Origin: Xylogone sp. PMI_703
Taxonomy: Eukaryota > Ascomycota > Leotiomycetes
Length of the DNA stretch: 64,000 nt
Assembly: GCA_021399445.1 (NCBI GenBank)
Contig: JAJTUQ010000001.1
Span: forward strand, 6,820,001 to 6,884,000
Reading direction: 5' to 3'
A program made the position numbers and the translations under genes. This document shows positions 1-64,000 of this stretch, piece after piece (the first letter of the stretch is position 1; every line of letters starts with the position of its first letter). The notes below the pieces were generated by a model. That model was given only the letters and a program-made list of their open reading frames with translations. It was not told where the DNA came from and made no database searches.

Positions 1-287
1 CGCGCAGTACGACGTAATATATACAATTACAGTATGCTGGTTGCGTTATATTAGGAAACCGGTGGCTGTATTCCTATGTACGGATAATTGCGATGCCAAT
101 ACTGCTACCAGATCATTTTAACTTTGTTGATGTTACTCCAATAATATGAGCCACTGGCGTACTGGCAGGTCCTACAGCAGAGTGCCAACCATAAATTTGG
201 GCGAGAGGGATTTTCGGATTTGTGTCAATGATGCCATGAAGAAAAATTGAGTATAACTTTGGTTGAATGTTAGTAACGAAATTATTA
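1..287. other. Intergenic segment at window edge
   Basis: AT-rich sequence downstream of the fumarylacetoacetase-like gene. No coding signal was seen; it probably holds that gene's 3' untranslated region. Confidence 0.4.
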
Positions 288-1829
288 TTATTGTGAAGCT
301 GGCACAATAATTCCACGGCAATCTCCAAAACCCAAAACAACATCATGTTCCGGACTCTCAGCCCCACACCATGCCGTCATGATAACTTCATCACCGTCTT
401 CAAGGTATCCAACTTCTGTTCCATTCTCGTATTTTAATTTTGCTGACCCTCCCTTTGTTGCCTCAAAGAGGCAGCCCAGTTCAAATTTCTCCCCGTTTTC
501 ATTTATGCCCTGAAGATCTTAGCAGTGGTTCTTTTGGGGATCGAAAGTTCCAGTGTTACATTGCCTGATATGGTTCCCGTTCCTATAAGATCACCTGTTT
601 CCAAGCCGCACATGCCTGAAGCGTGATGGGTCAACTGTTGATACGGATTCCAGTAGAGGTATTTCAAGTTACTGCTACAAAGGGGATATTCTATCCCGTT
701 TCCTGGTTTTTGATAATTAGGGATTAATTATTATAACCTATGGTGGCATAAACATACGGATGAGTTTCACAGATAGTTTAATGTCAAAATTGCCAGAGGT
801 TCTGTCTTTCCATACAAGATACTCGGCAGCTTGTGGGTTTCTAGTATGAGTCGAGGAGCAAGAAAACTGTTCTATTGCATCCATCGTCACAATCCAAGGA
901 GATATTGTTGTTGCGAATCCTAGATGATGATATTTGATCAGTAAGAATAAAACTTCGTGACATGAGTAACAGAAGTTTTACCTTTGGAAAGAAATGGACC
1001 AAGCGGAGGCATTTCGAAAACCTGGATGTCTCTAGTACTCCAATCGTTTAGCAGTACAAATCCAAAGATGTGGTCCTTTGCATTCTCAATTGTTATAGTT
1101 TGACCATAACCAATAGGTTGAGAAACGAAATAACCCATTTCTAGCTCAAAATCAAGACATCTAGATGCACTGTTGATTGGTCTCTTTGTATCCTGGTCGA
1201 TGAAGACTCCTACAGGTCGCTTAACTGGACATTCAGATACAACGACACTGGATACTCTTCCGTTATAGGCAAGTGGAATACTGAAAAAGTTCTGTGGAAT
1301 CTCTCCACCGATCATAGCAGCACACCGTGAAAGGGTTTAGTTCATTGAATCAGATAATTAATTTGATATTGGTTTGATTGCACTCACATTTGTCATATGC
1401 TCCAACGAGGATGTGAAGTCAGTGTATCCGCCGATTCGCATCGGTAGGTGCATTGTTACAGACTTTAGTGGCTCAAAGAAAGACTCAGGGATATTATGCA
1501 CCCGAAGGTCTTCGATTATTTTGGCCCGTACTTTGGTTCTGATCGCCGCTGATAAGGCCGCAAAAGTGTTGAGGCATGTCTCTTAAACGTCAACGGAGAG
1601 CTACTAGAACCAGAGAGTTTGCCTATCTTACCTTTGTAAGAGATTCACGCACGTCATCACTGAAATCATTTACATAACCTGCTAGACTATATTGTTGTAA
1701 ATCAAGGGCATGTTCTCCAATTGCGATTGCACATCTTTGTTTTGGATTTTCTTTTGTCGAGATGACTCCAAAAGGAATGTTTGCGAAAGAGAATGGAGAA
1801 TTTCGAGCTATTGTTGGTATGAACCCCAT
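288..1829 (-). CDS. Fumarylacetoacetase-like hydrolase, possibly inactive
   Basis: Resembles fumarylacetoacetate hydrolase, which makes fumarate and acetoacetate in the last step of tyrosine/homogentisate breakdown. The N-terminus (MGFIPTIARNSPFSFANIPFG) and the later blocks SSVVVS, LDFELEM, NDWSTRDIQ, GDLIGTGTISG and LEDGDEVIMTAWC follow the family in order over full length. The metal-binding acidic residues and the Glu of DGDEV are present. Five introns can be placed by eye; four have GT-AG borders. Two things are odd. The block that reads GYHGR in the human enzyme, with the catalytic His, reads AYNGR here. One intron near 1325 also lacks an AG at the expected acceptor (CACGG). Neighbouring cupin, FAD oxidase and EthD genes suggest an aromatic-metabolite context rather than housekeeping tyrosine catabolism. 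The family call is firm; the activity is doubtful. Confidence 0.85.
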
Positions 1830-2612
1830 AGTTTACTAAATATAGATGGGTAATCCTATGTGGCATCAATCCTACGAGAAAGTAATGTATATATAATGGT
1901 AGCCACTGGATCATGCTGGAGAATTGAGGCCTTGTAAAACCCCCACTACCAGAGAACTTCCTCTATTCTCAATAATGTCGCCGGAACCGATCAGGTTCTG
2001 CCATAGACAACTTAAAATAGCACGTTATTTAGATGGGAAGGCACCCAAATGGACTCCTTACAAGTCAAAGTTTAAAGTGGGTGCTCCATATCATCGAGGC
2101 CACACATCTTCGAGTAGAAGGCCAATCCATTGCCTTGTCAGAAAAATACTTATGTTATTCTTAGAGACTTCAAAGTATGGATGGATATTGTCTGGTGATA
2201 GCCCCTTGGCCATTACATACGCTCCATCTAAACCAGGTCATTTTAAACTGATTTTGGATTCTTAAACGTCACATATTCAACGGGGTCGGTAATAGATAGC
2301 CTCAGTTTAATCAAAATTGCGAATGGATCCTGTAAACCCTGAGGATAGCATGCCTCAAACTTGATTAGCAATGCACGGAAGCGGATGCAGTGCTTTCGGA
2401 TCCGTGTAAGTGACCCGACTCTTGATTACGTTTCGGTTCCGAAAGCTGGGCTTACGCGCGCAAGAAGATGCAAGCTGCGTGTTGAACAATCACCACCCTA
2501 GGTAGCTAGTGAGGAATCATAAGACCTTCATGATACCCGCCGGTTTTCGGATGCCTCTATCGATTGTTTCTAGATCCACCAAATTTAGCTAGTTTGAGAT
2601 TCATGTGTTAAA
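1830..2612. other. Spacer between divergent FAH-like and cupin genes
   Basis: Divergent promoter region. An open frame at 1924-2265 on the plus strand gives no recognisable protein. CGGATCCG at about 2397 is a CGG/CCG dyad of the kind Zn2Cys6 factors bind, but one occurrence is weak evidence. Confidence 0.4.
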
Positions 2613-3305
2613 ATGTCACTCTTTCCCAACCCTCGAAGAATTGTCACCGGCCATAACGCGAAAGGGGAGGCAATTGTATTAAAGGATAGCACAATACCGT
2701 GTGTCCCGACACCATACGGGGCGAATTTCGCGGTTCTATGGCAGACAACACAGTTTCCCGTGTCCAATGATGGGGATGATGACCCCATTGATGTCCGAAC
2801 GACCGATCTCAGCAATAAGAATGGAATCATTCTAAGAGTTGTAGATATACCTGCTCATACAGAAGTTAAGGTGTGCACGGCAACTTCAAACTTAAATTCA
2901 CACTTGGTTACTGAATATGAATGGATAGGACATGCTCTTTCACAGGACTGAGTCTCTAGATTTTGGCATATTGTTCGAAGGAGAGGTTACTTGGTTTGTC
3001 ACCTAATACTAAATGAGGTATGCCCCTATATTTTAACACTGCCTAGTCACTTGGACAATGGCGTACAGGTCCATATGAAGCCCGGGGATTTGTGCGTACA
3101 GCGGGGGACTATTCACGGTTGGACAACGGGCGACAGGCCATGTAGGATATACTTCGTTCTAGTAGGTAAGTAATTACCAGTACGATGAAACTTTCATTTC
3201 TCGGTGTTAATTAATGCAGCTGCAAACCCGGTAACTATAAATGGTAAGGTTCATGGAAGTGAAGGGTACGATAAATCTAAAGTGGAGTCTGGAGGAGCTT
3301 CCTAA
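2613..3305 (+). CDS. Cupin-domain protein
   Basis: Small single-domain cupin of the type common in fungal metabolite clusters; the specific reaction is unknown. The first exon begins MSLFPNPRRIVTGHNAKGEA. The beta-barrel motifs follow after splicing: TESLDFGILFEGEV, then NGVQVHMKPGDLCVQRGTIH, then RIYFVLVG. The PGD...QRGT.H part is the classical second cupin motif with its metal-binding His. In the first motif the usual HRT before ES is not clearly present in my splice model, so one metal ligand may be missing or an intron border wrong. The likely introns are near 2876-2949, 2996-3049 and 3168-3220. The C-terminal exon ends ESGGAS. The gene is transcribed away from the FAH-like gene, with about 780 bases between the starts. 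Confidence 0.8.
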
Positions 3306-3467
3306 ATTCAATAGCTACTCTTATTTTTCTCCTACTGCAAATTGTATATCCCAACTCGGTGAGATGCTTTCGGTGGTATTTACATAAGTTATCTAATAGC
3401 AATGCATCAATGCTGGATCCTCTCAAGTTAGCCCTACGATGTCAAAGAAGTAGGCATTCATATTTAC

Positions 3468-3810
3468 CTAACACAGCGATAATGAATACAGCAAGGCTTT
3501 CGGATGCAACATTTGAAGTGATGATATGCCCCTGAACCAGTACCTCGAATTAACCACGCTCCAGTGTTGGGGATATCTTGAGAATCCAATACTGCCATCT
3601 TATACTTGCTGGGATGACTGTAACCGCTCTGTACAGACCTGCCGGCCCCATACCCACTGTATATAGAATTACAAGCCATGGACTCCTTAAGCAAATCAGT
3701 TGTTCTGTATTTATTGCCTTATATTTCCATGATATATACAGTATTTCCTGTGGCAGTGAAATATCTAGGATAGCTTCGAAGCCTTCTGCAGGTGAGGCAT
3801 TCGAAGTGAT
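3468..3810 (-). pseudogene. Possible decayed membrane-protein fragment
   Basis: On the minus strand about 110 codons read as a coherent, partly hydrophobic protein (for example LRSPWLVILYTVGMGPAGLY and EVLVQGHIITSNVASESLAV). One in-frame TAA interrupts them, and a GTAAAT donor-like site lies at the end. There is no start codon and no recognised family. It may be a leftover of a multi-pass membrane protein, or chance. Confidence 0.3.
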
Positions 3811-4254
3811 CTAAACTTGGGACTAATTTTGGGAATAAGTTAATAGTGTATCACCAAAGTTAGGCAACTCTGGAGTTGGTCTCCATTGATGGAGAATCTC
3901 AATTGTGTGCACCATGAATTTGACAGTTCTTGATTAATGTAGTAGCAGAAGAAATTTGAGTAGTGTTTCTTTCATTCTTTTTTTTTGGTGCTAGGGATGG
4001 ACAATGGTAGTGATGGCTATCTAGACAAATCCAGATTTATATTCAATCATGCATACTGAAGGAGTGATTCTTGTGATTCTTATTGTATAATTGTTTAAAA
4101 GTTACCAAGAACTGTGCGAGTGAGGAAAATTGAAACAGAATATTTACAAATATCATTCCATTACTGTAAAAATATGATCATATGTGGCTCTCTTCGTCAC
4201 TCCCGTATTAATTTCCAATGTCTTGACAATGATGACAAAGATAAACCCTCCATA
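3811..4254. other. Intergenic segment
   Basis: AT-rich stretch downstream of the minus-strand FAD oxidoreductase. It includes an 11-base T run near 3979. No gene seen. Confidence 0.4.
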
Positions 4255-6003
4255 TTATTTAGAAGAACGAAGATAACCTGGACGTAACTTACTAAATACG
4301 GCTTGGGGGTCGTACTTCTTGCTGATTTCCAATAATCTTGTCAGATTCTTCTCCCCATAGCCCTTAAAGGGTTGCTGCTCAGGTGCAGCATAATTCAGGT
4401 ACATATACTTGTGAAACGTGCCTCGAGAAGTAGCAGCAGCTTCAATGAGCTTCAAACAATTTGCCATCAACTTTGTTATTACCTCATCGTCCTCAATATT
4501 GTTCCAGCGCCAAAGAAGAGCTACCACTATATCAATGGGATGCATTAGCTAGAGTCCAATAAAATAAAATAAGAGTCATAGCTGCGTAGATATGTCTCGC
4601 AAAACACGAAGTGCATTTACCTAGTAGAGGGCCATCTTCTGGAGATATACCAAGCGTATTTCCGATTTCATCCTTGGGAAGCATTGCTGGAGTTAATGGC
4701 TGGAAATCGAGTATAGGTAGAAAACCGGGGATATTCTTATGTGGTTCAATCTGTTCTTTGAAAACTTTCATGATCGCCTTCATCGTGGTGAGATCACTTT
4801 TGATTGTCTGAGATGTGGTCTTCATTCTAGGTCGCTACGGTGTTAGTACTAGAGTCTAGAAAGAGATATATTATGGCCCCACTGTACCTTAGACCAGTTG
4901 GATTATTATCATTCATCGCCTTGGCAACTTTTGACAACGAAGTGATAGATGTCGTTGAAGCAATATGAGGTATTTGCTTAAATTCGTCAAAGATTGGAGG
5001 ATCTTCCTCGGGTTTACCGTGGGAAAGGAATGCCATATCCAAGTAGTCTCCCATTTCTTGAATATACATGGTCATCGTAAATGCTTCAGCATATTCATCA
5101 TTGCTGGTCCTATTGAAATTGTCCAAGGCCGCCAGCACAGCGTCTCCATGCTGACTTGCGTATTGTCTAGCCCCGGCCCACATATTACCTTGGTCAAAAG
5201 CGTCAAATTCGAATTTGGTCACAATTCCAAAATTCTTTCCTGCACCTCTCATGGCCCAGAAAAGATCCGGATGTGAGTCGCGGGTAACTCGGGCAATTTG
5301 TCCATTTGGGAGTACCATCTAGCGTGATGTTAATTAAGGGGCTCTTTTCGAAGGAGAAAAGAAGGGAAGAGCAGACCTCATAGCTTTTGATACTGTCACA
5401 AGCAAGACCTTTCCTGGTAGAGAAAAAAGAAATACCTCCTAGGTGATCTAGGTTATTATTGCTTCGTGGATTAGAAACCAGTTCTTTCTTACCTCCAAGT
5501 GACAAACCACCAACTCCAACGAATCCCACGCGACCTCCAACAATTGAAATGCCGGATTTATCTAGCTCAGTGTATACATCTTGCCACCTACATCCAGCAC
5601 CCACTAGCACCGACTTACGATCTTTGGAGATAGTAATATCCTTGAAGCGACTTAGGTCAATAGTGATACCGCCTTCAATATTAGCTGCCTCCGCATACGT
5701 CCCGCATCCACCTGCCTTGACAGCAAAAGGAATTTTATTCTCTAATGCGATGTTAAGAGCGGTAGCGACTTCGGAAGTCGTAGCAGGGAGGACACGGCAG
5801 GTTGGGGCAAGCATAGCAGCCTGTTGGAGGAAGTAGAAGCCCGTTCCATATTCACCTAGATCTGAAGGTTCTTCCCCTTGAAGGAATACATTTTCAGACC
5901 CTAGTTTTTCACCAAGAATTCCAACCTATAGTAAGTCAGATTATCTTTAATAAACTATGTAACGAAGTATTCAAACAGTTGTTATCTTATCCCGGCTGGT
6001 CAT
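4255..6003 (-). CDS. FAD-linked oxidoreductase, berberine-bridge type
   Basis: FAD_binding_4 plus BBE-type oxidoreductase of the class that performs oxidations and ring closures in fungal secondary metabolism. The FAD domain runs PTCRVLPATTSEVATAL, then KAGGCGTYAEAANIEGGITI, then VGVGGLSLGG, GLACDSIKSYE and SHPDLFWAMRGAGKNFGIVT. The C-terminal BBE segment ends NYAAPEQQPFKGYGEKNLTR...YDPQAVFSKLRPGY. Five introns give one open protein of roughly 480 residues. The one near 4545 must use the acceptor ...GATATAG to stay in frame. The first exon (MTSRDKITT) is the least certain. There is no signal peptide, so it may be cytosolic. The His usual in GGH, which carries the FAD covalently, is replaced by Cys (GGC). 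Confidence 0.88.
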
Positions 6004-6652
6004 TTTGAGTAGAATAGATATGTGTATCAGGGTAGGATGAAGTATTGGATAATTAAAATATTCGGGAGTAAGCCTTATGGTCAGAATTAAAATGGAAGTT
6101 AGGAAGCTGAGCTCCGACTGCACAACAGTGTCTTTTTGTATTATGTTTGTCTTTAACTGTTGGCACTGTTGGCCCGTTCCAGTCCTCACTTACTACTGAA
6201 CCAAGTGACTAATAGCATCCCAGTAAATCCAAAATCTAGACACGGAACCAATCAAGCCAATAAAGATGATCATGAGAAGGCGATGGTAGAATGCACCAAA
6301 TTATGTTAGAGTTTTTTTGTGTGAGATTCTGCCCAACTACAAAACTCGGATCCGAAAGGAACGAGAATTTCGCTTCCGATAAAGACATCTGGAGCACAAT
6401 GCATATGCGTGACCCCTAATTATTAAGTCTCCATACATCAAAACTAAAAGTATGGGGATAGCGTAGATTCCCCACGCATCTAAAAGGCGGGGTAGACTCT
6501 AAGTACTAGGCTTAGCATATAATATTCAGATATATAAGACGTCGTAACTCCAGCAATTTATGCCACCAGATCTTAAAACTTTTCTAGCACAACTTTTCTA
6601 TCCGGCTAATCATCTGTCTGTCATATAAAATCCATACCAAGAGGCCATTGAA
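6004..6652. other. Divergent promoter region
   Basis: Lies between the FAD oxidoreductase and the EthD gene, which are transcribed apart. It contains CGGATCCG near 6349 and no convincing ORF. Shared regulation of the two genes is plausible. Confidence 0.4.
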
Positions 6653-7222
6653 ATGGAATCCCACTGTAAGCTCGCTATTTTAGGCAGAAAGAACCCGAAG
6701 CTTTCTTATGAAGAGTGGCACAGATAGTAAGTTTCACCTCATGCAGCAATGTCTTTCTAATTCATATAGCTGGTCGGAAGAACATCCTAAGCTCTGGCTC
6801 TCTGTACCTATTGTGAAAGAAAAAATAATCAAATACTCACAAGTACGCACACATGCTCCACTCAATAAGAACTAGTAGCAAGGGCCAAATTTCTAATCTT
6901 ATCATCCAGTATCACGGAAATGAAAATGATAGCAAGACCCTTGCGGGTCTTGGCCTTCCAGTGGCGTCATATGATTGCATCGTCACTATCGTTACTAGAA
7001 ATTTTGAAGACTTAATGAGTGTAGGTGTTCTCTACCTACATGAGCTTCGTGAATAACCTATTGCTGACACAATTCAAGGTGTTCAATGATCCGGAATATC
7101 AGCGGGTTGTTGTCCCTGATGAGGAATACTTATTTGACCGACCTAACTGCAATATGTTGATTGGGTATGACATTGACAAAATGATTGACGGTAAAATTTT
7201 ACCAGGAGTACTGCCTAAGTAA
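6653..7222 (+). CDS. EthD-domain protein
   Basis: Small EthD-fold (dimeric alpha/beta barrel) protein. Fungal members act as dehydratases, decarboxylases or cyclase-like helpers in aromatic polyketide pathways; the substrate here is unknown. The spliced protein starts MESHCKLAILGRKNPKLSYE. It then has EEWHRYWSEEHPKLWLS with the conserved H..YW..EHP block, then LAGLGLPVASYDC, and ends with the hallmark VFNDPEYQRVVVPDEEYLFD. Three introns are likely: after HRY, after KYSQ (GTACGC...AGCAAG) and after EDLMS (GTAGGT...TTCAAG). The length, about 130 residues, is normal for the family. Confidence 0.83.
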
Positions 7223-8120
7223 ACTGGAGGGAATTGTAGCAATCAACCTGAGTTATAAAGATAGCAAAAGAATGAAAATGTAGTTAACATTCCAATAGCT
7301 ACGGCAACTTATGTTTCTATGCAAATAATTACAAAGTTGTTACTACTCATATTGCCTTTATTACTTATCCGGCTTGTCGGAACCTGCGGGTTCCGATATA
7401 CTGTATCTACAGCTATATTTATCGTGGGAAAATACATGGTAGGGCACGAAGAGAAGTGAATAGTGAATATCGTAATCGGCCCATGTTGAATGGGTCTGAA
7501 AGAGTTGTATGACAGTATATAATCGTTTCTACAGTTGGTATGTGGTGTTGGGAAGCTATTCACGTAATGGCTTACGCCTTTACGTATATCGCGTATCCAC
7601 CGGTTCTGACACCGCCTTTGTTAGGTTGAATATAATCTGCGCATTGGGCGATATTTTTACATAAACAGGAGATATTTTAGGCCAACTTTCCTTTAAATAT
7701 AAGTATATAATATGAGCAGTTATCCTGCTAAAGTATAGAGCTATAGCTAGCTAAACAGCTTTTGCCTGTGGGGCGCTTGAGGATTGTGGGCTGAGTTTGA
7801 AAGATATGCTTCGGAAATTCTCTGTATAACAAACCGCATTCGGTAATTTGAGCTTACAACTGTGACCTTTACCAAAGGCAATGAATATTATCCTTGCTCA
7901 TGACAATAGCTGAATTGCATGTAACATGTATCTCAAAGAAGCCATTGGATTTCGGCTTAGAGGTGTGCTCGGCACGCACACCGAAAATGCGGGGGACCCG
8001 AAGATTGCGGGGAACCCCGAGCTGGTTCCGAGACTATAAATCATAGTGAAATCCTCATTCGGATCCGGCTCCCTTGATGATCCTCTGAACTCTCCTTGAA
8101 TAATTCTACCAACACAAACC
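7223..8120. other. Intergenic segment
   Basis: AT-rich spacer and the presumed promoter of the AlcR-like regulator. No coding signal. Confidence 0.4.
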
Positions 8121-10656
8121 ATGATACAGGCAGACGATCCAGAGGCCAATATGCGCCGTCTTCAGCCTCGCCGGAAACAGTTTTCCAGCTGCGATCTGTG
8201 CCGCAAGTCTCGGATCGCTTGCGACGCATCAAAGCTCATAGATACGCAGCTGCATCAAATGCCAGGCGCTAGTTCAAGCAGCATCGCCATCATGCCAGCT
8301 GTAAGATGCACAAACTGTTCAAAACGTTCAATAGATTGTACATATGAGGCAAGTCCTAAGCGATCTCCCACGGCCTCCAACAATGCGCTCCCCGTTCTTT
8401 TCGACTCAGCACCGTTGGTCCGTTGCTGATCTTCCACCAGTGGATTCGGACCCGCGTAGGCAGAAGCAGAGATATAGCTAGTGTGCGTCATACAAGGTCA
8501 AGGGCTGTCAAACGCAGGGCCTTACGCTCCACTACTAGCACTCTCTTTGAACCAAGTGAGAGCGGCGTGCAGCAAGAGCTTACCGACGGCTCGGAAACGT
8601 TTCACTCTGTTGCCTTCGATTTAACGGAGACTATCCAAGATAGCTCAATGCGGTTCGTGCTCCTCTTTCAAATCTCCATAGGCCAATCCCATCATTCAAG
8701 CTGCGAAACAGGAACCCAGGCAAAACTAATATCTTTCAGCCAAATATACGCATCTTCCCGAATTCCTCCACGAATCGAGGCTCTAACATTACATTCTCAG
8801 TTATGGAAGGCCTTCTCTCAGGTCTTTGAGCCGGTCCTAGCACTGTGGATCAATCCTGATTGTAGCCCGTACAGAGTTTCATCACACGTAAGGAAAATGC
8901 CTCAAACTATCCCAAGGCGGGATTTTAAATCTTAATAACGAGCTAATGTCAAAATTAGATACCTTGTAAACATATTACACAACTAGCCGCGATACTAGAT
9001 CAGCGCAGCTGTGAATGTTGGCTGGCGCGACACTCTCACGATGAAGCTCCGCATATATGCATAAAGGATGACCCTATCATCAACCAGGCACTTGTAGCAG
9101 CGGTGCATGCATTCTCGTTAAGGTGGTTGCCTTTGATCACTAACCAGACCTGGAACACAAAACAGCTTGTCGTGCTTGGCCGACATCTCTGGGAGAACGC
9201 CAGATCTAAGATATTGCAAGTGTTAGATAGACCTAGTTATAAGTCCGTTCTTGCGTTGTATTTGTTTGGTTTGACTCCTACTTTACCAGACAGCTCTGAA
9301 AATGGGGCGCTCAACGGGGTCATTGGCGAAGTGAGTGTAGATATGGCTCTCCGTCAGTTCCATAGTCTCAGAGTCAAACGGCAAGATTTAAAATTCTCTG
9401 GCGCTTCTATAGCATCACAAGAACCGGGCGCAGCTCCGGATTCCTTAAATGTTGAAGCCAGATTTGATGACAGCTTTATTGAAGCCGAAAGTGCCATGTA
9501 CTGGAGTGGAGTTGTATTCGATACTTCAGCATCATTAACCAGAGGCCGCCCTCCAATCCTATGCAGTGGTGTTCTAGGCTTTGAGAAAGAACCTGTCTTC
9601 CGCTTAGTTAAAGCACGCGTGCAAGTCTTCCATGTGAACACGGAGGACTGGAGAAGAAATGGCTTTGTCCCTACAGACGATAGTGTGTTATCAATTGTCC
9701 AGCGTGCATCCACCTGGAAAGGATACGTTTGGAAGACTATTGCGCTGCTAAGGGAGGCAATAAACTACGGGCATGGAGACGCTGTTATCACTAGGACGCA
9801 AAAGCTGATTGTTGAAGCACTGGATCAGTATGATCAGACATTCGAACCACTTATGCATACCTGTGAGAAGAATATCTTATTTATGTGCAAGGAAGCTCAG
9901 TTAAGCTGGTGTACGTCAGTATTGCTTTAATTCTTCTTTCAAGCAGGCTCGTTATTGTTTCGTTCATCCTTACTGATATATCTTAAACCTAGACCTCCTC
10001 AAACTCCATTACAATATGGGATTACTATTACTCTGCAATGTAGTAGAAACTTTAGGGGAGAGAGGCCTAATACCTAATTTTGAAACCCTTCAGAGAGAAT
10101 CAGTTCATGCTGTATTCAGCGTTATTGGATTTGGTCTAACATGCCACGTGCCTCTAGACGAATCTTCATGCGAAGGTAATGGGGGAGGCTTGACGTCTCT
10201 TATAAGCCTAGATCCCTATCCGCATCACGTCGTTGCAGCACTTGAGCTTGCAGTGAATGTCTTGTTAAAATACCCTAATCTAGGGACGGTAAGCCTCAAT
10301 GCAATCTATAACCCATGTAGAACAGCATGGAAGGCTATGGAAGAACTTCCTCAATGCTCTGCTTCCCTTCAGAGTGCAAAAGTTGACTTAGACCGAAAGC
10401 TGAGGCTTTTGGATATCGTTCTTCCACATTCTGGTTTGTATTATTTAATCTCTTGTAAATTGAAAGTGGCCTAACACTACTCACAGATGAGTTCGACCAG
10501 GGCATTTCTAACTCAGCTGATAGAACTGATAATGTGCTCAATGGTGATCTCGGCGAAGTATCTGCTTCAGATATCTGTCTATCGGGTGTTGAAGCTTTGA
10601 AGGAGACACTATTCTCACCTATCAGTGAATTACCTCATCAACGCTTACTCGTTTAA
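8121..10656 (+). CDS. AlcR-like Zn2Cys6 transcription factor
   Basis: Nuclear DNA-binding regulator. The N-terminus has the binuclear cluster CDLCRKSRIACD ... CTNCSKRSIDCTYE. A basic block RRLQPRRKQ precedes it. The third and fourth cysteines are 28 residues apart, far more than the 5-10 of most Gal4-type clusters, in the manner of AlcR with its long asymmetric loop. The middle region (WKGYVWKTIALLREAINYGH) and the C-terminal part (QRESVHAV, then LISLDPYPHHVVAALELAVN) also fit the AlcR-like group. Several introns are needed: GTTCTT...CACCAG near 8394, GTAAGG...ACTAG near 8888-8985, one near 9912 and one near 10430. It may control the neighbouring tailoring genes; that is inference from position. 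Confidence 0.8.
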
Positions 10657-11162
10657 GCCTGTCAAACGTAAATCTACCATAACAAGAATATCTTGATACA
10701 TAAATTGGGCTATGGGGTTGCCTATTGACCAATGGTGCGGTTGGTGTGTGGGATAAAGCACATTCAACTAATACGTGTAGAGCTACCTAGATCTAGGGCA
10801 ATCAAACGCTACTGGAAGTATCAGTAGCGCAAAAACGTACAAATGCGGATAGAGTATTGCACTCTGCATACGTATCAAGCTGAATCAGGTGTGTGGATAG
10901 AGCTGAAATTGAATTAGGACGTGACTTAAGGTGCTTTGCGCGCTTGATGAGAGACCAGTGATTTGCAAGCTTCCCAGCATATATGTACACACCGATCAGT
11001 GTCTATACTCCTATAACGTGTAGCACAATGTAAATAAACCGATCAGATTGAATATAATCAAATCTGTGCGGACTTTGTTCGAATTCGCGAACCCGCTCAA
11101 TATACTTCGGTCTTGTCCAATGCTTAGCTTGATAGATCTTGATAATCGAAGTGTCACATATC
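10657..11162. other. Spacer between two convergent regulator genes
   Basis: Terminator region shared by two convergent Zn2Cys6 genes. No ORF of note. Confidence 0.45.
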
Positions 11163-12888
11163 TCAAATAAGGAGAATATCAGAAATAAGTGCGAGACTGT
11201 CTTGCCACGTAAAGTGGGGTACGTTTCGTCTTCTATTCCAGATCTCTTCCAGAATTGGTAATATCATTGCTCGATGTTGAAGTGACGAATCGAGTAATGG
11301 CAAAGAGGAAAAGATTTTTCGAAAGAACTGTTCATCTTCTCGCCTAGAAACAGATCCAATAATATACAGCGGAGCGACTAAAGAATGCAGAAGATGGGCT
11401 GTGGTTTGATTCTGAAGAATTCTCATGGTACTGACAGTAATTGTGTCCAATTGCTCAAGCTTTTCAAAGCCGTGGATCACTAAGTGAAGGTAAATGGATG
11501 CCATGCGGGTAAAAATATGTGTGATAAACCCGAGCGGATCTAAGCTCGCATCAACAGCAGAATCGTAATCGGTTGTATTCCAACCTCTTGAGGACCCGGT
11601 AAGGCCACGCTGAATCTCCCTCTCAACGTCATTAGATATTTGTTCAAATTCTGTGTAGTCGAAACGTCCTTGTCGTAAGGTTTGTATCTTACGTTCATGA
11701 AGCATAGAAATTTGTCCAATCTGAAGCATCACCCAATTCTTACAGCCTACAATATCTTCGAGCTTGATCTGAGAATCGGTAGCGAGGATGCGATGGTGGT
11801 GAAGTAGTAACTGCGGCGCCTTGCCTGCCGTTATAGAAGAGATGAGATCGAGCCAAATAATCATGCCGTTAAAGAATCTCAGGCTCACAACCTTTTCTAC
11901 AACCATGGATTCATCTGGCAGAAGATCTTTCCGCAAGATTGCTTCGGAATTCTCAGAGGCACCAAGATCCCATAAGCTCTTTTCATGGCCTTTCTGATAC
12001 ATATTCATGACTGCCCGAAGGTGTGTTTGCCACGCGTTACTACGATGATTGTACAGCTTCACAAATTGGTCAGTATCAATCTTAGAGACTCCTTAAACAG
12101 AAAAGTCACCTCGAAAATTACTAGTTGAGTAACTGCGGTCGTGACACCCAGCCCATTATATTGACAAGAGTTTTCAGCGAACTTGCTGACTGATTTTATA
12201 CATAGCTCAACGTGCTTTTCTTGCTCTACCAAAAGAGCAGCTTGGGAGAAGTGACTGGTTTCTCCAAGAATAGTCATCCGGCGATGGTACGCACTCATGG
12301 CTAGAGCTGCATGATAGAGAGGTTTTGTCCGAAGCAGGAGAGCTAATAGCCAGCCTCTTCCCCCATCCAGAATCCTTGGTTTGTACATAGGATACTGTAA
12401 CGGGAATACATTGTCTATGAAATGCATCAAGAGGACAGATTCATTCGTCGAAATAGAGAATACTGGCCGAATCATTAAATTATCGATATGTTCAGTCGAA
12501 GATGAATGCTAATTGGCATTAGAGCCATCCGCCTGTATTATACGGTTGACATACTTACCTCTAGTCTGTGTTGACTTAATCTAGGGCTGTAAGAACTCTC
12601 CACAGAATCGTTTGTGGGTTTAGGCGCGATCTTCACTATTTCAGAGTGTTTACTTGAGCTTTGGGCTGTAGATCTGCGTTTGGAGGTATGTTTTACAATC
12701 TCTTTCAGACTATTTGCAACTGTCTTTCTTTCCTTACCACTGTCCATCCAATCTGGCTTTGAACCAAACCCATAGCAAGTGATTGATAAAGATTCGCATA
12801 TCGAACACTGAGGACGAGTCTGATCGCACTTTTTCTTACGCAAGCGACAAGTCCAACAGCCCTGCTTACTGCGAAGTGGGCTGCGCAT
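11163..12888 (-). CDS. Zn2Cys6 transcription factor with Fungal_trans_2 domain
   Basis: Nuclear regulator. The N-terminus holds a canonical cluster GCWTCRLRKKKCDQTRPQCS followed by ICESLSITCYGFG. A linker KPDWMDSGKERK follows, typical of the PF11951 (Fungal_trans_2) group. The second exon has the group's signature VFPLQYPMYKP...GRGWLLALLLRTKPLYHAAL. The long last exon (11163-12062) covers the helical regulatory domain to its natural end. Two introns, near 12060-12110 and 12490-12560, give about 540 residues. The targets are unknown. It converges on the AlcR-like gene, so the two regulators have separate promoters. Confidence 0.87.
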
Positions 12889-13432
12889 TTCGACGAGATT
12901 TGGCAGTTATAAAATTGTAGTTTGATAAGAATTAAGTTAGTAACATAATATAATAGTAATCTATACGATTTTGCGCTAACTGAAGCAGACCCAGTATTGA
13001 CATGATAGATTGTTGGCGACCTGACATGACAGTATTTTTGGTAATCAGCTACGGGTGACGACAACTGCATGGAATGATGATCGCTTGGCAAGCTTCAAGC
13101 AATTATCACGGTTGGTGAGCTTCCAGAAGTTTATTCTTTGGAGTCTTGGATTGAAAATTTTTAGTAGACTCATTTTGTAGTGTACAAAGCTCATAGTTTC
13201 CCTATTTTTCTTTTGCAGAATATATTCATTAACTTCAATTACTAAAGCTTACAGGTTTGCTTCTGGGCTTTTGAGTAATTATTCGCTGCCTTCCAGTTCA
13301 CCTCAACAAAGATCTCTCTAAACGATAGACTAGTATATAATTTTTAAAGAATAAGCCAGTTATCAACATAATTCAACTGTACAAAAGTCATCAGAGCCAG
13401 GAAAATAGTACGTTCTAATCCTAACTTTGCCG
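12889..13432. other. Intergenic segment
   Basis: AT-rich region upstream of the Zn2Cys6 gene and downstream of the AIF-like gene. Nothing else seen. Confidence 0.4.
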
Positions 13433-14856
13433 CTACAACCAACTAGACAGACTCCCATCAACCAATGGCTTTAGATACTCCGTAAATAGATTTTTTCTTG
13501 ACATGGCAATTACAAACGTTGGCATCCTCCAGCCTCCAAAGTGGCCCACTACGACTTTCTTTCCAATCTGAAGACCAATAGGGCCTATATAAAACAGCAA
13601 AGTTAGCCTCGCGCCCCTTTTAAGAGTCCTTTTAGCAATGGATAACAACGAGAATACACCTGGTAGTAGAAACGCTGCACCTACGAGTGGAAATCTTGTA
13701 AGGTGTCGGCAGCTTGTTGCGCAAGATAGAAGTGAACGCTTTAGACAAGTAAAGAGCTTGCGCCCTGCTAGCCAAATACTGCTTTACCTCTAGTGCTGAC
13801 ACGTCGCCTATAGCCCATACATCCTTTGCTCCTTTAACACGGAGATACTCATCCACCTCCACGAACCCGTCGCTATTGAGCAGCTTTGAAGGTATATAAG
13901 ACGAATTAGGCGTCAATCCGAATGTCGGAATGTACATATCTGTACTTAAGCATTCTCCATCTGAGAGCGTAAGAATATGTCTTCCATCCGGTGCTAGAGA
14001 TGAGGAAACGACGTGCGTTTGGTACCTGATGGATACGTGTAGCTTAAGTAGTGAGGTTGTGGCAATGCGAGATACAAACTCGGGGCTTTGGGGTAAGATT
14101 TTGGGAGTAGTTGAGACCTTGGCGGATATTTGTTAGTGTGCCAACGCATTAAAATGAAGAATAAAAACCATTGTCCATTAGTAGTAGACGTGAAACACGT
14201 ACAAGGATGATCTTCTTCGACTGTCCGTATTCACATCCCAGCTCACCAGCGACCTCAACCCCCGTCACACCGGCACCAGCTACGACAATCATTTTCGCAT
14301 TCTTCACTTGCGACTGGAAATCATGCAGAGCAACCTTTGTTGTTTCTGTTGATCCCAGTCCCTTAAATGGCGTAGGCTCTGTCGTACGAGAGCCCGTAGC
14401 AAGAACAAGAAAGTCATATTCAAGTGTTACATGTCCGGTGTCGCTGGAAACCCGAACATTTTTAGCCTCAAGATTGAGACTCTCCGCTGATCCTATGATG
14501 AATTCAAATTGAGAGTTTGTATATTTAGCAAAGCCAGGAGCAATAACCTGGAAAAGCCTCTCATCGTCGAATTGCCCGGGAATAATACTGCGGGCCGATG
14601 CCATATTCCCATAATGGTGCGTATTTGGAGACACGAGTGTTACCTTGACAGGTCCAGCCTTTGAGGAATGTTTCAAGATTCCATGTGCAGTAGTGATTCC
14701 CGCGTAGGAGGCTCCGAGAATGACGATGTTCTTCATTGTTTGAGAGGTAGAAGTCGGATTAGTTGTTTGCTGAAAATATCGCGCCGTAAGCAAGGTGAAT
14801 ATAACATTAATGGCTTGTTGGGCAATGCTTGCGGCGAGACGAAGAATACAAAACAT
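13433..14856 (-). CDS. AIF/FSP1-like FAD-NAD(P)H oxidoreductase
   Basis: Pyridine nucleotide-disulphide oxidoreductase of the apoptosis-inducing-factor/AIFM2 type, expected to reduce quinone-like substrates. A hydrophobic N-terminal helix (LAASIAQQAINVIFTLL) suggests membrane attachment. The FAD Rossmann motif is NIVILGASYAGITTA. LVLATGSRT follows, then the NAD(P) motif MIVVAGAGVTGVEVAGELG, then the second FAD motif VKGAKDVWAIGDVSALE. The C-terminal exon ends FTEYLKPLVDGSLSSWL. Introns lie near 14140-14170 and near 13650-13690. All cofactor motifs are intact. It could be a tailoring or protective quinone reductase for the left-hand cluster. Confidence 0.86.
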
Positions 14857-15558
14857 TGTGGATCTGAGCTGAGGGTTGGGATTTAAGATAATGTAAATAC
14901 CGACCTGAGAGCCACGGTGCTACTTAAGTAAGCATGGTGAACAGCTCAGTTAAGAATTTATGCTGCATTATTTCTGCTGAGCAATCGTATTCCTACTAAA
15001 TTAGATGCGCTGGGTACAACTAGGTGTAAGTTGAAGCGGTACTGCATTCATGCGGACTACGCGTCCATTACCTCCGCCCTCAGTAGCCAACCAGAAATTG
15101 GAGCGCAGTGCTTAGAAATGAAATGAGAATACTTTATCAACTATTGCTCACAATGTCCAGAGAATAATACATATGTTTCCGAGGTAGTCGGTTCAGGACC
15201 ACAGAATGCCACGACCTTATCAAGTATTGATATTTTGTAGCGAATCAGATTGTGATCCGCGCCAATAGCCAATCACAGAGAGATCCGCCGGAGTTCTAAT
15301 ATAGCTTGCCGGGGTCGTACGCCCGCCCTTACAGTATTTATCAGCAATAAATCAATATCAGGCCGTAAAGTTACAGCAAGGGAATTGCGTGTTACAAACC
15401 CAAAACTAGCTTGCACATGATTCTTAACATTCCTAATTAAACAATTCTAAAATACAAAACGTTTCAACCCAAGAAATTTCAAACCCCAATACCAACCGTA
15501 GCCCATGATATTCCAAATAGTACTGTCGTTTTCTCAACCGGCGATTTGTCAGAGTAAC
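14857..15558. other. Intergenic segment
   Basis: AT-rich spacer between two minus-strand genes. It holds the promoter of the AIF-like gene and the 3' region of the small secreted protein gene. Confidence 0.4.
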
Positions 15559-16250
15559 TTAGCATGAGACACCGGTGATAGTTTGAGGAGGTCCAACGGC
15601 CCAGGTATCTGGAGCAATATTGACAAGTGTCGCGGATCCATCGACATACTGGAATGTACAAGACGGGAGGTTGGCATAAGTGGAGACGAGAGTGGATATA
15701 GAGAGCACATTGTCTATTGTATTTATTAGCTTCATGTAAGAAGATAAAATTAGCTACAAGGCAAGAAGCATAAACTTACTGGTTGGCGTGAAAGTGCCAT
15801 CAAGAGGCACGGTCAATGTGTACTTCGCATCGGCGGCGCCATCGAATTCAATCGTGATGGACCCTGCTGGCGGAGCAGAGCCTCCGGTACAAGAAATAGA
15901 ATTTACGGTCTGGGGAGGCCCGACAACCCATGTGCCTGGAGGTCCTTCGACCAATTCAGGTGGGTAATCAACTGTGGAGAGCGTGCATTGAGTTGCGATG
16001 TCAATGGAGGATGTGATAGAGGAGATTGAAAGGCCGTTATCTAGATTGAGGTTAGTCGTTGAGCAAAATAGTACCATAGATAGGATAACTGACTAGTGGC
16101 AGTTGGTGTTCCATCAAGAGGAACGTCGATGGTATAGCCTGCTCCAGCAGCACCGTTAAAGGTGACGCTGGCGCTGTCACGTTGTTTTAAGGATGTAGGA
16201 AGAGCATTGGCGAGAGCCACGCAGGAGATGAGACTGATAACGTTCTTCAT
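15559..16250 (-). CDS. Small secreted protein with two internal repeats
   Basis: No named family recognised. The N-terminus MKNVISLISCVALANALPTS is a signal peptide, and KQR follows. The mature part consists of two homologous units of about 75 residues. Each runs from FNGAAGAGYTIDVPLDGT or FDGAADAKYTLTVPLDGT, through LSIS, to a tail GTWVVGPPQTVNSISC or DTWAVGPPQTITGVSC. Each unit carries two cysteines. One intron falls at the same place and phase in both units, just after the P-T of DGTPTAT and DGTFTPT. So the unit was duplicated together with its intron. It is a secreted, possibly disulphide-bonded protein of unknown role; an effector or surface protein is possible but not shown. Confidence 0.8.
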
Positions 16251-17692
16251 ATTGAGAATGAAAATTATGAGATGTTTAGGTAGTAGAAGTAGCTATATAA
16301 GGCTTGATGTTTGATTCTGCTTGGTGTTTGATGCAGAAGTGAGTTTGACTGCGTAGGGTCCGGTTGCTTTATAGAAATTCATTCTCATACTAAAAATGAG
16401 AATTCTTGGAGCTGAATGAATTACGAGACACCCTAAGTCCAAGACCTGACAACTTCCGTAACATTACATCATAATCTCTAATACGAAGTAAAGTGAAGCC
16501 TTGAATTGTGCATAGCCATGCTTGCCGTTCTTTACATGGCAAAACAGTCCAATGAGAAAAAGCTGGGAAATCCTAGATATACGAGATATCTTCAGGGTGA
16601 TGCTTACAGTTTGAAAGAAGATGAGTACGTATATCTTAGCATAAAAACGCAGGCACTTCAGAGGCAGCAGAGCCTCCTTTCGTTATGAAATGTTATGCAT
16701 CCAAACCGGAGAAACCCCGCCTCATTTGGTCCATCTGAGTCAGAAATCTGAAACGAACTTGGCAGTACGCTGACATTACAGTAAAAATGCGCGATCTCTC
16801 GGTACCAAAATCATAATTTGAACAAGCACCGAAGCCCTGCGTCAAGATGGGCTGTACGAATGTCGCGAGTTTTATTTTTGGAACTGTGGGCTGAGGCCAC
16901 AAAAATGGCGACTGCGCCCATCGAGCTAGATGATGACGCTCGCATAATGTGGTCGAGTGTATTATTATTCTTTGAGAGGATTTCAGCTTGAGGATGATGT
17001 GGATGAATCCCGGTTTCAGCCTTATATCAGTGAGGCTGGGGGATCATGGGATGTCACGTTACGTAAATGTGGTTGTAAAAACGTAATTCCCAATCGGTCG
17101 AATCACCTCCTCTACTACCTTAACACCTGACACCGTATATTCAACTACAAACCACCTCTTATTGTAATATCTAGTTACTAGCCAAAAAGGATATTCATTG
17201 GTTTCATTGCCTACGATTCCATGTCTTGAGCACCCTGCTGGCCTCCGCCGTGGTACTGGTAAGTTAGCTTAATTAAAGGATTAGAGTTCAACTACCGCAG
17301 GACTATTGCCATAATTATTGGCATAAGTAAACAAGAATATCATACTGCGTGAAAAAACAATTATTCTGAGTATATTATCACTGTGTAGTAGAAAGGAACG
17401 TTCAAAGAGAAAAATCGAAGGTGTCTTGGTAAGTTGGCGTACTCTCAATGGTAGTACTGCGGCTGAGAGTACTCGGACGTAAGTGCAAATAAACCGTGTA
17501 TGTCATCCTACAGCATATCAAGGTATAATACTTCAGAAGAAATTACTCTAAGGTGTAGTCATCAACCTGATCTACTTGCAGTTGTAGTACTCCGAATCTG
17601 AAAATAGTTTCGGCCCCACCCCCTTAAGCTATCAAACTTCTTATACGCCTAAGAGGCATACTTCTAGTCAACTTTTCAGAAAGTCGCTCCGA
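16251..17692. other. Intergenic segment
   Basis: Promoter of the secreted repeat protein, then AT-rich sequence. Short frames at 16506-16688 and 16693-16902 do not look like proteins. Confidence 0.4.
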
Positions 17693-18410
17693 TTATCTAT
17701 CCCTATGTGCGCCAGCCATCGCCCGCGCTAGCGGCTGCATAAATTCACGAAGTCGTCTTGGAGTTGGAATAACTTCAGTAGTGGAGTCAATGTTGTGGGA
17801 GAGAGTCGGCGAGGGTAATGGTAACTGCGAATATGGAATCCATTTGAGCCCCCTCCCGTGCCTGCCATACCAGACCACGAGGGTATTCAGAGGTTAGTTT
17901 TAGCCATACTCAACCATAGCCTGGTTCCAATAGGCTGGATGGGAGCCAACAACAAACTCTAGTATGGAGGTCAAATAGGATGTTGATTTTAGGGAATGAG
18001 CAAAAATTCTCATTGCATTGAAAAGGTTTGCACTGCCTGCTAGATTGGTGAGCCCTTGACTGACCTTTTCCGAATTTAGCTGGCAGCAGTCGTGGTAGAG
18101 GATCCGAAACAGGTCGCCTTCGATACTAGTCCATCCACCACCACTCTCCTTCGACTCACTCAAGACTGCCAGTAAAGCAGCTCCGCCCACTTTTCGGAAT
18201 AGAAACAGATTATCTTCCTGTTAAGATTAGCGCGTGATAGTCTGTTGTTATTGTTATTAGGTTTAACAAGTACCATTTAACCGCATGATCGAGCGATAGC
18301 AAAATCGAACCAAAAGAAGTTGGATATAGATATAAAGACACCACCACAGAATCATACACAAAGTTGAGTGAAGGTATTAACGCAGGTACGGGGATTTGGC
18401 GTTGACGCAT
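17693..18410 (-). CDS. Hypothetical protein, three-exon model
   Basis: I do not recognise a family. A 3-exon reading holds together. Exon 1 begins MRQRQIPVPALIPSLNF. Exon 2 (EDNLFLFRKVGGAALLAVLS to ...PAYWNQAMVE) enters after an ACAG acceptor. Exon 3 (HGRGLKWIPYSQ to ...AGAHRDR) is joined through a 51-nt intron GTATGG...TATGGCAG that contains an ACTAAC branch site. The product is about 185 residues with no signal peptide or transmembrane segment. Exon 1 is the weakest part. It may be a real lineage-specific gene or a fragment of a larger one. Confidence 0.4.
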
Positions 18411-19408
18411 AAATGGGATCCAATGCGCTTATGACACCATAAAGGATTTGAGGGATAGCGAGTCTTGATATAGGGCGTTATCATCATTTGAGATTATCTA
18501 GTCTATCCTTGTAATTTATGTTTGACGAATTTTGTTTCAACAACTTTTCAGCTCTTTAGACAAAAGTTACTACTTAGGTGTTAATGTAATACGGAGTACC
18601 TACGGTTCTATCCCTACATACTTCATCGCTTATACGTCATAGCAAACCTTTTTTTGGAAAAAGTATTTATAAAACCTCTGAACAACGACTGGGATTTATG
18701 ATACCCTGAATATCGGCTCTAGCCTAATGAGGTAACTTTGGCGCGAGCGAATCGATATATACGAGCTCAGCGTAACTCTTAACTTAGAATCCCTACTCAA
18801 CATCGTCGTCACTTACTACACGATATCCCAGCATTCGATGAGTGACACAGCAGGCAAAAGCAATTCTTGTGGAATTACAAACCAAAACCCGAGAAACACA
18901 ACCGATTTTATGCAGCCAAGTCAGTTATTCGCTATAAATGTATAGCAAATACTGGGCACATCTAGAGTGGATAAATAGAATCTCATTCTCGTTGATTCTA
19001 ACTTGATATAAAATACTTCCGAGAGCATGACAGTTCTAGATTGCGAAGTGTAACAGCGTGTTGGTCTTGACCGACAGCCGTCCTTCCTATGCGGGTAATG
19101 TGCGAGGGGCTGCCAAGCGGATTCAGATAGCGGGTGCGACCGAACAACCATTGAGATACGCGCGCCCAGCATCGCCCAGATCTGCCCAGATCTTGGGGTA
19201 ATATCGTACTGATACACACACGCAGAAACAGGCAGGAGCATCACTTTTGACGGGGATTATGCCAGATGCAGAGTCAATCTCGGGAATCACCACTGCAATG
19301 CAGGAAATTGCGACAGTCGTGTGCAGGTACTATATGAAGACAGCCGGCCGTTCCTGGTCTTTGCTCATCAGTGCGATTTAAGAATTGCATGTATCTCGTA
19401 TTGCAAAG
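18411..19408. other. Intergenic segment
   Basis: Promoter region of the M28 peptidase. Overlapping frames at 18921-19244 on the minus strand read as shadow or chance sequence. No gene supported. Confidence 0.4.
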
Positions 19409-21150
19409 ATGAAGCTCTCAATTGCTCTCTCAGTTATTGGCATCTCTGCTACCTGCCTTGCAGTTCCAACTGGGGCTGAGAAAAGGGCTCTCCCTCTTGT
19501 AGAATCAGTAAGTTAACAAGTTGACCTGCTGTTCACACTGAACATTTTAGATCAATTGGCCCTGGCCCGACTAAATGCTGATCTTACATATAGAACAAAC
19601 TGCGAAGAGTCCTGTTACGCTCGGAGCTCCTAGCAAAAGCGCAGACTTTGGAGGGATTCGCATACTCTACTCCACAAAGGAACAGAGTCATTGGTAGCCC
19701 GGGGCATGAGGCGACTATCAATTGGGTTGTTGACAGCTTGAAGGCTTTGGACTATTATAATGTCACCACTCAGCTCTTCACTGTGCCTCTGGGCACCTCT
19801 TCTTTTACAGCAGGAGGAGTCACATATGAATCCATTCTAATGACATTCACGCCGGCTGGTAATCCAGTGGCGCCACTCGTAGCGGTGCCAAACTTGGGCT
19901 GTGAAGCTGTAAGCACTCGTTTCTGGTTCCCACGATCTTATAATATCTTGCTAATTGAGACTTGTATTAGTCTGATTATTCAGCAGATGTTGCTGGAGCC
20001 ATCGCACTCGTTTCTCGAGGATCTTGCGATTTTGGTCTTAAATCGGCTTTCGCGGGAGCAGCCGGAGCTGTAGGTGTAGTAATCTATAATAATGTTGTGG
20101 GACCCCTTTCTGGTACACTCGGTCAAGAAACCCGCCCAGAAGGTCCATACCCACCGACCTCTGGTATATCACAGGCTGATGGCCTCGCCTTGCTTGATGC
20201 TCTCGGCGCAGGACCAGTGGCAGCAGACCTCAATATTATACTAACCGATACCCCTACGTAGGTTTCTTTCTTATTAATATACACTAGATAAGGCATACTA
20301 ATACCTTCATAGGTATAACGTTATTGCAGAGACCAGGGGTGGAGATCATGAGAATGTCCTTCATGTAGGCGCTCACTCCGACTCTGTTGATGCTGGCCCA
20401 GGTATCAACGATAATGGCTCCGGATCTATTGCACTTCTTGAAATTGCCACACAACTCGTGAAGTTTAGTGTCAATAATGCTGTTCGCTTTTCTTGGTGGG
20501 CCGCGGAAGAAGAAGGTTTGATCGGGGCTACTCGTTATGTTGAATCACTCAGTGAAGACGAGCTTGATAAGATTCGTCTCTACCTCAACTTTGATATGAT
20601 TGCGTCGCCTAACTATGTCTATGCAATCTATGATGGTGATGGATCAGCCTTCGGCACCTCCGGACCAGCGGGAAGTGCTGAAGCCGAGAAGCTATTCCAA
20701 GACTTTTTCACTAAGGAAGAAGGCTTGCCATGGACCGAGACTGAATTTGACGGTCGCTCGGACTATGATCCTTTCCTTGATGCCGGCATTCCAAGCGGAG
20801 GGTTATTCACTGGGGCTGAGGGTATCAAAACCGAAGAAGAAGCTGCTATCTTTGGAGGAAAGGCTAACGTAGCTTATGATATCAACTACCATGGTGCGGG
20901 GGATAACGGTAAGTCTGCCTCTATAGAAACAAAGGAACATGGAATTAATATTGTTTCAGTCAAAAATCTCAATATTGGAGCCTTTCTTCATAATGCCAAG
21001 GCTATTGCCCACAGCATCGCCACGTACGCAAGAAGCTGGGATAGTTTACCACCAAAACCAGCTAAGAGGGAAATCAAAAGAGCATCTCTGGGGAAAACAA
21101 AAGAGGCCCCTGCACCTCGTGCTGTCGGTCATGATAAGTGGCTGTCTTAA
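19409..21150 (+). CDS. Secreted M28 aminopeptidase with PA domain
   Basis: Zinc aminopeptidase of the aminopeptidase Y type that trims N-terminal residues from extracellular or vacuolar peptides. The signal peptide is MKLSIALSVIGISATCLA. A protease-associated domain around CDFGLKSAFAGAAGAVGVVI follows. The M28 zinc site is complete: HVGAHSDSVDAGPGINDNGSG gives His and bridging Asp, WWAAEEEGLIGA the catalytic Glu and zinc Glu, YLNFDMIASP the Asp, and DINYHGAGDN the last His. Introns lie near 19508-19591, 19905-19960, 20260-20312 and 20910-20957. The last one is also readable in frame. The C-terminus adds a basic tail (KPAKREIKRASLGKTK). It forms a secreted degradative set with the next two genes, all on the plus strand. 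Confidence 0.9.
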
Positions 21151-21726
21151 TTGATATGGACAAGTTGCAAGCTAGTGAGGCAAAGGTTCCATAGATCCGA
21201 GTAATCTAATGAAGCATTACTCCCATCAGTCCTTATTCGTATCTCGCTATGTAAATTTATTGAAATTCCTGCGCGTTTAAGCTTATACAGGCTCCTCTGG
21301 TCCGTACTCAGTTGTCGAGGTGGCATTCGGTTACTATTTCACCGAACTATAAACTGGAGCTTCTAAATCGCGGGGTTAGTCCCGTCGCTCGCACTACCGA
21401 GAAATAATATTGGTGGATGAATTTGCAAGTCACTGGATTACCAAACTAACCTGCACAAATTTATTGTTCCCAGCTTAGCTATCTAGATGAATTGTTAGTC
21501 GCGGGGTAAGTTAAAAACAAGAATTTGATAGGTAATGGGCGAAAAAGGTTGAAAAGCTTGCCGGATCAAAGGAAGGGGTAATGGTGGACCGGTAGATCGG
21601 TTGCAATAGTAGAGGAAATGCAGATTGGCTTATGGTGTATAAATGAAGCCAAATACTTATTCCAACCTTTTGAATTTTGACCTACAGTAATCTGCGAAAC
21701 ATCATTACACCTAACCAGCAGTTGAA
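21151..21726. other. Intergenic segment
   Basis: Spacer between the M28 peptidase and the esterase, including the esterase promoter. No ORF. Confidence 0.45.
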
Positions 21727-23007
21727 ATGAAGACTGTTAGTATCATACCTATGCTCGCTGCCCTGGCAGCAGCATCTCCAGCCTCACCACTTGAGGCTCG
21801 AGACTGCAATCATGATAACTGCTTAGTATGTCAAAATTTACAAAGCTAGCATAGATTTTTTATAATTGACGTTCCTTTAGAGAGCCATGATCCAGTCGGC
21901 TTCTGGATTTTGTGCTACTTACACTTCAATGCCAACTCCGACTTCTTTACCCACTTGGGCAACTGCATGTAGTGCTCCGGACACAACTTCACGAATCTTG
22001 AGTGGTTGTGCGTGTCTTCCGACTCCGACATCTACGCCTCCGCCTCCACCTCCAATACCAACGATTTACCTTGCCGGTGATAGCACAGAAGCACCCGATG
22101 GAGGTCATAATGGAACAGAAGGTTGGGGCCAGTACTTGCACTACAGCTTTGACTCTAGTCTTGTACACGTGGATAATCTTGCCGTTGCGGGACGCAGTGC
22201 ACGTAGCTACACGAGAGAAGGCCGATTTGACCATATTGCAACTTTGTTAAAGCCTGGTGATTGGGTGTTCATCGAGTTTGGACATAATGACGGCGGTAGT
22301 CCTTACCCAGCTAGCAGTGATATTGGAAGAGCCGACTGCCCTGGTGCCGGTGAGCAAGCAATCCACGCCTTAGACTTAGAACTGCGTATAGCTAACTATG
22401 AATTATACAGGAAACGAAACTTGTCCAACCGTCTACAAGTGAGTTCACTTCTAGAATTATTACTTAGAAATAAGCTCATTCTTTGCAGTAACGAGACGGA
22501 GATTGTCCAGACCTATCCTACGTACTTGATTGAGGCATCCAAACTGTTCTTGGCAAAGGGTGCCAAAGTCGTCCTCTCATCTCCCACTCCAGATAACCCC
22601 TGGGAGACCGGTACTTACGTCTATGCTCCTAACCGTTTCACATATTATGCTTGGTAAGTTCTCCAATCACAACCAACCATTACATGTAGAAAATTAACCA
22701 AGATCATCCAACTAGGCTTGCAGCTAGCGAACTAGGCGGCCCTGCTGCAGGTGTTTACTTTGTCTCGCATGGCGAATATGCCGCACAAGCCATGAAGAAT
22801 CTGGGTCCAGAGATAGTGGATGAGAATTACCCTATGGACCATACCCACACGGCGCCGTATCTTGCAGATATAGTTGCACAGAGCTTCGTTTTAGGACTTA
22901 AATGTGGGACGAGCCCTGTTCAAGACTGGATAGTTAACGCAACAGCAAGGATTGAGGGTCCAATTCTAGGAACGTGCATATTAGCAAATTCCACTTTACC
23001 CGTATAA
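21727..23007 (+). CDS. Secreted rhamnogalacturonan-acetylesterase-like GDSL esterase
   Basis: SGNH-fold esterase of the CE12 type that deacetylates pectin. The signal peptide is [21 protein letters not shown] small Cys-rich N-terminal module (CNHDNCLRAM...FCATYT...CACL) and a proline-rich linker [10 protein letters not shown] follow. The catalytic domain has block [10 protein letters not shown] with the nucleophile Ser, then [11 protein letters not shown], then [10 protein letters not shown] with the Asn. Its final block [12 protein letters not shown] carries the Asp and His. Introns lie near 21823-21880, 22350-22410, 22438-22488 and 22656-22716. All catalytic residues are present. The N-terminal Cys-rich module is an addition to the minimal enzyme and may be for adhesion. 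Confidence 0.87.
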
Positions 23008-23582
23008 CGGGCTTATTAGTTGATATTTGCAGGAGAAATGGATACTAGAGAGCTGATTATCACAATGTTTCAAAATTATAAAATTTTTATAAAATGAGGG
23101 TCGATTAATAATGAAATGGTATGATTAAAAACGTTCTCTCCCTAGATTAGTACAGTAAACCGGACCTGTCAAGAGCTGCTTCTGTGATAGAATTAGCATG
23201 AGTAAGTGTTAGTATTAGTAACTCGGAGAATCAAATGTCCACGGAACTTCCAGCTTTGATGTCTTAGACAACGAGAGCTTTGGAAGTTCGGTTCTCTTCT
23301 GCCGACACAAGGCTCCGGTTTACGGAGCAGCAATTAAGTTACTCCGGAGCGGTTCCAGCCCTGTTTCATCTTTCTACCTCCTAGCTTTCGTCCTAGCTTT
23401 CGAGCTTCGCGGTTTCACGTCGGCCACACCTCTGTAGTAGTAAACTGCTGGAGTGCCGGGAATAAGTTTTTACTGTCCGGGCGGAAGATTCGGAGCGAGA
23501 TCCCACATCTTCTTACCGGGCTTAAGCCACATGAATATCCTATTTGGGAAAGTGCTGACTACGCCATCACCTGATTAGCCGA

Positions 23583-23604
23583 GTAACTGCCGACCGGCAG
23601 TTAC
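23583..23604. repeat. 22-bp palindrome
   Basis: GTAACTGCCG and CGGCAGTTAC are perfect 10-base inverted arms around a 2-base centre. It could be a regulator site or a remnant of a mobile element end. Confidence 0.6.
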
Positions 23605-24387
23605 GCGGGGTGATACAAAATGTCGTGTGTGGCTGGAGAATGTGGCATCGGCACAACTCTGCCAGGGATGCAAACATCCGTCTTGTACAATACTGTCTCG
23701 ATTTGAACCTTAGGAACGTTGCAACCGTACGAAGATTAAATGGCGACGATATTGATCGCTAGTCGTAAATCCCAGCTATATCAAACCGCGCATTGTGTAT
23801 ATGGCAAGTAATGTATAGCGATCACGATCTGTAATCAGAGTGCCCGGGGTGTTAGAAGATCTCACATCGTCGCCAAATACTGTTGTTATAACTTAGCATT
23901 GGATCATTTAATAAGCCCTGGCTGATTAATTGCAACAGTTTGATTCTCAAAACCCTCTCTGATGTTATGAATATTATAATTCCCGACCCCCCCCCGAGAC
24001 CCTGCGGAGCCCACGTGGAAAAATTTTCGACGCTGCGAACATGCAAGGCCCGGGGGTCTCCATAAAACTTTATTTTAGACATTGTTCCTGAAAACAGCAA
24101 GAAGCTCAAGAGCGGGATCTGGAAAGGGGAATGACCCCGTTAGCAGTGTATCGGCACAGTTCCTGAAATAGGCTAGAACAAGCTTTAAAAATTTGCTAGA
24201 AAGCCGCTAGAACACTGCTGCTCAGGTACTGTTAGACTACCGCCGGTGGGAAGGCGTAAAAGCCGAGGAATTGATACCCTAGGAAGGTTGATCTGAACCA
24301 CCGTAAGGGGGTTTGTTGTTAAGTAGGCTGCGGAACAACGCCGATAGCTAGCTTTTACTAGCTGTTGCATCGGTAGGTAGCCTAGGC

Positions 24388-24440
24388 TCCGACTATACGG
24401 AGAGACATTACACGAGTAGTATCTCCGTTAGAGAACGGAG
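24388..24440. promoter_or_regulatory. Paired CTCCG/CGGAG dyads upstream of sedolisin
   Basis: CTCCG-N6-CGGAG at 24388-24403 is followed by CTCCGTT-AGAG-AACGGAG at 24423-24440. Both lie within 200 bases of the sedolisin start. Inverted CCG/CGG pairs are the usual recognition form of Zn2Cys6 dimers. Function is inferred only. Confidence 0.4.
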
Positions 24441-24581
24441 TGTTAGAGAAATGCGAAGTAGTATAGCAGTAATATTGTATAAACAGGTTGCCACGAAAGA
24501 TATATAAGATGTGTTTATTCTCTCCAGAAAGTCCTCATCATCATCAGCTCAATTACACAATCATTCCATACAATCAACAAG

Positions 24582-26525
24582 ATGTTCTTCTCTTCGGCTT
24601 TCGCTCTTGCATTGAGCATCTCCCCAGTCTTCTCCCTCCCACATCGACCTACATATGTTGTGCATGAAAAGCGCGAAGCATTACCCCATGCGTGGGAACT
24701 TGTATCCCCCGCAAATTCCTCAACCATTCTCCTTGCGAAAATCGGACTATCACAAGGCAATCTAGATGCTGGTCACGACCACTTGATGGCGGTATCGGAT
24801 CCACGATCCACCGCATATGGACAGCATTGGACCCCTGAGAAAGTGGCCGAGTTCTTCCAGCCTTCAACAGAAACGATTAAATCGGTTCAGACATGGCTGG
24901 TACGTTCCGGAATTGACGAGAAACGTGTAAAGCTATCCAATGGCAAGCACTGGATCTCCTTCAACGCTACAGTGAAAGAATTGGAAGATCTTCTCCAGAC
25001 TAAATATAACGTATACCGTCACCAGTCAGGCCGGAACTATATCGGCAGCGAATCTTACCATCTTCCCACTTCGCTACAACAACACGTTGATTTCGTTACT
25101 CCTACCATTCAGTTTGACGCCCATGCGAAGATTACAACACACACATCAAAACAAGAATCGGTCAGCAAGAGAGATACCAACAACTGTGGTAGCCAGATTA
25201 CCCCAGAGTGCCTTCGTGCAATGTATGGAATTCCCGTTGGGCAGTACAACGATTCCAAGAACTCCTACGGAATCTTGGAATTCGCAGGAAACTCCTACAA
25301 CCAGGATGACCTGAATCTCTTCTTCAAATCGTACTCATCTAACGTCCCTTCCGGCACCGCTCCAATCTATCTACCTATTGATGGTGGATACATGGCTCCA
25401 GGCAAAGATAGTGCAACCTTGGGGGAGTCCAACCTCGATCTCATGTATGCGATGTCTTTGGTCTACCCACAGTCCGTCTCCTTATACGAGACTGGCGACA
25501 ACGACTCCCACCAAGCTACCGAAAACAACTTCCTAGATGCAGTTGATGGATCCTACTGCTCCTATGATGGCGGTGATGACTCAAGTATCGATGCCATTTA
25601 CCCACATGACTCGACCAACGGATACAAGGGAAAGCCAGACTGTGGAAAATACAAGCCAGCAAACGTGATGTAAGTATTGCCTCCAATAGGAAGCCTAAAG
25701 AAATGTAACTAACCAGTTTTCAGCTCTGTTTCATATGGTATGAACGAGGCTAGCCACCCTCCAGCTTACTTCAAGCGCCAATGTTACGAGTACATGAAGC
25801 TTGGTCTCATGGGTGTCACGTAAGTACTTCATACTCTCCACTATCAGTAGTTTGACTTCGTATCTTACTAACATCCGCATAGTATCATGTTCGCATCTGG
25901 TGATAGCGGCGTTGCAGGATTTGGAGGGCAATGCTTGAGCTCTGATGCTAAGAGCGGTGCTTTCAATCCTATCTTTCCTGGCACTTGCCCCTATGTCACA
26001 TCTGTTGGAGGCACTCAGCTCTCACCAAATACACCCGTCGACTCCAAAGAGACCGCTGCAGGTCTCTCTAGTGGTGGTTTCAGCAACATCTTCCCAATTC
26101 CCGACTATCAGAAGGACGCTGTTTCAAACTACTATTCCAAGTACGCTCCATCATACGACAGTTCAGTTTACAACAACACCAAGCAAGTCCGCGGTTTCCC
26201 AGACGTATCGGCCAATGCTGTCAACTATGTCTTTGCCGTTGATGGAGGAATGTACGCTGTTTCAGGCACCAGTGCAGCATCTCCTGTCTTTGGAGCTGTT
26301 GTGACCCTGTTGAACGAAGCACGCATCAGGGCTGGAAAGAATCCCATCGGCTTCCTGAACCCAGTCTTGTACCAACATCCTGAAGTCTTAAACGATATCA
26401 CTTCCGGCAACAACCCAGGTTGCGGCACAGACGGATTCGAGGCCGTTGAGGGCTGGGACCCAGTGACTGGACTTGGAACCCCAAATTATTCCAAGATGGA
26501 AGATCTCTTCTTGAGCCTACCATAA
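24582..26525 (+). CDS. Secreted tripeptidyl peptidase, sedolisin family S53
   Basis: Acid serine-carboxyl peptidase that releases tripeptides from protein outside the cell. Signal peptide MFFSSAFALALSISPVFS. The pro-domain (HAWELVSPANSSTILLAKIG ... VDFVTPTIQF) is full length and ends near the KRDTNNCGSQ cleavage region. The catalytic Glu/Asp pair lies in GESNLDLMYAM, the oxyanion Asp in MFASGDSGVAG, and the Ser in VSGTSAASPVFGA. The calcium-site region (LNDITSGNNPGC, GWDPVTGLGTP) is near the C-terminus. Two short introns, 25671-25723 and 25819-25882, interrupt it. Every catalytic element is present, so it is probably active. Confidence 0.93.
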
Positions 26526-26795
26526 TTTTCATTATTCAAAAACTTATTTTTCTTCTCATAAATTAGCGATAGCGGGAATATAGAATTAGTACGGCGCAGG
26601 ATAGGAATTGGGAGTTTTGGAGTTTATCCGGCTGAAACTTCTGGGATTTTACAGATATAGATTATCGATGGACATTAGAAGATAAAAGATAAAAGCATGG
26701 ACTATAGAATTGTGTATAGAGCATAGAATATTCCTTTACAATACCATGAATGATTAATCCCCATCTCATAATTAAGTTGTAAATCTTTTACTTGC

Positions 26796-27408
26796 TCATA
26801 TACTAGCCGGTTTCTCCTGTAAATACTTCACTCCTCCATCTAAGTTATCAGTAACCCCTTCAATCACATTCTCATACCAATACTGGTACTGATTAGGCGT
26901 TGCTAGCAGTTTCCCAATCCCTCCTTTCCGTTCAGAGACGACACCAAACTCAGTCTGCTTCTCGGATCCTTCTACCTTTTCCCCAATAAGCCACTTCTCA
27001 TCAATAGTGCCGATATACAAGTCCATATGGGCTTTATCATCGGATCTCCAAATAAGCGGGCTTCCACAGTTGCCGCAAAATCCTCGATAGCACCTAGGCG
27101 ATGAGTTGAACTCTTTGTACGCTAAAAGTGAGTTTAGAGGGGGCGATATCTGTGCAGGCTGGATAATGAGGAATTGCGATACTAGGCTAGCAGTCCATTT
27201 CCGACACATGGTGCATTGGCAAGTTGCCGACTGTTTATATATATAGAATGTTAGAATCTCGTAAATACCATTTAATTAGATTAAAAGCTTGTAATCGTAC
27301 CCCAATTGGCCATTGATACTTATCGGAGAGATCAATTGTGTATCGAATAGATCCGCACAAGCAGCCGCCAGAAATGGATTTAGGATGTTCGTTGGATGAG
27401 GTTGCCAT
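26796..27408 (-). CDS. GFA-family (glutathione-dependent formaldehyde-activating-like) protein
   Basis: Small zinc protein with the Mss4-like GFA fold. Cys ligands are visible as GGCLCGSIRY, ATCQCTMCRKW and GFCGNCGSPL. The product begins MATSSNEHPKSISGG and is about 175 residues after removal of one intron (27225-27303). Most fungal members have no proven reaction despite the family name. It lies alone between the sedolisin and the acyltransferase. Confidence 0.85.
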
Positions 27409-28631
27409 TGCTGGTATGAAGTAGTTTTAATATGAAAGCTCCTGACGTTTATTTTTCTAATCAGTTAAAGTCATAATTAAATTGCGATGCTTATCTAGAC
27501 TTTACGCACGCCCTTTAGTAGACATCAGATCGCCGTTCAAGAGGGGTTGGAACTTTCCTCAGGTGGCGTTCGGCTAAACGAGCTGGGGTCTCAGAAGCTT
27601 CAAGTCAAATAGGGTAAAAGTGTTTAATCGATATCCTGGGTATATGCTGAGACTTTGTAGAGCTTGTAAAGTTTATATACCCCACAATAGAAAGACTATA
27701 AAACCGAACTGCGTAGCATATGTTAGAAATTTACAGGGTTTACAAAGCTCACAGAGCCTATTTTCGTTCAGTCATTATGAGGGTACTATTCGAAAATTAG
27801 TGATTTGGTCTATTAACTGTTAGAGTTTAGATAAGAGGGGCTGGAAAGGTGTAGTTCAAATATATAAGCCTACATACAAGATGTGCTTTTCGATGTATAA
27901 TGTTGTTACACGGTTTCACTCAGCAATAGTGACTTATATCCCTGAAATAGCATTAATTGATTGTTTGAAGTTATTTTTGTCCGAGCGGCATGGTGACCCG
28001 ACTTCCTGAAGGTATTCAGGTGTGTTAAGCTAAGGAGTTATATCCCAATAACAAGAACCAAACACCACAAGGGGGAAAAGAATTCCTATTACAGACAATT
28101 CTGAGTCCCTGATCTTACGGTGTCACGGTGCTTGGCTATAGGCCTTTCAATATGAACCTCCTCTGCCGGTTGAGGTAGCCTATAAAGCTTGTATACTCTA
28201 TAAATAAGTATTCAAAAGCATATAAAATCAAATCTCATGTGGCTAGACATGAGTCGAAAGCGATTTAACGACATTTAACAATAGCTTTTAAACCCTTCTT
28301 CCTCAGCAGTTAATAATCCACAATAATCTTTCCTTTTGAGCTTCGAAAAAACCACGCCGTCAAAAATGTGAGGTGATTACGGTTGAGAATAAAATCGAGA
28401 AGATGATACGGTTCGTAGGTATAACGTCAATTCGATTCAATTCGGCTCAATCTTGGCTCTATAGACATTGCCTCGGGAATGTTATAGGTTCGTAGCCCTC
28501 ACCGTGGCCAAGGCACCTTGGAGAAAGCTATGAACATCACAATCACAGGTTACAAGTTTGGAAGTTGTTCACAGTTTTCAACGTTATGATTCGTGCGTCA
28601 TTACATATCCCATACTTATAGAAGATAGTAA
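27409..28631. other. Intergenic segment
   Basis: AT-rich. A plus-strand frame at 27620-27823 has no family features. No gene supported. Confidence 0.4.
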
Positions 28632-29873
28632 TTATACTTCCGGCATCCTAAGGGGTATTGGCTTGTAGCTATCTTCGCTACTGAGTCGAAGTTTAGATTC
28701 CAGCCATTTTGCAAAGCGAATTGAAGGCAGATCAATATATTGCCAATAGATGAAGGCAAGCGCCATCAAAAATGGAGTCAGAATCACCCAGGAAGCTACA
28801 AGCCCTACAGCTAGCGACCCATGAGTAAGATTCGTAAACCAAGCCACCATCCTCCAACCAAATAGCCGCAATGTTGGCTCGTGAATAATATACAGAGAGA
28901 ATGATATATCCCCAAGGAATTGGATTGGCTTGAACGATAGCAGCCGTTGGACCGACGTCAAGTGAATAATGGACCCAAGCAAAAGCAGATTCCCCCAAAC
29001 CATTGTAAGCTTAGAACCAACAAGTCCAAAATAACCATCTTGCTCCACCGGAAGGGAAGTGAAATATAATCCAACCACCATTATTCCGAAAGCTACTGCA
29101 TTAGTTCGAGACTTATTGCGCACCCTGAAAAAGGTTTTGCTCTCCGTATATCTTGCGATAGTTAAACCACCCACAAAGAGCGCTGTATCCCACATATAAA
29201 ATGAGTAAAAATATGCAATTAAGCCCACGGCAGAAGCGTAGAATGCCCAGTCACATAAAGTAAGCAACCCGGCTGCACAAATATATAAAATCATTGAGTC
29301 TCGCATCTCCCAAGGAATAGTATACAGATGTGTGCCATAATTGGAGGGCACAGTGAAAGGTCGAAGCGACATCAGGTGCATCAGACTCCAATATACAAAA
29401 CATAGCCAGTCCCAAGTCTGTTTAAGCAAATTTCCTTGCGTAATGGGAATTGACTCTGCAATTTCTTCGTCATTTAGACCCTTATACAAAAGTCCAGAAT
29501 ATGCCGCAAGCATAACAAAGAATGTTGATGGGAGAACAGGCAGGTACAAGCGCCATGCTCGTCGGAATATGCTTGATGAAAGTGATGTGGTGAATGAGGC
29601 TAGGTCACCGGTGCGAGCGAGCCTAGCTGGTTTGGTGGAAAGGACGAAGCCAGAGAGGGCGAAGAAGAGACCGACCATTTGGAAACCAGAAAAGAAGATG
29701 CGAAGAATAGGGAGCTGGAGAAGAGAAGACGTGGAGATTGAGTGAAATGGGGCGTTGACGGCTGGGGTAAAGGGTAATGCGAGATGGTAGGTATAAACAA
29801 TGAGGGCAGCAAGACCGCGGAGACCAGTCAGATAGTCGGTTGACCGGACGGCTAGCTGGATTGGAGAAGCCAT
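28632..29873 (-). CDS. Membrane acyltransferase, acyltransferase 3 family
   Basis: Single-exon protein of 413 residues, normal for the family, which transfers acyl groups to sugars, lipids or small metabolites. The N-terminus YLTGLRGLAALIVYTYHLAL carries the conserved Arg and His of the family. About ten hydrophobic segments follow (for example MVGLFFALSGFVLS, FGIMVVGLYFTSL and LVASWVILTPFLMALAFIYW). It is next to the UstYa block and could acylate its product, but members are common throughout fungal genomes, so this link is weak. Confidence 0.88.
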   Translation of the reverse strand: MASPIQLAVRSTDYLTGLRGLAALIVYTYHLALPFTPAVNAPFHSISTSSLLQLPILRIFFSGFQMVGLFFALSGFVLSTKPARLARTGDLASFTTSLSSSIFRRAWRLYLPVLPSTFFVMLAAYSGLLYKGLNDEEIAESIPITQGNLLKQTWDWLCFVYWSLMHLMSLRPFTVPSNYGTHLYTIPWEMRDSMILYICAAGLLTLCDWAFYASAVGLIAYFYSFYMWDTALFVGGLTIARYTESKTFFRVRNKSRTNAVAFGIMVVGLYFTSLPVEQDGYFGLVGSKLTMVWGNLLLLGSIIHLTSVQRLLSFKPIQFLGDISFSLYIIHEPTLRLFGWRMVAWFTNLTHGSLAVGLVASWVILTPFLMALAFIYWQYIDLPSIRFAKWLESKLRLSSEDSYKPIPLRMPEV

Positions 29874-30765
29874 TCAACTAGTGTTGAAGCAATGGAATTG
29901 GATGAAATTTCCAAGACTCTGCTAATCGAGACGAAGCATATTCTTCTCAATTTCAAAAAGTCTCTGGGTTATTGCGGTCTAACAATGGACTTTGGAGAAA
30001 GAAGTGAAGATTGTTTCTGGAGGGTTGAATCTGTCTCGGAATTAACGTTTGCCCGGTAGATTGGAATTTCCCAATTCGGTGGATAAATAGGACGAGACAG
30101 ATTGAATCGCACATAACACAAGTGATTAGCATTATTTAGTCAACAAAGGCAATCGGCATGGTAAGACGACGTTGTCGAAATATGATAAGTGCGAGTTTCA
30201 GGGGTTTGGTGGTGGCCAGATATCCCCCTCTTGCATAACGGGGGATTCCCCGTCGAGACGCCCGATACAGTACAGTATAATCTGCATGTCGGATCCTTTA
30301 ACGTTATCCCTGCTTAGTAAGGTAGATCCCCAATTATCTAGGCTACCCGGCCGTGTGGGACACTAGATTTACTGTAAAACTGTGTAAATTTACCTTTTGG
30401 ATATTTAATATCTAATAGGGCTTCAGTCGCAAATAGACACAGAAATCAATAGAACAATGCTTTTCAATATAGCATCTGGCTTTGGTATTCCAACAAGAAT
30501 AGCCTGTATCGAGTAATAGAGTGGAAATGATTTTCAAGCCAAGAATGTGCGTCGGCTGACCACAATATGATTTGTAATTAGTATGCACTTTATTGGGAAG
30601 TTTAATATCCTAACACCCAGTCGCACATATCGGAGAGGAACTTTTCACTCCTAGCTGCCTTATTTACAAATATCTGTACAGTATGAGGACCGTCTGGTCT
30701 CTCGATAGCATACTTCTGGCGAGCGTGTTTACTGTTCTAGGGGCTTCGCATTATAATCCCAGAGA
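29874..30765. other. Divergent promoter region
   Basis: Spacer between the acyltransferase and the first UstYa gene, which are transcribed apart. No coding signal. Confidence 0.4.
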
Positions 30766-31783
30766 ATGTCACAATCCAAATACTCTCCGCTCATGTCTGA
30801 CGAAGTCCCCGTCCACTCCGACACAATTTGGGGGGGTCAAATTGGAGACAAGCGACGCTCACGGCCTATTTTACTCCCATTATATATAGCCATTGTTATT
30901 GTTGTATTCATTGTGTTGAGCTTCTTACTCATTAGTCCAAATATCATTCACGGTACCCTATCTGCTGAAGAAATATTACCTCAGTGTAAGTCACCTTTAA
31001 AAAGTCTTTTGCAACTGACACCAACAGATCCTGCAAAAGTTCCATTAGCCCAGGTAGAGTGGGCAAACGACTTCAAGTGGCAAGATACTGGAGATGAAGG
31101 TGACAGAACATGGAATGATCTAATGCCGAGTATAGACAATCCTTTGAACGGACTCATGTGAATCAAAGATTTGGCTTTATCGCATAGTTGGGAATGGCTT
31201 TATCCGTGTACCTAACCCTCGCATGTATGACATTCATCCAAGTGCTCCAATCCTGAATGATAAGGAAGATGCTGAAGAATATGCCATTTCTGCTTTTCAT
31301 CAACTGCACTGCTTGATGAGCTGAGAGAATTTCTCCAGTGTTAGTTTCTTATGGTTGAAGACTTAATCATAATAGCTTCTAGGGTATGTTGAGAGATGTT
31401 CTTATTGCATATGAGCGAGGTGGAGTGTCAAAATTCATGGAAGGAGGCCACCCATATCACTGCCTCGATTACCGTGAGTTATTCATTGTATCTAATCACA
31501 CTGGTTAAAGATCCCTAAATTGGATGTAGTGAGACAGGCAGTGTTGTGTATGGCTGATATAACGCTCGAATATGGTGTGATAGGATGGGATGGAGAGCTG
31601 AACAAAACAGCGTGGCTGTATGGTGGTGGGACTGCAACACATATGTGTCGAGATTGGAACGCCGTGGTTGACTATGCGATTGCTCACAGAACTGGTGATA
31701 AGCGTGATCTTTTGAGTTCTAAAGGATCGGTAGAGTACTATAGTGCAGCTTATAGTATACGTCATCATACCCCCCAGCAGTGA
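30766..31783 (+). CDS. UstYa-family oxidase 1 (DUF3328), damaged splice donor
   Basis: UstYa-type proteins are copper-dependent oxidases that cross-link core peptides in fungal RiPP pathways. A cytosolic tail is followed by one transmembrane helix (LLPLYIAIVIVVFIVLSFLL, about residues 36-55). The lumenal part has GFIRVPNPRMYD, then the first HxxHC motif as FHQLHCL, the second as GHPYHCLDYLRQ, and the C-terminal THMCRDWNAVVDYA. Introns: 42 nt near 30987, 58 nt GTATAG...GCATAG after LMP, one after HCL, and one after LDY. The third should start with GT directly after HCL, as in the three related genes here. It starts AT (31316) and reads into a TGA. Unless an AT-AG intron is tolerated, the protein stops after the first copper motif. 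Confidence 0.85.
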
Positions 31784-31809
31784 TCGTAATATGACATTTG
31801 TGAGATACA

Positions 31810-32772
31810 TTATGCTACCCAGTCTTCCTTGACAGTTTCATTTTTGTCCACACTGTCCGGATCTTGTAGCTTTGGATCCACTTGCAACCCTTCTGCACCG
31901 TGGAGAGCCCACTCCCAGAAGCCTGTCCACTTATGGTCTTCAATCCATTGAATAATGGCATCGTAGTCCCGACACATATGTGTATCGTGGAGTCCATAGT
32001 CTTCGTAAGTCTTAGTTGTCCCAAACATCAAGTCCGGATTACATTGGAAAGATTGACGGAGGTAGTTCAGACAGTGTAATATGTGTCCATCATGTGGGTG
32101 CGATTCGTTTGAAAGGAGTCGTTGTCGTATCCGGTACTACTCGATCAGGTGTATGGTTAGGTAAAGAAGATACGAAACATGCTTATCCTTTGCAGCACTT
32201 ACAAGACAATGAAGATTATGGATGACATCGGTCTGGTAGACCATTTCACCAGGCCTGCCTGGTGTTGGAGCTGAAGGTGGTATACCTTGGGAAGCGGCCC
32301 ATTTAGCATCTAAGGAAATTATCGCAGATTCTGTCATGGCGTTTAGAAGAAAATCTATGAATTTACATGATAGAATAGCAACATCGTCTTACTCGGCATT
32401 AATTCATTCCTCCAAAAGTTGTTCGCGAAGTCAGAATCCTCCGTCCACTTGTTATCATTGTTAAACACCTTCATTACGTTAAACTCCATTAGTTTTCGAA
32501 CTAAAGTATGTGAGTATTAGCATGTGTAAATTTTCTAGTGCTTGCAAAAACTTACGACCATCCATTTCAGGAAGTTTGGGTCTTCTCATTCCCTGAATTA
32601 TATCGTAGACACTCCAGACTAAGAGTAGATTTATTATCTCGAAGATAACGCAAAATAGGATTAACTGTGGCCATTTGATTTGGAATTTGAAGTTCGTACG
32701 AGTGCCCAGGGCTATATTCTCAGGCTCCTCACTGGATATAAGATGTTTTCGCTCTAGGTCACTACCTTCCAT
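31810..32772 (-). CDS. UstYa-family oxidase 2 (DUF3328)
   Basis: Likely cross-linking oxidase of the central cluster. One transmembrane helix (LILFCVIFEIINLLLVW, about residues 37-53) is followed by the lumenal domain. The copper motifs are VIHNLHCL and HILHCLNYLRQSFQC, and the conserved tail reads THMCRDYDAIIQWIEDH. Four exons read through cleanly. The introns are GTAAGT...TTTAG near 32505-32558, a 62-nt intron after LMP ending CCATGACAG, and one directly after HCL (GTAAGTGC...GAGTAG). WAASQGIPPSAPTPGRPGE is typical of the family. It converges on oxidase 1, with stop codons 26 bases apart. No lesion seen. Confidence 0.9.
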
Positions 32773-34210
32773 AACCTCAAAATGAATACCAGCAATAATA
32801 TGAATTCAAGAACTTTGTGCTAATGAACAAGTGTGATATCTTGCTACAAACCGACTGCTGCGTCTAACCACTGTCTATAGTACTCAGCGAAAGATTGCGG
32901 GCTTCCTTTTCTGAAGTACCTTATCAAAGAGGGTTTAGTTCAAGTTTACAAACGCTAAGCACCGTATAATTATCTTGTAGCAAGTTAAAGTATGGGAGAG
33001 AAACTACACTCGATTCGATTCTCCGTACGCCGAAAGTGAGAGCTTGCATAAGCCACAGCCCGAGCGCTGATGAAAGCTACGCATTCTAGGCGTTCCACCC
33101 CTCCGTCCACCCGCCCCAATATGGAATTTATCGGCAACGAGGTCAAAAACTGGGATCATTGACAAAATGTAAATTGATCCAAGACATTTCTACAAATTTG
33201 ACGAGGGCCTGTTGGCCGTTTTACGTTATACTTGCACAGGAAGGTACAGCGGTCAAGTATTCGTAACACAGGCCGCGCTTGTGCCTTGCTATGTTGTTCA
33301 GTTTTTCGACGTTGCAAGGGGCCCTGAGGGGCGGTCCCATAGGATTAAGTTGATACTTGTATGAACCAATCAATCGCTCTGATCTAATTACGTAAAATGT
33401 CAAACTACGTAAGTAGAGATCCACAATGTTTTTAACATTATCATCATCCTTATCAAGCGGACTTCGCGGCCCGGGGATATCCTATATGATCGACATCTAT
33501 GCATCCGTGGCTAATACTCTATTTAGCTCCTTGCTAGACGGATGTAACCGTATTTATTACTCAATAAAGAAAAGACAGCTTTAGGGTAGTGGGGCCGGCT
33601 AATGAGAAGCTGGGCTACTTTACGAGCAATGCATTGCATGGTGCTCACTTGAGGCGGATAGTACGGCCAAGCGGCCAAAGATATGCTATGAGTGGAGGGT
33701 TACTTGGTTCAAGAAACTTCCACAGTCATACAAGTAGACGTACGACGACTGTGGCGTCACTAGTAAGCCCCCAAACTCATCTTGAACTTAGGTCCGTCGG
33801 TTTTTGCATACTCCGAGTATCTATAAAATAAGATCAATTGTATATATCTTTCGATTTACACAATATCTCTTGGCATTAGTGCGCTGGCAAAATTTATTAC
33901 GAGTGGGGCTGATAAGCAGGGTCCATTCTGGGATGAACGAAGGGTTCAGCGGGCTCCACAATATGATCGCAGGAAGTCACATGGTACAAGCTTAAGATCT
34001 TCTGCCAAATAAGGCGGTTCCTCATCATTTGTCACTACGGGCAGCTCAAATGCATACATTGTTAGTGGATCTCGGACTTTCTGTCTCGCGACCCCTTACT
34101 GAGGAACCTGTCAGAAGTTTACTTTCGTGTTAGTTTTGTAGAGTGCTCTGGCCTGCTCCGAGATCTCTACTTTTCATGCTTTCCATACTATTTCCCATAT
34201 CTTTGAAAGA
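32773..34210. other. Divergent promoter region with no gene seen
   Basis: Spacer between two divergent UstYa genes. I looked for a second precursor gene (signal peptide plus KR repeats) and found none. Frames at 33589-33995 look non-coding. Confidence 0.4.
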
Positions 34211-35124
34211 ATGGCTTTAGGCTCTGATCTGAGTCTGTTCTCGTCCAAGTACCATCCCCTTTCACAGGAAGACTCGAAAGGAGAAGATGGCGAGAGGGAG
34301 CAGACTGTATCTATCAGGCAGATGAGATACTTGAGTTTACTCATTCAAATATTTCCATGGATCACATCTCTCCTTTTTGCGGCTCTGTACATTATAGCAG
34401 TATATCAAAACTTACATAGGTCAACAGTGAAATGTTTTGGTTCGTCCTCTGCATCCGCCTGGTGTGTTCCGAATTAACAGCATTAGACAATGACCTGAAC
34501 GCTCCTTTAATTTATGAAGACAGTATACCTCCCTCCCATGTTTGCCTTGTAGCAGTGGGCTGAAAATAGTGTTAGGGACTTACCTATCGGACGCTTACGG
34601 TGATGCATATGACATCTACTCTCCCAATAATCCAAATGCAGATGAAGTATGGATGTCACTACGTATGGACAAGATGACCGCAGTCAGCATAGAAGAATAC
34701 TCTCATATGCTGCCTGAAAGACCGACAGCTCCTTTGTACGGAGGCCAGGAAGGCTACAGTGTACTCTTAGAAGTGTTCCACCAGCTTCATTGTCTAGTGA
34801 GATAATAACCTTTCACTAATCGCTCAGAGATCATCTGAATTAAATGCGTCGCAGGACTCCATAAGACGGGAATATTATACTGGTGGCAACTCAAGTGTGC
34901 TCACCAAAGGATTTTCGGAGCCTGGTGGTCATGGGGCTCACTGTTTCAGCTACCTTCTCCAAACAATACTGTGTCATGGAGATGTAGGAATCATGACAAC
35001 GAGATGGCATGAGAGAATGCAAGCCTTTCACGCTAACTTCAACATTACAAAGACATGTCGAAATTTTGATATAATTCGGGAATGGGCGTTAGCGAGGCGG
35101 CCAAAGTTCGAAGCTCCTGAATAA
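34211..35124 (+). CDS. UstYa-family oxidase 3 (DUF3328)
   Basis: Membrane-anchored oxidase candidate. The N-terminal tail is followed by a helix (SLLIQIFPWITSLLFAALYI, about residues 42-61). The first HxxHC is VFHQLHCL. The second is GHGAHCFSYLLQTILC, and the tail is ITKTCRNFDIIREWALARR. My model has three exons. A 91-nt intron (34462-34552) joins SSSASA to SGLKIVLGTY, which keeps the frame open. An intron GTGAGA...GTCGCAG follows HCL directly, as in the paralogues. The second motif has Phe-Ser-Tyr where others have Leu/Ile-Asp/Asn-Tyr. It stands divergent to oxidase 2 and converges on the precursor gene. Confidence 0.88.
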
Positions 35125-35738
35125 ATAAGATAAGATAGAGTATGGCTTAAATTCAATTTCAATCTTAAGCTTTAAATTAATAGTGAATCTGGTTTCAATA
35201 TTGATGTCATATATGTTTAAATGCTGTGGATTACACTGAAGATGTGCTCGGTAATAGGTAAATATTATTGAATATTTTAATCCCCTTACACCATCAAAGG
35301 TCATATTTCGAACTCTAATACTTTACTTTCACCATTAAGAAAGTTGTCAAGCAATCTCTGAGTAGACCGAGTGATAGCCTCTCGAAATTCTGGATAATTA
35401 AATGATCGAAGTTTCGGCAATGTAAAGGGCCCTAAGCAGAATACATTTCTTTAAGTGTCTTATAATTCCAGAGATACATAAATTTTGGTCATTTGGGGAT
35501 TGGATATGGCAATCTATTACAAATGGAACGCTCAAACAGATGAGAAGCGTCAACGTCAGATTCATACTGGCATTTACTAGATCATGATTCAAGTGAACTA
35601 AACGTCAATTTAGATTCAAACTAACTCATCAATCACCCTATCTGCAACCGCCATCACATCTCTTACTTCTTTGCAGCATTGGAATAGAGCTGAAGGAAGT
35701 ATTCTTTTCCAGTTCGGAGCCCAACATAAACAATCAAC
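35125..35738. other. Spacer before the precursor peptide gene
   Basis: Shared 3' region of oxidase 3 and the precursor gene, which converge. AT-rich, no ORF. Confidence 0.45.
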
Positions 35739-35976
35739 TTAACAGCCGGTTTGATAATAGGCATCGGCCTCAGCATTAGGGTTTGGTTCGCGCTTGATAC
35801 AGCCATCAACTCCAGGATTGGCCTCAGCGTTAGCCTCACGGGCAGCGATGTCCGCTGTAGATATACCGTGTTAACTCTGTAGAAGAAATAGACGTATAGA
35901 GTATTGACTTACCAGTTGGCAGGCTGATGACGCCGAGAACAAAGCTGAGAGCGAGGAAGAGTTTGGAAAACCGCAT
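35739..35976 (-). CDS. Putative RiPP precursor peptide, asperipin-like
   Basis: A 59-residue product from two exons (35913-35976 and 35739-35854), joined over a canonical 58-nt intron GTAAGT...CTACAG. Residues 1-22 are a signal peptide (MRFSKLFLALSFVLGVISL). Two imperfect units follow, each beginning R-E and ending G-C: R-EANAEANP-GVDGC-I, then the Kex2 site KR, then EPNPNAEADA-YYQTGC and stop. After each Arg the residues form X-A/X-P dipeptides, like the Ste13 spacer of alpha-factor, so trimming would release GVDGCI and YYQTGC. YYQTGC resembles the published asperipin-2a hexapeptide FYYTGY, and UstYa enzymes act on Tyr side chains. Four UstYa genes, a methyltransferase and an FAD oxidase lie around it. 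The gene structure is well supported. The RiPP role is inference; a Kex2-processed secreted peptide of another kind is the main alternative. Confidence 0.72.
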
Positions 35977-36836
35977 TTTTGAGAGTGATTGAAATTTGAA
36001 TATGGATGAATGTAACCGAGTTTGAGGTTGTTGCTTGGCTGTTATGCTCTCAGTGACTGATTGACTTTGAGACAGACCCGTTGCTTCTCTTTATACGCAG
36101 AGATATGCCTTGTGCTTCCGCTGTGGGAGAAATCTGTTTATTGGGGATTCTGCTATGCAATGGCCTGGGTCTTGCCCGCGGGTATTGTTTACTTCGGGCA
36201 TGCGGCACCTTGTGACTCTTCTGTGAGATGGCCCACGCTCCTCAGCTATCGACTGTCGTTGCCGAAGACTTGTTTCTTATCTCGGATTGTACTTATTTTT
36301 AACAAAGACATACTTAAAAGGGCTAAGAAAATCTTTATGATATTTTAATAATCCTTGAAACCTTGAAGCTAACCTAAAATCTTATATATACCGTATTTTG
36401 TAGATCGCCCTTATTTTTTTTATCAAAAGAAATAACTGTATCAAATTTTATTATTCAGCTCCCACGAACCAGAATCGAAGCAGTATTTTCAATAGCCACT
36501 ATAATAATTTTTGACAATATATACATTACACCTATTCTTAGTGTAAATTATGGATTAACGACCACGAACCTGCCCCGCACAATGTTTTAGCCAGTACATA
36601 TGCATATGCACTTCTTAGTGCTGATATTGCGTAAAACCCCTTTGTTACCATATCACTTGCGTTGTATCAGCACTTGACGTGGCTCTCTCGGTCCGATCAA
36701 AGGGAATTACAACCATGTTCAATATAGCATGAATTTGAGGAATCTGAACGTGGCCGGGCTCAATTCCTTTCGATCAGTGCTACCTCCTCAACTTCTGATT
36801 CTCAGTTTCTGAAGCAGTCCTTCGACACCTACCATT
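35977..36836. other. Divergent promoter: precursor and oxidase 4
   Basis: The precursor gene and UstYa oxidase 4 are transcribed apart from this 860-base region, so they may share regulation. A plus-strand frame at 36061-36348 lies in the precursor's promoter and does not resemble a protein. Confidence 0.45.
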
Positions 36837-37955
36837 ATGGAACATCAGAATCAATCTTTCGATCTATACAAAGATGATGTTAACGAATCTTTACATAGTC
36901 TTTTAGACAAACCTCAACTTTCTAGCAAGAGGAATCATCTTTTCAGTTTTGTTTCCAATCGCCATGGGCATTTCATATTCGTCCAAGTCACTTTGATTAT
37001 CTTGTATACCGCGGTTTTCTTCCTCTTTGTTGATCGACGGGATGCTGCAAACGGACTTGTGTATTGTAGGACACTTGATTCATGACACAGATATTTTGAT
37101 GTTACTATTTCTGACCATACACTCAGCTCCGGCCCAAAATGTTGTCGAATATGAACGCGTCCGCTTCAACGCTACTCTGGTAATTGACAGTCCGTATAAT
37201 GGTGAGCCAGGTCCAGAAGTAGACAAGGCCTGGAGTGACCTTTTACAATGTAAGATTTCCATTTGAGGAGATTATCTTTGAAATACAGCGGTTACTAATT
37301 GAATAGATATGAATATTGCGGTTCCGAAATCAGATCTCGACAAGATTGGGGCAGATTCAATTGGTGTTCCAGGTACCGACAAGTATATCGCTGGACTCAG
37401 TGTCTATCATGAGTTGCATTGTCTAGTAAGGAAGCTCCAAGAACTCGCTTAGATCCATTTTCTCACAACTATCACAGAAGCGTCTTCGACAATATACATG
37501 GCAGGAGTACTATCATCCAAATACCACTGATGAAGATAAACGACTTAATAGACTGCATACCGGTATGTTTCTGCTCACTCTAATGCTATCCGCGTGAATA
37601 TAATGACTGCCTATGCTGATCACTACAAGATCACTGCATCGATGTTCTCCGACAAGCAATCCTATGCCATGCTGACATTTCACTCTTTACGTTGGAATGG
37701 TCCGAAGCGGAGCCAATGCCGCGCGCCGACTTCTCGCACGAGCATATCTGCAAAGACTGGCGGCGTATCTTTGAATGGGCCGGTGAGAGGAGTATCCCTG
37801 AAGACAAGATGAAAAACTTGCAACATCCTTTGCATGGTACGTCTCTGGAGCAGGAAACCGGTATGGATGCTAACTAAGTAGGGCCTGCATTTCCAGATGG
37901 CAAAGGTTCTGCTCTTGGGGCTAGTGAAGATCATAGCGCAAAGGTACACGAGTGA
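36837..37955 (+). CDS. UstYa-family oxidase 4 (DUF3328)
   Basis: The most typical UstYa protein of the set. A cytosolic tail is followed by one helix (FIFVQVTLIILYTAVFFLFV, about residues 46-65). The spliced lumenal domain runs YSPAQNVVEYERV, EVDKAWSDLLQ, first copper motif VYHELHCL, then RLRQYTWQEYY, second motif HTDHCIDVLRQAILCHADIS, and the tail HEHICKDWRRIFEWAGE with final GPAFPDGKG. Six exons are needed: intron 1 is GTAGGA...ACTCAG at the Y-SPA junction, one follows LLQ, one is directly after HCL (GTAAGG), one lies inside HTD-HC, and the last is GTACGT...AAGTAG. No lesion seen. It is the nearest oxidase to the precursor with an intact HTDHC, so the best candidate for the core-modifying step. 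Confidence 0.92.
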
Positions 37956-38760
37956 GGTTATCCACATGCCGTATCAGCCTCTATGGCGCATCAACTCTCC
38001 ATCATTCCTGAATAGCCCGCTGCTCTCCTAGCCATGCACTGTCATAGGATATGGTGACGTGTTCCCTTCTTACCATTCAGGGCCTATGTAGCTATTATAT
38101 AGTAACTCAACCATAACCTTAGGTTGCAGTTCACCTAACCTATTGCTTCAATGGATAAATAGCTTATTTACTGATTTAACATCTGCCTTAATATAAAAAT
38201 TCGGATACTAAGGCGCACTGAAATTCATTCAAGTCTAAATTCATCTATATCTTAAGACGTATATAGTTTTGTGATATACTTGTTATGGACATAACATTAC
38301 ATAAAATTTAACTTCAAATTATGACTTTTTAATTAACTAGTAAAAGGATCAATGCTACATGTGTTATACGCAGGATGCTTGGGTTACATCAAATTTAAAG
38401 ATGAGCTAGCTCCTTCAAGCTCACCGCTATGAGGGTCATGGTGTATTGCATTGTTACCTCTTGGTGAGATGTGGGCGGAGTGGTAAAATAGGTCAATTTT
38501 ACTTGTCACATTTGTGATGATTTGGGCCAATCGCTTTATCGAATTGCTCGCTTTTGAACTTGCTAGGGTGCGAATCACCATTTCGAGGGTATTTATCCCA
38601 ATACGTGTACCGACTGTATCCGCTTCGCTTCCATTCCCAAGCCTACTTGAGAAAATCATTGTGGTGTTGATGGGAAGATGATTTTCAATATCGGAGAGCG
38701 ACTTCGCAGCTACATTGAACCTTACCAGGGACTCTCTTATGCCTTTCACTGTATGTTACG
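37956..38760. other. Spacer with one uncertain minus-strand frame
   Basis: A 120-codon minus frame at 38384-38749 has no ATG at its start and no recognised domain. It would end only 11 bases from the methyltransferase start, so it is unlikely as a separate gene. Otherwise AT-rich. Confidence 0.35.
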
Positions 38761-39643
38761 ATGCCCATCCTGGTGATTCATTTTCCGGAAGTTCAAGCCA
38801 GTTCATATCACATAGATCAATGGAAAGCCTTTTGCTCAGGAAATGAATTCAATATCTCGTTTCGAGACTTGGCATTTGCTGAATGGTATAAAGAGTTAGG
38901 TAAGCTGATAGAATTTAATGATTTGGCAGTTGCTCTTGACCAGCTCATGTGAAGACCAGGACATCATTTTTCCGATTATGAGGCTACCACGGCAGTGCCA
39001 GAGCTCGTTTCCACCGCTAGTGGCATCGTCTTTGAACTCGGCCCAGGGACCGGGAATCAACTGCCTCGCTATACAGTTGATAATATTGAAAGGATCTACG
39101 GGATTGAGCCTAATCCTGCCTTCATTAACGTACTGCATTCTAGGATTCAGGAGACAAGCCTGAAAGATAAGTATACGATGATCATAGGTGGCCTCGAAAA
39201 TGAAAACCTCCTAAAAGAGTATGGAATTGTCACTGATAGCATGGATTGCATCGTAAGTATGCAAGTTCTATGTTCAGTAAAAAATGGGCCGAAGGCTGTG
39301 GAGCATCTGTGGAAATTACTGAAGCCTGGAGGGACGATCATATTCTGGGAGCATGGAGATAGCCACGAGTGGTTGACAAGGAAGGTGCAAAGTATGAGAG
39401 CATCATCTTTTACGTGTACCTGCAACTAATACACTATCAACAGAATTCTGGAACCTAGTGTGGCCATTTGCAATTGGTGGGTGCCAGCTGGGTCGGCCGA
39501 TTATCGATTTGCTGCTGAAAAATGGTGATTGGGAGGTACTAGAGCTAGAAACGGAAGGTGAACCATGGTCTTTGATGCCGAGAGTCTGGGGCAGACTTCG
39601 AAAAGTGGCACACGGTCAAGGAACGAGAAGTGTAGTGGCTTAA
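38761..39643 (+). CDS. SAM-dependent class I methyltransferase
   Basis: Rossmann-fold methyltransferase of the METTL7/methyltransferase-11 group. Motif I is VFELGPGTGNQLPRY, followed by the acidic IYGIEPNPAF. Motifs II and III are MDCIVSMQVLCSV and LLKPGGTIIFWEHG. The last exon (FWNLVWPFAIGGCQLGRPII) gives the usual C-terminal part. Introns: a 60-nt one GTAAGC...GACCAG joining WYKELG to HHFSDYEA, and one near 39389-39443. The N-terminal exon from ATG 38761 is short and lacks the membrane helix common in relatives, so the true start may be upstream. Methyltransferases are regular members of dikaritin clusters (UstM, PhomM are known examples), so modification of the peptide product is a reasonable guess. 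Confidence 0.82.
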
Positions 39644-41445
39644 AGGCTTAGTTAATATAACTTAATAGCCTAGTTAACGTATATAAGCTACACTATGGAT
39701 ATTTGAGGATGTGCATTTCCAGAAAAGGAAGTATGTGCCGCTCGGGACAGGCTGCGGCTGCTTCCGACGCCCCCCGAACACGGAACAGACCCTGTGCCAA
39801 GTCAAAGTGGATACGATTTTGATCTAAATAAAACTGGATACGAGCGGTTCGGGGACCGAAGTCAAATCGCGCAGCCTGAGATTGAAAGCAGACATAGATT
39901 ATCGGCGTTTCAGCACTAATGTACATTGTACGTGAGAAGTTACTGTAGGTGAATGAACAGGCGTACAAATCAATGTGACCGAGTCTAAGGAGTTGGCCGT
40001 CCGGTCGATCATAAGCAGGGAGATTATTAAGATGATATCGGATTTTATTGACGATATGCTATCATGATTCTCTCCATGATAACTAAAAATTTACGATTTA
40101 AGGTAATTCCTGTCTGTCCAGACACCCTCATGGTCTGGTCACCCAGAAGCGGGGCAAAATTGAGCGAATTACACCTTAGCATCATCTACAATTACACAGC
40201 TATGCAAAATAATATTTGAGCATATCATTTATTAAATTGTTATTCTAGTGGGATTCTGTATATCAACTCCTTTGGTTCTTTTAATATGTCCAGTATTACT
40301 GGATACGATTCCCATTATAGAGATCAAAGTGATTTTGCTGTATTATATGATTTATTATTGGTTTACTCCCGTAACGTGTAGTACGGCGTAACACAATAAT
40401 TACGATTTACCAATTGAATTATATGAGAGTTAATTCTATTCTTACGTACAGAAGTGGGAGATATAATAAAGCTTACGGCTCAGTTACAGCTCCTACCCGA
40501 TTAGGTCCAACGTACGTATATGTAACTTTTACGTGATGGAGGGAACCAAACATTAATAAATATCATTTGTGTTTAGTTTACGTACATGCATGATAACAAG
40601 TGAACAGCCGGTTATAATCCATTAAGTTGTTATGGTTCCGTAGTTGTGGATGTTACTAGGGTATGATCTGATCTTACTAGATTTACCCTTTTCGGTGTCC
40701 AGATCTATGCCCCCCATAATACATGTCACATACGGGGGCAAAACTGGAGAATAATGTAACGTCAATAAGGCTCTCACGTAAGATAAGGCAAGGACCGCAA
40801 GGACCCTGTAGTTCAGTGCAGATGGCCGACAGCTATACCATATCCAGTACAAAGTAGATAACCGATAGTGGAGGGCTTACTCTACCTTGGTACGCTTACA
40901 CGTATGATAGCATATTTCCGGTAGGTTCGAAATCAGATTGGTCCCCTATCTTATTACGAGGCAAATGCTTCTAGCAACCCCGCACATGTTGATCAAGCAG
41001 CGGCTAGTGTCAGCCGATGCACCACGACCATTTAACCAGGGAAAAGAAATGCAGCTCTCGTACTTTGATGATCATGTCTCTCTTGGCTGATCTCACTGGG
41101 ATGATAGCAAGACCAGTAGTTCAGTAAGTCTCAGAGCTATCCCGACGATTACCGTAACACGATATCCGAAGGATATGCAAGACAGCGCTGCTCGAGTGAT
41201 TAATTTTGCTCTTGACTTTTGAAAAAAGTCGAGCCCTCGCTCATCCCCAATGCAAAAGTTAGCCCTGCAAGGAGTGGTTGTGAGAATATTATAGAAGCTA
41301 GCTCGGTATGGGATGCTTGAGGCCAGATTAGCTTAGCATGTATGAGTGTGTACAATCTCTAGACGTAAACCCGAAGCTCTCAGTACGATAAACTACTATT
41401 CAGTCGTTCTAGTTTTGTTGTGCTCAGAAGAATTCTTTCTTAGTA
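39644..41445. other. Long AT-rich spacer
   Basis: 1.8 kb without a convincing gene. I checked both strands for signal-peptide/KR-type short genes and found none. The minus frame 40622-40852 is unremarkable. Confidence 0.4.
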
Positions 41446-43100
41446 ATGCTGCCCCTCGTGAATGTAGTGGTATTTTTCACGGCCTTTTCTTTTGTCAAAG
41501 GGCAATTGGCCTGTGACAGTGCAGTAAATCTTCCTATCTTCTATGATAACTCTCAACTCATTGGACTGCCAGTGTAACACCCTCTCAAAAATCCTACCAG
41601 ACGCAGTATTTTCTGGCACGGCAGCCAGATTCGACTTGTGGTCAAACTTTCAAGCAGAAGTGGTGCCTCAGTGTAGGGTGGAACCTCAGAATGCATCTGA
41701 TGTAGCAAAAATTCTCGCTGTAGCCAAAGTTCACTGGTGTCATTTCGCCGTCCTTGCTGGAGGGACATCCCCATTTCGCTATGCATCAAATGCTGATGGT
41801 GGAATCACCATTGATATGCGACGAATGAAATCAGTGCAGATTGTCGATGATCAATTGTTGCATGTAAAAGTTGGCGCAGGCGCAATTTGGGCCGATGTTT
41901 ATCGAGAGTTGGACCCGCGAAATATGTCAGCAACTGGGACACGAAATAGTTTGACGGGAGTCACTGGTTCTATACTTGGAGGTATGTTCTCCTTTTTGGA
42001 TCAGTATTTCGTACTTACTGAACCTACTAGGCGGAATATCTTTCTTCTCACAGCGTTTCGGATGGTCTTGTGATACCGTTGTTGCATTTGAAGCCGTGCT
42101 TGCTAATGGGACCGTTGTAAATGCCACCCAATCTTCTCACCCTGACTTATTCTTTGCGTTGCGAGGGGGTGGCAATAATTTTGCAATTGTTACGAGTGTC
42201 ATAATTGAAGCTTTTAGAGATCCTCCTTCCTGGTATACTTTTCAACTATGGGATCTTGGTATCCTAGGTGTTGTGTTTCGCAGACTGCAAGAATATACTG
42301 CCGAAATGCCCATCGAAGTATGGCAGCTTGCTACAACATTGGGATGGCACGTTCCAACACAGCAGTTTGTCATTTCAGAACGAATCGTTGCATCTGAACT
42401 TCCTAACTTGCCCGGAAGTTTACACTACCCAGGAGGCGAATTGGGCGGCAGGATATCAATGCCTCGCGAAACATATTTGTATCAGCGATCAACACTGCAT
42501 ATGTCGCAGAAGATGGATTATATGAATCTTCCTGGCTTCTATAATTACTTTGGTTCTGTGACTGTGAAGAGTGATGCCAGAGTACACCTAGCTTTGGCTG
42601 ATATCTTTTGTGAAGAAGTGTTTTCAATTCAGAAAGCTGCCGGTCTGCAGGTTTACGTCGTGTACAATCCTCTCACGGTGAAGACTTTACAGAAAATGCA
42701 GACTCGTGGGGGAAATTCTTTAGGAATCAAAGCTGCGGATGGACCTCTTACAAGTAAGTCAATCCAAAGACGGCAAAAAAGAGGCACTTCTAATCCTATT
42801 CTAGTCGTAAACATCAATTTACACTGGAGTTCCACATCGGATACCGCGCTGATGACAAACTTTATTCGTAGATTGACCACTCGTTTTCGGCAACGAGCAC
42901 AGGAACTTGGAATGCATCATCCGTACCTATTTCAAAATCATGCTTTTGAGGAACAAGATGTCTTCACAGGCTACGGAAATGTGAGTTTAGCAAAACTCAA
43001 GCGAATTAGGAGGCAGGTAGATCCAGAGGGTATATTTCAGACGCTACAACCGGGCTTTTTCAAATTGGGAGATCATATAGATACTGAGCCACAGGTTTAA
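41446..43100 (+). CDS. Secreted FAD-linked oxidoreductase, berberine-bridge type
   Basis: Second BBE-type oxidase of the window, different from the one at 4.3-6.0 kb. It has a signal peptide (MLPLVNVVVFFTAFSFVKGQ). The FAD domain is CRVEPQNASDVAKILAVAK, then LAGGTSPFRYASNADGGITI, VGAGAIWADVY, GWSCDTVVAFEAVLANG and SHPDLFFALRGGGNNFAIVT. The C-terminal BBE part ends YGNVSLAKLKRIRRQVDPEG. Introns: 41527-41573, 41981-42031 and 42754-42805. The position of the covalent His (GGH) holds Thr. It lies within the UstYa block, 80 bases from the stop of oxidase 5, with which it converges. Being directed to the secretory route, it could meet a secreted peptide substrate. Confidence 0.9.
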
Positions 43101-43180
43101 AATTACTATATAGCTCATGAGGTATTCAAATATTTGTGATTGATCTTTAGTTTGGGATCAAGCAAAGTCTAGAAACGTCC

Positions 43181-43912
43181 CTAATTTTGTTTCTTCTGTA
43201 AATACTCGCAACTTGGATATTTCGTGAATATCTTAGTCATTATATAATTTGGATCCGTTCCCTCCTCCATCGCAACTTCTGTGCAGTGCTTGGTATGATT
43301 GTAGTTACCAATATATCCGTCGAGAGGAAGGCTAGCTAAGACAGCTCTGTGCAATTTTCGCATCATGTAGGCACAATGCGCTTTGTGAAATTCCCACGTA
43401 ACGAAAAGATGCTCATGGTCGCCGGCAAACACTTCATCCATTGGTACTTGAGATTCGACGCCATCAGACAGCGGTTGCCTATAATATATCCATTTCTTTC
43501 GAGCTAGAAAATCTTCGACAAGTTCCTCATCGAAACAGAGTTCTGGTAACCACGAGAAAGACATGATATCAAAGCGGCACCCAAGTGTTCGAGCTTCAGC
43601 TGGCGAAGAACCGCATGGAGAATTGGATGGAGGTGAAGAATCGGTGAGGTCTATGTATACTTTTGGAGTATAGGAGATTGGTAGAGGACGACTCTTCGCA
43701 CCAGTACCCGCGACAGCCTTGACAATGGAAATGATTAAAGGAATTAAGACAGCCGTCGAGATAGCTATAAATCCAACTCGAATCGCAATATATAACCGCC
43801 TATTCGTAAGCCGGGTTTTGGCAAAGCCCCCGTTCCGTAAATCTTCTTTACTGTACTGAAATCGTTGCTCATCTTCCGGTATAGAGGTGTTAATATATTC
43901 TGGCTCATCCAT
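43181..43912 (-). CDS. Divergent UstYa-like protein 5
   Basis: Single exon, 243 residues, unlike the intron-rich paralogues. A helix at about residues 41-65 (LYIAIRVGFIAISTAVLIPL) is followed by a lumenal domain with CGSSPAEARTLGCRFDIMSFSW and WLPELCFDEELVEDFL. Then come WEFHKAHCAYMMRKLHRAV and NYNHTKHCTEVAME. Both HxxHC copper motifs of UstYa proteins are present (HKAHC, HTKHC), but only 23 residues apart, and the sequence around them differs. I take it as a distant UstYa relative; similar fungal proteins are usually annotated as hypothetical. Its role in the cluster is inferred from position and motifs. Confidence 0.8.
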   Translation of the reverse strand: MDEPEYINTSIPEDEQRFQYSKEDLRNGGFAKTRLTNRRLYIAIRVGFIAISTAVLIPLIISIVKAVAGTGAKSRPLPISYTPKVYIDLTDSSPPSNSPCGSSPAEARTLGCRFDIMSFSWLPELCFDEELVEDFLARKKWIYYRQPLSDGVESQVPMDEVFAGDHEHLFVTWEFHKAHCAYMMRKLHRAVLASLPLDGYIGNYNHTKHCTEVAMEEGTDPNYIMTKIFTKYPSCEYLQKKQN

Positions 43913-45030
43913 ACTGATGGAGGGGCAATGTGGATGGAGAATCTAAGAATTTTGAACTTTACTCATAAACTGCATAATCTGAAAGGAAATATTTGGAAGA
44001 TTAATAACTGTCGACTAAGAAAAATATAACCTGCGCCTGCTACTCGCTAGGCTCTCGGGAGGGGGCTTCGCACCCTTTTAGGTCACGCGGCAGAGTCTGA
44101 ACTCCACCCACATATTGATTCAAGCACCATACCTATAAAGGGAGTAACGCTCCACCCCTATCTATAGACTCTGGGCCGCTCACCTATTACTAGAAGCCCT
44201 CATCACTTTGAGTTCGAGTATGGCATATGGGTTTTGACACTGTATGGCGTATATTTGATATTTAGTCCGGTCTATTTGCACCCAAATGATAATCCATAGT
44301 TTGAAACTTAAACAAAGGTTTCTGAAGGAGTATAAGCTCAGCTGTAACATAATTATGGAAAATGCGAATGAAAGAGTGAAATAAGGTGTTGTTGGCTGAC
44401 TAACCTTCTAGAGATTAGATAGTCTACGATTTATTGATAATGACCTACACCTGGCATATTACGGGGAAATACAAAACCCATATTGTCGTATGCATAAAAA
44501 TTTCAAGTATAATTATATGTAATTGAAACATATTTTGTTATACATTAGATTAAGATTGATAAGATGATTTAGACACAAGTTTTACAGGTGTAGCCATAGC
44601 GTTAAGATTGACATATTTCAAGTAGACAGCTACTGTACCATATATCTATCCGTGGTGTGATTTCTAGAAGCACAATATACGTGTCGTCGGTAGTTCGGCA
44701 ATCAACTAATGCCATACCATTTTATGTCGTCAGAAGGTATTCGATTGTTTTGAAGCCTTTGAACAAGATATATTAGGACATAAATGATTCTAGAGTCTAT
44801 ATATACATCCGTATATGCGTCGATTTAACTAGTCTATATAACACAGCTGAGTAAATAAGAGTCCCGTGGCCATCTAAAAATATAAACATCCCATCGCTAG
44901 TAGGAGTGGACGCACCGACATCCATACCGCCATCTTGCCAACACTACACCCTACAATCCCCAAGGTATACCCATCCATGAGCCAGCCATCTGCGTAGGAT
45001 CGCAACAGCTAGCATCACTCAGTAACAGAT
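43913..45030. other. AT-rich spacer
   Basis: Right border of the UstYa block. No coding signal in either strand. Confidence 0.45.
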
Positions 45031-45810
45031 TTAAAGTAAAGCCGCAAACCCCAAAGATAACATTCCAATTGGCAGCAAAGTTGCCATGCTTTTTGCACCA
45101 CTGTTCCCGTGGTGAGTAGAAGTGGGCGCAGAAGCAGCAGTCTGGGATGCAACTCCAGTATTAGTTGAAGAACTAGCCGCTGGAGAATTATCTGACGATG
45201 TGGTTATAGTAAGCTTGGTTGAATTTACAACGAATTCTCCCTGAACGGCAACGACGAAATTATCTGTGCTAGCTACTTGCTGCACCATTGTCCATGCTGA
45301 TGCCGCATAGACGTATGCTCCCTCTAGTGATTTGTTTGAACAACCGCTCAATTGGCCAATAGAAGTCATCATATATGGTTGCCAATAGACTGAGGCATTT
45401 GTACCGGCTTTTATGACGTTCATTGATTCTGGAAATTGTGTGACATTGAACATGCTTGCAGTTCCATCGCGATCTGTCCAAGCGGTCGCTCCTGCACCAC
45501 CAGTCTGGTCCGGAAATTCGCTGAAGGATTCATCGACGAGTTTAAAGATGGCGAGGGCATCATCAGATGAGGTACTGATATTCAAGAACGCAGGAACTGT
45601 ATAAGTTATGCTCACGGCTTCAAACGAACACCCTCGTACTCCAGAGCATGGCTGATTCTCAACGAAAATGGAGAACCTAGCGGTCGGGTCTTGAGAGACG
45701 CTGTCAAGGTTGTTTGATATTTTGTTGTATTGAGTACACTCTGAGACAACTTCTTGAATGTTCAGGGCGAACACTATAGTGAATGCGTGGGAGAGTAAGT
45801 TGAATTTCAT
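45031..45810 (-). CDS. GPI-anchored cell-surface glycoprotein, function unknown
   Basis: Single exon, 259 residues. A signal peptide (MKFNLLSHAFTIVFAL) and a hydrophobic C-terminus (MATLLPIGMLSLGFAALL) after a Ser/Thr-rich stalk (SSDNSPAASSSTNTGVASQT) mark a GPI-anchored wall or membrane protein. The globular part has several N-glycosylation sequons (NIS, NVT, NAS, NKS, NST) and paired cysteines (CTQY, CSGVRGC, GCSN). No catalytic motif is visible. Family not recognised. Confidence 0.8.
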   Translation of the reverse strand: MKFNLLSHAFTIVFALNIQEVVSECTQYNKISNNLDSVSQDPTARFSIFVENQPCSGVRGCSFEAVSITYTVPAFLNISTSSDDALAIFKLVDESFSEFPDQTGGAGATAWTDRDGTASMFNVTQFPESMNVIKAGTNASVYWQPYMMTSIGQLSGCSNKSLEGAYVYAASAWTMVQQVASTDNFVVAVQGEFVVNSTKLTITTSSDNSPAASSSTNTGVASQTAASAPTSTHHGNSGAKSMATLLPIGMLSLGFAALL

Positions 45811-47965
45811 AGTGGATGATTTTGAAGTTAAAAATGCTAAAACTAGAAGGAAAAAAAAAATATAAGTATTATAAGAATACAGATGAAGAGCTATTGAGGA
45901 TGGGTTGTTTATTATATATCTGTTATCCGTTCAAGAGCCCTGACCGTACTCCGGTCAGGGATTATATCACTTTCCAGACGCTTTGAACATGTTGCGGCTG
46001 TTCTGAGTCTAACGATAATCCACGGTGAACAAAACGTGAAAAGAAATTAACACATCAGAGTCGTATGCATTGTGTCAGTCCCTGTTATAGGCGATCATCA
46101 TAGCTAATTATGGATCAATTGCATCTTAGTAAGAGCTAATCTCGTCTTGTAAATTAAGCTCAGCTCGAGGTTATCGATTTGGTTTTAGGTTTACCGTAAG
46201 CCAAAGCCGTTTCATATTTACTAATCACATATAATCGAAATGATTGATCCCACGCTCAGTTGCTCACCAGAACTCTACTCTGTATTAGTCTATCCAGCCT
46301 GAAACCGCACACCAGTATAGAGACTCTACACTATGGTTAAAGTACTGTAGGGATTGTTAGTGCGAGATCTGGCTGTACGATATATTGCCCATGTCCTTGC
46401 AAACCCCGTGGAGACTCGGGTCAGGTGTTGGCCAAGGGCATCTATCGAGCGAGAATTGCTCCCGTATAAACATATACTAGTAAATAGACTATTTTTGGAG
46501 CATCCTTCCCTCAAACAAATATTCGGCGTTCCTGACAGATCAATCCGCCCCTTGTATGAGGCTCACTGACATTTAAAGTTACATTCAAACCTCTCTATAA
46601 CGATATTGAGTATGACAATATCCCATAAGAAACCTCGGTAATATCTAATATTGCCCAGTCTCACAGGGTTAATTTTAGTGGTACTCACCAAAATATACGA
46701 CACTAAACGATAACCCTGAAAATAGCGTTAAAATTGTCGGTCCCGATCGTATCGGTATAGTCAGGTTCTACTATTCAGCGATTTAGGTTAGCCTGCTTAA
46801 GACTAGGCCGTCATATCCAGGCAAGTGGAAAGCCCTGAAACTGATATTCGAATCACAAGCTCTCTATGGCTACGCTTTCTTTATCTTAAGTTACTTCTTG
46901 AGTCAGCGGTACTTCGTGAGACCGAGCTTTTACCAGTTAGAAATTGGTGCAAATATAAACATAAACAGAAAATGTGAACTATTCAGACAACCAAATGACC
47001 TTAATATAACTATTCACGTTCCTCTATTAGGTAAGTTACGGCGAGTAGAGTCCGCAGCGTGGGTAGTTGGACCCTCCCGCATTTTAACGAGCTAGCGCAG
47101 CCAGCGTAGGAATGGTGCTTCATCCACTGCAGGGGCTGTCCATGGAATTGGCTACAATCTGCCCATTGAGTCGTGAGCGGCCGGTATATCCTTAATTTTA
47201 TAATAGTTACTAATCGTCGGCTCGCTCAATTGCCCGGCATCCTTCGTCGTTTCGAAGCGACGTGGTGACAATGGACCTTCACTTAAAGGGTGTCTAGGTA
47301 GTACTGCACAATGCTCCACCTTATTTAGAAATTCCTTGGTCCATCTGTCTTCCTGTAATTGACAAAGCATAGGAGCTAAAACGCAATGACTATCGTTGGC
47401 ATGAATGCTTCGGCATCAAGGGCAAACTGCTGCTCACAATCTAGAAGGTAGAATTTCCATAGAATAGAAAAACAAGGCAAATTACGCATCCAAGGATATA
47501 TTTCACTGAAATAACTATTGATACGCCTATTGTTCTCCCTCCATCTCCATGTACGCTAGGGTGAGAGCTTATTCAAAAAAAGAGTAGAAGCACCACTCGG
47601 ATTATAGATGATCGGGTTTAGCTGATAATATTTCCTCTACAGATCCTTAATTACCCTTCTCTTCATGATCCTACCACCCATCTCTCTCATCGTTCTCGAT
47701 GTGTTCGACGGCCACAGCATCTATAGTAGACGAGCTCTTAGAGATGATATCTGGCATATTAGGTTGGGCAAGGAGTTTAGTGGCTCGATACATTGGCACT
47801 GCTTCAAATGGCTCCTAGAACCGCTCGGGCGATTCATTCTACTCCGGTGAACTGGTTAAGCTGAGGGTGAGCCCAGGGTTATTAACGCCCGAGCAAGAGT
47901 GGCATGCTTACTGACTGAATGCATTGTGCAAAACAGAAGGAATTACTTGAGAAATACCGCTTCCT
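45811..47965. other. Long spacer, possible old transposon debris
   Basis: No gene seen in 2.1 kb. The stretch ACATTCAAACCTCTCTATAA at 46581-46600 resembles terminal repeats of pogo-type DNA transposons, but no partner end or transposase was found. Frames at 46326-46569, 46898-47095 and 47665-47850 look non-coding. Confidence 0.35.
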
Positions 47966-50084
47966 TCACACTATGAATATCTCCTTGTCGGAAGCCTCTA
48001 AATCTCTACGAACCGGATCCACAGTATCAAGATGATGCCTGACCACCAGCAACCCGATCCTTTCCCGGACATATATCAATCCCTCTTGGTCGAAGTCCTG
48101 TGTGATCATTCATTCTGGAATACGGTTTGGAGATAGTTTGATGAGGACCAAGTACAAGTATTTGTTATCGGTCTTGGCCATCAAAACCAGATCAACGCTG
48201 GACCCATCCGCCACGGGTACGGGCTTCTCGCCCTCCTCGCGGGCTTTACTGAAGTGGTAGTCTGCGTAGAAGACCCCGAGAGAAGCTCCATTGATGTGTA
48301 TTTCATAGTTCATCTGTGTTTCCCCCTTGGCTTTAGGGTCTTCGTCCGGGGTTTGGACGAATTGCACCGTTCCGCCTGAGAAGAGGGTGCTCTTGATCTT
48401 AATCCACGTTGGCATCATGACTTGGCCGAATGGATTTTCTAACAAACACCTGCAGTTAGAATCTACAACATCCGGATAGAGATCGATTATCGCGTACACG
48501 CTGGCCTGGGTATACGTCACGGCGCTCGTAGTCGAGACCCACGACCAGGAAGGGCCTCGCCACTCGTCGGGACGTCGACCTTTATCGGTTTCTGCTGCCC
48601 ACAGCATATCAAGGAAGATGGTATAGTCCCACAAGCCCGCGATGTGCTTCTGGCCTTCGCGATGCTCCGACATTTGCCTCGCCAGTCCGGAGAGTGCAGG
48701 CAGTGCATCCTTCTGGAAGGTCATCTTCAGCCCAGAGTACTCTTGCACGAGTTGGTGCCAGGGGTCTGCCATGGTTCTGATGCTGCTCTTGGTGAGGGTG
48801 TCGGCATGGGCAACCTTGGGGCTCTCGAAAGATGGCAAAATGTACTTCATGAAGGATTCAACTCCCTCCCCGCACTCGCAGACACTGTGGTGCGCGTACT
48901 CCCATGAGAGCTCGTTGTTGTGAAAGTGCAACACGCGTGGCGAGAGCAGCCTCTCCTGGTATACCCAGGGCACGGTCGAGAAGAGGGAATTCTTCGGCCT
49001 GTTCTGGAGCCAGGATTAGACTTGCGCAGTGTGGAATGGACTGCCGAAAGAGCAGCGTGAGCGTTTCGTCGTCCAAGCCAGGCACGGTAACCTCATGCGT
49101 CTAGAACTGGGATCTTGTCTTGGAGAAACAGCCGCCTTCATGGTTGGGCGACCTGGTTGCCGCGATGGTCAGGTAGGCCAAGCTGTACGTATTGGCCATT
49201 TTGGACGATTCCATCCTCCAGTCTTCGTCGTCGTCCTGGATAATGCACAGTGAATCAATCCATAGATAGCGCAGACCAAGCCGACGGACGACGGTAATAG
49301 CATCCTGGAAGGTCGGGCAGAGTGCATCCTATGGTATTCGGTTCTTCCTCTCCTGCAACGTCTCTTTCGTTGTCTTGATGCTCTTCGTCTTCCCCCAACA
49401 GGCGAGATTCTCGAGTTCGACCAGTCTCACATCCTGGCTTTCGTCAGGCTTGGTATCTATCAAACGACTCGGAGCAGGATGTTGTTCTCCACCGCTACAC
49501 TTATCATGTTTTTCTACACAGTTTTGTAGCCATTCCCTAGCACGGCTGATTGCACCGATCGAGGACGTGTCACCGCTGAACGTGCTCCTAATCGGAACCA
49601 CTTTATCCTTCCACACGTCGTCATCCCCAGTCCGAAACATAGAGATACCGTATCGATTGGGAGGCCCGCTCCCTTGCGCCCGCGGGAATACCTTGGCCAA
49701 TCGATCCTGGAGGGCCAGTTCGTCCGTGAGCTCGACTTCAGGGACACAAGCTCTGATCCCCTTACTAAGTAGACGGCAGTACTTGCAGCCTTGCTCGGCG
49801 CCCGCGTCTAGCTCGGAGATTGACCTCTGACGCCAAATTGCTTCTGTTGGGCGACCGCCTGCGAAATCTTCACAGACAGTGCAATCCACGGGGCTATACT
49901 CTCGTCGTTCTTCAGACTTAGGAAGGAGCATCCAGGCGTCCATTGGAGCAACCATGTATGTTGCGTCTTCGTCGCTCCACGTTCGCACGAGATACGGGGC
50001 CTCTGGCATGGAAGAGGCTTCATGAGTGGTCTCATGTACGGATGTACTTGACGTGCTGTCTTGATTTTCGGGTGGGTTGGCCAT
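47966..50084 (-). pseudogene. Broken HET-domain (heterokaryon incompatibility) gene
   Basis: The product would be a HET-domain protein triggering cell death on non-self recognition. The N-terminal part is intact (CTVCEDFAGG, REWLQNCVEKHDKC, PSRLIDTKPDESQDVRLVE, KTTKETLQERK). The HET core continues FQDAITVVRRLGLRYLWIDS, LCIIQDDDEDWRMESSKMAN and TYSLAYLTIAATRS, then PWVYQERLLSPRVLHF. The reading frame is broken at least three times. TAG at 49329-49331 stands where the family has Trp (IP-W). A second TAG lies at 49101-49103. A frame change occurs in a run of three C near 48966, between LLDRA and WVYQERLL. A further frame change near 48113 separates the last open part from a matching tail (DFDQEGLIYVRERIG). 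Both nonsense codons fit C:G to T:A change. It is a clear pseudogene. Confidence 0.88.
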
Positions 50085-50152
50085 TTGCTTCTTGCGCGAT
50101 GAGCAGGATACGAAGTGCTGAGAACAGAACCTCAGAGATAGGGGTTTAATTT

Positions 50153-50196
50153 TAAAATAAAAATATAAAATAAAATAAAATAAAATAAAAAAAGGA
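50153..50196. repeat. A/T-rich microsatellite, (TAAAA)n
   Basis: Several consecutive AAAAT units lie about 70 bases upstream of the HET pseudogene start. Confidence 0.85.
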
Positions 50197-51962
50197 AGCG
50201 TCAGTTTTGTTAATGTGATGTTAGACTTAAGTCAGAACTGCAGCATGTATTGTGTCGCGATCCATGAGCTGGGTGACTATCTAATAGCTAAGGTACTTTT
50301 CGATAGGAAGGGGGCGGTGCCTCGGTGAAGATAATGTTCGGGGAAGTGGGCCAGCAGAGCCTCAAAACCCCGCCAGGGAACCCAACCTCCAGTTTGCATG
50401 CCTACACGAGCTCTACTTGGTGTAGCTGGATTTATGCACATTAAGATGAAAGTCTGGACGGTTAAGAAATTAAGCGCCCGTTTGAAATATGTTAATAAAG
50501 AGAAATACTCAAGCATATATTCTCAATACCACTCCACTCTATGTGCATGCATCAGGAGGCTCGCGGAGCTAACCATGAATTGCTTCTCTAGGCCACAACA
50601 GGATAAGCAGATAGAAACCGCAAATATGTTCCCTATTTACACAAAAATCACCGAATTCTTCGACGTCAGGCTGTAAACTTTGCCGCGTTCTTTCATTAGA
50701 GAAAAAGTTATTTGGATCAAAAGAGAAGCCGACATTGGTCGTCGTTTGGCTGCCTTTACCTTTAGAGGCGATGCTGCATCTCCACGGTATCATGCATGAC
50801 TATGTATGGATGTAGGTCCTTGGGCAACGCTGCATTTGGCCTTGCGGTATGGGGTGTACAATGATTCCGCAGCAGCGTCACTTAGCACACGAAGTGTTTG
50901 ATATCAACCACCTAACCCATATGCAAAGACAATTTATCCATATTCAGGTGAGAGGGGGGTTCTTGTTTTCTGCCTACCAGCCCTACTACTGCCAAGAGAA
51001 GCCCGGCATTTCTAGCCTATGAGATTCTATTTTCCGATTAGCCATGGATGGTCTCGCGAGCATGCGTCTTTTCCACTTTGAGCCGCCTCCGTTGACTCCT
51101 CGACCTCTTCTCAAGGCAACAGGCCGAGGTCTGTCAACATCCAGCTGGCACTCTGCAAGCGCCATCACCACACGTGTATGGCTGCTGTCCGATGTTAATA
51201 TGAGCAGCATGTTGACCGGACTTTGCTCACGGACATAAGCGTTTCTCCATGTTACGCGCGAGATTATAATCAAGTTGCTCGTCTGCTCTGGTCCGGCAGA
51301 TCTCTAAGCGCTCCGTCAAGTCTCCAGCTCGACATACCCAGCTATCTACCGCAAGTTCTGAGCAACTAAGCGCGGTTAAAAAGAAAGCTCCGGCATATGC
51401 CTACTCTGAAATCAACGGTTTTGTCTAGCCATTGTGAATGATAATACTTCTAGGGAGTAACTGGGAAGGTGCCCTTGGTTGCGCCCGTATATAAATTGAG
51501 GAGGCAGGTTCCTATTAATGGGCCAAAATCCAGAAATGATTCGGTAGCATACTAATGAATGTTACCTAATAACAAAGCTATTGGTTTCCCCCATTTCCAG
51601 CCTTGATCAGAGGACTCATTTCTTGCCAATGGGGATACAAAAGTGTTACCTTCTTAAAACCTTTCATCCCAAACCCTGGTTTCGGCTCTCCAAAGCTAAT
51701 TATCGAAGCGGCATAGTGATCAGCAGGAATTCTTTACTAACGTTAATATTGTACTGCGGGGTCAAGACACACATGCATTCCAGGAAGCTAGAGTGGGGCA
51801 AAGGGCAAAGGGCAACCGGGATATATGATGGAATAGAAGTCTTATCCCACTTGTGACGATCGAGGGAAGAATAAAAACCCTAGCATTCCCACATAAAGAA
51901 GGAGCTTAGCTCAATAGAGAGTGATTTTTTATATAGAAAATTTCTAAGACCTGATAACAAAT
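50197..51962. other. Long spacer
   Basis: No gene seen. Frames at 50398-50676 and 50986-51273 lack family features. The 3' end is the promoter of the dehydratase gene. Confidence 0.4.
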
Positions 51963-53293
51963 ATGGCCCTGGTTACAAATGCGGATGTCGAAGAGTCAAA
52001 ATTCGCTCAAAAGAAGGCTACTGGAAAGAATGCAGTAAGTATAAGCGTCTTATCGTTCACATTAAATGTAGACACACACAACATCATACATCTAACCATC
52101 ACTATCTTCCTTAGGGAAATCCAAACGTTCGTCTTATAAAATCTGTGGTTCCCCTCCACGTTGGACAATTCATGTTTGCGAGGGTCGAAACAGATGATGG
52201 AATAGTGGGCTGGGGAGAGGCAGGAATCTGGGGGCATATCCAAACAGCAAGCACTGCAATCGAGCGATTTGCCGAGTATCTTGTCGGAAAGCCGGCTTTT
52301 AGCATTGAACATCACTGGAATGTAATGCATCGGTTTAGTTATTTCCAAGGTCTCGCCATTAATGCCGCGATATCTGCCATTGATATTGCTTTGTGGGATA
52401 TCAAGGGCAAAGCTCTTAATGTCCCAATTTATGAACTGCTCGGTGGAGCATGTAGAACAAAAGCAAGAGTATATGGACATATTTATGAGAAAACCATCGA
52501 TGGAGTCTTAGCTGAGTGCAGACGAAAGATGGACTTGGGCTTTAACGCCTTTGGTCATATTAATCCGTTCCTTGATGAAGGAAACGACCAAGTTTATTTC
52601 AAAACGCATATCAAGAAGATGGAAGATGCAATTAGCAATGTAAAAAGGATGCGAGAAGTCGTTGGAGATAAAGTGGACCTCTTGATTGAACTCCACCGAC
52701 GATTAACACCGGCGGAAGCAATTACCTTCTCTAATGGCATTAAAGATACATGCCCAATGTTTGTCGAAGACCCGATCAGACCTGAGAACGCAGATGCCAT
52801 GGCTCGTGTAGCAGACAGAATCGCAGTTCCAATTGCCACTGGAGAGAGATTTTGCACAATCTACGAGTTCCAGGCTCTTCTTGCACGTAACGCCGTTGAA
52901 TATGCTCGTATTGACGTCGCGGTGTGTGGGGGAATCACTGGTGCCAAAAAGGTAGCTGCCATGGCTGAGGCTCACCACGTTCAAGTGGTACCTCACAATC
53001 CACTCTCCCCGATAGGTCTTGCTGCATGTTTACAGGTTGCCGCTGCGATTCCCAACTTTGCGATTCAAGAGTATGCCACTGGCTTTGAATCTGGCGTGTT
53101 TACATCGACCACAACACACTTGGGGTCAGATATCGTGGATAAGGTGCCTGTACCAAAGGATGGCTTTGTAGATATCCCTAATGGCCCTGGATTAGGAATG
53201 AATGTCCTAGAAAATGCACAGGAAATCCGGCCTCCATTAGTCCAACCGATCAGTATGAGACCGCATCTTGATGGGTTTGTTGTCGATCAGTAG
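51963..53293 (+). CDS. Mandelate racemase/muconate lactonizing-type dehydratase
   Basis: Enolase-superfamily enzyme, most like sugar-acid (galactonate/gluconate type) dehydratases that remove water from an aldonic acid. N-terminal capping part: VETDDGIVGWGEAG and AISAIDIALWDIKGKALNVP. Barrel: LLIELHRRLTPAEA gives the first metal Glu and a catalytic His, MFVEDPIRPENAD the second Glu, IATGERFCTIYE the third, and VVPHNPLSPIGLA a His. One 79-nt intron (52036-52114) follows the first exon MALVTNADVEES. The length, 417 residues, is normal. Relatives have Asp rather than Glu in the first metal position (DFHGR), so the substrate may differ. Confidence 0.88.
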
Positions 53294-54204
53294 TTACACA
53301 GCTTAGAGCGACATAACGTGCTTCTTAGTTTGTAAATACCTTTCATATCTTGAACTAATTGTTTTGGCAACGAACTGGTGCAGTTCAGTCTACCACCATG
53401 ATATGCTGGCTTGCGATTTTCCAAGGATCAAATGACAATTTTCAGACCATTATCTCTTAACTGTAGTCATCTGAGTTTTATATGATTTTAAAGTGAGATC
53501 GCTAATACCATGACGTTAAGCGGTTAATATTACCAATAGTAATCACAACGATATACTCCACTAGAAATAATCACTAGTACAACTAATTTCCATACTGTTT
53601 ATTAATACTAGGTTTAGAAAGTCTAATTGGTTAAAATATTAAAGCTAAGTTAAGCATTGAGGGATTTGCATGTTGACTAATCGGGTTAAACACCTTCTCT
53701 TGTCCATTTCACGTAATAGGCTTACGTGGATTACTCTAATTAAATTCTGACATTTTATCTTTATTACGTGAGGTAAATCATTTTAATTAGATTCAAAGAT
53801 ACCTGAATGAAATGAAAGGCCATAGTTAAACAACCTAAATGGTAGGCCTTCAAGTGAAGCAAGACGGATACCGGGACAAAGAGCTGACACTATCATATAC
53901 TGCTATTCCTCCCCCTGTTTCCGTCCCTGTTTAGTCCTTTTAAGCATAGATATTTCTTTGCGGGAGGAGGCGGGGGTGGAGTACGGATTACCGTTATAGT
54001 CTTAGCGTGGAGTAAATATATTCAGGGTTGTGGTTATCAGACGAAGATATAAGAAGTGGCTTCCCGTAAGCAGCAGACGGAAATTATACGTTAACAAAAA
54101 TAGAAATTGTATAACCACGCTCGTGAATATTAAGTGAGTCTGTGATTCTGTGCCATGCTGTCGGCGCCAAATCCAAAGCTAATACATGGTATAGCCGTGA
54201 ACAG
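53294..54204. other. AT-rich spacer
   Basis: Spacer between the dehydratase and the ATP-grasp-like gene, both on the plus strand. No coding signal. Confidence 0.45.
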
Positions 54205-55773
54205 ATGACGGTCCCAATACCGGCTCTCCAGCAGATCTCTCTCTCGCTGAGCGTGGCAAAAGATGCCATTGCTCCTGCAACAGCGACTAGTTATAAGCGA
54301 CGAGACCGTGACTTGAAAGTAGTACGGCAGCATACTGATCCATACCATTTTGGAGATGCATATCCCTTCCGTTTAAATGAGAGACATTCAGCATTCACTA
54401 TTTGCATGACCTCTAGCTTTAAAGACCAAGTCGAAGACCTTCACAAACTGCTTGATCGAGCGTTGATCGACATAGTGGAGCGTTGGTTCCAAGATACACA
54501 AGCGGCATTCCCATCTCGTATGCCACTAGAACCTCATGAGGAGGATCTGCTCCGTTGGATCGACGGACCTGGGTCAAAGATGGTGCCCAACTTCGCGACG
54601 AGATATGGCATGTGGAGGACGGATTATCTAATCGAGAGAGACGCCGAGGGAGTAGAGAGCCCTCGAATCTGTGAGATCAATGCAAGAATACCGTTCAACG
54701 GGTTTTGGATGAGCGGCCTACATGAAGAGGCGATGAAACTTTTGGGAGCGGGGACTAAAGGCTTTGACATCCCGAATAACTTCGAGGTAAGAAGACATTA
54801 ATAAATTGGAGAGCACATTTTCTGAATTAAACAACTTTAGACTACCAAAGAGGCTATTATCAATTGCTTTGATAGGACAAAACCTCTTCACCATATTCGC
54901 TCTAAGTGGACTGGTGTCGACTCTCGTTTCTTGGAGATCGAGTACCATAAACGCACAGGTCAGAAGATGGTGCATGTTCAGCCATCTGAGCTACGGTTAA
55001 AAAGTGATTCTACATCTCCGACAGGATATACCCTTTGGTATACATACGAGCAACGGTCTGGGGAGACTGAAACCTCAGAGTGGATCGAGCAACGAGTCGA
55101 CCAGTGCAGCTTGGAACTTTTTCAGGAAGAGATCGCACAGATTGACCCACTCGTGCTGCGCCAACTAGCAACATGCTGCGTCAATGATTTCCGAAATATT
55201 TTGCTCTTTCACGACAAGAGGATTTTGGGGATTGTGTTAGAAGAGCTGCCCAGCATGGTCCAGCGGCATCGACTTAGCGCCGAAGAAGCTGCACGGTTGA
55301 AAGCTGGAATCCCTACTACTTTGCTTCCCGGGACTGAGCATATGAGAACACTACTGGAGCAGTCCCGGAGCGATGCTCAGCTAAAAGATAGCTATATCGT
55401 GAAGCCAATTCGCGATGCTGCATGCCAAGGAATCCAACTCGGTAAGCAATTGTCACAAACAGAATGGCTAGATAACCTGGAGCGGCTGTCCCAGAAGCAT
55501 CTGCTTCCTCATGAAGACACATATATTATTCAAAACGTGGTCAAGCATGTGTGGTACGATATTGTGCGACATGATGTGGAGCAGGTTCCTGGAGGGGAGC
55601 AGTTTCACCTCATCGGTTCTAGCCACATGATAAACTCAAGTTTGTACGTCAATGGTCCTTGGAGAGTCGGACTAGATGTCAATGTCGGACTATTGAAAAA
55701 CGGGATTGTCCTAAGTACGGTGTTGAGGCCTGATTTTCCTTTGTTGGAGAGGATGGAGGAGGAAGAGAATTAA
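54205..55773 (+). CDS. ATP-grasp-like protein, substrate unknown
   Basis: About 505 residues from two exons, joined over a canonical 54-nt intron (54787-54840) after FDIPNNFE. I chose the ATG at 54205 because the open frame before it has no other ATG. The C-terminal half contains DSYIVKPIRDAACQGIQLGK, which resembles the nucleotide-binding Lys and Gly-rich loop of ATP-grasp ligases. YIIQNVVKHVWYDIV and WRVGLDVNVGLLKNG follow. The N-terminal half has PRICEINARIPFNGFWMSG, similar to glutathionylspermidine-synthase-like folds (C-N ligation). ATP-grasp enzymes join carboxylates to amines, so it may build an amide bond in a small molecule. The domain call is tentative. It converges on the NACHT-ankyrin gene with 75 bases between the stops. 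Confidence 0.55.
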
Positions 55774-55847
55774 GGATAGACAGAATGAAATAGGACGACA
55801 CAAGAAATGCCGTATTCTATTCCCACCATCAGTCCACGCCCAAAAGT

Positions 55848-58800
55848 TTATTCGTAGTCGTAATCATCCACCCGGGCTGAGAACTTGCAACTGCCAGCGA
55901 CATTTCTCCTTTGTCTTGAGCCTTCTCTCGACCTGTGAGCCCCTTCAGCTCCGTTTTCGAATGGATCTAGGGCGTTGCCTCTTTCGAAAGCCGGTACAGT
56001 TGTTGCGTTCTTATTAGCTTTCAGGGATCTCCTTAGCTGTCTTCTTTCTTCCCAGCTGAGCTTCTCTGCGTCTGTACGGTTCTCATTCAAGCAGCTTATG
56101 ACGTTCTTATGCTCTCCCTTCATGGCCAACTGCAGCGGCGTCTCTCCGTTGCTATCCGCAACATCGATCTCGGCCCCACGGTGCAGCAACATGCGCGTGA
56201 TTGTCTCATTTCCCCGTGATGCAGCATAATGTAATGCTGTGCGCTCTTCATGATCTCTCGCGGCCACTAACGCCTCTGCCTTCCACATCAATAACCCCGC
56301 GGTACTGACATGTCCCTCGCTGACAGCCCAATGCAATGCAGTGCGGTTACCTGCATCACACCAGAGTACGTTTCCCCCTTTCTCCATCAGCAATACCAGG
56401 GCTGAGTCGCACCCTCGAGATGCCGCCATTAGCAGCGGCGTCATCTGCGTGCCAGACCGCGAGGTAGGCGTCACGTCAACATCAGCTCCGTACTCCAGCA
56501 GCAACCACAACATTGCTACATACCCCCGTTCGGCCGCATGGAACAAGGGAGTTTTCCCCTTCTTATCGGGAATATTGATATTGGCGTCACCCTCAAGCAG
56601 CAGTGATGCCACGCGGCGGTGGTTGTACTCGGCTGCCCAGCAAAGAGGCGTCTTACCCTCTGCGTCTGCCACATCTAGATTCACACCCTTCTTGATCAGC
56701 AGGCGGACGAACTGATCGCGGCCTTCTTGGGCTGCCCAACGCAGCAAGCTCCAGCTCTGTATGGAGGTAGGTGAGGAGGGAGAAACTGGGATCTCGAGCT
56801 CTAGGGAAGCACCATAGTTGATAAGCTGCCTGGCGATGTCCAGGTGGCCGCGTTCGGCAGCCCACCGGAGAGCAGTGAAGCCCCCTTTGTCCGGGGCATT
56901 GACTTCGGCACCTTTGGCCAGAAGCTGGTCCACAATCTCGGATTGTCCATGAGCAGCCGCGAGACGAAGCGGGGTCCAATCATACGAATCTGTGAGGCTG
57001 AGATCTAGCCGTTTACTGAGCGCTGAGTGAGAAGGGGGTGCGGAGAGCAAGATGCCCACAGAGGTTGTATCTCCGTTGCGGATAGCAACATGCAGGGCAG
57101 TTCGGTTGTTGGAGTCCCTTGCGTTGAGATCGAGATCTGCCATGTCTTCGACGAGGAATTTTAGAAAGGCCCACTGTTTGTGAATCGTGGCCCAATGTAG
57201 GACGGTTTCCTTGTGATTGGTCGTGCAGGCGTTGACCTGGAGCTCCTTGTGGAACCCCTTGGCCTTCTTCACAAGGGGGTGCAACCCGAAGTAGGCGGCG
57301 ATGTGTAGTCCGGAGATGCCCTTCTCGCTGCGAAACTTGAAGTCAGCCATGATTTGTGTTGCAGTGGTCAGTTTGTTTATGTCTGAAAGGAACTTCCAGG
57401 CAAGCTTGTATACGTCCCCCCCTACTCCCCATAAAAGGTGTTTCCCCCAGTAGTCAGACGCGTATCGTAGGAGAGGATATTGATGGCATCGATCCTCTAG
57501 TACCTTGCAAGTAGGTGATGCTTCTCGGGACTTCAGAACAGGTGTAAAAAAAAGGGCAACTAGACACGTTTCTGTTATTACGGACTGAGCATCCCTGAAA
57601 ATCTCTTCTCTGTGTTCGTATAGGTACTTCTGTGCCGTAGGGTGCTGCAGGCGAGCTGTATTGGTTTCCTCATCCACAACGACAAGGCCAGCACAAGCTT
57701 GTTGCAATTCAGGTTTGAAGCTAGGTAATCGATCTACCCCGGGCAAGGGATACTTCCCAGACTGTATCTCACTCAGACGGTTATATATGACAACTGCGTG
57801 TTCTAGTTCGTCGATGGACAGCCTGCGTTGAGAAAAGACAAGCCAGGTCAGGACACTGATACCTAGCATGGACCACTTATAGTGTTTCTGTCCATTGATC
57901 CGCTGAACTGCGCTCTCGTAGAACTCATCTGGAGTTTCGGAAAGTCGTTCTAGCCCGAGGTTTGTGGAACTGGAGTTGAGGGATTGTAAGAGGAGCTGTG
58001 CGAGGAGGAAGCTAGGGTTTCCATTAGATGACTCGGAACACCTTTCAGAGATTGGGCATTAATCCTCACATACCTCTCCTGAGAATGTGACATAATTTTG
58101 TCGATAATCTTCTTTTTAACGGCTCCTTGTTGTGCTGCATCTTTCTCGATGTACTGTCGGAGCTGTGGATCATCGTCTAGGAACTTTTCGATATAGCTCT
58201 TCATATCATCCTTTGGTTTGATCTTTACAGTTTCATCTGGATGGATCAATCCCTTGTATGTTTCATTGAAGGTCGAGGTGAAGAGTATGCTCACGTTATT
58301 AGGCAGCTCTCCCCAAGTATTGATGAATTCCCCCATGGCACGGCCCTCGCACTGATCCAGGGCGTCGACAACTAGGAAGACTTTTGTGGACGGTATCAAC
58401 GTCAATTGAGCTTGCAACATCTCTAGGTAAGTGTTCGTTGTTGGCTTGATTTGCGTTGTTTGGAAGTCTTTATACACTTTCATTGTTTTGTCTGAGACAC
58501 CCCGTCTATATCGAAGAAGTTGTATCAACAATGAGGACAGCAGGTTGAAGACAGTGTGTTCCTCTTGTTTTCGATAATCAAAGTACGCATAGATGCAAGC
58601 GATATCTTTATCCGAGTGATACCGGAGATGCTCGATGACGACTGCCCTGTGGGACTAAGTGTCAACATGTAACTGAAGTATCGATGGCACCAAGTCTTAC
58701 ATTAGAACCGTTTTGCCGGTGCCCACTTCAACAACATTAGAAACCCACACCCCCAAGGATAGGAATTCTTACCATCACCATAACACCACAGCCTCTTCTT

Positions 58801-58992
58801 AGCTCCGCTTCTCCAGGCTATGAACTCAGAAGATTCTATCAGCCACTTGCCCGCTTTAGGCGTCTTCGCGGCAATCTGGATCATTTCATGCTGGATATCT
58901 TGAAATGGTAAAGGTCTTGCAAGGCTTTCCAGCCACGCTATAATTTCATCTATGGGTTGCTCTATCACAAACAAGGTGAGCCGCAGTTTCAC
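55848..58992 (-). CDS. NACHT-ankyrin NLR-type protein
   Basis: STAND ATPase of the fungal NLR class, proposed to sense non-self and trigger cell death. The start of the NACHT is AWLESLARPLPFQDIQ ... GKWLIESSEFIAWRS. After an intron comes the P-loop CYGDVGTGKTVL. FLVVDALDQCEG is the Walker B region and SILFTSTFNETYKG the following sensor segment. The winged-helix part contains ISVLTWLVFSQRRLSIDELE and LQHPTAQKYLYEH. From about 57300 down, roughly a dozen ankyrin repeats follow (for example RTALHYAASRGNETITRML, TPLFHAAERGYVAMLWLLLE). A basic disordered tail ends DDYDYE. Three or more introns lie in the first 1.1 kb. The N-terminal exon is not resolved. It may splice to the SesA-like exon upstream, although the frames I tried do not join. 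Confidence 0.86.
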
Positions 58993-59105
58993 CGCAGGTG
59001 CTACCGATGTACAACTGACCTACCAGTTTCGTGTAATAATTATTATATTGTGATCCTAGGGGAAATGATAAAAAATTAGAATATATATATATACACTATG
59101 GTCCT

Positions 59106-59822
59106 TCAAACTCCGCTCTTGCCCAAGAAAGCCGCAAGGAAGTCAGGCGTACCAATATTCGCAGTGGCATGTGGCCCAGATGCGAGCGAATTGCCATAAG
59201 TGTCCTGGTGCATGTCCCCCTCGATCCTTCCCACCTGGGCTCCCCTCGCCTGATCCGACACATACATTGTGAAGTTCCTGTCTTCACAATCCGCCTCTGG
59301 CAAAGAGGGATCCTTCTCCGCAATCGCTGACAGAGTCTCCATGGCTTCTTGCAGCTGCCTACTCAACTCGGCGAGAGTGCCAATATTCTGGAACTGTGCG
59401 TAGGTGGCCAACACCTGCAGGCTGTCCCAGATGTCCTTCATCTGGTCCTCGACACGATTCTTGCTCAGCTCACCGAAGCGGCGGACGGCGTCCTTGTAAA
59501 ACTTCTTAATTGTGGACCATGTCCCGGCGCCCTTATTCTCCACAACCGCCTTGGAAATTTCCAGCAGCTGCTTGGTCTTCTTCAAACACGCTTCGATGAC
59601 ATCCGCAATCTGCTTCTCTTCACCCTGGTCTAGTTGCTGGCCGCTAAGCTGCTTTTCGGCAGCTTTCAAAATACTCATTACAAGAGCCAGCTTGCTACGG
59701 ATCTCGAGAAACGTTTTGGGAAGATCTTTGATGTCTTGGATTGCATCGTAGATTGTCGAGATAGTTTCGAAGATGGAGTAAATTTCTTTCACTCCTTGGA
59801 CAATGGTGAGGGCCTCGGCCAT
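59106..59822 (-). CDS. SesA-like cell-death-associated domain protein
   Basis: About 238 residues beginning MAEALTIVQGVKEIYSIFET, typical of the SesA/NACHT_N helical domain at the N-terminus of fungal NLRs. I take the ATG at 59822 rather than an upstream one because relatives begin this way. The helical domain runs to about residue 165. The tail contains VSDQARGAQVGRIEGDMH and DTYGNSLASGPHATANIG, Gly/Asn/Gln-rich like the amyloid signalling motifs that link effectors to NLRs. It lies directly upstream of the NACHT-ankyrin gene on the same strand, with 113 bases between. So it is either the N-terminal exon of that gene or its separate effector partner; frame analysis favours a separate gene. 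Confidence 0.7.
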   Translation of the reverse strand: MAEALTIVQGVKEIYSIFETISTIYDAIQDIKDLPKTFLEIRSKLALVMSILKAAEKQLSGQQLDQGEEKQIADVIEACLKKTKQLLEISKAVVENKGAGTWSTIKKFYKDAVRRFGELSKNRVEDQMKDIWDSLQVLATYAQFQNIGTLAELSRQLQEAMETLSAIAEKDPSLPEADCEDRNFTMYVSDQARGAQVGRIEGDMHQDTYGNSLASGPHATANIGTPDFLAAFLGKSGV

Positions 59823-60625
59823 AATGATTGCCGGTCGTTTAACACTCACAGAGGATTCAAGGTTCAGAAGCAGCACTCAATTTACATCGACTCAGCTCGC
59901 CCTAGCCGGAGATGCGTGCCCTTTTGTATACAGCACTGCCCAAGAGATGGGGCCTATGTCATGCCGCACATCTCATCTCTTGGCCCGCATCTAGGTCTCC
60001 CGTTTCTCCATCGCGCTGGGGGACGAGGCTGTGGAGAGTTCTGACATGTCATCGCCCTGCTCTCGATGGCTGCACTTGATACACTGCCTCAGCACTGCCT
60101 CAGAAAGCTGGTACAGCCTTGTCTAAGTGGTCCTGGTGTTCAAGGCTGGACGTTTTCTGTGAAGCTGTCTGCAGCCCGTCACCATCCCTGTAGAGCAGAA
60201 CGACTCGGAGCCCCTCATCCACAGGCGGCTCGGGCGAGGCAAGTCGCAGCCTAGTTAGGCGCTTTATGCATTTCAGCCAAATGGAACCCTCTGCAGAGTT
60301 GCAACCACCGTGGATTGGCGTGTGTAGCTGCACCAGCTGCTCTTTCTCCTCCATCTGAGACCCGGTCAATATGATTGAGCCTCCAAACAAGCAGCCACCG
60401 GATTTGACCGGCTGAGCTTCCACACCCACCGCTGTCGATCACTGAAACCATTCGGGGTCTCGTCGGTTTGCTCGCCAGCAACCAGATAGATATTCAAGCC
60501 CCAGGAGGTCATCAAGCCAATAAATACGGTAGAGTCCATAGGCCGCCCGGGATCCTTGGATTGATTTCCCAGCCTGCTGATTCTGACAACACAATACAAC
60601 AACTGCGAGAGATAGGACGTTAACA
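59823..60625. other. Divergent promoter region
   Basis: Spacer between the SesA-like gene and the disordered-protein gene, transcribed apart. The several open frames here overlap each other and show no domain. Confidence 0.4.
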
Positions 60626-62356
60626 ATGGGACGCCGCATTTCTAGTCATAGCGACAACGAAAACTGGAGCGATTCTGAATCGGTCAAAGCAGCAATTCGC
60701 CCCCCCTCTCAGATACGAAGAAGCCTGACTTCACGGACCTCTCGACGGGACAGCTACAGCGGAAGGTATCCCACAGGGAATTCCGTCGGGGATGGGAGGG
60801 CTCAACTGGAACGCAGATTTCTCAGTCACACGCCAGAGCACCTAGCTGATATCCGGCGCGATTCCTCTCCACCTGCACCGGCACCGATAATTATAGAATC
60901 TCGGTTTCCTTCGCACGACGACGATTTGCATTCCCGTCGCATACGTACGGTACGCTATGTCTCATCGTTTCCTCGAGAACGGAGATCACCAGGGATTTCA
61001 CACAATGCAGACATACCCAGGATCCGCGACATCGAAAGAGATTTAGATGATACAATCGAAGACTGTTACCGGGACAGGGAGTCCCCCCGGATTCACGAAG
61101 AACGACAGCGGGCCAGGAGAGAAAAAGAGGCTAGGAGAGAAAGAGAGGCCAGGATATTGGAAGAGGAAGAAGAAGAATCGGAGAGCGAACGAGATGAAAA
61201 GCTATTCAGAGCCAGAAGAAGACGCGCATCTGTTGACCATGACCCTCTTATCGAACCAGAACGAGTCGAGCTGGGGAAGCAGCAGACGATCAACATACAC
61301 TTCAAACACCCCCCTGAACCAGCCGTACCAACCGAAGACGAACGGAAAAAAGAAATTCAGAGCTATTTAGACCGCCAACTAGCTCAATTCAGAGAGGAGC
61401 TCGACAAGAGAGTCGGCAGAGAAAGTGACACGCGGGACAGGGACCTGCAGCTGGAACTGGCCAGAGCAAGACTAGGATACGACGGCGTTATGGCAAATGC
61501 TTTTGGCTCACTTCTTGGACAGCTTTCCATGGGGCAACGATTCGGGCCCACTTGGAGAGACGGATATAGTCATACAGACCAAGTCGTCGAGGAGCTCGGC
61601 AGGCGCAAGCTTGCGGAGCTCATAAACAAAAGCGGTGGTCACCAGGATACGGGAGTATTTCGCAGGGAACCATTGTTCGGCGTGCTCAACAACACCACGA
61701 GTGCGGGCATGGTGGATTACCCAGAGAGACACTCCGTTCTTGAGAGTGAGGTTCGAAATCTCCAAGGTGTTGTCAGAGGCGTGCTTGAGACCGTGACTCG
61801 TCTCAATGAGAATAATAAAGCCGAGCCGCGACAAATCGATTCCTCTGGCATGTCTGGAACAGGATGGTCCTCTGAAAGGGCGACACCGTCGACCCCTCAT
61901 TCCTCGATTGACTATCGAGACTTCCAGCGTCTGCCTCTCCGGCCGAAGCTACGCACGCATGAAGATGCGGGCTCTCCAGATAGACTCCAGCCTAGGCCGA
62001 ACTCATGGCAGCCCTCAGACGTAATCGGTATCGTCCGCGACAAGGGCGAGACCAGATACCGCTCCTCTAGAACCGATGAAGAGACACAGAGAAAATCCAA
62101 TAGCCCAAGAAGCGAAAATGGTGCAAGATCTGAGCCAGCCGCACGAGAGCTAGATGATGGCTGGGAAACGCAGAGCCAATCTAGAACCGCACAGCGGCGT
62201 CAACCTAAGAACTCCCGGGATCTGGCGTTCCAGGGAATACATTCATCAGATGATTCAGACGGTCCAGAGGTATATTCGCGCCGTCGTCGAGTTCAGCGAC
62301 GTCAAAATAGTACATCTAAATACCCGCCCACGCCAGGTTCAAGCCTCACTCCTTGA
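60626..62356 (+). CDS. Large disordered, charged hypothetical protein
   Basis: Single exon, 576 residues, no recognised enzyme or binding domain. The N-terminal third is rich in Arg, Ser and Asp. A charged helical stretch (ERQRARREKEARREREARIL, then EEEEEESESERDE) suggests a coiled coil at about residues 158-190. A more ordered centre follows (QTINIHFKHP; YLDRQLAQFREELDKRVG; SEVRNLQGVVRGVLETVTRL). The end is again disordered, with SSDDSDGPEVYSRRRRVQRR near the C-terminus. It starts with ATG and has no signal peptide. Codon use and length make it a credible gene. It may be a nuclear or cytoskeletal scaffold; that is only a guess. Confidence 0.7.
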   Translation: MGRRISSHSDNENWSDSESVKAAIRPPSQIRRSLTSRTSRRDSYSGRYPTGNSVGDGRAQLERRFLSHTPEHLADIRRDSSPPAPAPIIIESRFPSHDDDLHSRRIRTVRYVSSFPRERRSPGISHNADIPRIRDIERDLDDTIEDCYRDRESPRIHEERQRARREKEARREREARILEEEEEESESERDEKLFRARRRRASVDHDPLIEPERVELGKQQTINIHFKHPPEPAVPTEDERKKEIQSYLDRQLAQFREELDKRVGRESDTRDRDLQLELARARLGYDGVMANAFGSLLGQLSMGQRFGPTWRDGYSHTDQVVEELGRRKLAELINKSGGHQDTGVFRREPLFGVLNNTTSAGMVDYPERHSVLESEVRNLQGVVRGVLETVTRLNENNKAEPRQIDSSGMSGTGWSSERATPSTPHSSIDYRDFQRLPLRPKLRTHEDAGSPDRLQPRPNSWQPSDVIGIVRDKGETRYRSSRTDEETQRKSNSPRSENGARSEPAARELDDGWETQSQSRTAQRRQPKNSRDLAFQGIHSSDDSDGPEVYSRRRRVQRRQNSTSKYPPTPGSSLTP

Positions 62357-62859
62357 TGTGAGAGATGAATTGAGAATTTGCGGTGTATAATTACTGAGAT
62401 AACGGTATTCAGGTCTGTTAAAACAGCTATAATTATGTCGACGCGCCTTTCATGAGGACTCCAAATTTGTCCCATAAATACAATGCGCATTATTCAAAGA
62501 CGCTCTCTATCATTTAGAAGGATCTGTCAACTCATACACGCAACTGATTCTAATAAAGGGGCGTACAAGCTGAGATCTGGTTGCTGCCCGAGCTGCATTC
62601 AAACCACTCCTACCACGGCCCATAGGCCGCAGTGTTAGAATTCATCGCTGCGTGACCATGAGAATACATTTAATATATATATCGAAAGGGTCAGGTTAGC
62701 AAAAACTTACCCTAGCAGGGTCTGGCAAGTCACATAACTTAACGCTTTAGGACCGCAGGGTTTGAACTAGGCGCCGATGATTGGCTGAAGGCGAGTGGAT
62801 TCAACCTACAAGTCTCGCCGCATTCAACTATTTCACGCACTCCATCCATTCCAGCGGTT

Positions 62860-62933
62860 ATGCCAGCTATGAACGTCGAGATTAGAGATAATAACTACGG
62901 TGTCCAAGCCGGTACTATCAATCAATGCATTTG
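62860..62933 (+). pseudogene. Short ORF resembling an NLR amyloid-signalling motif
   Basis: The ORF is about 24 codons long, with the segment NVEIRDNNYGVQAGTINQ near its end. Similar DNN(F/Y)GxQxGxI segments stand at the N-terminus of many fungal NB-ARC/NACHT proteins. It shares the G-[V/A]-Q-[A/V]-G-x-I pattern with the tail of the SesA-like gene 3 kb away. It is probably the first exon left from a lost NLR gene, or a coincidence. Confidence 0.35.
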
Positions 62934-63482
62934 ATGTTTAGGCGGGTGATGAGTTGTCCAAACCATGTTAGTGTCAATTCCATGCAACTTTTTTAAGCCG
63001 GTTGCAAATTCTAACAGTCCTACAAATAGATCTTTTCGTTATGAAATGGTCACAGTCTGTAGAGATCTGTTGTAAAGCTTCGTCGGACACGTCTGCAAGA
63101 TGGCATGTGGAACCCGTTTCAGCAGTGACCCTCCTCGCTACTGTAGTTTTCGTACTCGATGAGCCGATTAATAGGAATACATCGTTTGCTAAATATATAT
63201 CCTCGAAAATGTTCGTCCAGAAGCGCTGCATTTGTGTCTCAAGGCGATTTTCATAACGCTGGTGGGCATCATCAGCTCCATTACCAACCATGTCATTCTC
63301 TAACGTAGCGAGGAGATGGTAATAGGAAACAGTTGAGCGATTTTGTACCCTGTTACTGTAGTCACCTTGAGAATTATATACTTAACTTAAAATATTGTAA
63401 AGTAAATATGGAGTTTAAAGAAATACGGGAAGGCGATATAAATGGAAGGGCCAAATTTTAGCTCGTCTCGTCCTCCTCGGCC

Positions 63483-63508
63483 TACAATGCGCTTGTACAA
63501 TGCGCTTG
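63483..63508. repeat. 13-bp perfect tandem duplication
   Basis: TACAATGCGCTTG occurs twice in direct succession in non-coding sequence. Confidence 0.8.
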
Positions 63509-64000
63509 GCAGCTGACTCTATCTCTACTTGTTGTAGAGGCGCTCCGGATTTGTAAATTTGTTTGCTTTTCGAAACCAGACTGCAGCCGAACTCAAAAAT
63601 ACCCCCCCTGACAAATGGGGTTCATTGTTTAAGCAGGCCGACGTGGGCTGTTCCTCTTTCTGAATTTGATACATATCCCTCGACTCACTTACCGTTACTC
63701 GCCATTTATCGCCTCTCAATCTCATCTAGCTCAGGGATATATTACTCTTCAAGTGTTTAGGAACAATCCTTTTGCCAGTGTAGTATGAAACGCTCTCTCC
63801 ATGCTTTTGAGGGGCTTCTCAAGGAGCAAGCCCGCAGACAAGAACCTGCTTCATAGCTTGGTATCACAATTAAGCTCTCGGATTATAGTTTACTCATAAT
63901 TGAATGCTTCTGCTCTAATGTGCCTATTTCAAACCCCCACTTAACAAAATACTTTGCCCTGTCAAATACCCTGTCTTGCACAACATTGTCACGACATTCG

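What the first reader, a model, noticed from the sequence alone, without database searches (positions are those of the whole stretch)
35739..35976. Candidate new RiPP precursor with asperipin-like hexapeptide core
Seen: a two-exon, 59-residue secreted peptide with a KR site, an X-P/X-A spacer and the C-terminal hexapeptide YYQTGC. Known: dikaritin RiPPs (ustiloxin, phomopsin, asperipin-2a) come from secreted, Kex2-cut precursors whose Tyr-containing cores are cyclised by UstYa proteins, and the asperipin-2a core is FYYTGY. Inferred: YYQTGC is the core of an undescribed cyclic peptide. Its Cys in place of the last Tyr could allow a different cross-link. The gene is so short that automatic annotation may miss it.
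Basis: partly seen in the sequence, partly recalled or inferred. Interest (0 to 1): 0.92.

Follow-up and report, generated by a model that had tools for sequence, protein, structure and literature searches.

The report
Candidate single-core fungal cyclic-peptide precursor gene
A tiny, apparently unannotated fungal gene beside several peptide-cross-linking (UstYa) enzyme genes looks like the precursor of a short cyclic peptide; unlike the precursors beside several other such enzyme genes in the same genome it is not repetitive, which may explain why such precursors are overlooked.

Summary
In detail: on the minus strand, 35976-35739 encodes a 59-residue secreted peptide in two exons (intron 35912-35855) with one KR site, five X-P/X-A dipeptides and C-terminal YYQTGC. 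It is very unlikely to be chance: codon use is coding-like and no comparable model arose in 60 shuffles. It lies between UstYa genes. No NRPS, PKS or tyrosinase match lies in the window. The genome is Xylogone sp. PMI_703. In it, 8 of 16 fetched UstYa neighbourhoods carry classic repeat-type Kex2 precursors; the window carries none. Best reading (0.6): this is the cluster's RiPP precursor, with one Tyr-containing core rather than tandem repeats, cut by Kex2 and trimmed by a Ste13-type peptidase to YYQTGC, then oxidised by UstYa enzymes. 'Asperipin-like' rests on 3 of 6 matching positions and is not membership. No homologue of the precursor was found and cluster conservation could not be shown, so product and function remain inference. 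Novelty: a repeat-less variant of a known kind that repeat-based surveys would miss.

The parts
35913..35976 (-). precursor exon 1: start codon and signal peptide (MRFSKLFLALSFVLGVISLPT)
35855..35912 (-). predicted 58-nt phase-1 intron, GTAAGT...CTACAG
   Evidence: no RNA evidence
35739..35854 (-). precursor exon 2 with stop codon
35814..35837 (-). first X-A/X-P spacer EANAEANP after a single Arg
   Evidence: sequence; DNA similarity to second spacer
35796..35813 (-). GVDGCI, candidate second peptide (no aromatic residue)
   Evidence: sequence; inference
35790..35795 (-). KR, predicted Kex2 site
   Evidence: sequence
35760..35789 (-). second spacer EPNPNAEADA, five X-P/X-A dipeptides (Ste13 signature)
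   Evidence: sequence
35742..35759 (-). YYQTGC, candidate core peptide
   Evidence: sequence
36837..37955 (+). UstYa gene D, annotated as F5884DRAFT_827610; HELHC...HTDHC
34211..35124 (+). UstYa gene C; HQLHC...HGAHC
31810..32772 (-). UstYa gene B; HNLHC...HILHC
30766..31783 (+). UstYa gene A; HQLHC and, by eye, a second HxxHC, but no GT donor visible after the first; possibly broken
43181..43912 (-). divergent UstYa-like protein, HKAHC...HTKHC, no Pfam match
   Evidence: tblastn E 0.42
38953..39643 (+). methyltransferase (start approximate)
41543..43100 (+). FAD-binding (PF01565) oxidoreductase, in two overlapping frames (start approximate)
28632..29873 (-). acyltransferase 3 (PF01757); cluster membership uncertain
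24582..26525 (+). S53 (pro-kumamolisin) peptidase about 9 kb away; cluster membership uncertain

Best explanation
The gene is the precursor of a UstYa-type RiPP whose only aromatic core is YYQTGC. Steps: secretion by the signal peptide (motif shown); Kex2 cleavage after KR (site shown, cleavage inferred); removal of EP-NP-NA-EA-DA two residues at a time by a Ste13-type dipeptidyl aminopeptidase (spacer shown, trimming inferred), leaving Tyr exactly at the N-terminus; oxidative side-chain cross-linking by the neighbouring UstYa proteins, most likely through one or both Tyr, with the terminal Cys as a possible partner (inferred); perhaps methylation and further oxidation by the cluster methyltransferase and FAD enzyme (inferred). 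It carries at most two diverged units instead of tandem repeats.
For: Real gene. Setting: between UstYa genes C and D, 0.6-0.9 kb away; A, B, C and D match PF11807 over its cut-off, and B, C, D show both HxxHC motifs, the copper-binding motif named in PMC12435403 (abstract and passages). No Condensation, ketoacyl-synthase or tyrosinase match in the window, so no NRPS/PKS backbone competes there. No repeat-type precursor in the window. In the same genome 8 of 16 fetched UstYa neighbourhoods have Kex2 repeat precursors, so UstYa plus Kex2 precursor is common locally. One of them (L021, QYRNADW x6) uses the same KR-EAEAEP-type spacer. A second single-core candidate, also with a phase-1 intron after the signal peptide, lies beside UstYa genes at L034. 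The genome gives one match each to a Kex2-type and a DPPIV/Ste13-type domain.
Against: No homologue of the precursor in the protein database. Neighbour genes C and D gave no named genome in common among their hits (6 and 23 proteins), so cluster conservation outside this fungus is unproven. No transcript, no product. The dikaritin precursors described in the papers seen are repeated. PMC6339444 (passages) says the Ste13 signature in Ascomycota is generally dedicated to alpha pheromones. 8 of the 16 fetched neighbourhoods lack a repeat precursor; of those only L034 gave a credible single-core candidate (plus one doubtful model in L033), and a 17th neighbourhood, L053, gave neither. Gene A may be broken, so the cluster could be decaying.
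Confidence: 0.6

Rival explanations
1. A Kex2/Ste13-processed linear peptide (pheromone-like signal or small effector) that is not a UstYa substrate; the UstYa genes act on something else and the adjacency is incidental.
For: The Ste13 spacer is the alpha-pheromone hallmark (PMC6339444, passages); DUF3328 proteins also serve nonribosomal peptide and polyketide pathways (PMC12048977 section 22).
Against: Yeast mating factors (0 of 227) and putative fungal pheromones (3 of 216) are hardly ever accompanied by DUF3328 genes (PMC7329392 section 8). A 6-residue product is shorter than the 9-24 of alpha pheromones and has no WC...G..C pattern. No NRPS/PKS match in the window. The other secreted precursor found by the spacer pattern (L021) is also beside UstYa genes.
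Confidence: 0.2
2. A vestige: a former repeat-type precursor reduced to two diverged units, in a cluster that is decaying and no longer makes a product.
For: The two spacers are similar in DNA, 15 of 17 bases, reached by 7 of 2000 codon shuffles; the first unit has no Tyr; UstYa gene A has no visible donor where its relatives have one.
Against: The precursor keeps signal peptide, intron, KR, coding-like codon use and promoter. Gene D is intact and 73% identical over 91% to a Hyaloscypha protein. At protein level the two units are not significantly similar (252 of 2000 shuffles).
Confidence: 0.13
3. Chance: not a gene.
For: No homologue, no paralogue, no annotated protein found.
Against:: several gene features coincide and shuffles hardly ever reproduce them.
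Confidence: 0.03

Closest known systems
Dikaritins (ustiloxin B, phomopsin A; UstA/PhomA precursors)
   Same: signal peptide, Kex2 KR site, Tyr-containing core, several UstYa/DUF3328 genes and a methyltransferase nearby
   Different: UstA has 16 and PhomA 8 repeats of the core (PMC6514808 passages), here at most two diverged units; no tyrosinase or S41 peptidase match in the window; Ste13-type spacer; core ends in Cys
Asperipin-2a (aprA/aprY/aprR/aprT)
   Same: hexapeptide core with Tyr, Thr, Gly (FYYTGY against YYQTGC, 3 of 6 positions); no tyrosinase
   Different: asperipin cluster has one UstYa homologue, an isoflavone-type reductase and a transporter; here four or five UstYa-type genes; no such reductase or transporter among the 29 window ORFs scanned with Pfam (not all ORFs)
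Kex2-processed repeat proteins (KEPs)
   Same: signal peptide and dibasic-flanked short peptide
   Different: KEP definition needs at least 3 tandem repeats of at least 8 aa (PMC7329392 section 13)
Ascomycete alpha-pheromone precursors
   Same: KR followed by X-A/X-P dipeptides; can have as few as one peptide (PMC6339444 passages)
   Different: core length and sequence; beside UstYa genes
Repeat-less UstY clusters of lichen fungi (clans R1, R2, PMC12048977)
   Same: UstY genes with signal-peptide/Kex2-site genes that lack repeats; the authors raise a single core peptide as a possibility (passages and section 22)
   Different: the parts seen name no core; here a specific core, spacer and gene model are given
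Predicted Trichoderma reesei RiPP precursor, 109 aa (PMC7099791)
   Same: proposed fungal RiPP precursor with one core and a dibasic site (KK) found once (passages)
   Different: predicted by another route; the passages seen tie it to no UstYa enzyme; no Ste13-type spacer mentioned there
Single Kex2-flanked peptide on a Coprinopsis cinerea glycoside-hydrolase protein (PMC9769878)
   Same: one short non-repeated peptide flanked by Kex2 sites (passages)
   Different: large enzyme-bearing precursor in a mushroom; no UstYa link in the passages seen

Membership tests
Dikaritin (five-gene definition of Ding et al. as quoted in PMC12048977) | precursor with N-terminal leader and repeated core motifs | tested here: not met
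   signal peptide present, but no repeat-type precursor in the window; only a 17-base spacer similarity
Dikaritin (five-gene definition) | tyrosinase | tested here: not met
   13 PF00264 matches in the genome, none in the window
Dikaritin (five-gene definition) | methyltransferase | tested here: met
Dikaritin (five-gene definition) | multiple DUF3328 proteins | tested here: met
   four genes matching PF11807, plus one divergent UstYa-like
Dikaritin (five-gene definition) | transporter or peptidase | tested here: inconclusive
   S53 peptidase about 9 kb away; no S41 match in the window; MFS search scored only 9 of 993 candidates
Dikaritin (later definition by DUF3328 protein, as quoted in PMC12048977) | DUF3328 protein as class-defining enzyme | tested here: met
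   that it acts on this precursor is not tested
Dikaritin | ether or other side-chain cross-link in the product | not testable with these tools
   needs LC-MS/NMR
KEP | at least 3 tandem repeats of at least 8 aa between Kex2 sites | tested here: not met
   sequence
Asperipin-2a | FYYTGY core | tested here: not met
   YYQTGC, 3 of 6 positions
Asperipin-2a | four-gene cluster with reductase and transporter | tested here: inconclusive
   none among 29 ORFs scanned with Pfam, not all ORFs of the window; transporter search truncated
Ascomycete alpha pheromone | Ste13 X-A/X-P signature after KR | tested here: met
   five dipeptides
Ascomycete alpha pheromone | peptide of 9-24 residues with pheromone motif | tested here: not met
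   6 residues, no WC...G..C; no Pfam match up to E 0.1

The most novel reading that the evidence does not exclude
UstYa clusters without tandem repeats, a reported puzzle in lichen fungi, are served by a class of tiny single-core precursors that borrow the alpha-pheromone trimming system (Kex2 then Ste13) to set an exact N-terminal Tyr. In this case the terminal Cys takes part in a UstYa-made link between two core residues, such as Tyr-Cys; I saw no such link in the passages read (ustiloxin's sulfur-bearing Tyr arises, as I recall, from free cysteine and other enzymes).
Probability: 0.2. Interest if true: 0.75.

Novelty: new variant of a known kind. Interest (0 to 1): 0.52.

Why it matters
Two published surveys find fungal Kex2-type precursors by their repeats, at least 3 in each (PMC7329392 section 13; PMC6339444 passages); one manual study asked for one or more repeats (PMC9632046 passages). 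A precursor with one core is invisible to the former, and a short two-exon gene is easily missed by annotation. If this gene makes a UstYa product, orphan UstYa clusters become assignable with a simple search rule: signal-peptide exon, phase-1 intron, one KR, dipeptide spacer, C-terminal core. The core gives exact masses to look for, so the idea is directly testable.

Tried and rejected
Homologues of the precursor: none. Microsynteny by locus tags: the named hits of UstYa C (6 proteins) and UstYa D (23 proteins) share no genome; this neither supports nor excludes a conserved cluster. Gene C of this genome itself was not among the hits, so it seems unannotated or modelled very differently.

Alpha-pheromone gene of this genome: a WC...G..C pattern gave 134 matches against 79 for the reversed control (not all listed). 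Two were fetched and read and do not look like pheromone genes; not pursued, so the genome's own pheromone gene was not identified.

Shared promoter word ATTGGGGAT: 3 copies in the window, all upstream of cluster or possible cluster genes, none in 184.6 kb of other UstYa loci; but 3 of 100 shuffles reach 3, the word was picked after looking at many, and a looser form (WTTGGGGATT, one mismatch) is not enriched: 14 matches, 10.0 expected, 11 of 100 shuffles reach it. Suggestive only.

Adjacency statistics: of 7 genome loci matching KR plus three (D/E/N/K)-(A/P) (9 matches, 5 in the reversed control), two lie in short secreted precursors and both are within 5 kb of UstYa genes, a zone of 1.3% of the genome. 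The window was chosen for its UstYa genes, so only the other locus is independent (about 0.013).

Sensitivity of the strict scan: it recovered only 1 of the 8 repeat precursors, because it requires an intron with a strong donor; absence elsewhere therefore means little. One search, with a different scan, gave a 99-aa model at L034 where one search gives 73 aa, so that gene's intron is uncertain. In one search the separate 'exon2' score was computed in the wrong frame (my slip) and is not used.

Solved structures: nothing for UstYa by sequence (best E 0.11). Structure prediction was not run; it would not bear on the precursor.

Full report
The feature. The protein is a signal peptide followed by ADIAAR, EANAEANP, GVDGCI, KR, EPNPNAEADA and YYQTGC. 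Two spacers made only of X-A or X-P dipeptides each precede a short peptide that ends in or near Gly-Cys. The two spacers are similar in DNA (15 of 17 bases, reached by 7 of 2000 codon shuffles) but not significantly as protein (252 of 2000). So this is a one- or two-unit precursor, and only the last unit contains Tyr.

Is it a gene? Codon use over its 59 codons scores 0.301 bits per codon; 94.5% of 236 coding pieces (from the training ORFs, the candidate not among them) score below and 0.04% of 2262 intergenic pieces above. In window 26501-48000 it is the only model with a signal peptide, KR or RR and at least three dipeptides, and 60 Markov shuffles gave none. A scan that knows nothing of dipeptides (signal-peptide exon up to 110 nt, strong donor, branch site, dibasic site, coding-like codons) found four candidates in 248.6 kb: this one, a four-repeat precursor (L035), a 73-aa single-core candidate (L034), and a doubtful one (L033). 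Shuffles of the same sequence gave one in 1.49 Mb, and 25 other loci of the genome (77 kb, 8 of them single-UstYa loci) none. The promoter has a TATA box at -119. Without splicing the frame gives 46 residues and no KR, so RNA evidence for the intron is essential.

Where it is. A protein search with neighbouring UstYa D returned F5884DRAFT_827610 of Xylogone sp. PMI_703 on a contig of 9,083,828 bases, the length of contig C1 that holds the window, so the genome is that fungus. The same database returned no protein sharing three 5-residue words with the precursor, so it appears unannotated at its own size (about 33-103 aa were eligible).

The cluster. Four genes match PF11807 (UstYa). B, C and D show both HxxHC motifs. 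A has the first, and by eye a second, but no visible donor after the first, and may be broken. A fifth, divergent protein at 43181-43912 has HKAHC and HTKHC but no Pfam match. The HxxHC pair binds two copper ions in CctR (PMC12435403, abstract and passages). Also present are a methyltransferase, an FAD oxidoreductase and an acyltransferase. Whole-genome searches put no Condensation, ketoacyl-synthase, tyrosinase or S41 peptidase match in the window. The MFS search was too truncated to use (9 of 993 scored).

The genome as a yardstick. The genome has 108 UstYa exon matches, which a rough gap rule groups into 53 loci, 21 of them with two or more genes; the rule undercounts, giving 3 genes in the window where 4 are seen. 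I fetched 20 loci making 16 neighbourhoods and later one more, L053, out of these. Eight of the 16 hold a Kex2-type repeat protein that begins, or can be spliced to begin, with a signal peptide: QYRNADW, TTGDKSPKYEDYEV, SPDLGYYVYF, DTDNVASYQW, DEDGIRAGDF, NPLIASGAYGTY, DEPLTAAYNTVY, and a two-motif protein in L036 (for L021, L031 and L036 the splice is uncertain). Neither the window nor L053 holds one. So UstYa plus Kex2 precursor is common in this genome, and the window fits it except for the repeats.

How it most likely works. Shown: the signal peptide, KR and dipeptide spacer motifs, intact UstYa motifs, and one match each to a Kex2-type and a DPPIV/Ste13-type domain elsewhere in the genome. 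Inferred from established pathways: Kex2 cuts after KR, Ste13 removes X-A/X-P dipeptides (PMC6339444 and PMC9769878, passages), and UstYa proteins cyclise the core at Tyr (PMC6514808 and PMC9233826, passages). Ste13 trimming would leave Tyr at the N-terminus. In ustiloxins and phomopsins the N-terminal Tyr is the cross-linked residue; in asperipin-2a ether links join Tyr side chains to beta-carbons. Which atoms join here, and whether Cys takes part, cannot be told from sequence.

Rivals. A linear pheromone-like peptide is the main rival, because in Ascomycota the Ste13 signature is generally dedicated to alpha pheromones (PMC6339444). Against it, 0 of 227 yeast mating factors and 3 of 216 fungal pheromones have DUF3328 genes nearby (PMC7329392 section 8), the peptide is too short, and the other secreted precursor found by the spacer pattern (L021) is also beside UstYa genes. 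A decaying cluster is a real possibility given gene A and the Tyr-less first unit.

Known or new. By the five-gene dikaritin definition it fails on repeats and tyrosinase; by the later definition (DUF3328 as class-defining) it passes; both are quoted in PMC12048977 (passages). It is not a KEP by definition (PMC7329392 section 13). The lichen paper states that two clans of UstY clusters lack repeated precursors and that a single core peptide is one possible reason (section 22). Near precedents for non-repeated precursors are a predicted 109-aa Trichoderma precursor (PMC7099791, passages) and a Kex2-flanked single peptide in Coprinopsis (PMC9769878, passages); neither is tied to UstYa in what I saw. 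I know of no described single-core UstYa precursor; the searches behind that statement were made, in an open-licence library only, with the listed papers seen mostly as titles or passages. YYQTGC occurs in none of that library's texts.

Limits. The adjacency argument is weak statistically because the window was picked for its UstYa genes; one independent locus gives about 0.013. My strict scan misses 7 of the 8 repeat precursors. No fungal genome collection was at hand for conservation, and named homologues of UstYa C and D did not co-occur.

Noticed in passing
L034 2953-2554 minus (G000:C19:4853553-4853952): Second single-core candidate about 0.6 kb from UstYa genes: 73 aa, signal peptide, phase-1 178-nt intron, one KR, then EDDADVEALWGGGAWTYGAPR; one search gave another splice of 99 aa.
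   Followed up: partly
L021, L023, L029, L031, L032, L035, L036, L039: Eight repeat-type Kex2 precursors beside UstYa genes in the same genome, with distinct cores, most containing Tyr; this fungus looks rich in UstYa genes (about 83 by a rough gap rule).
   Followed up: partly
L021 2743-2334 minus: Core QYRNADW with Ste13-type spacers ends in ADW, like the AADW-ending Ste13-type peptides of mushrooms described in PMC9769878 (passages), but here about 4 kb from a UstYa gene.
   Followed up: no
window 30766-31783: UstYa gene A has HxxHC motifs but no GT donor where its relatives have one; possibly broken.
   Followed up: partly
window 30326, 36140, 41243: The word ATTGGGGAT sits upstream of three cluster or possible cluster genes and nowhere in 184.6 kb of other UstYa loci; post hoc, and a looser form is not enriched.
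   Followed up: partly
L036, L038 (G000:C21) and UstYa at G000:C1:2,605,000 and 3,446,000: These UstYa genes lie roughly 1-17 kb from NRPS or PKS domains, so part of the UstYa set may serve nonribosomal or polyketide products.
   Followed up: no
window 34211-35124: UstYa gene C was not found among proteins of its own genome in the database although gene D was; annotation of this cluster looks incomplete.
   Followed up: no
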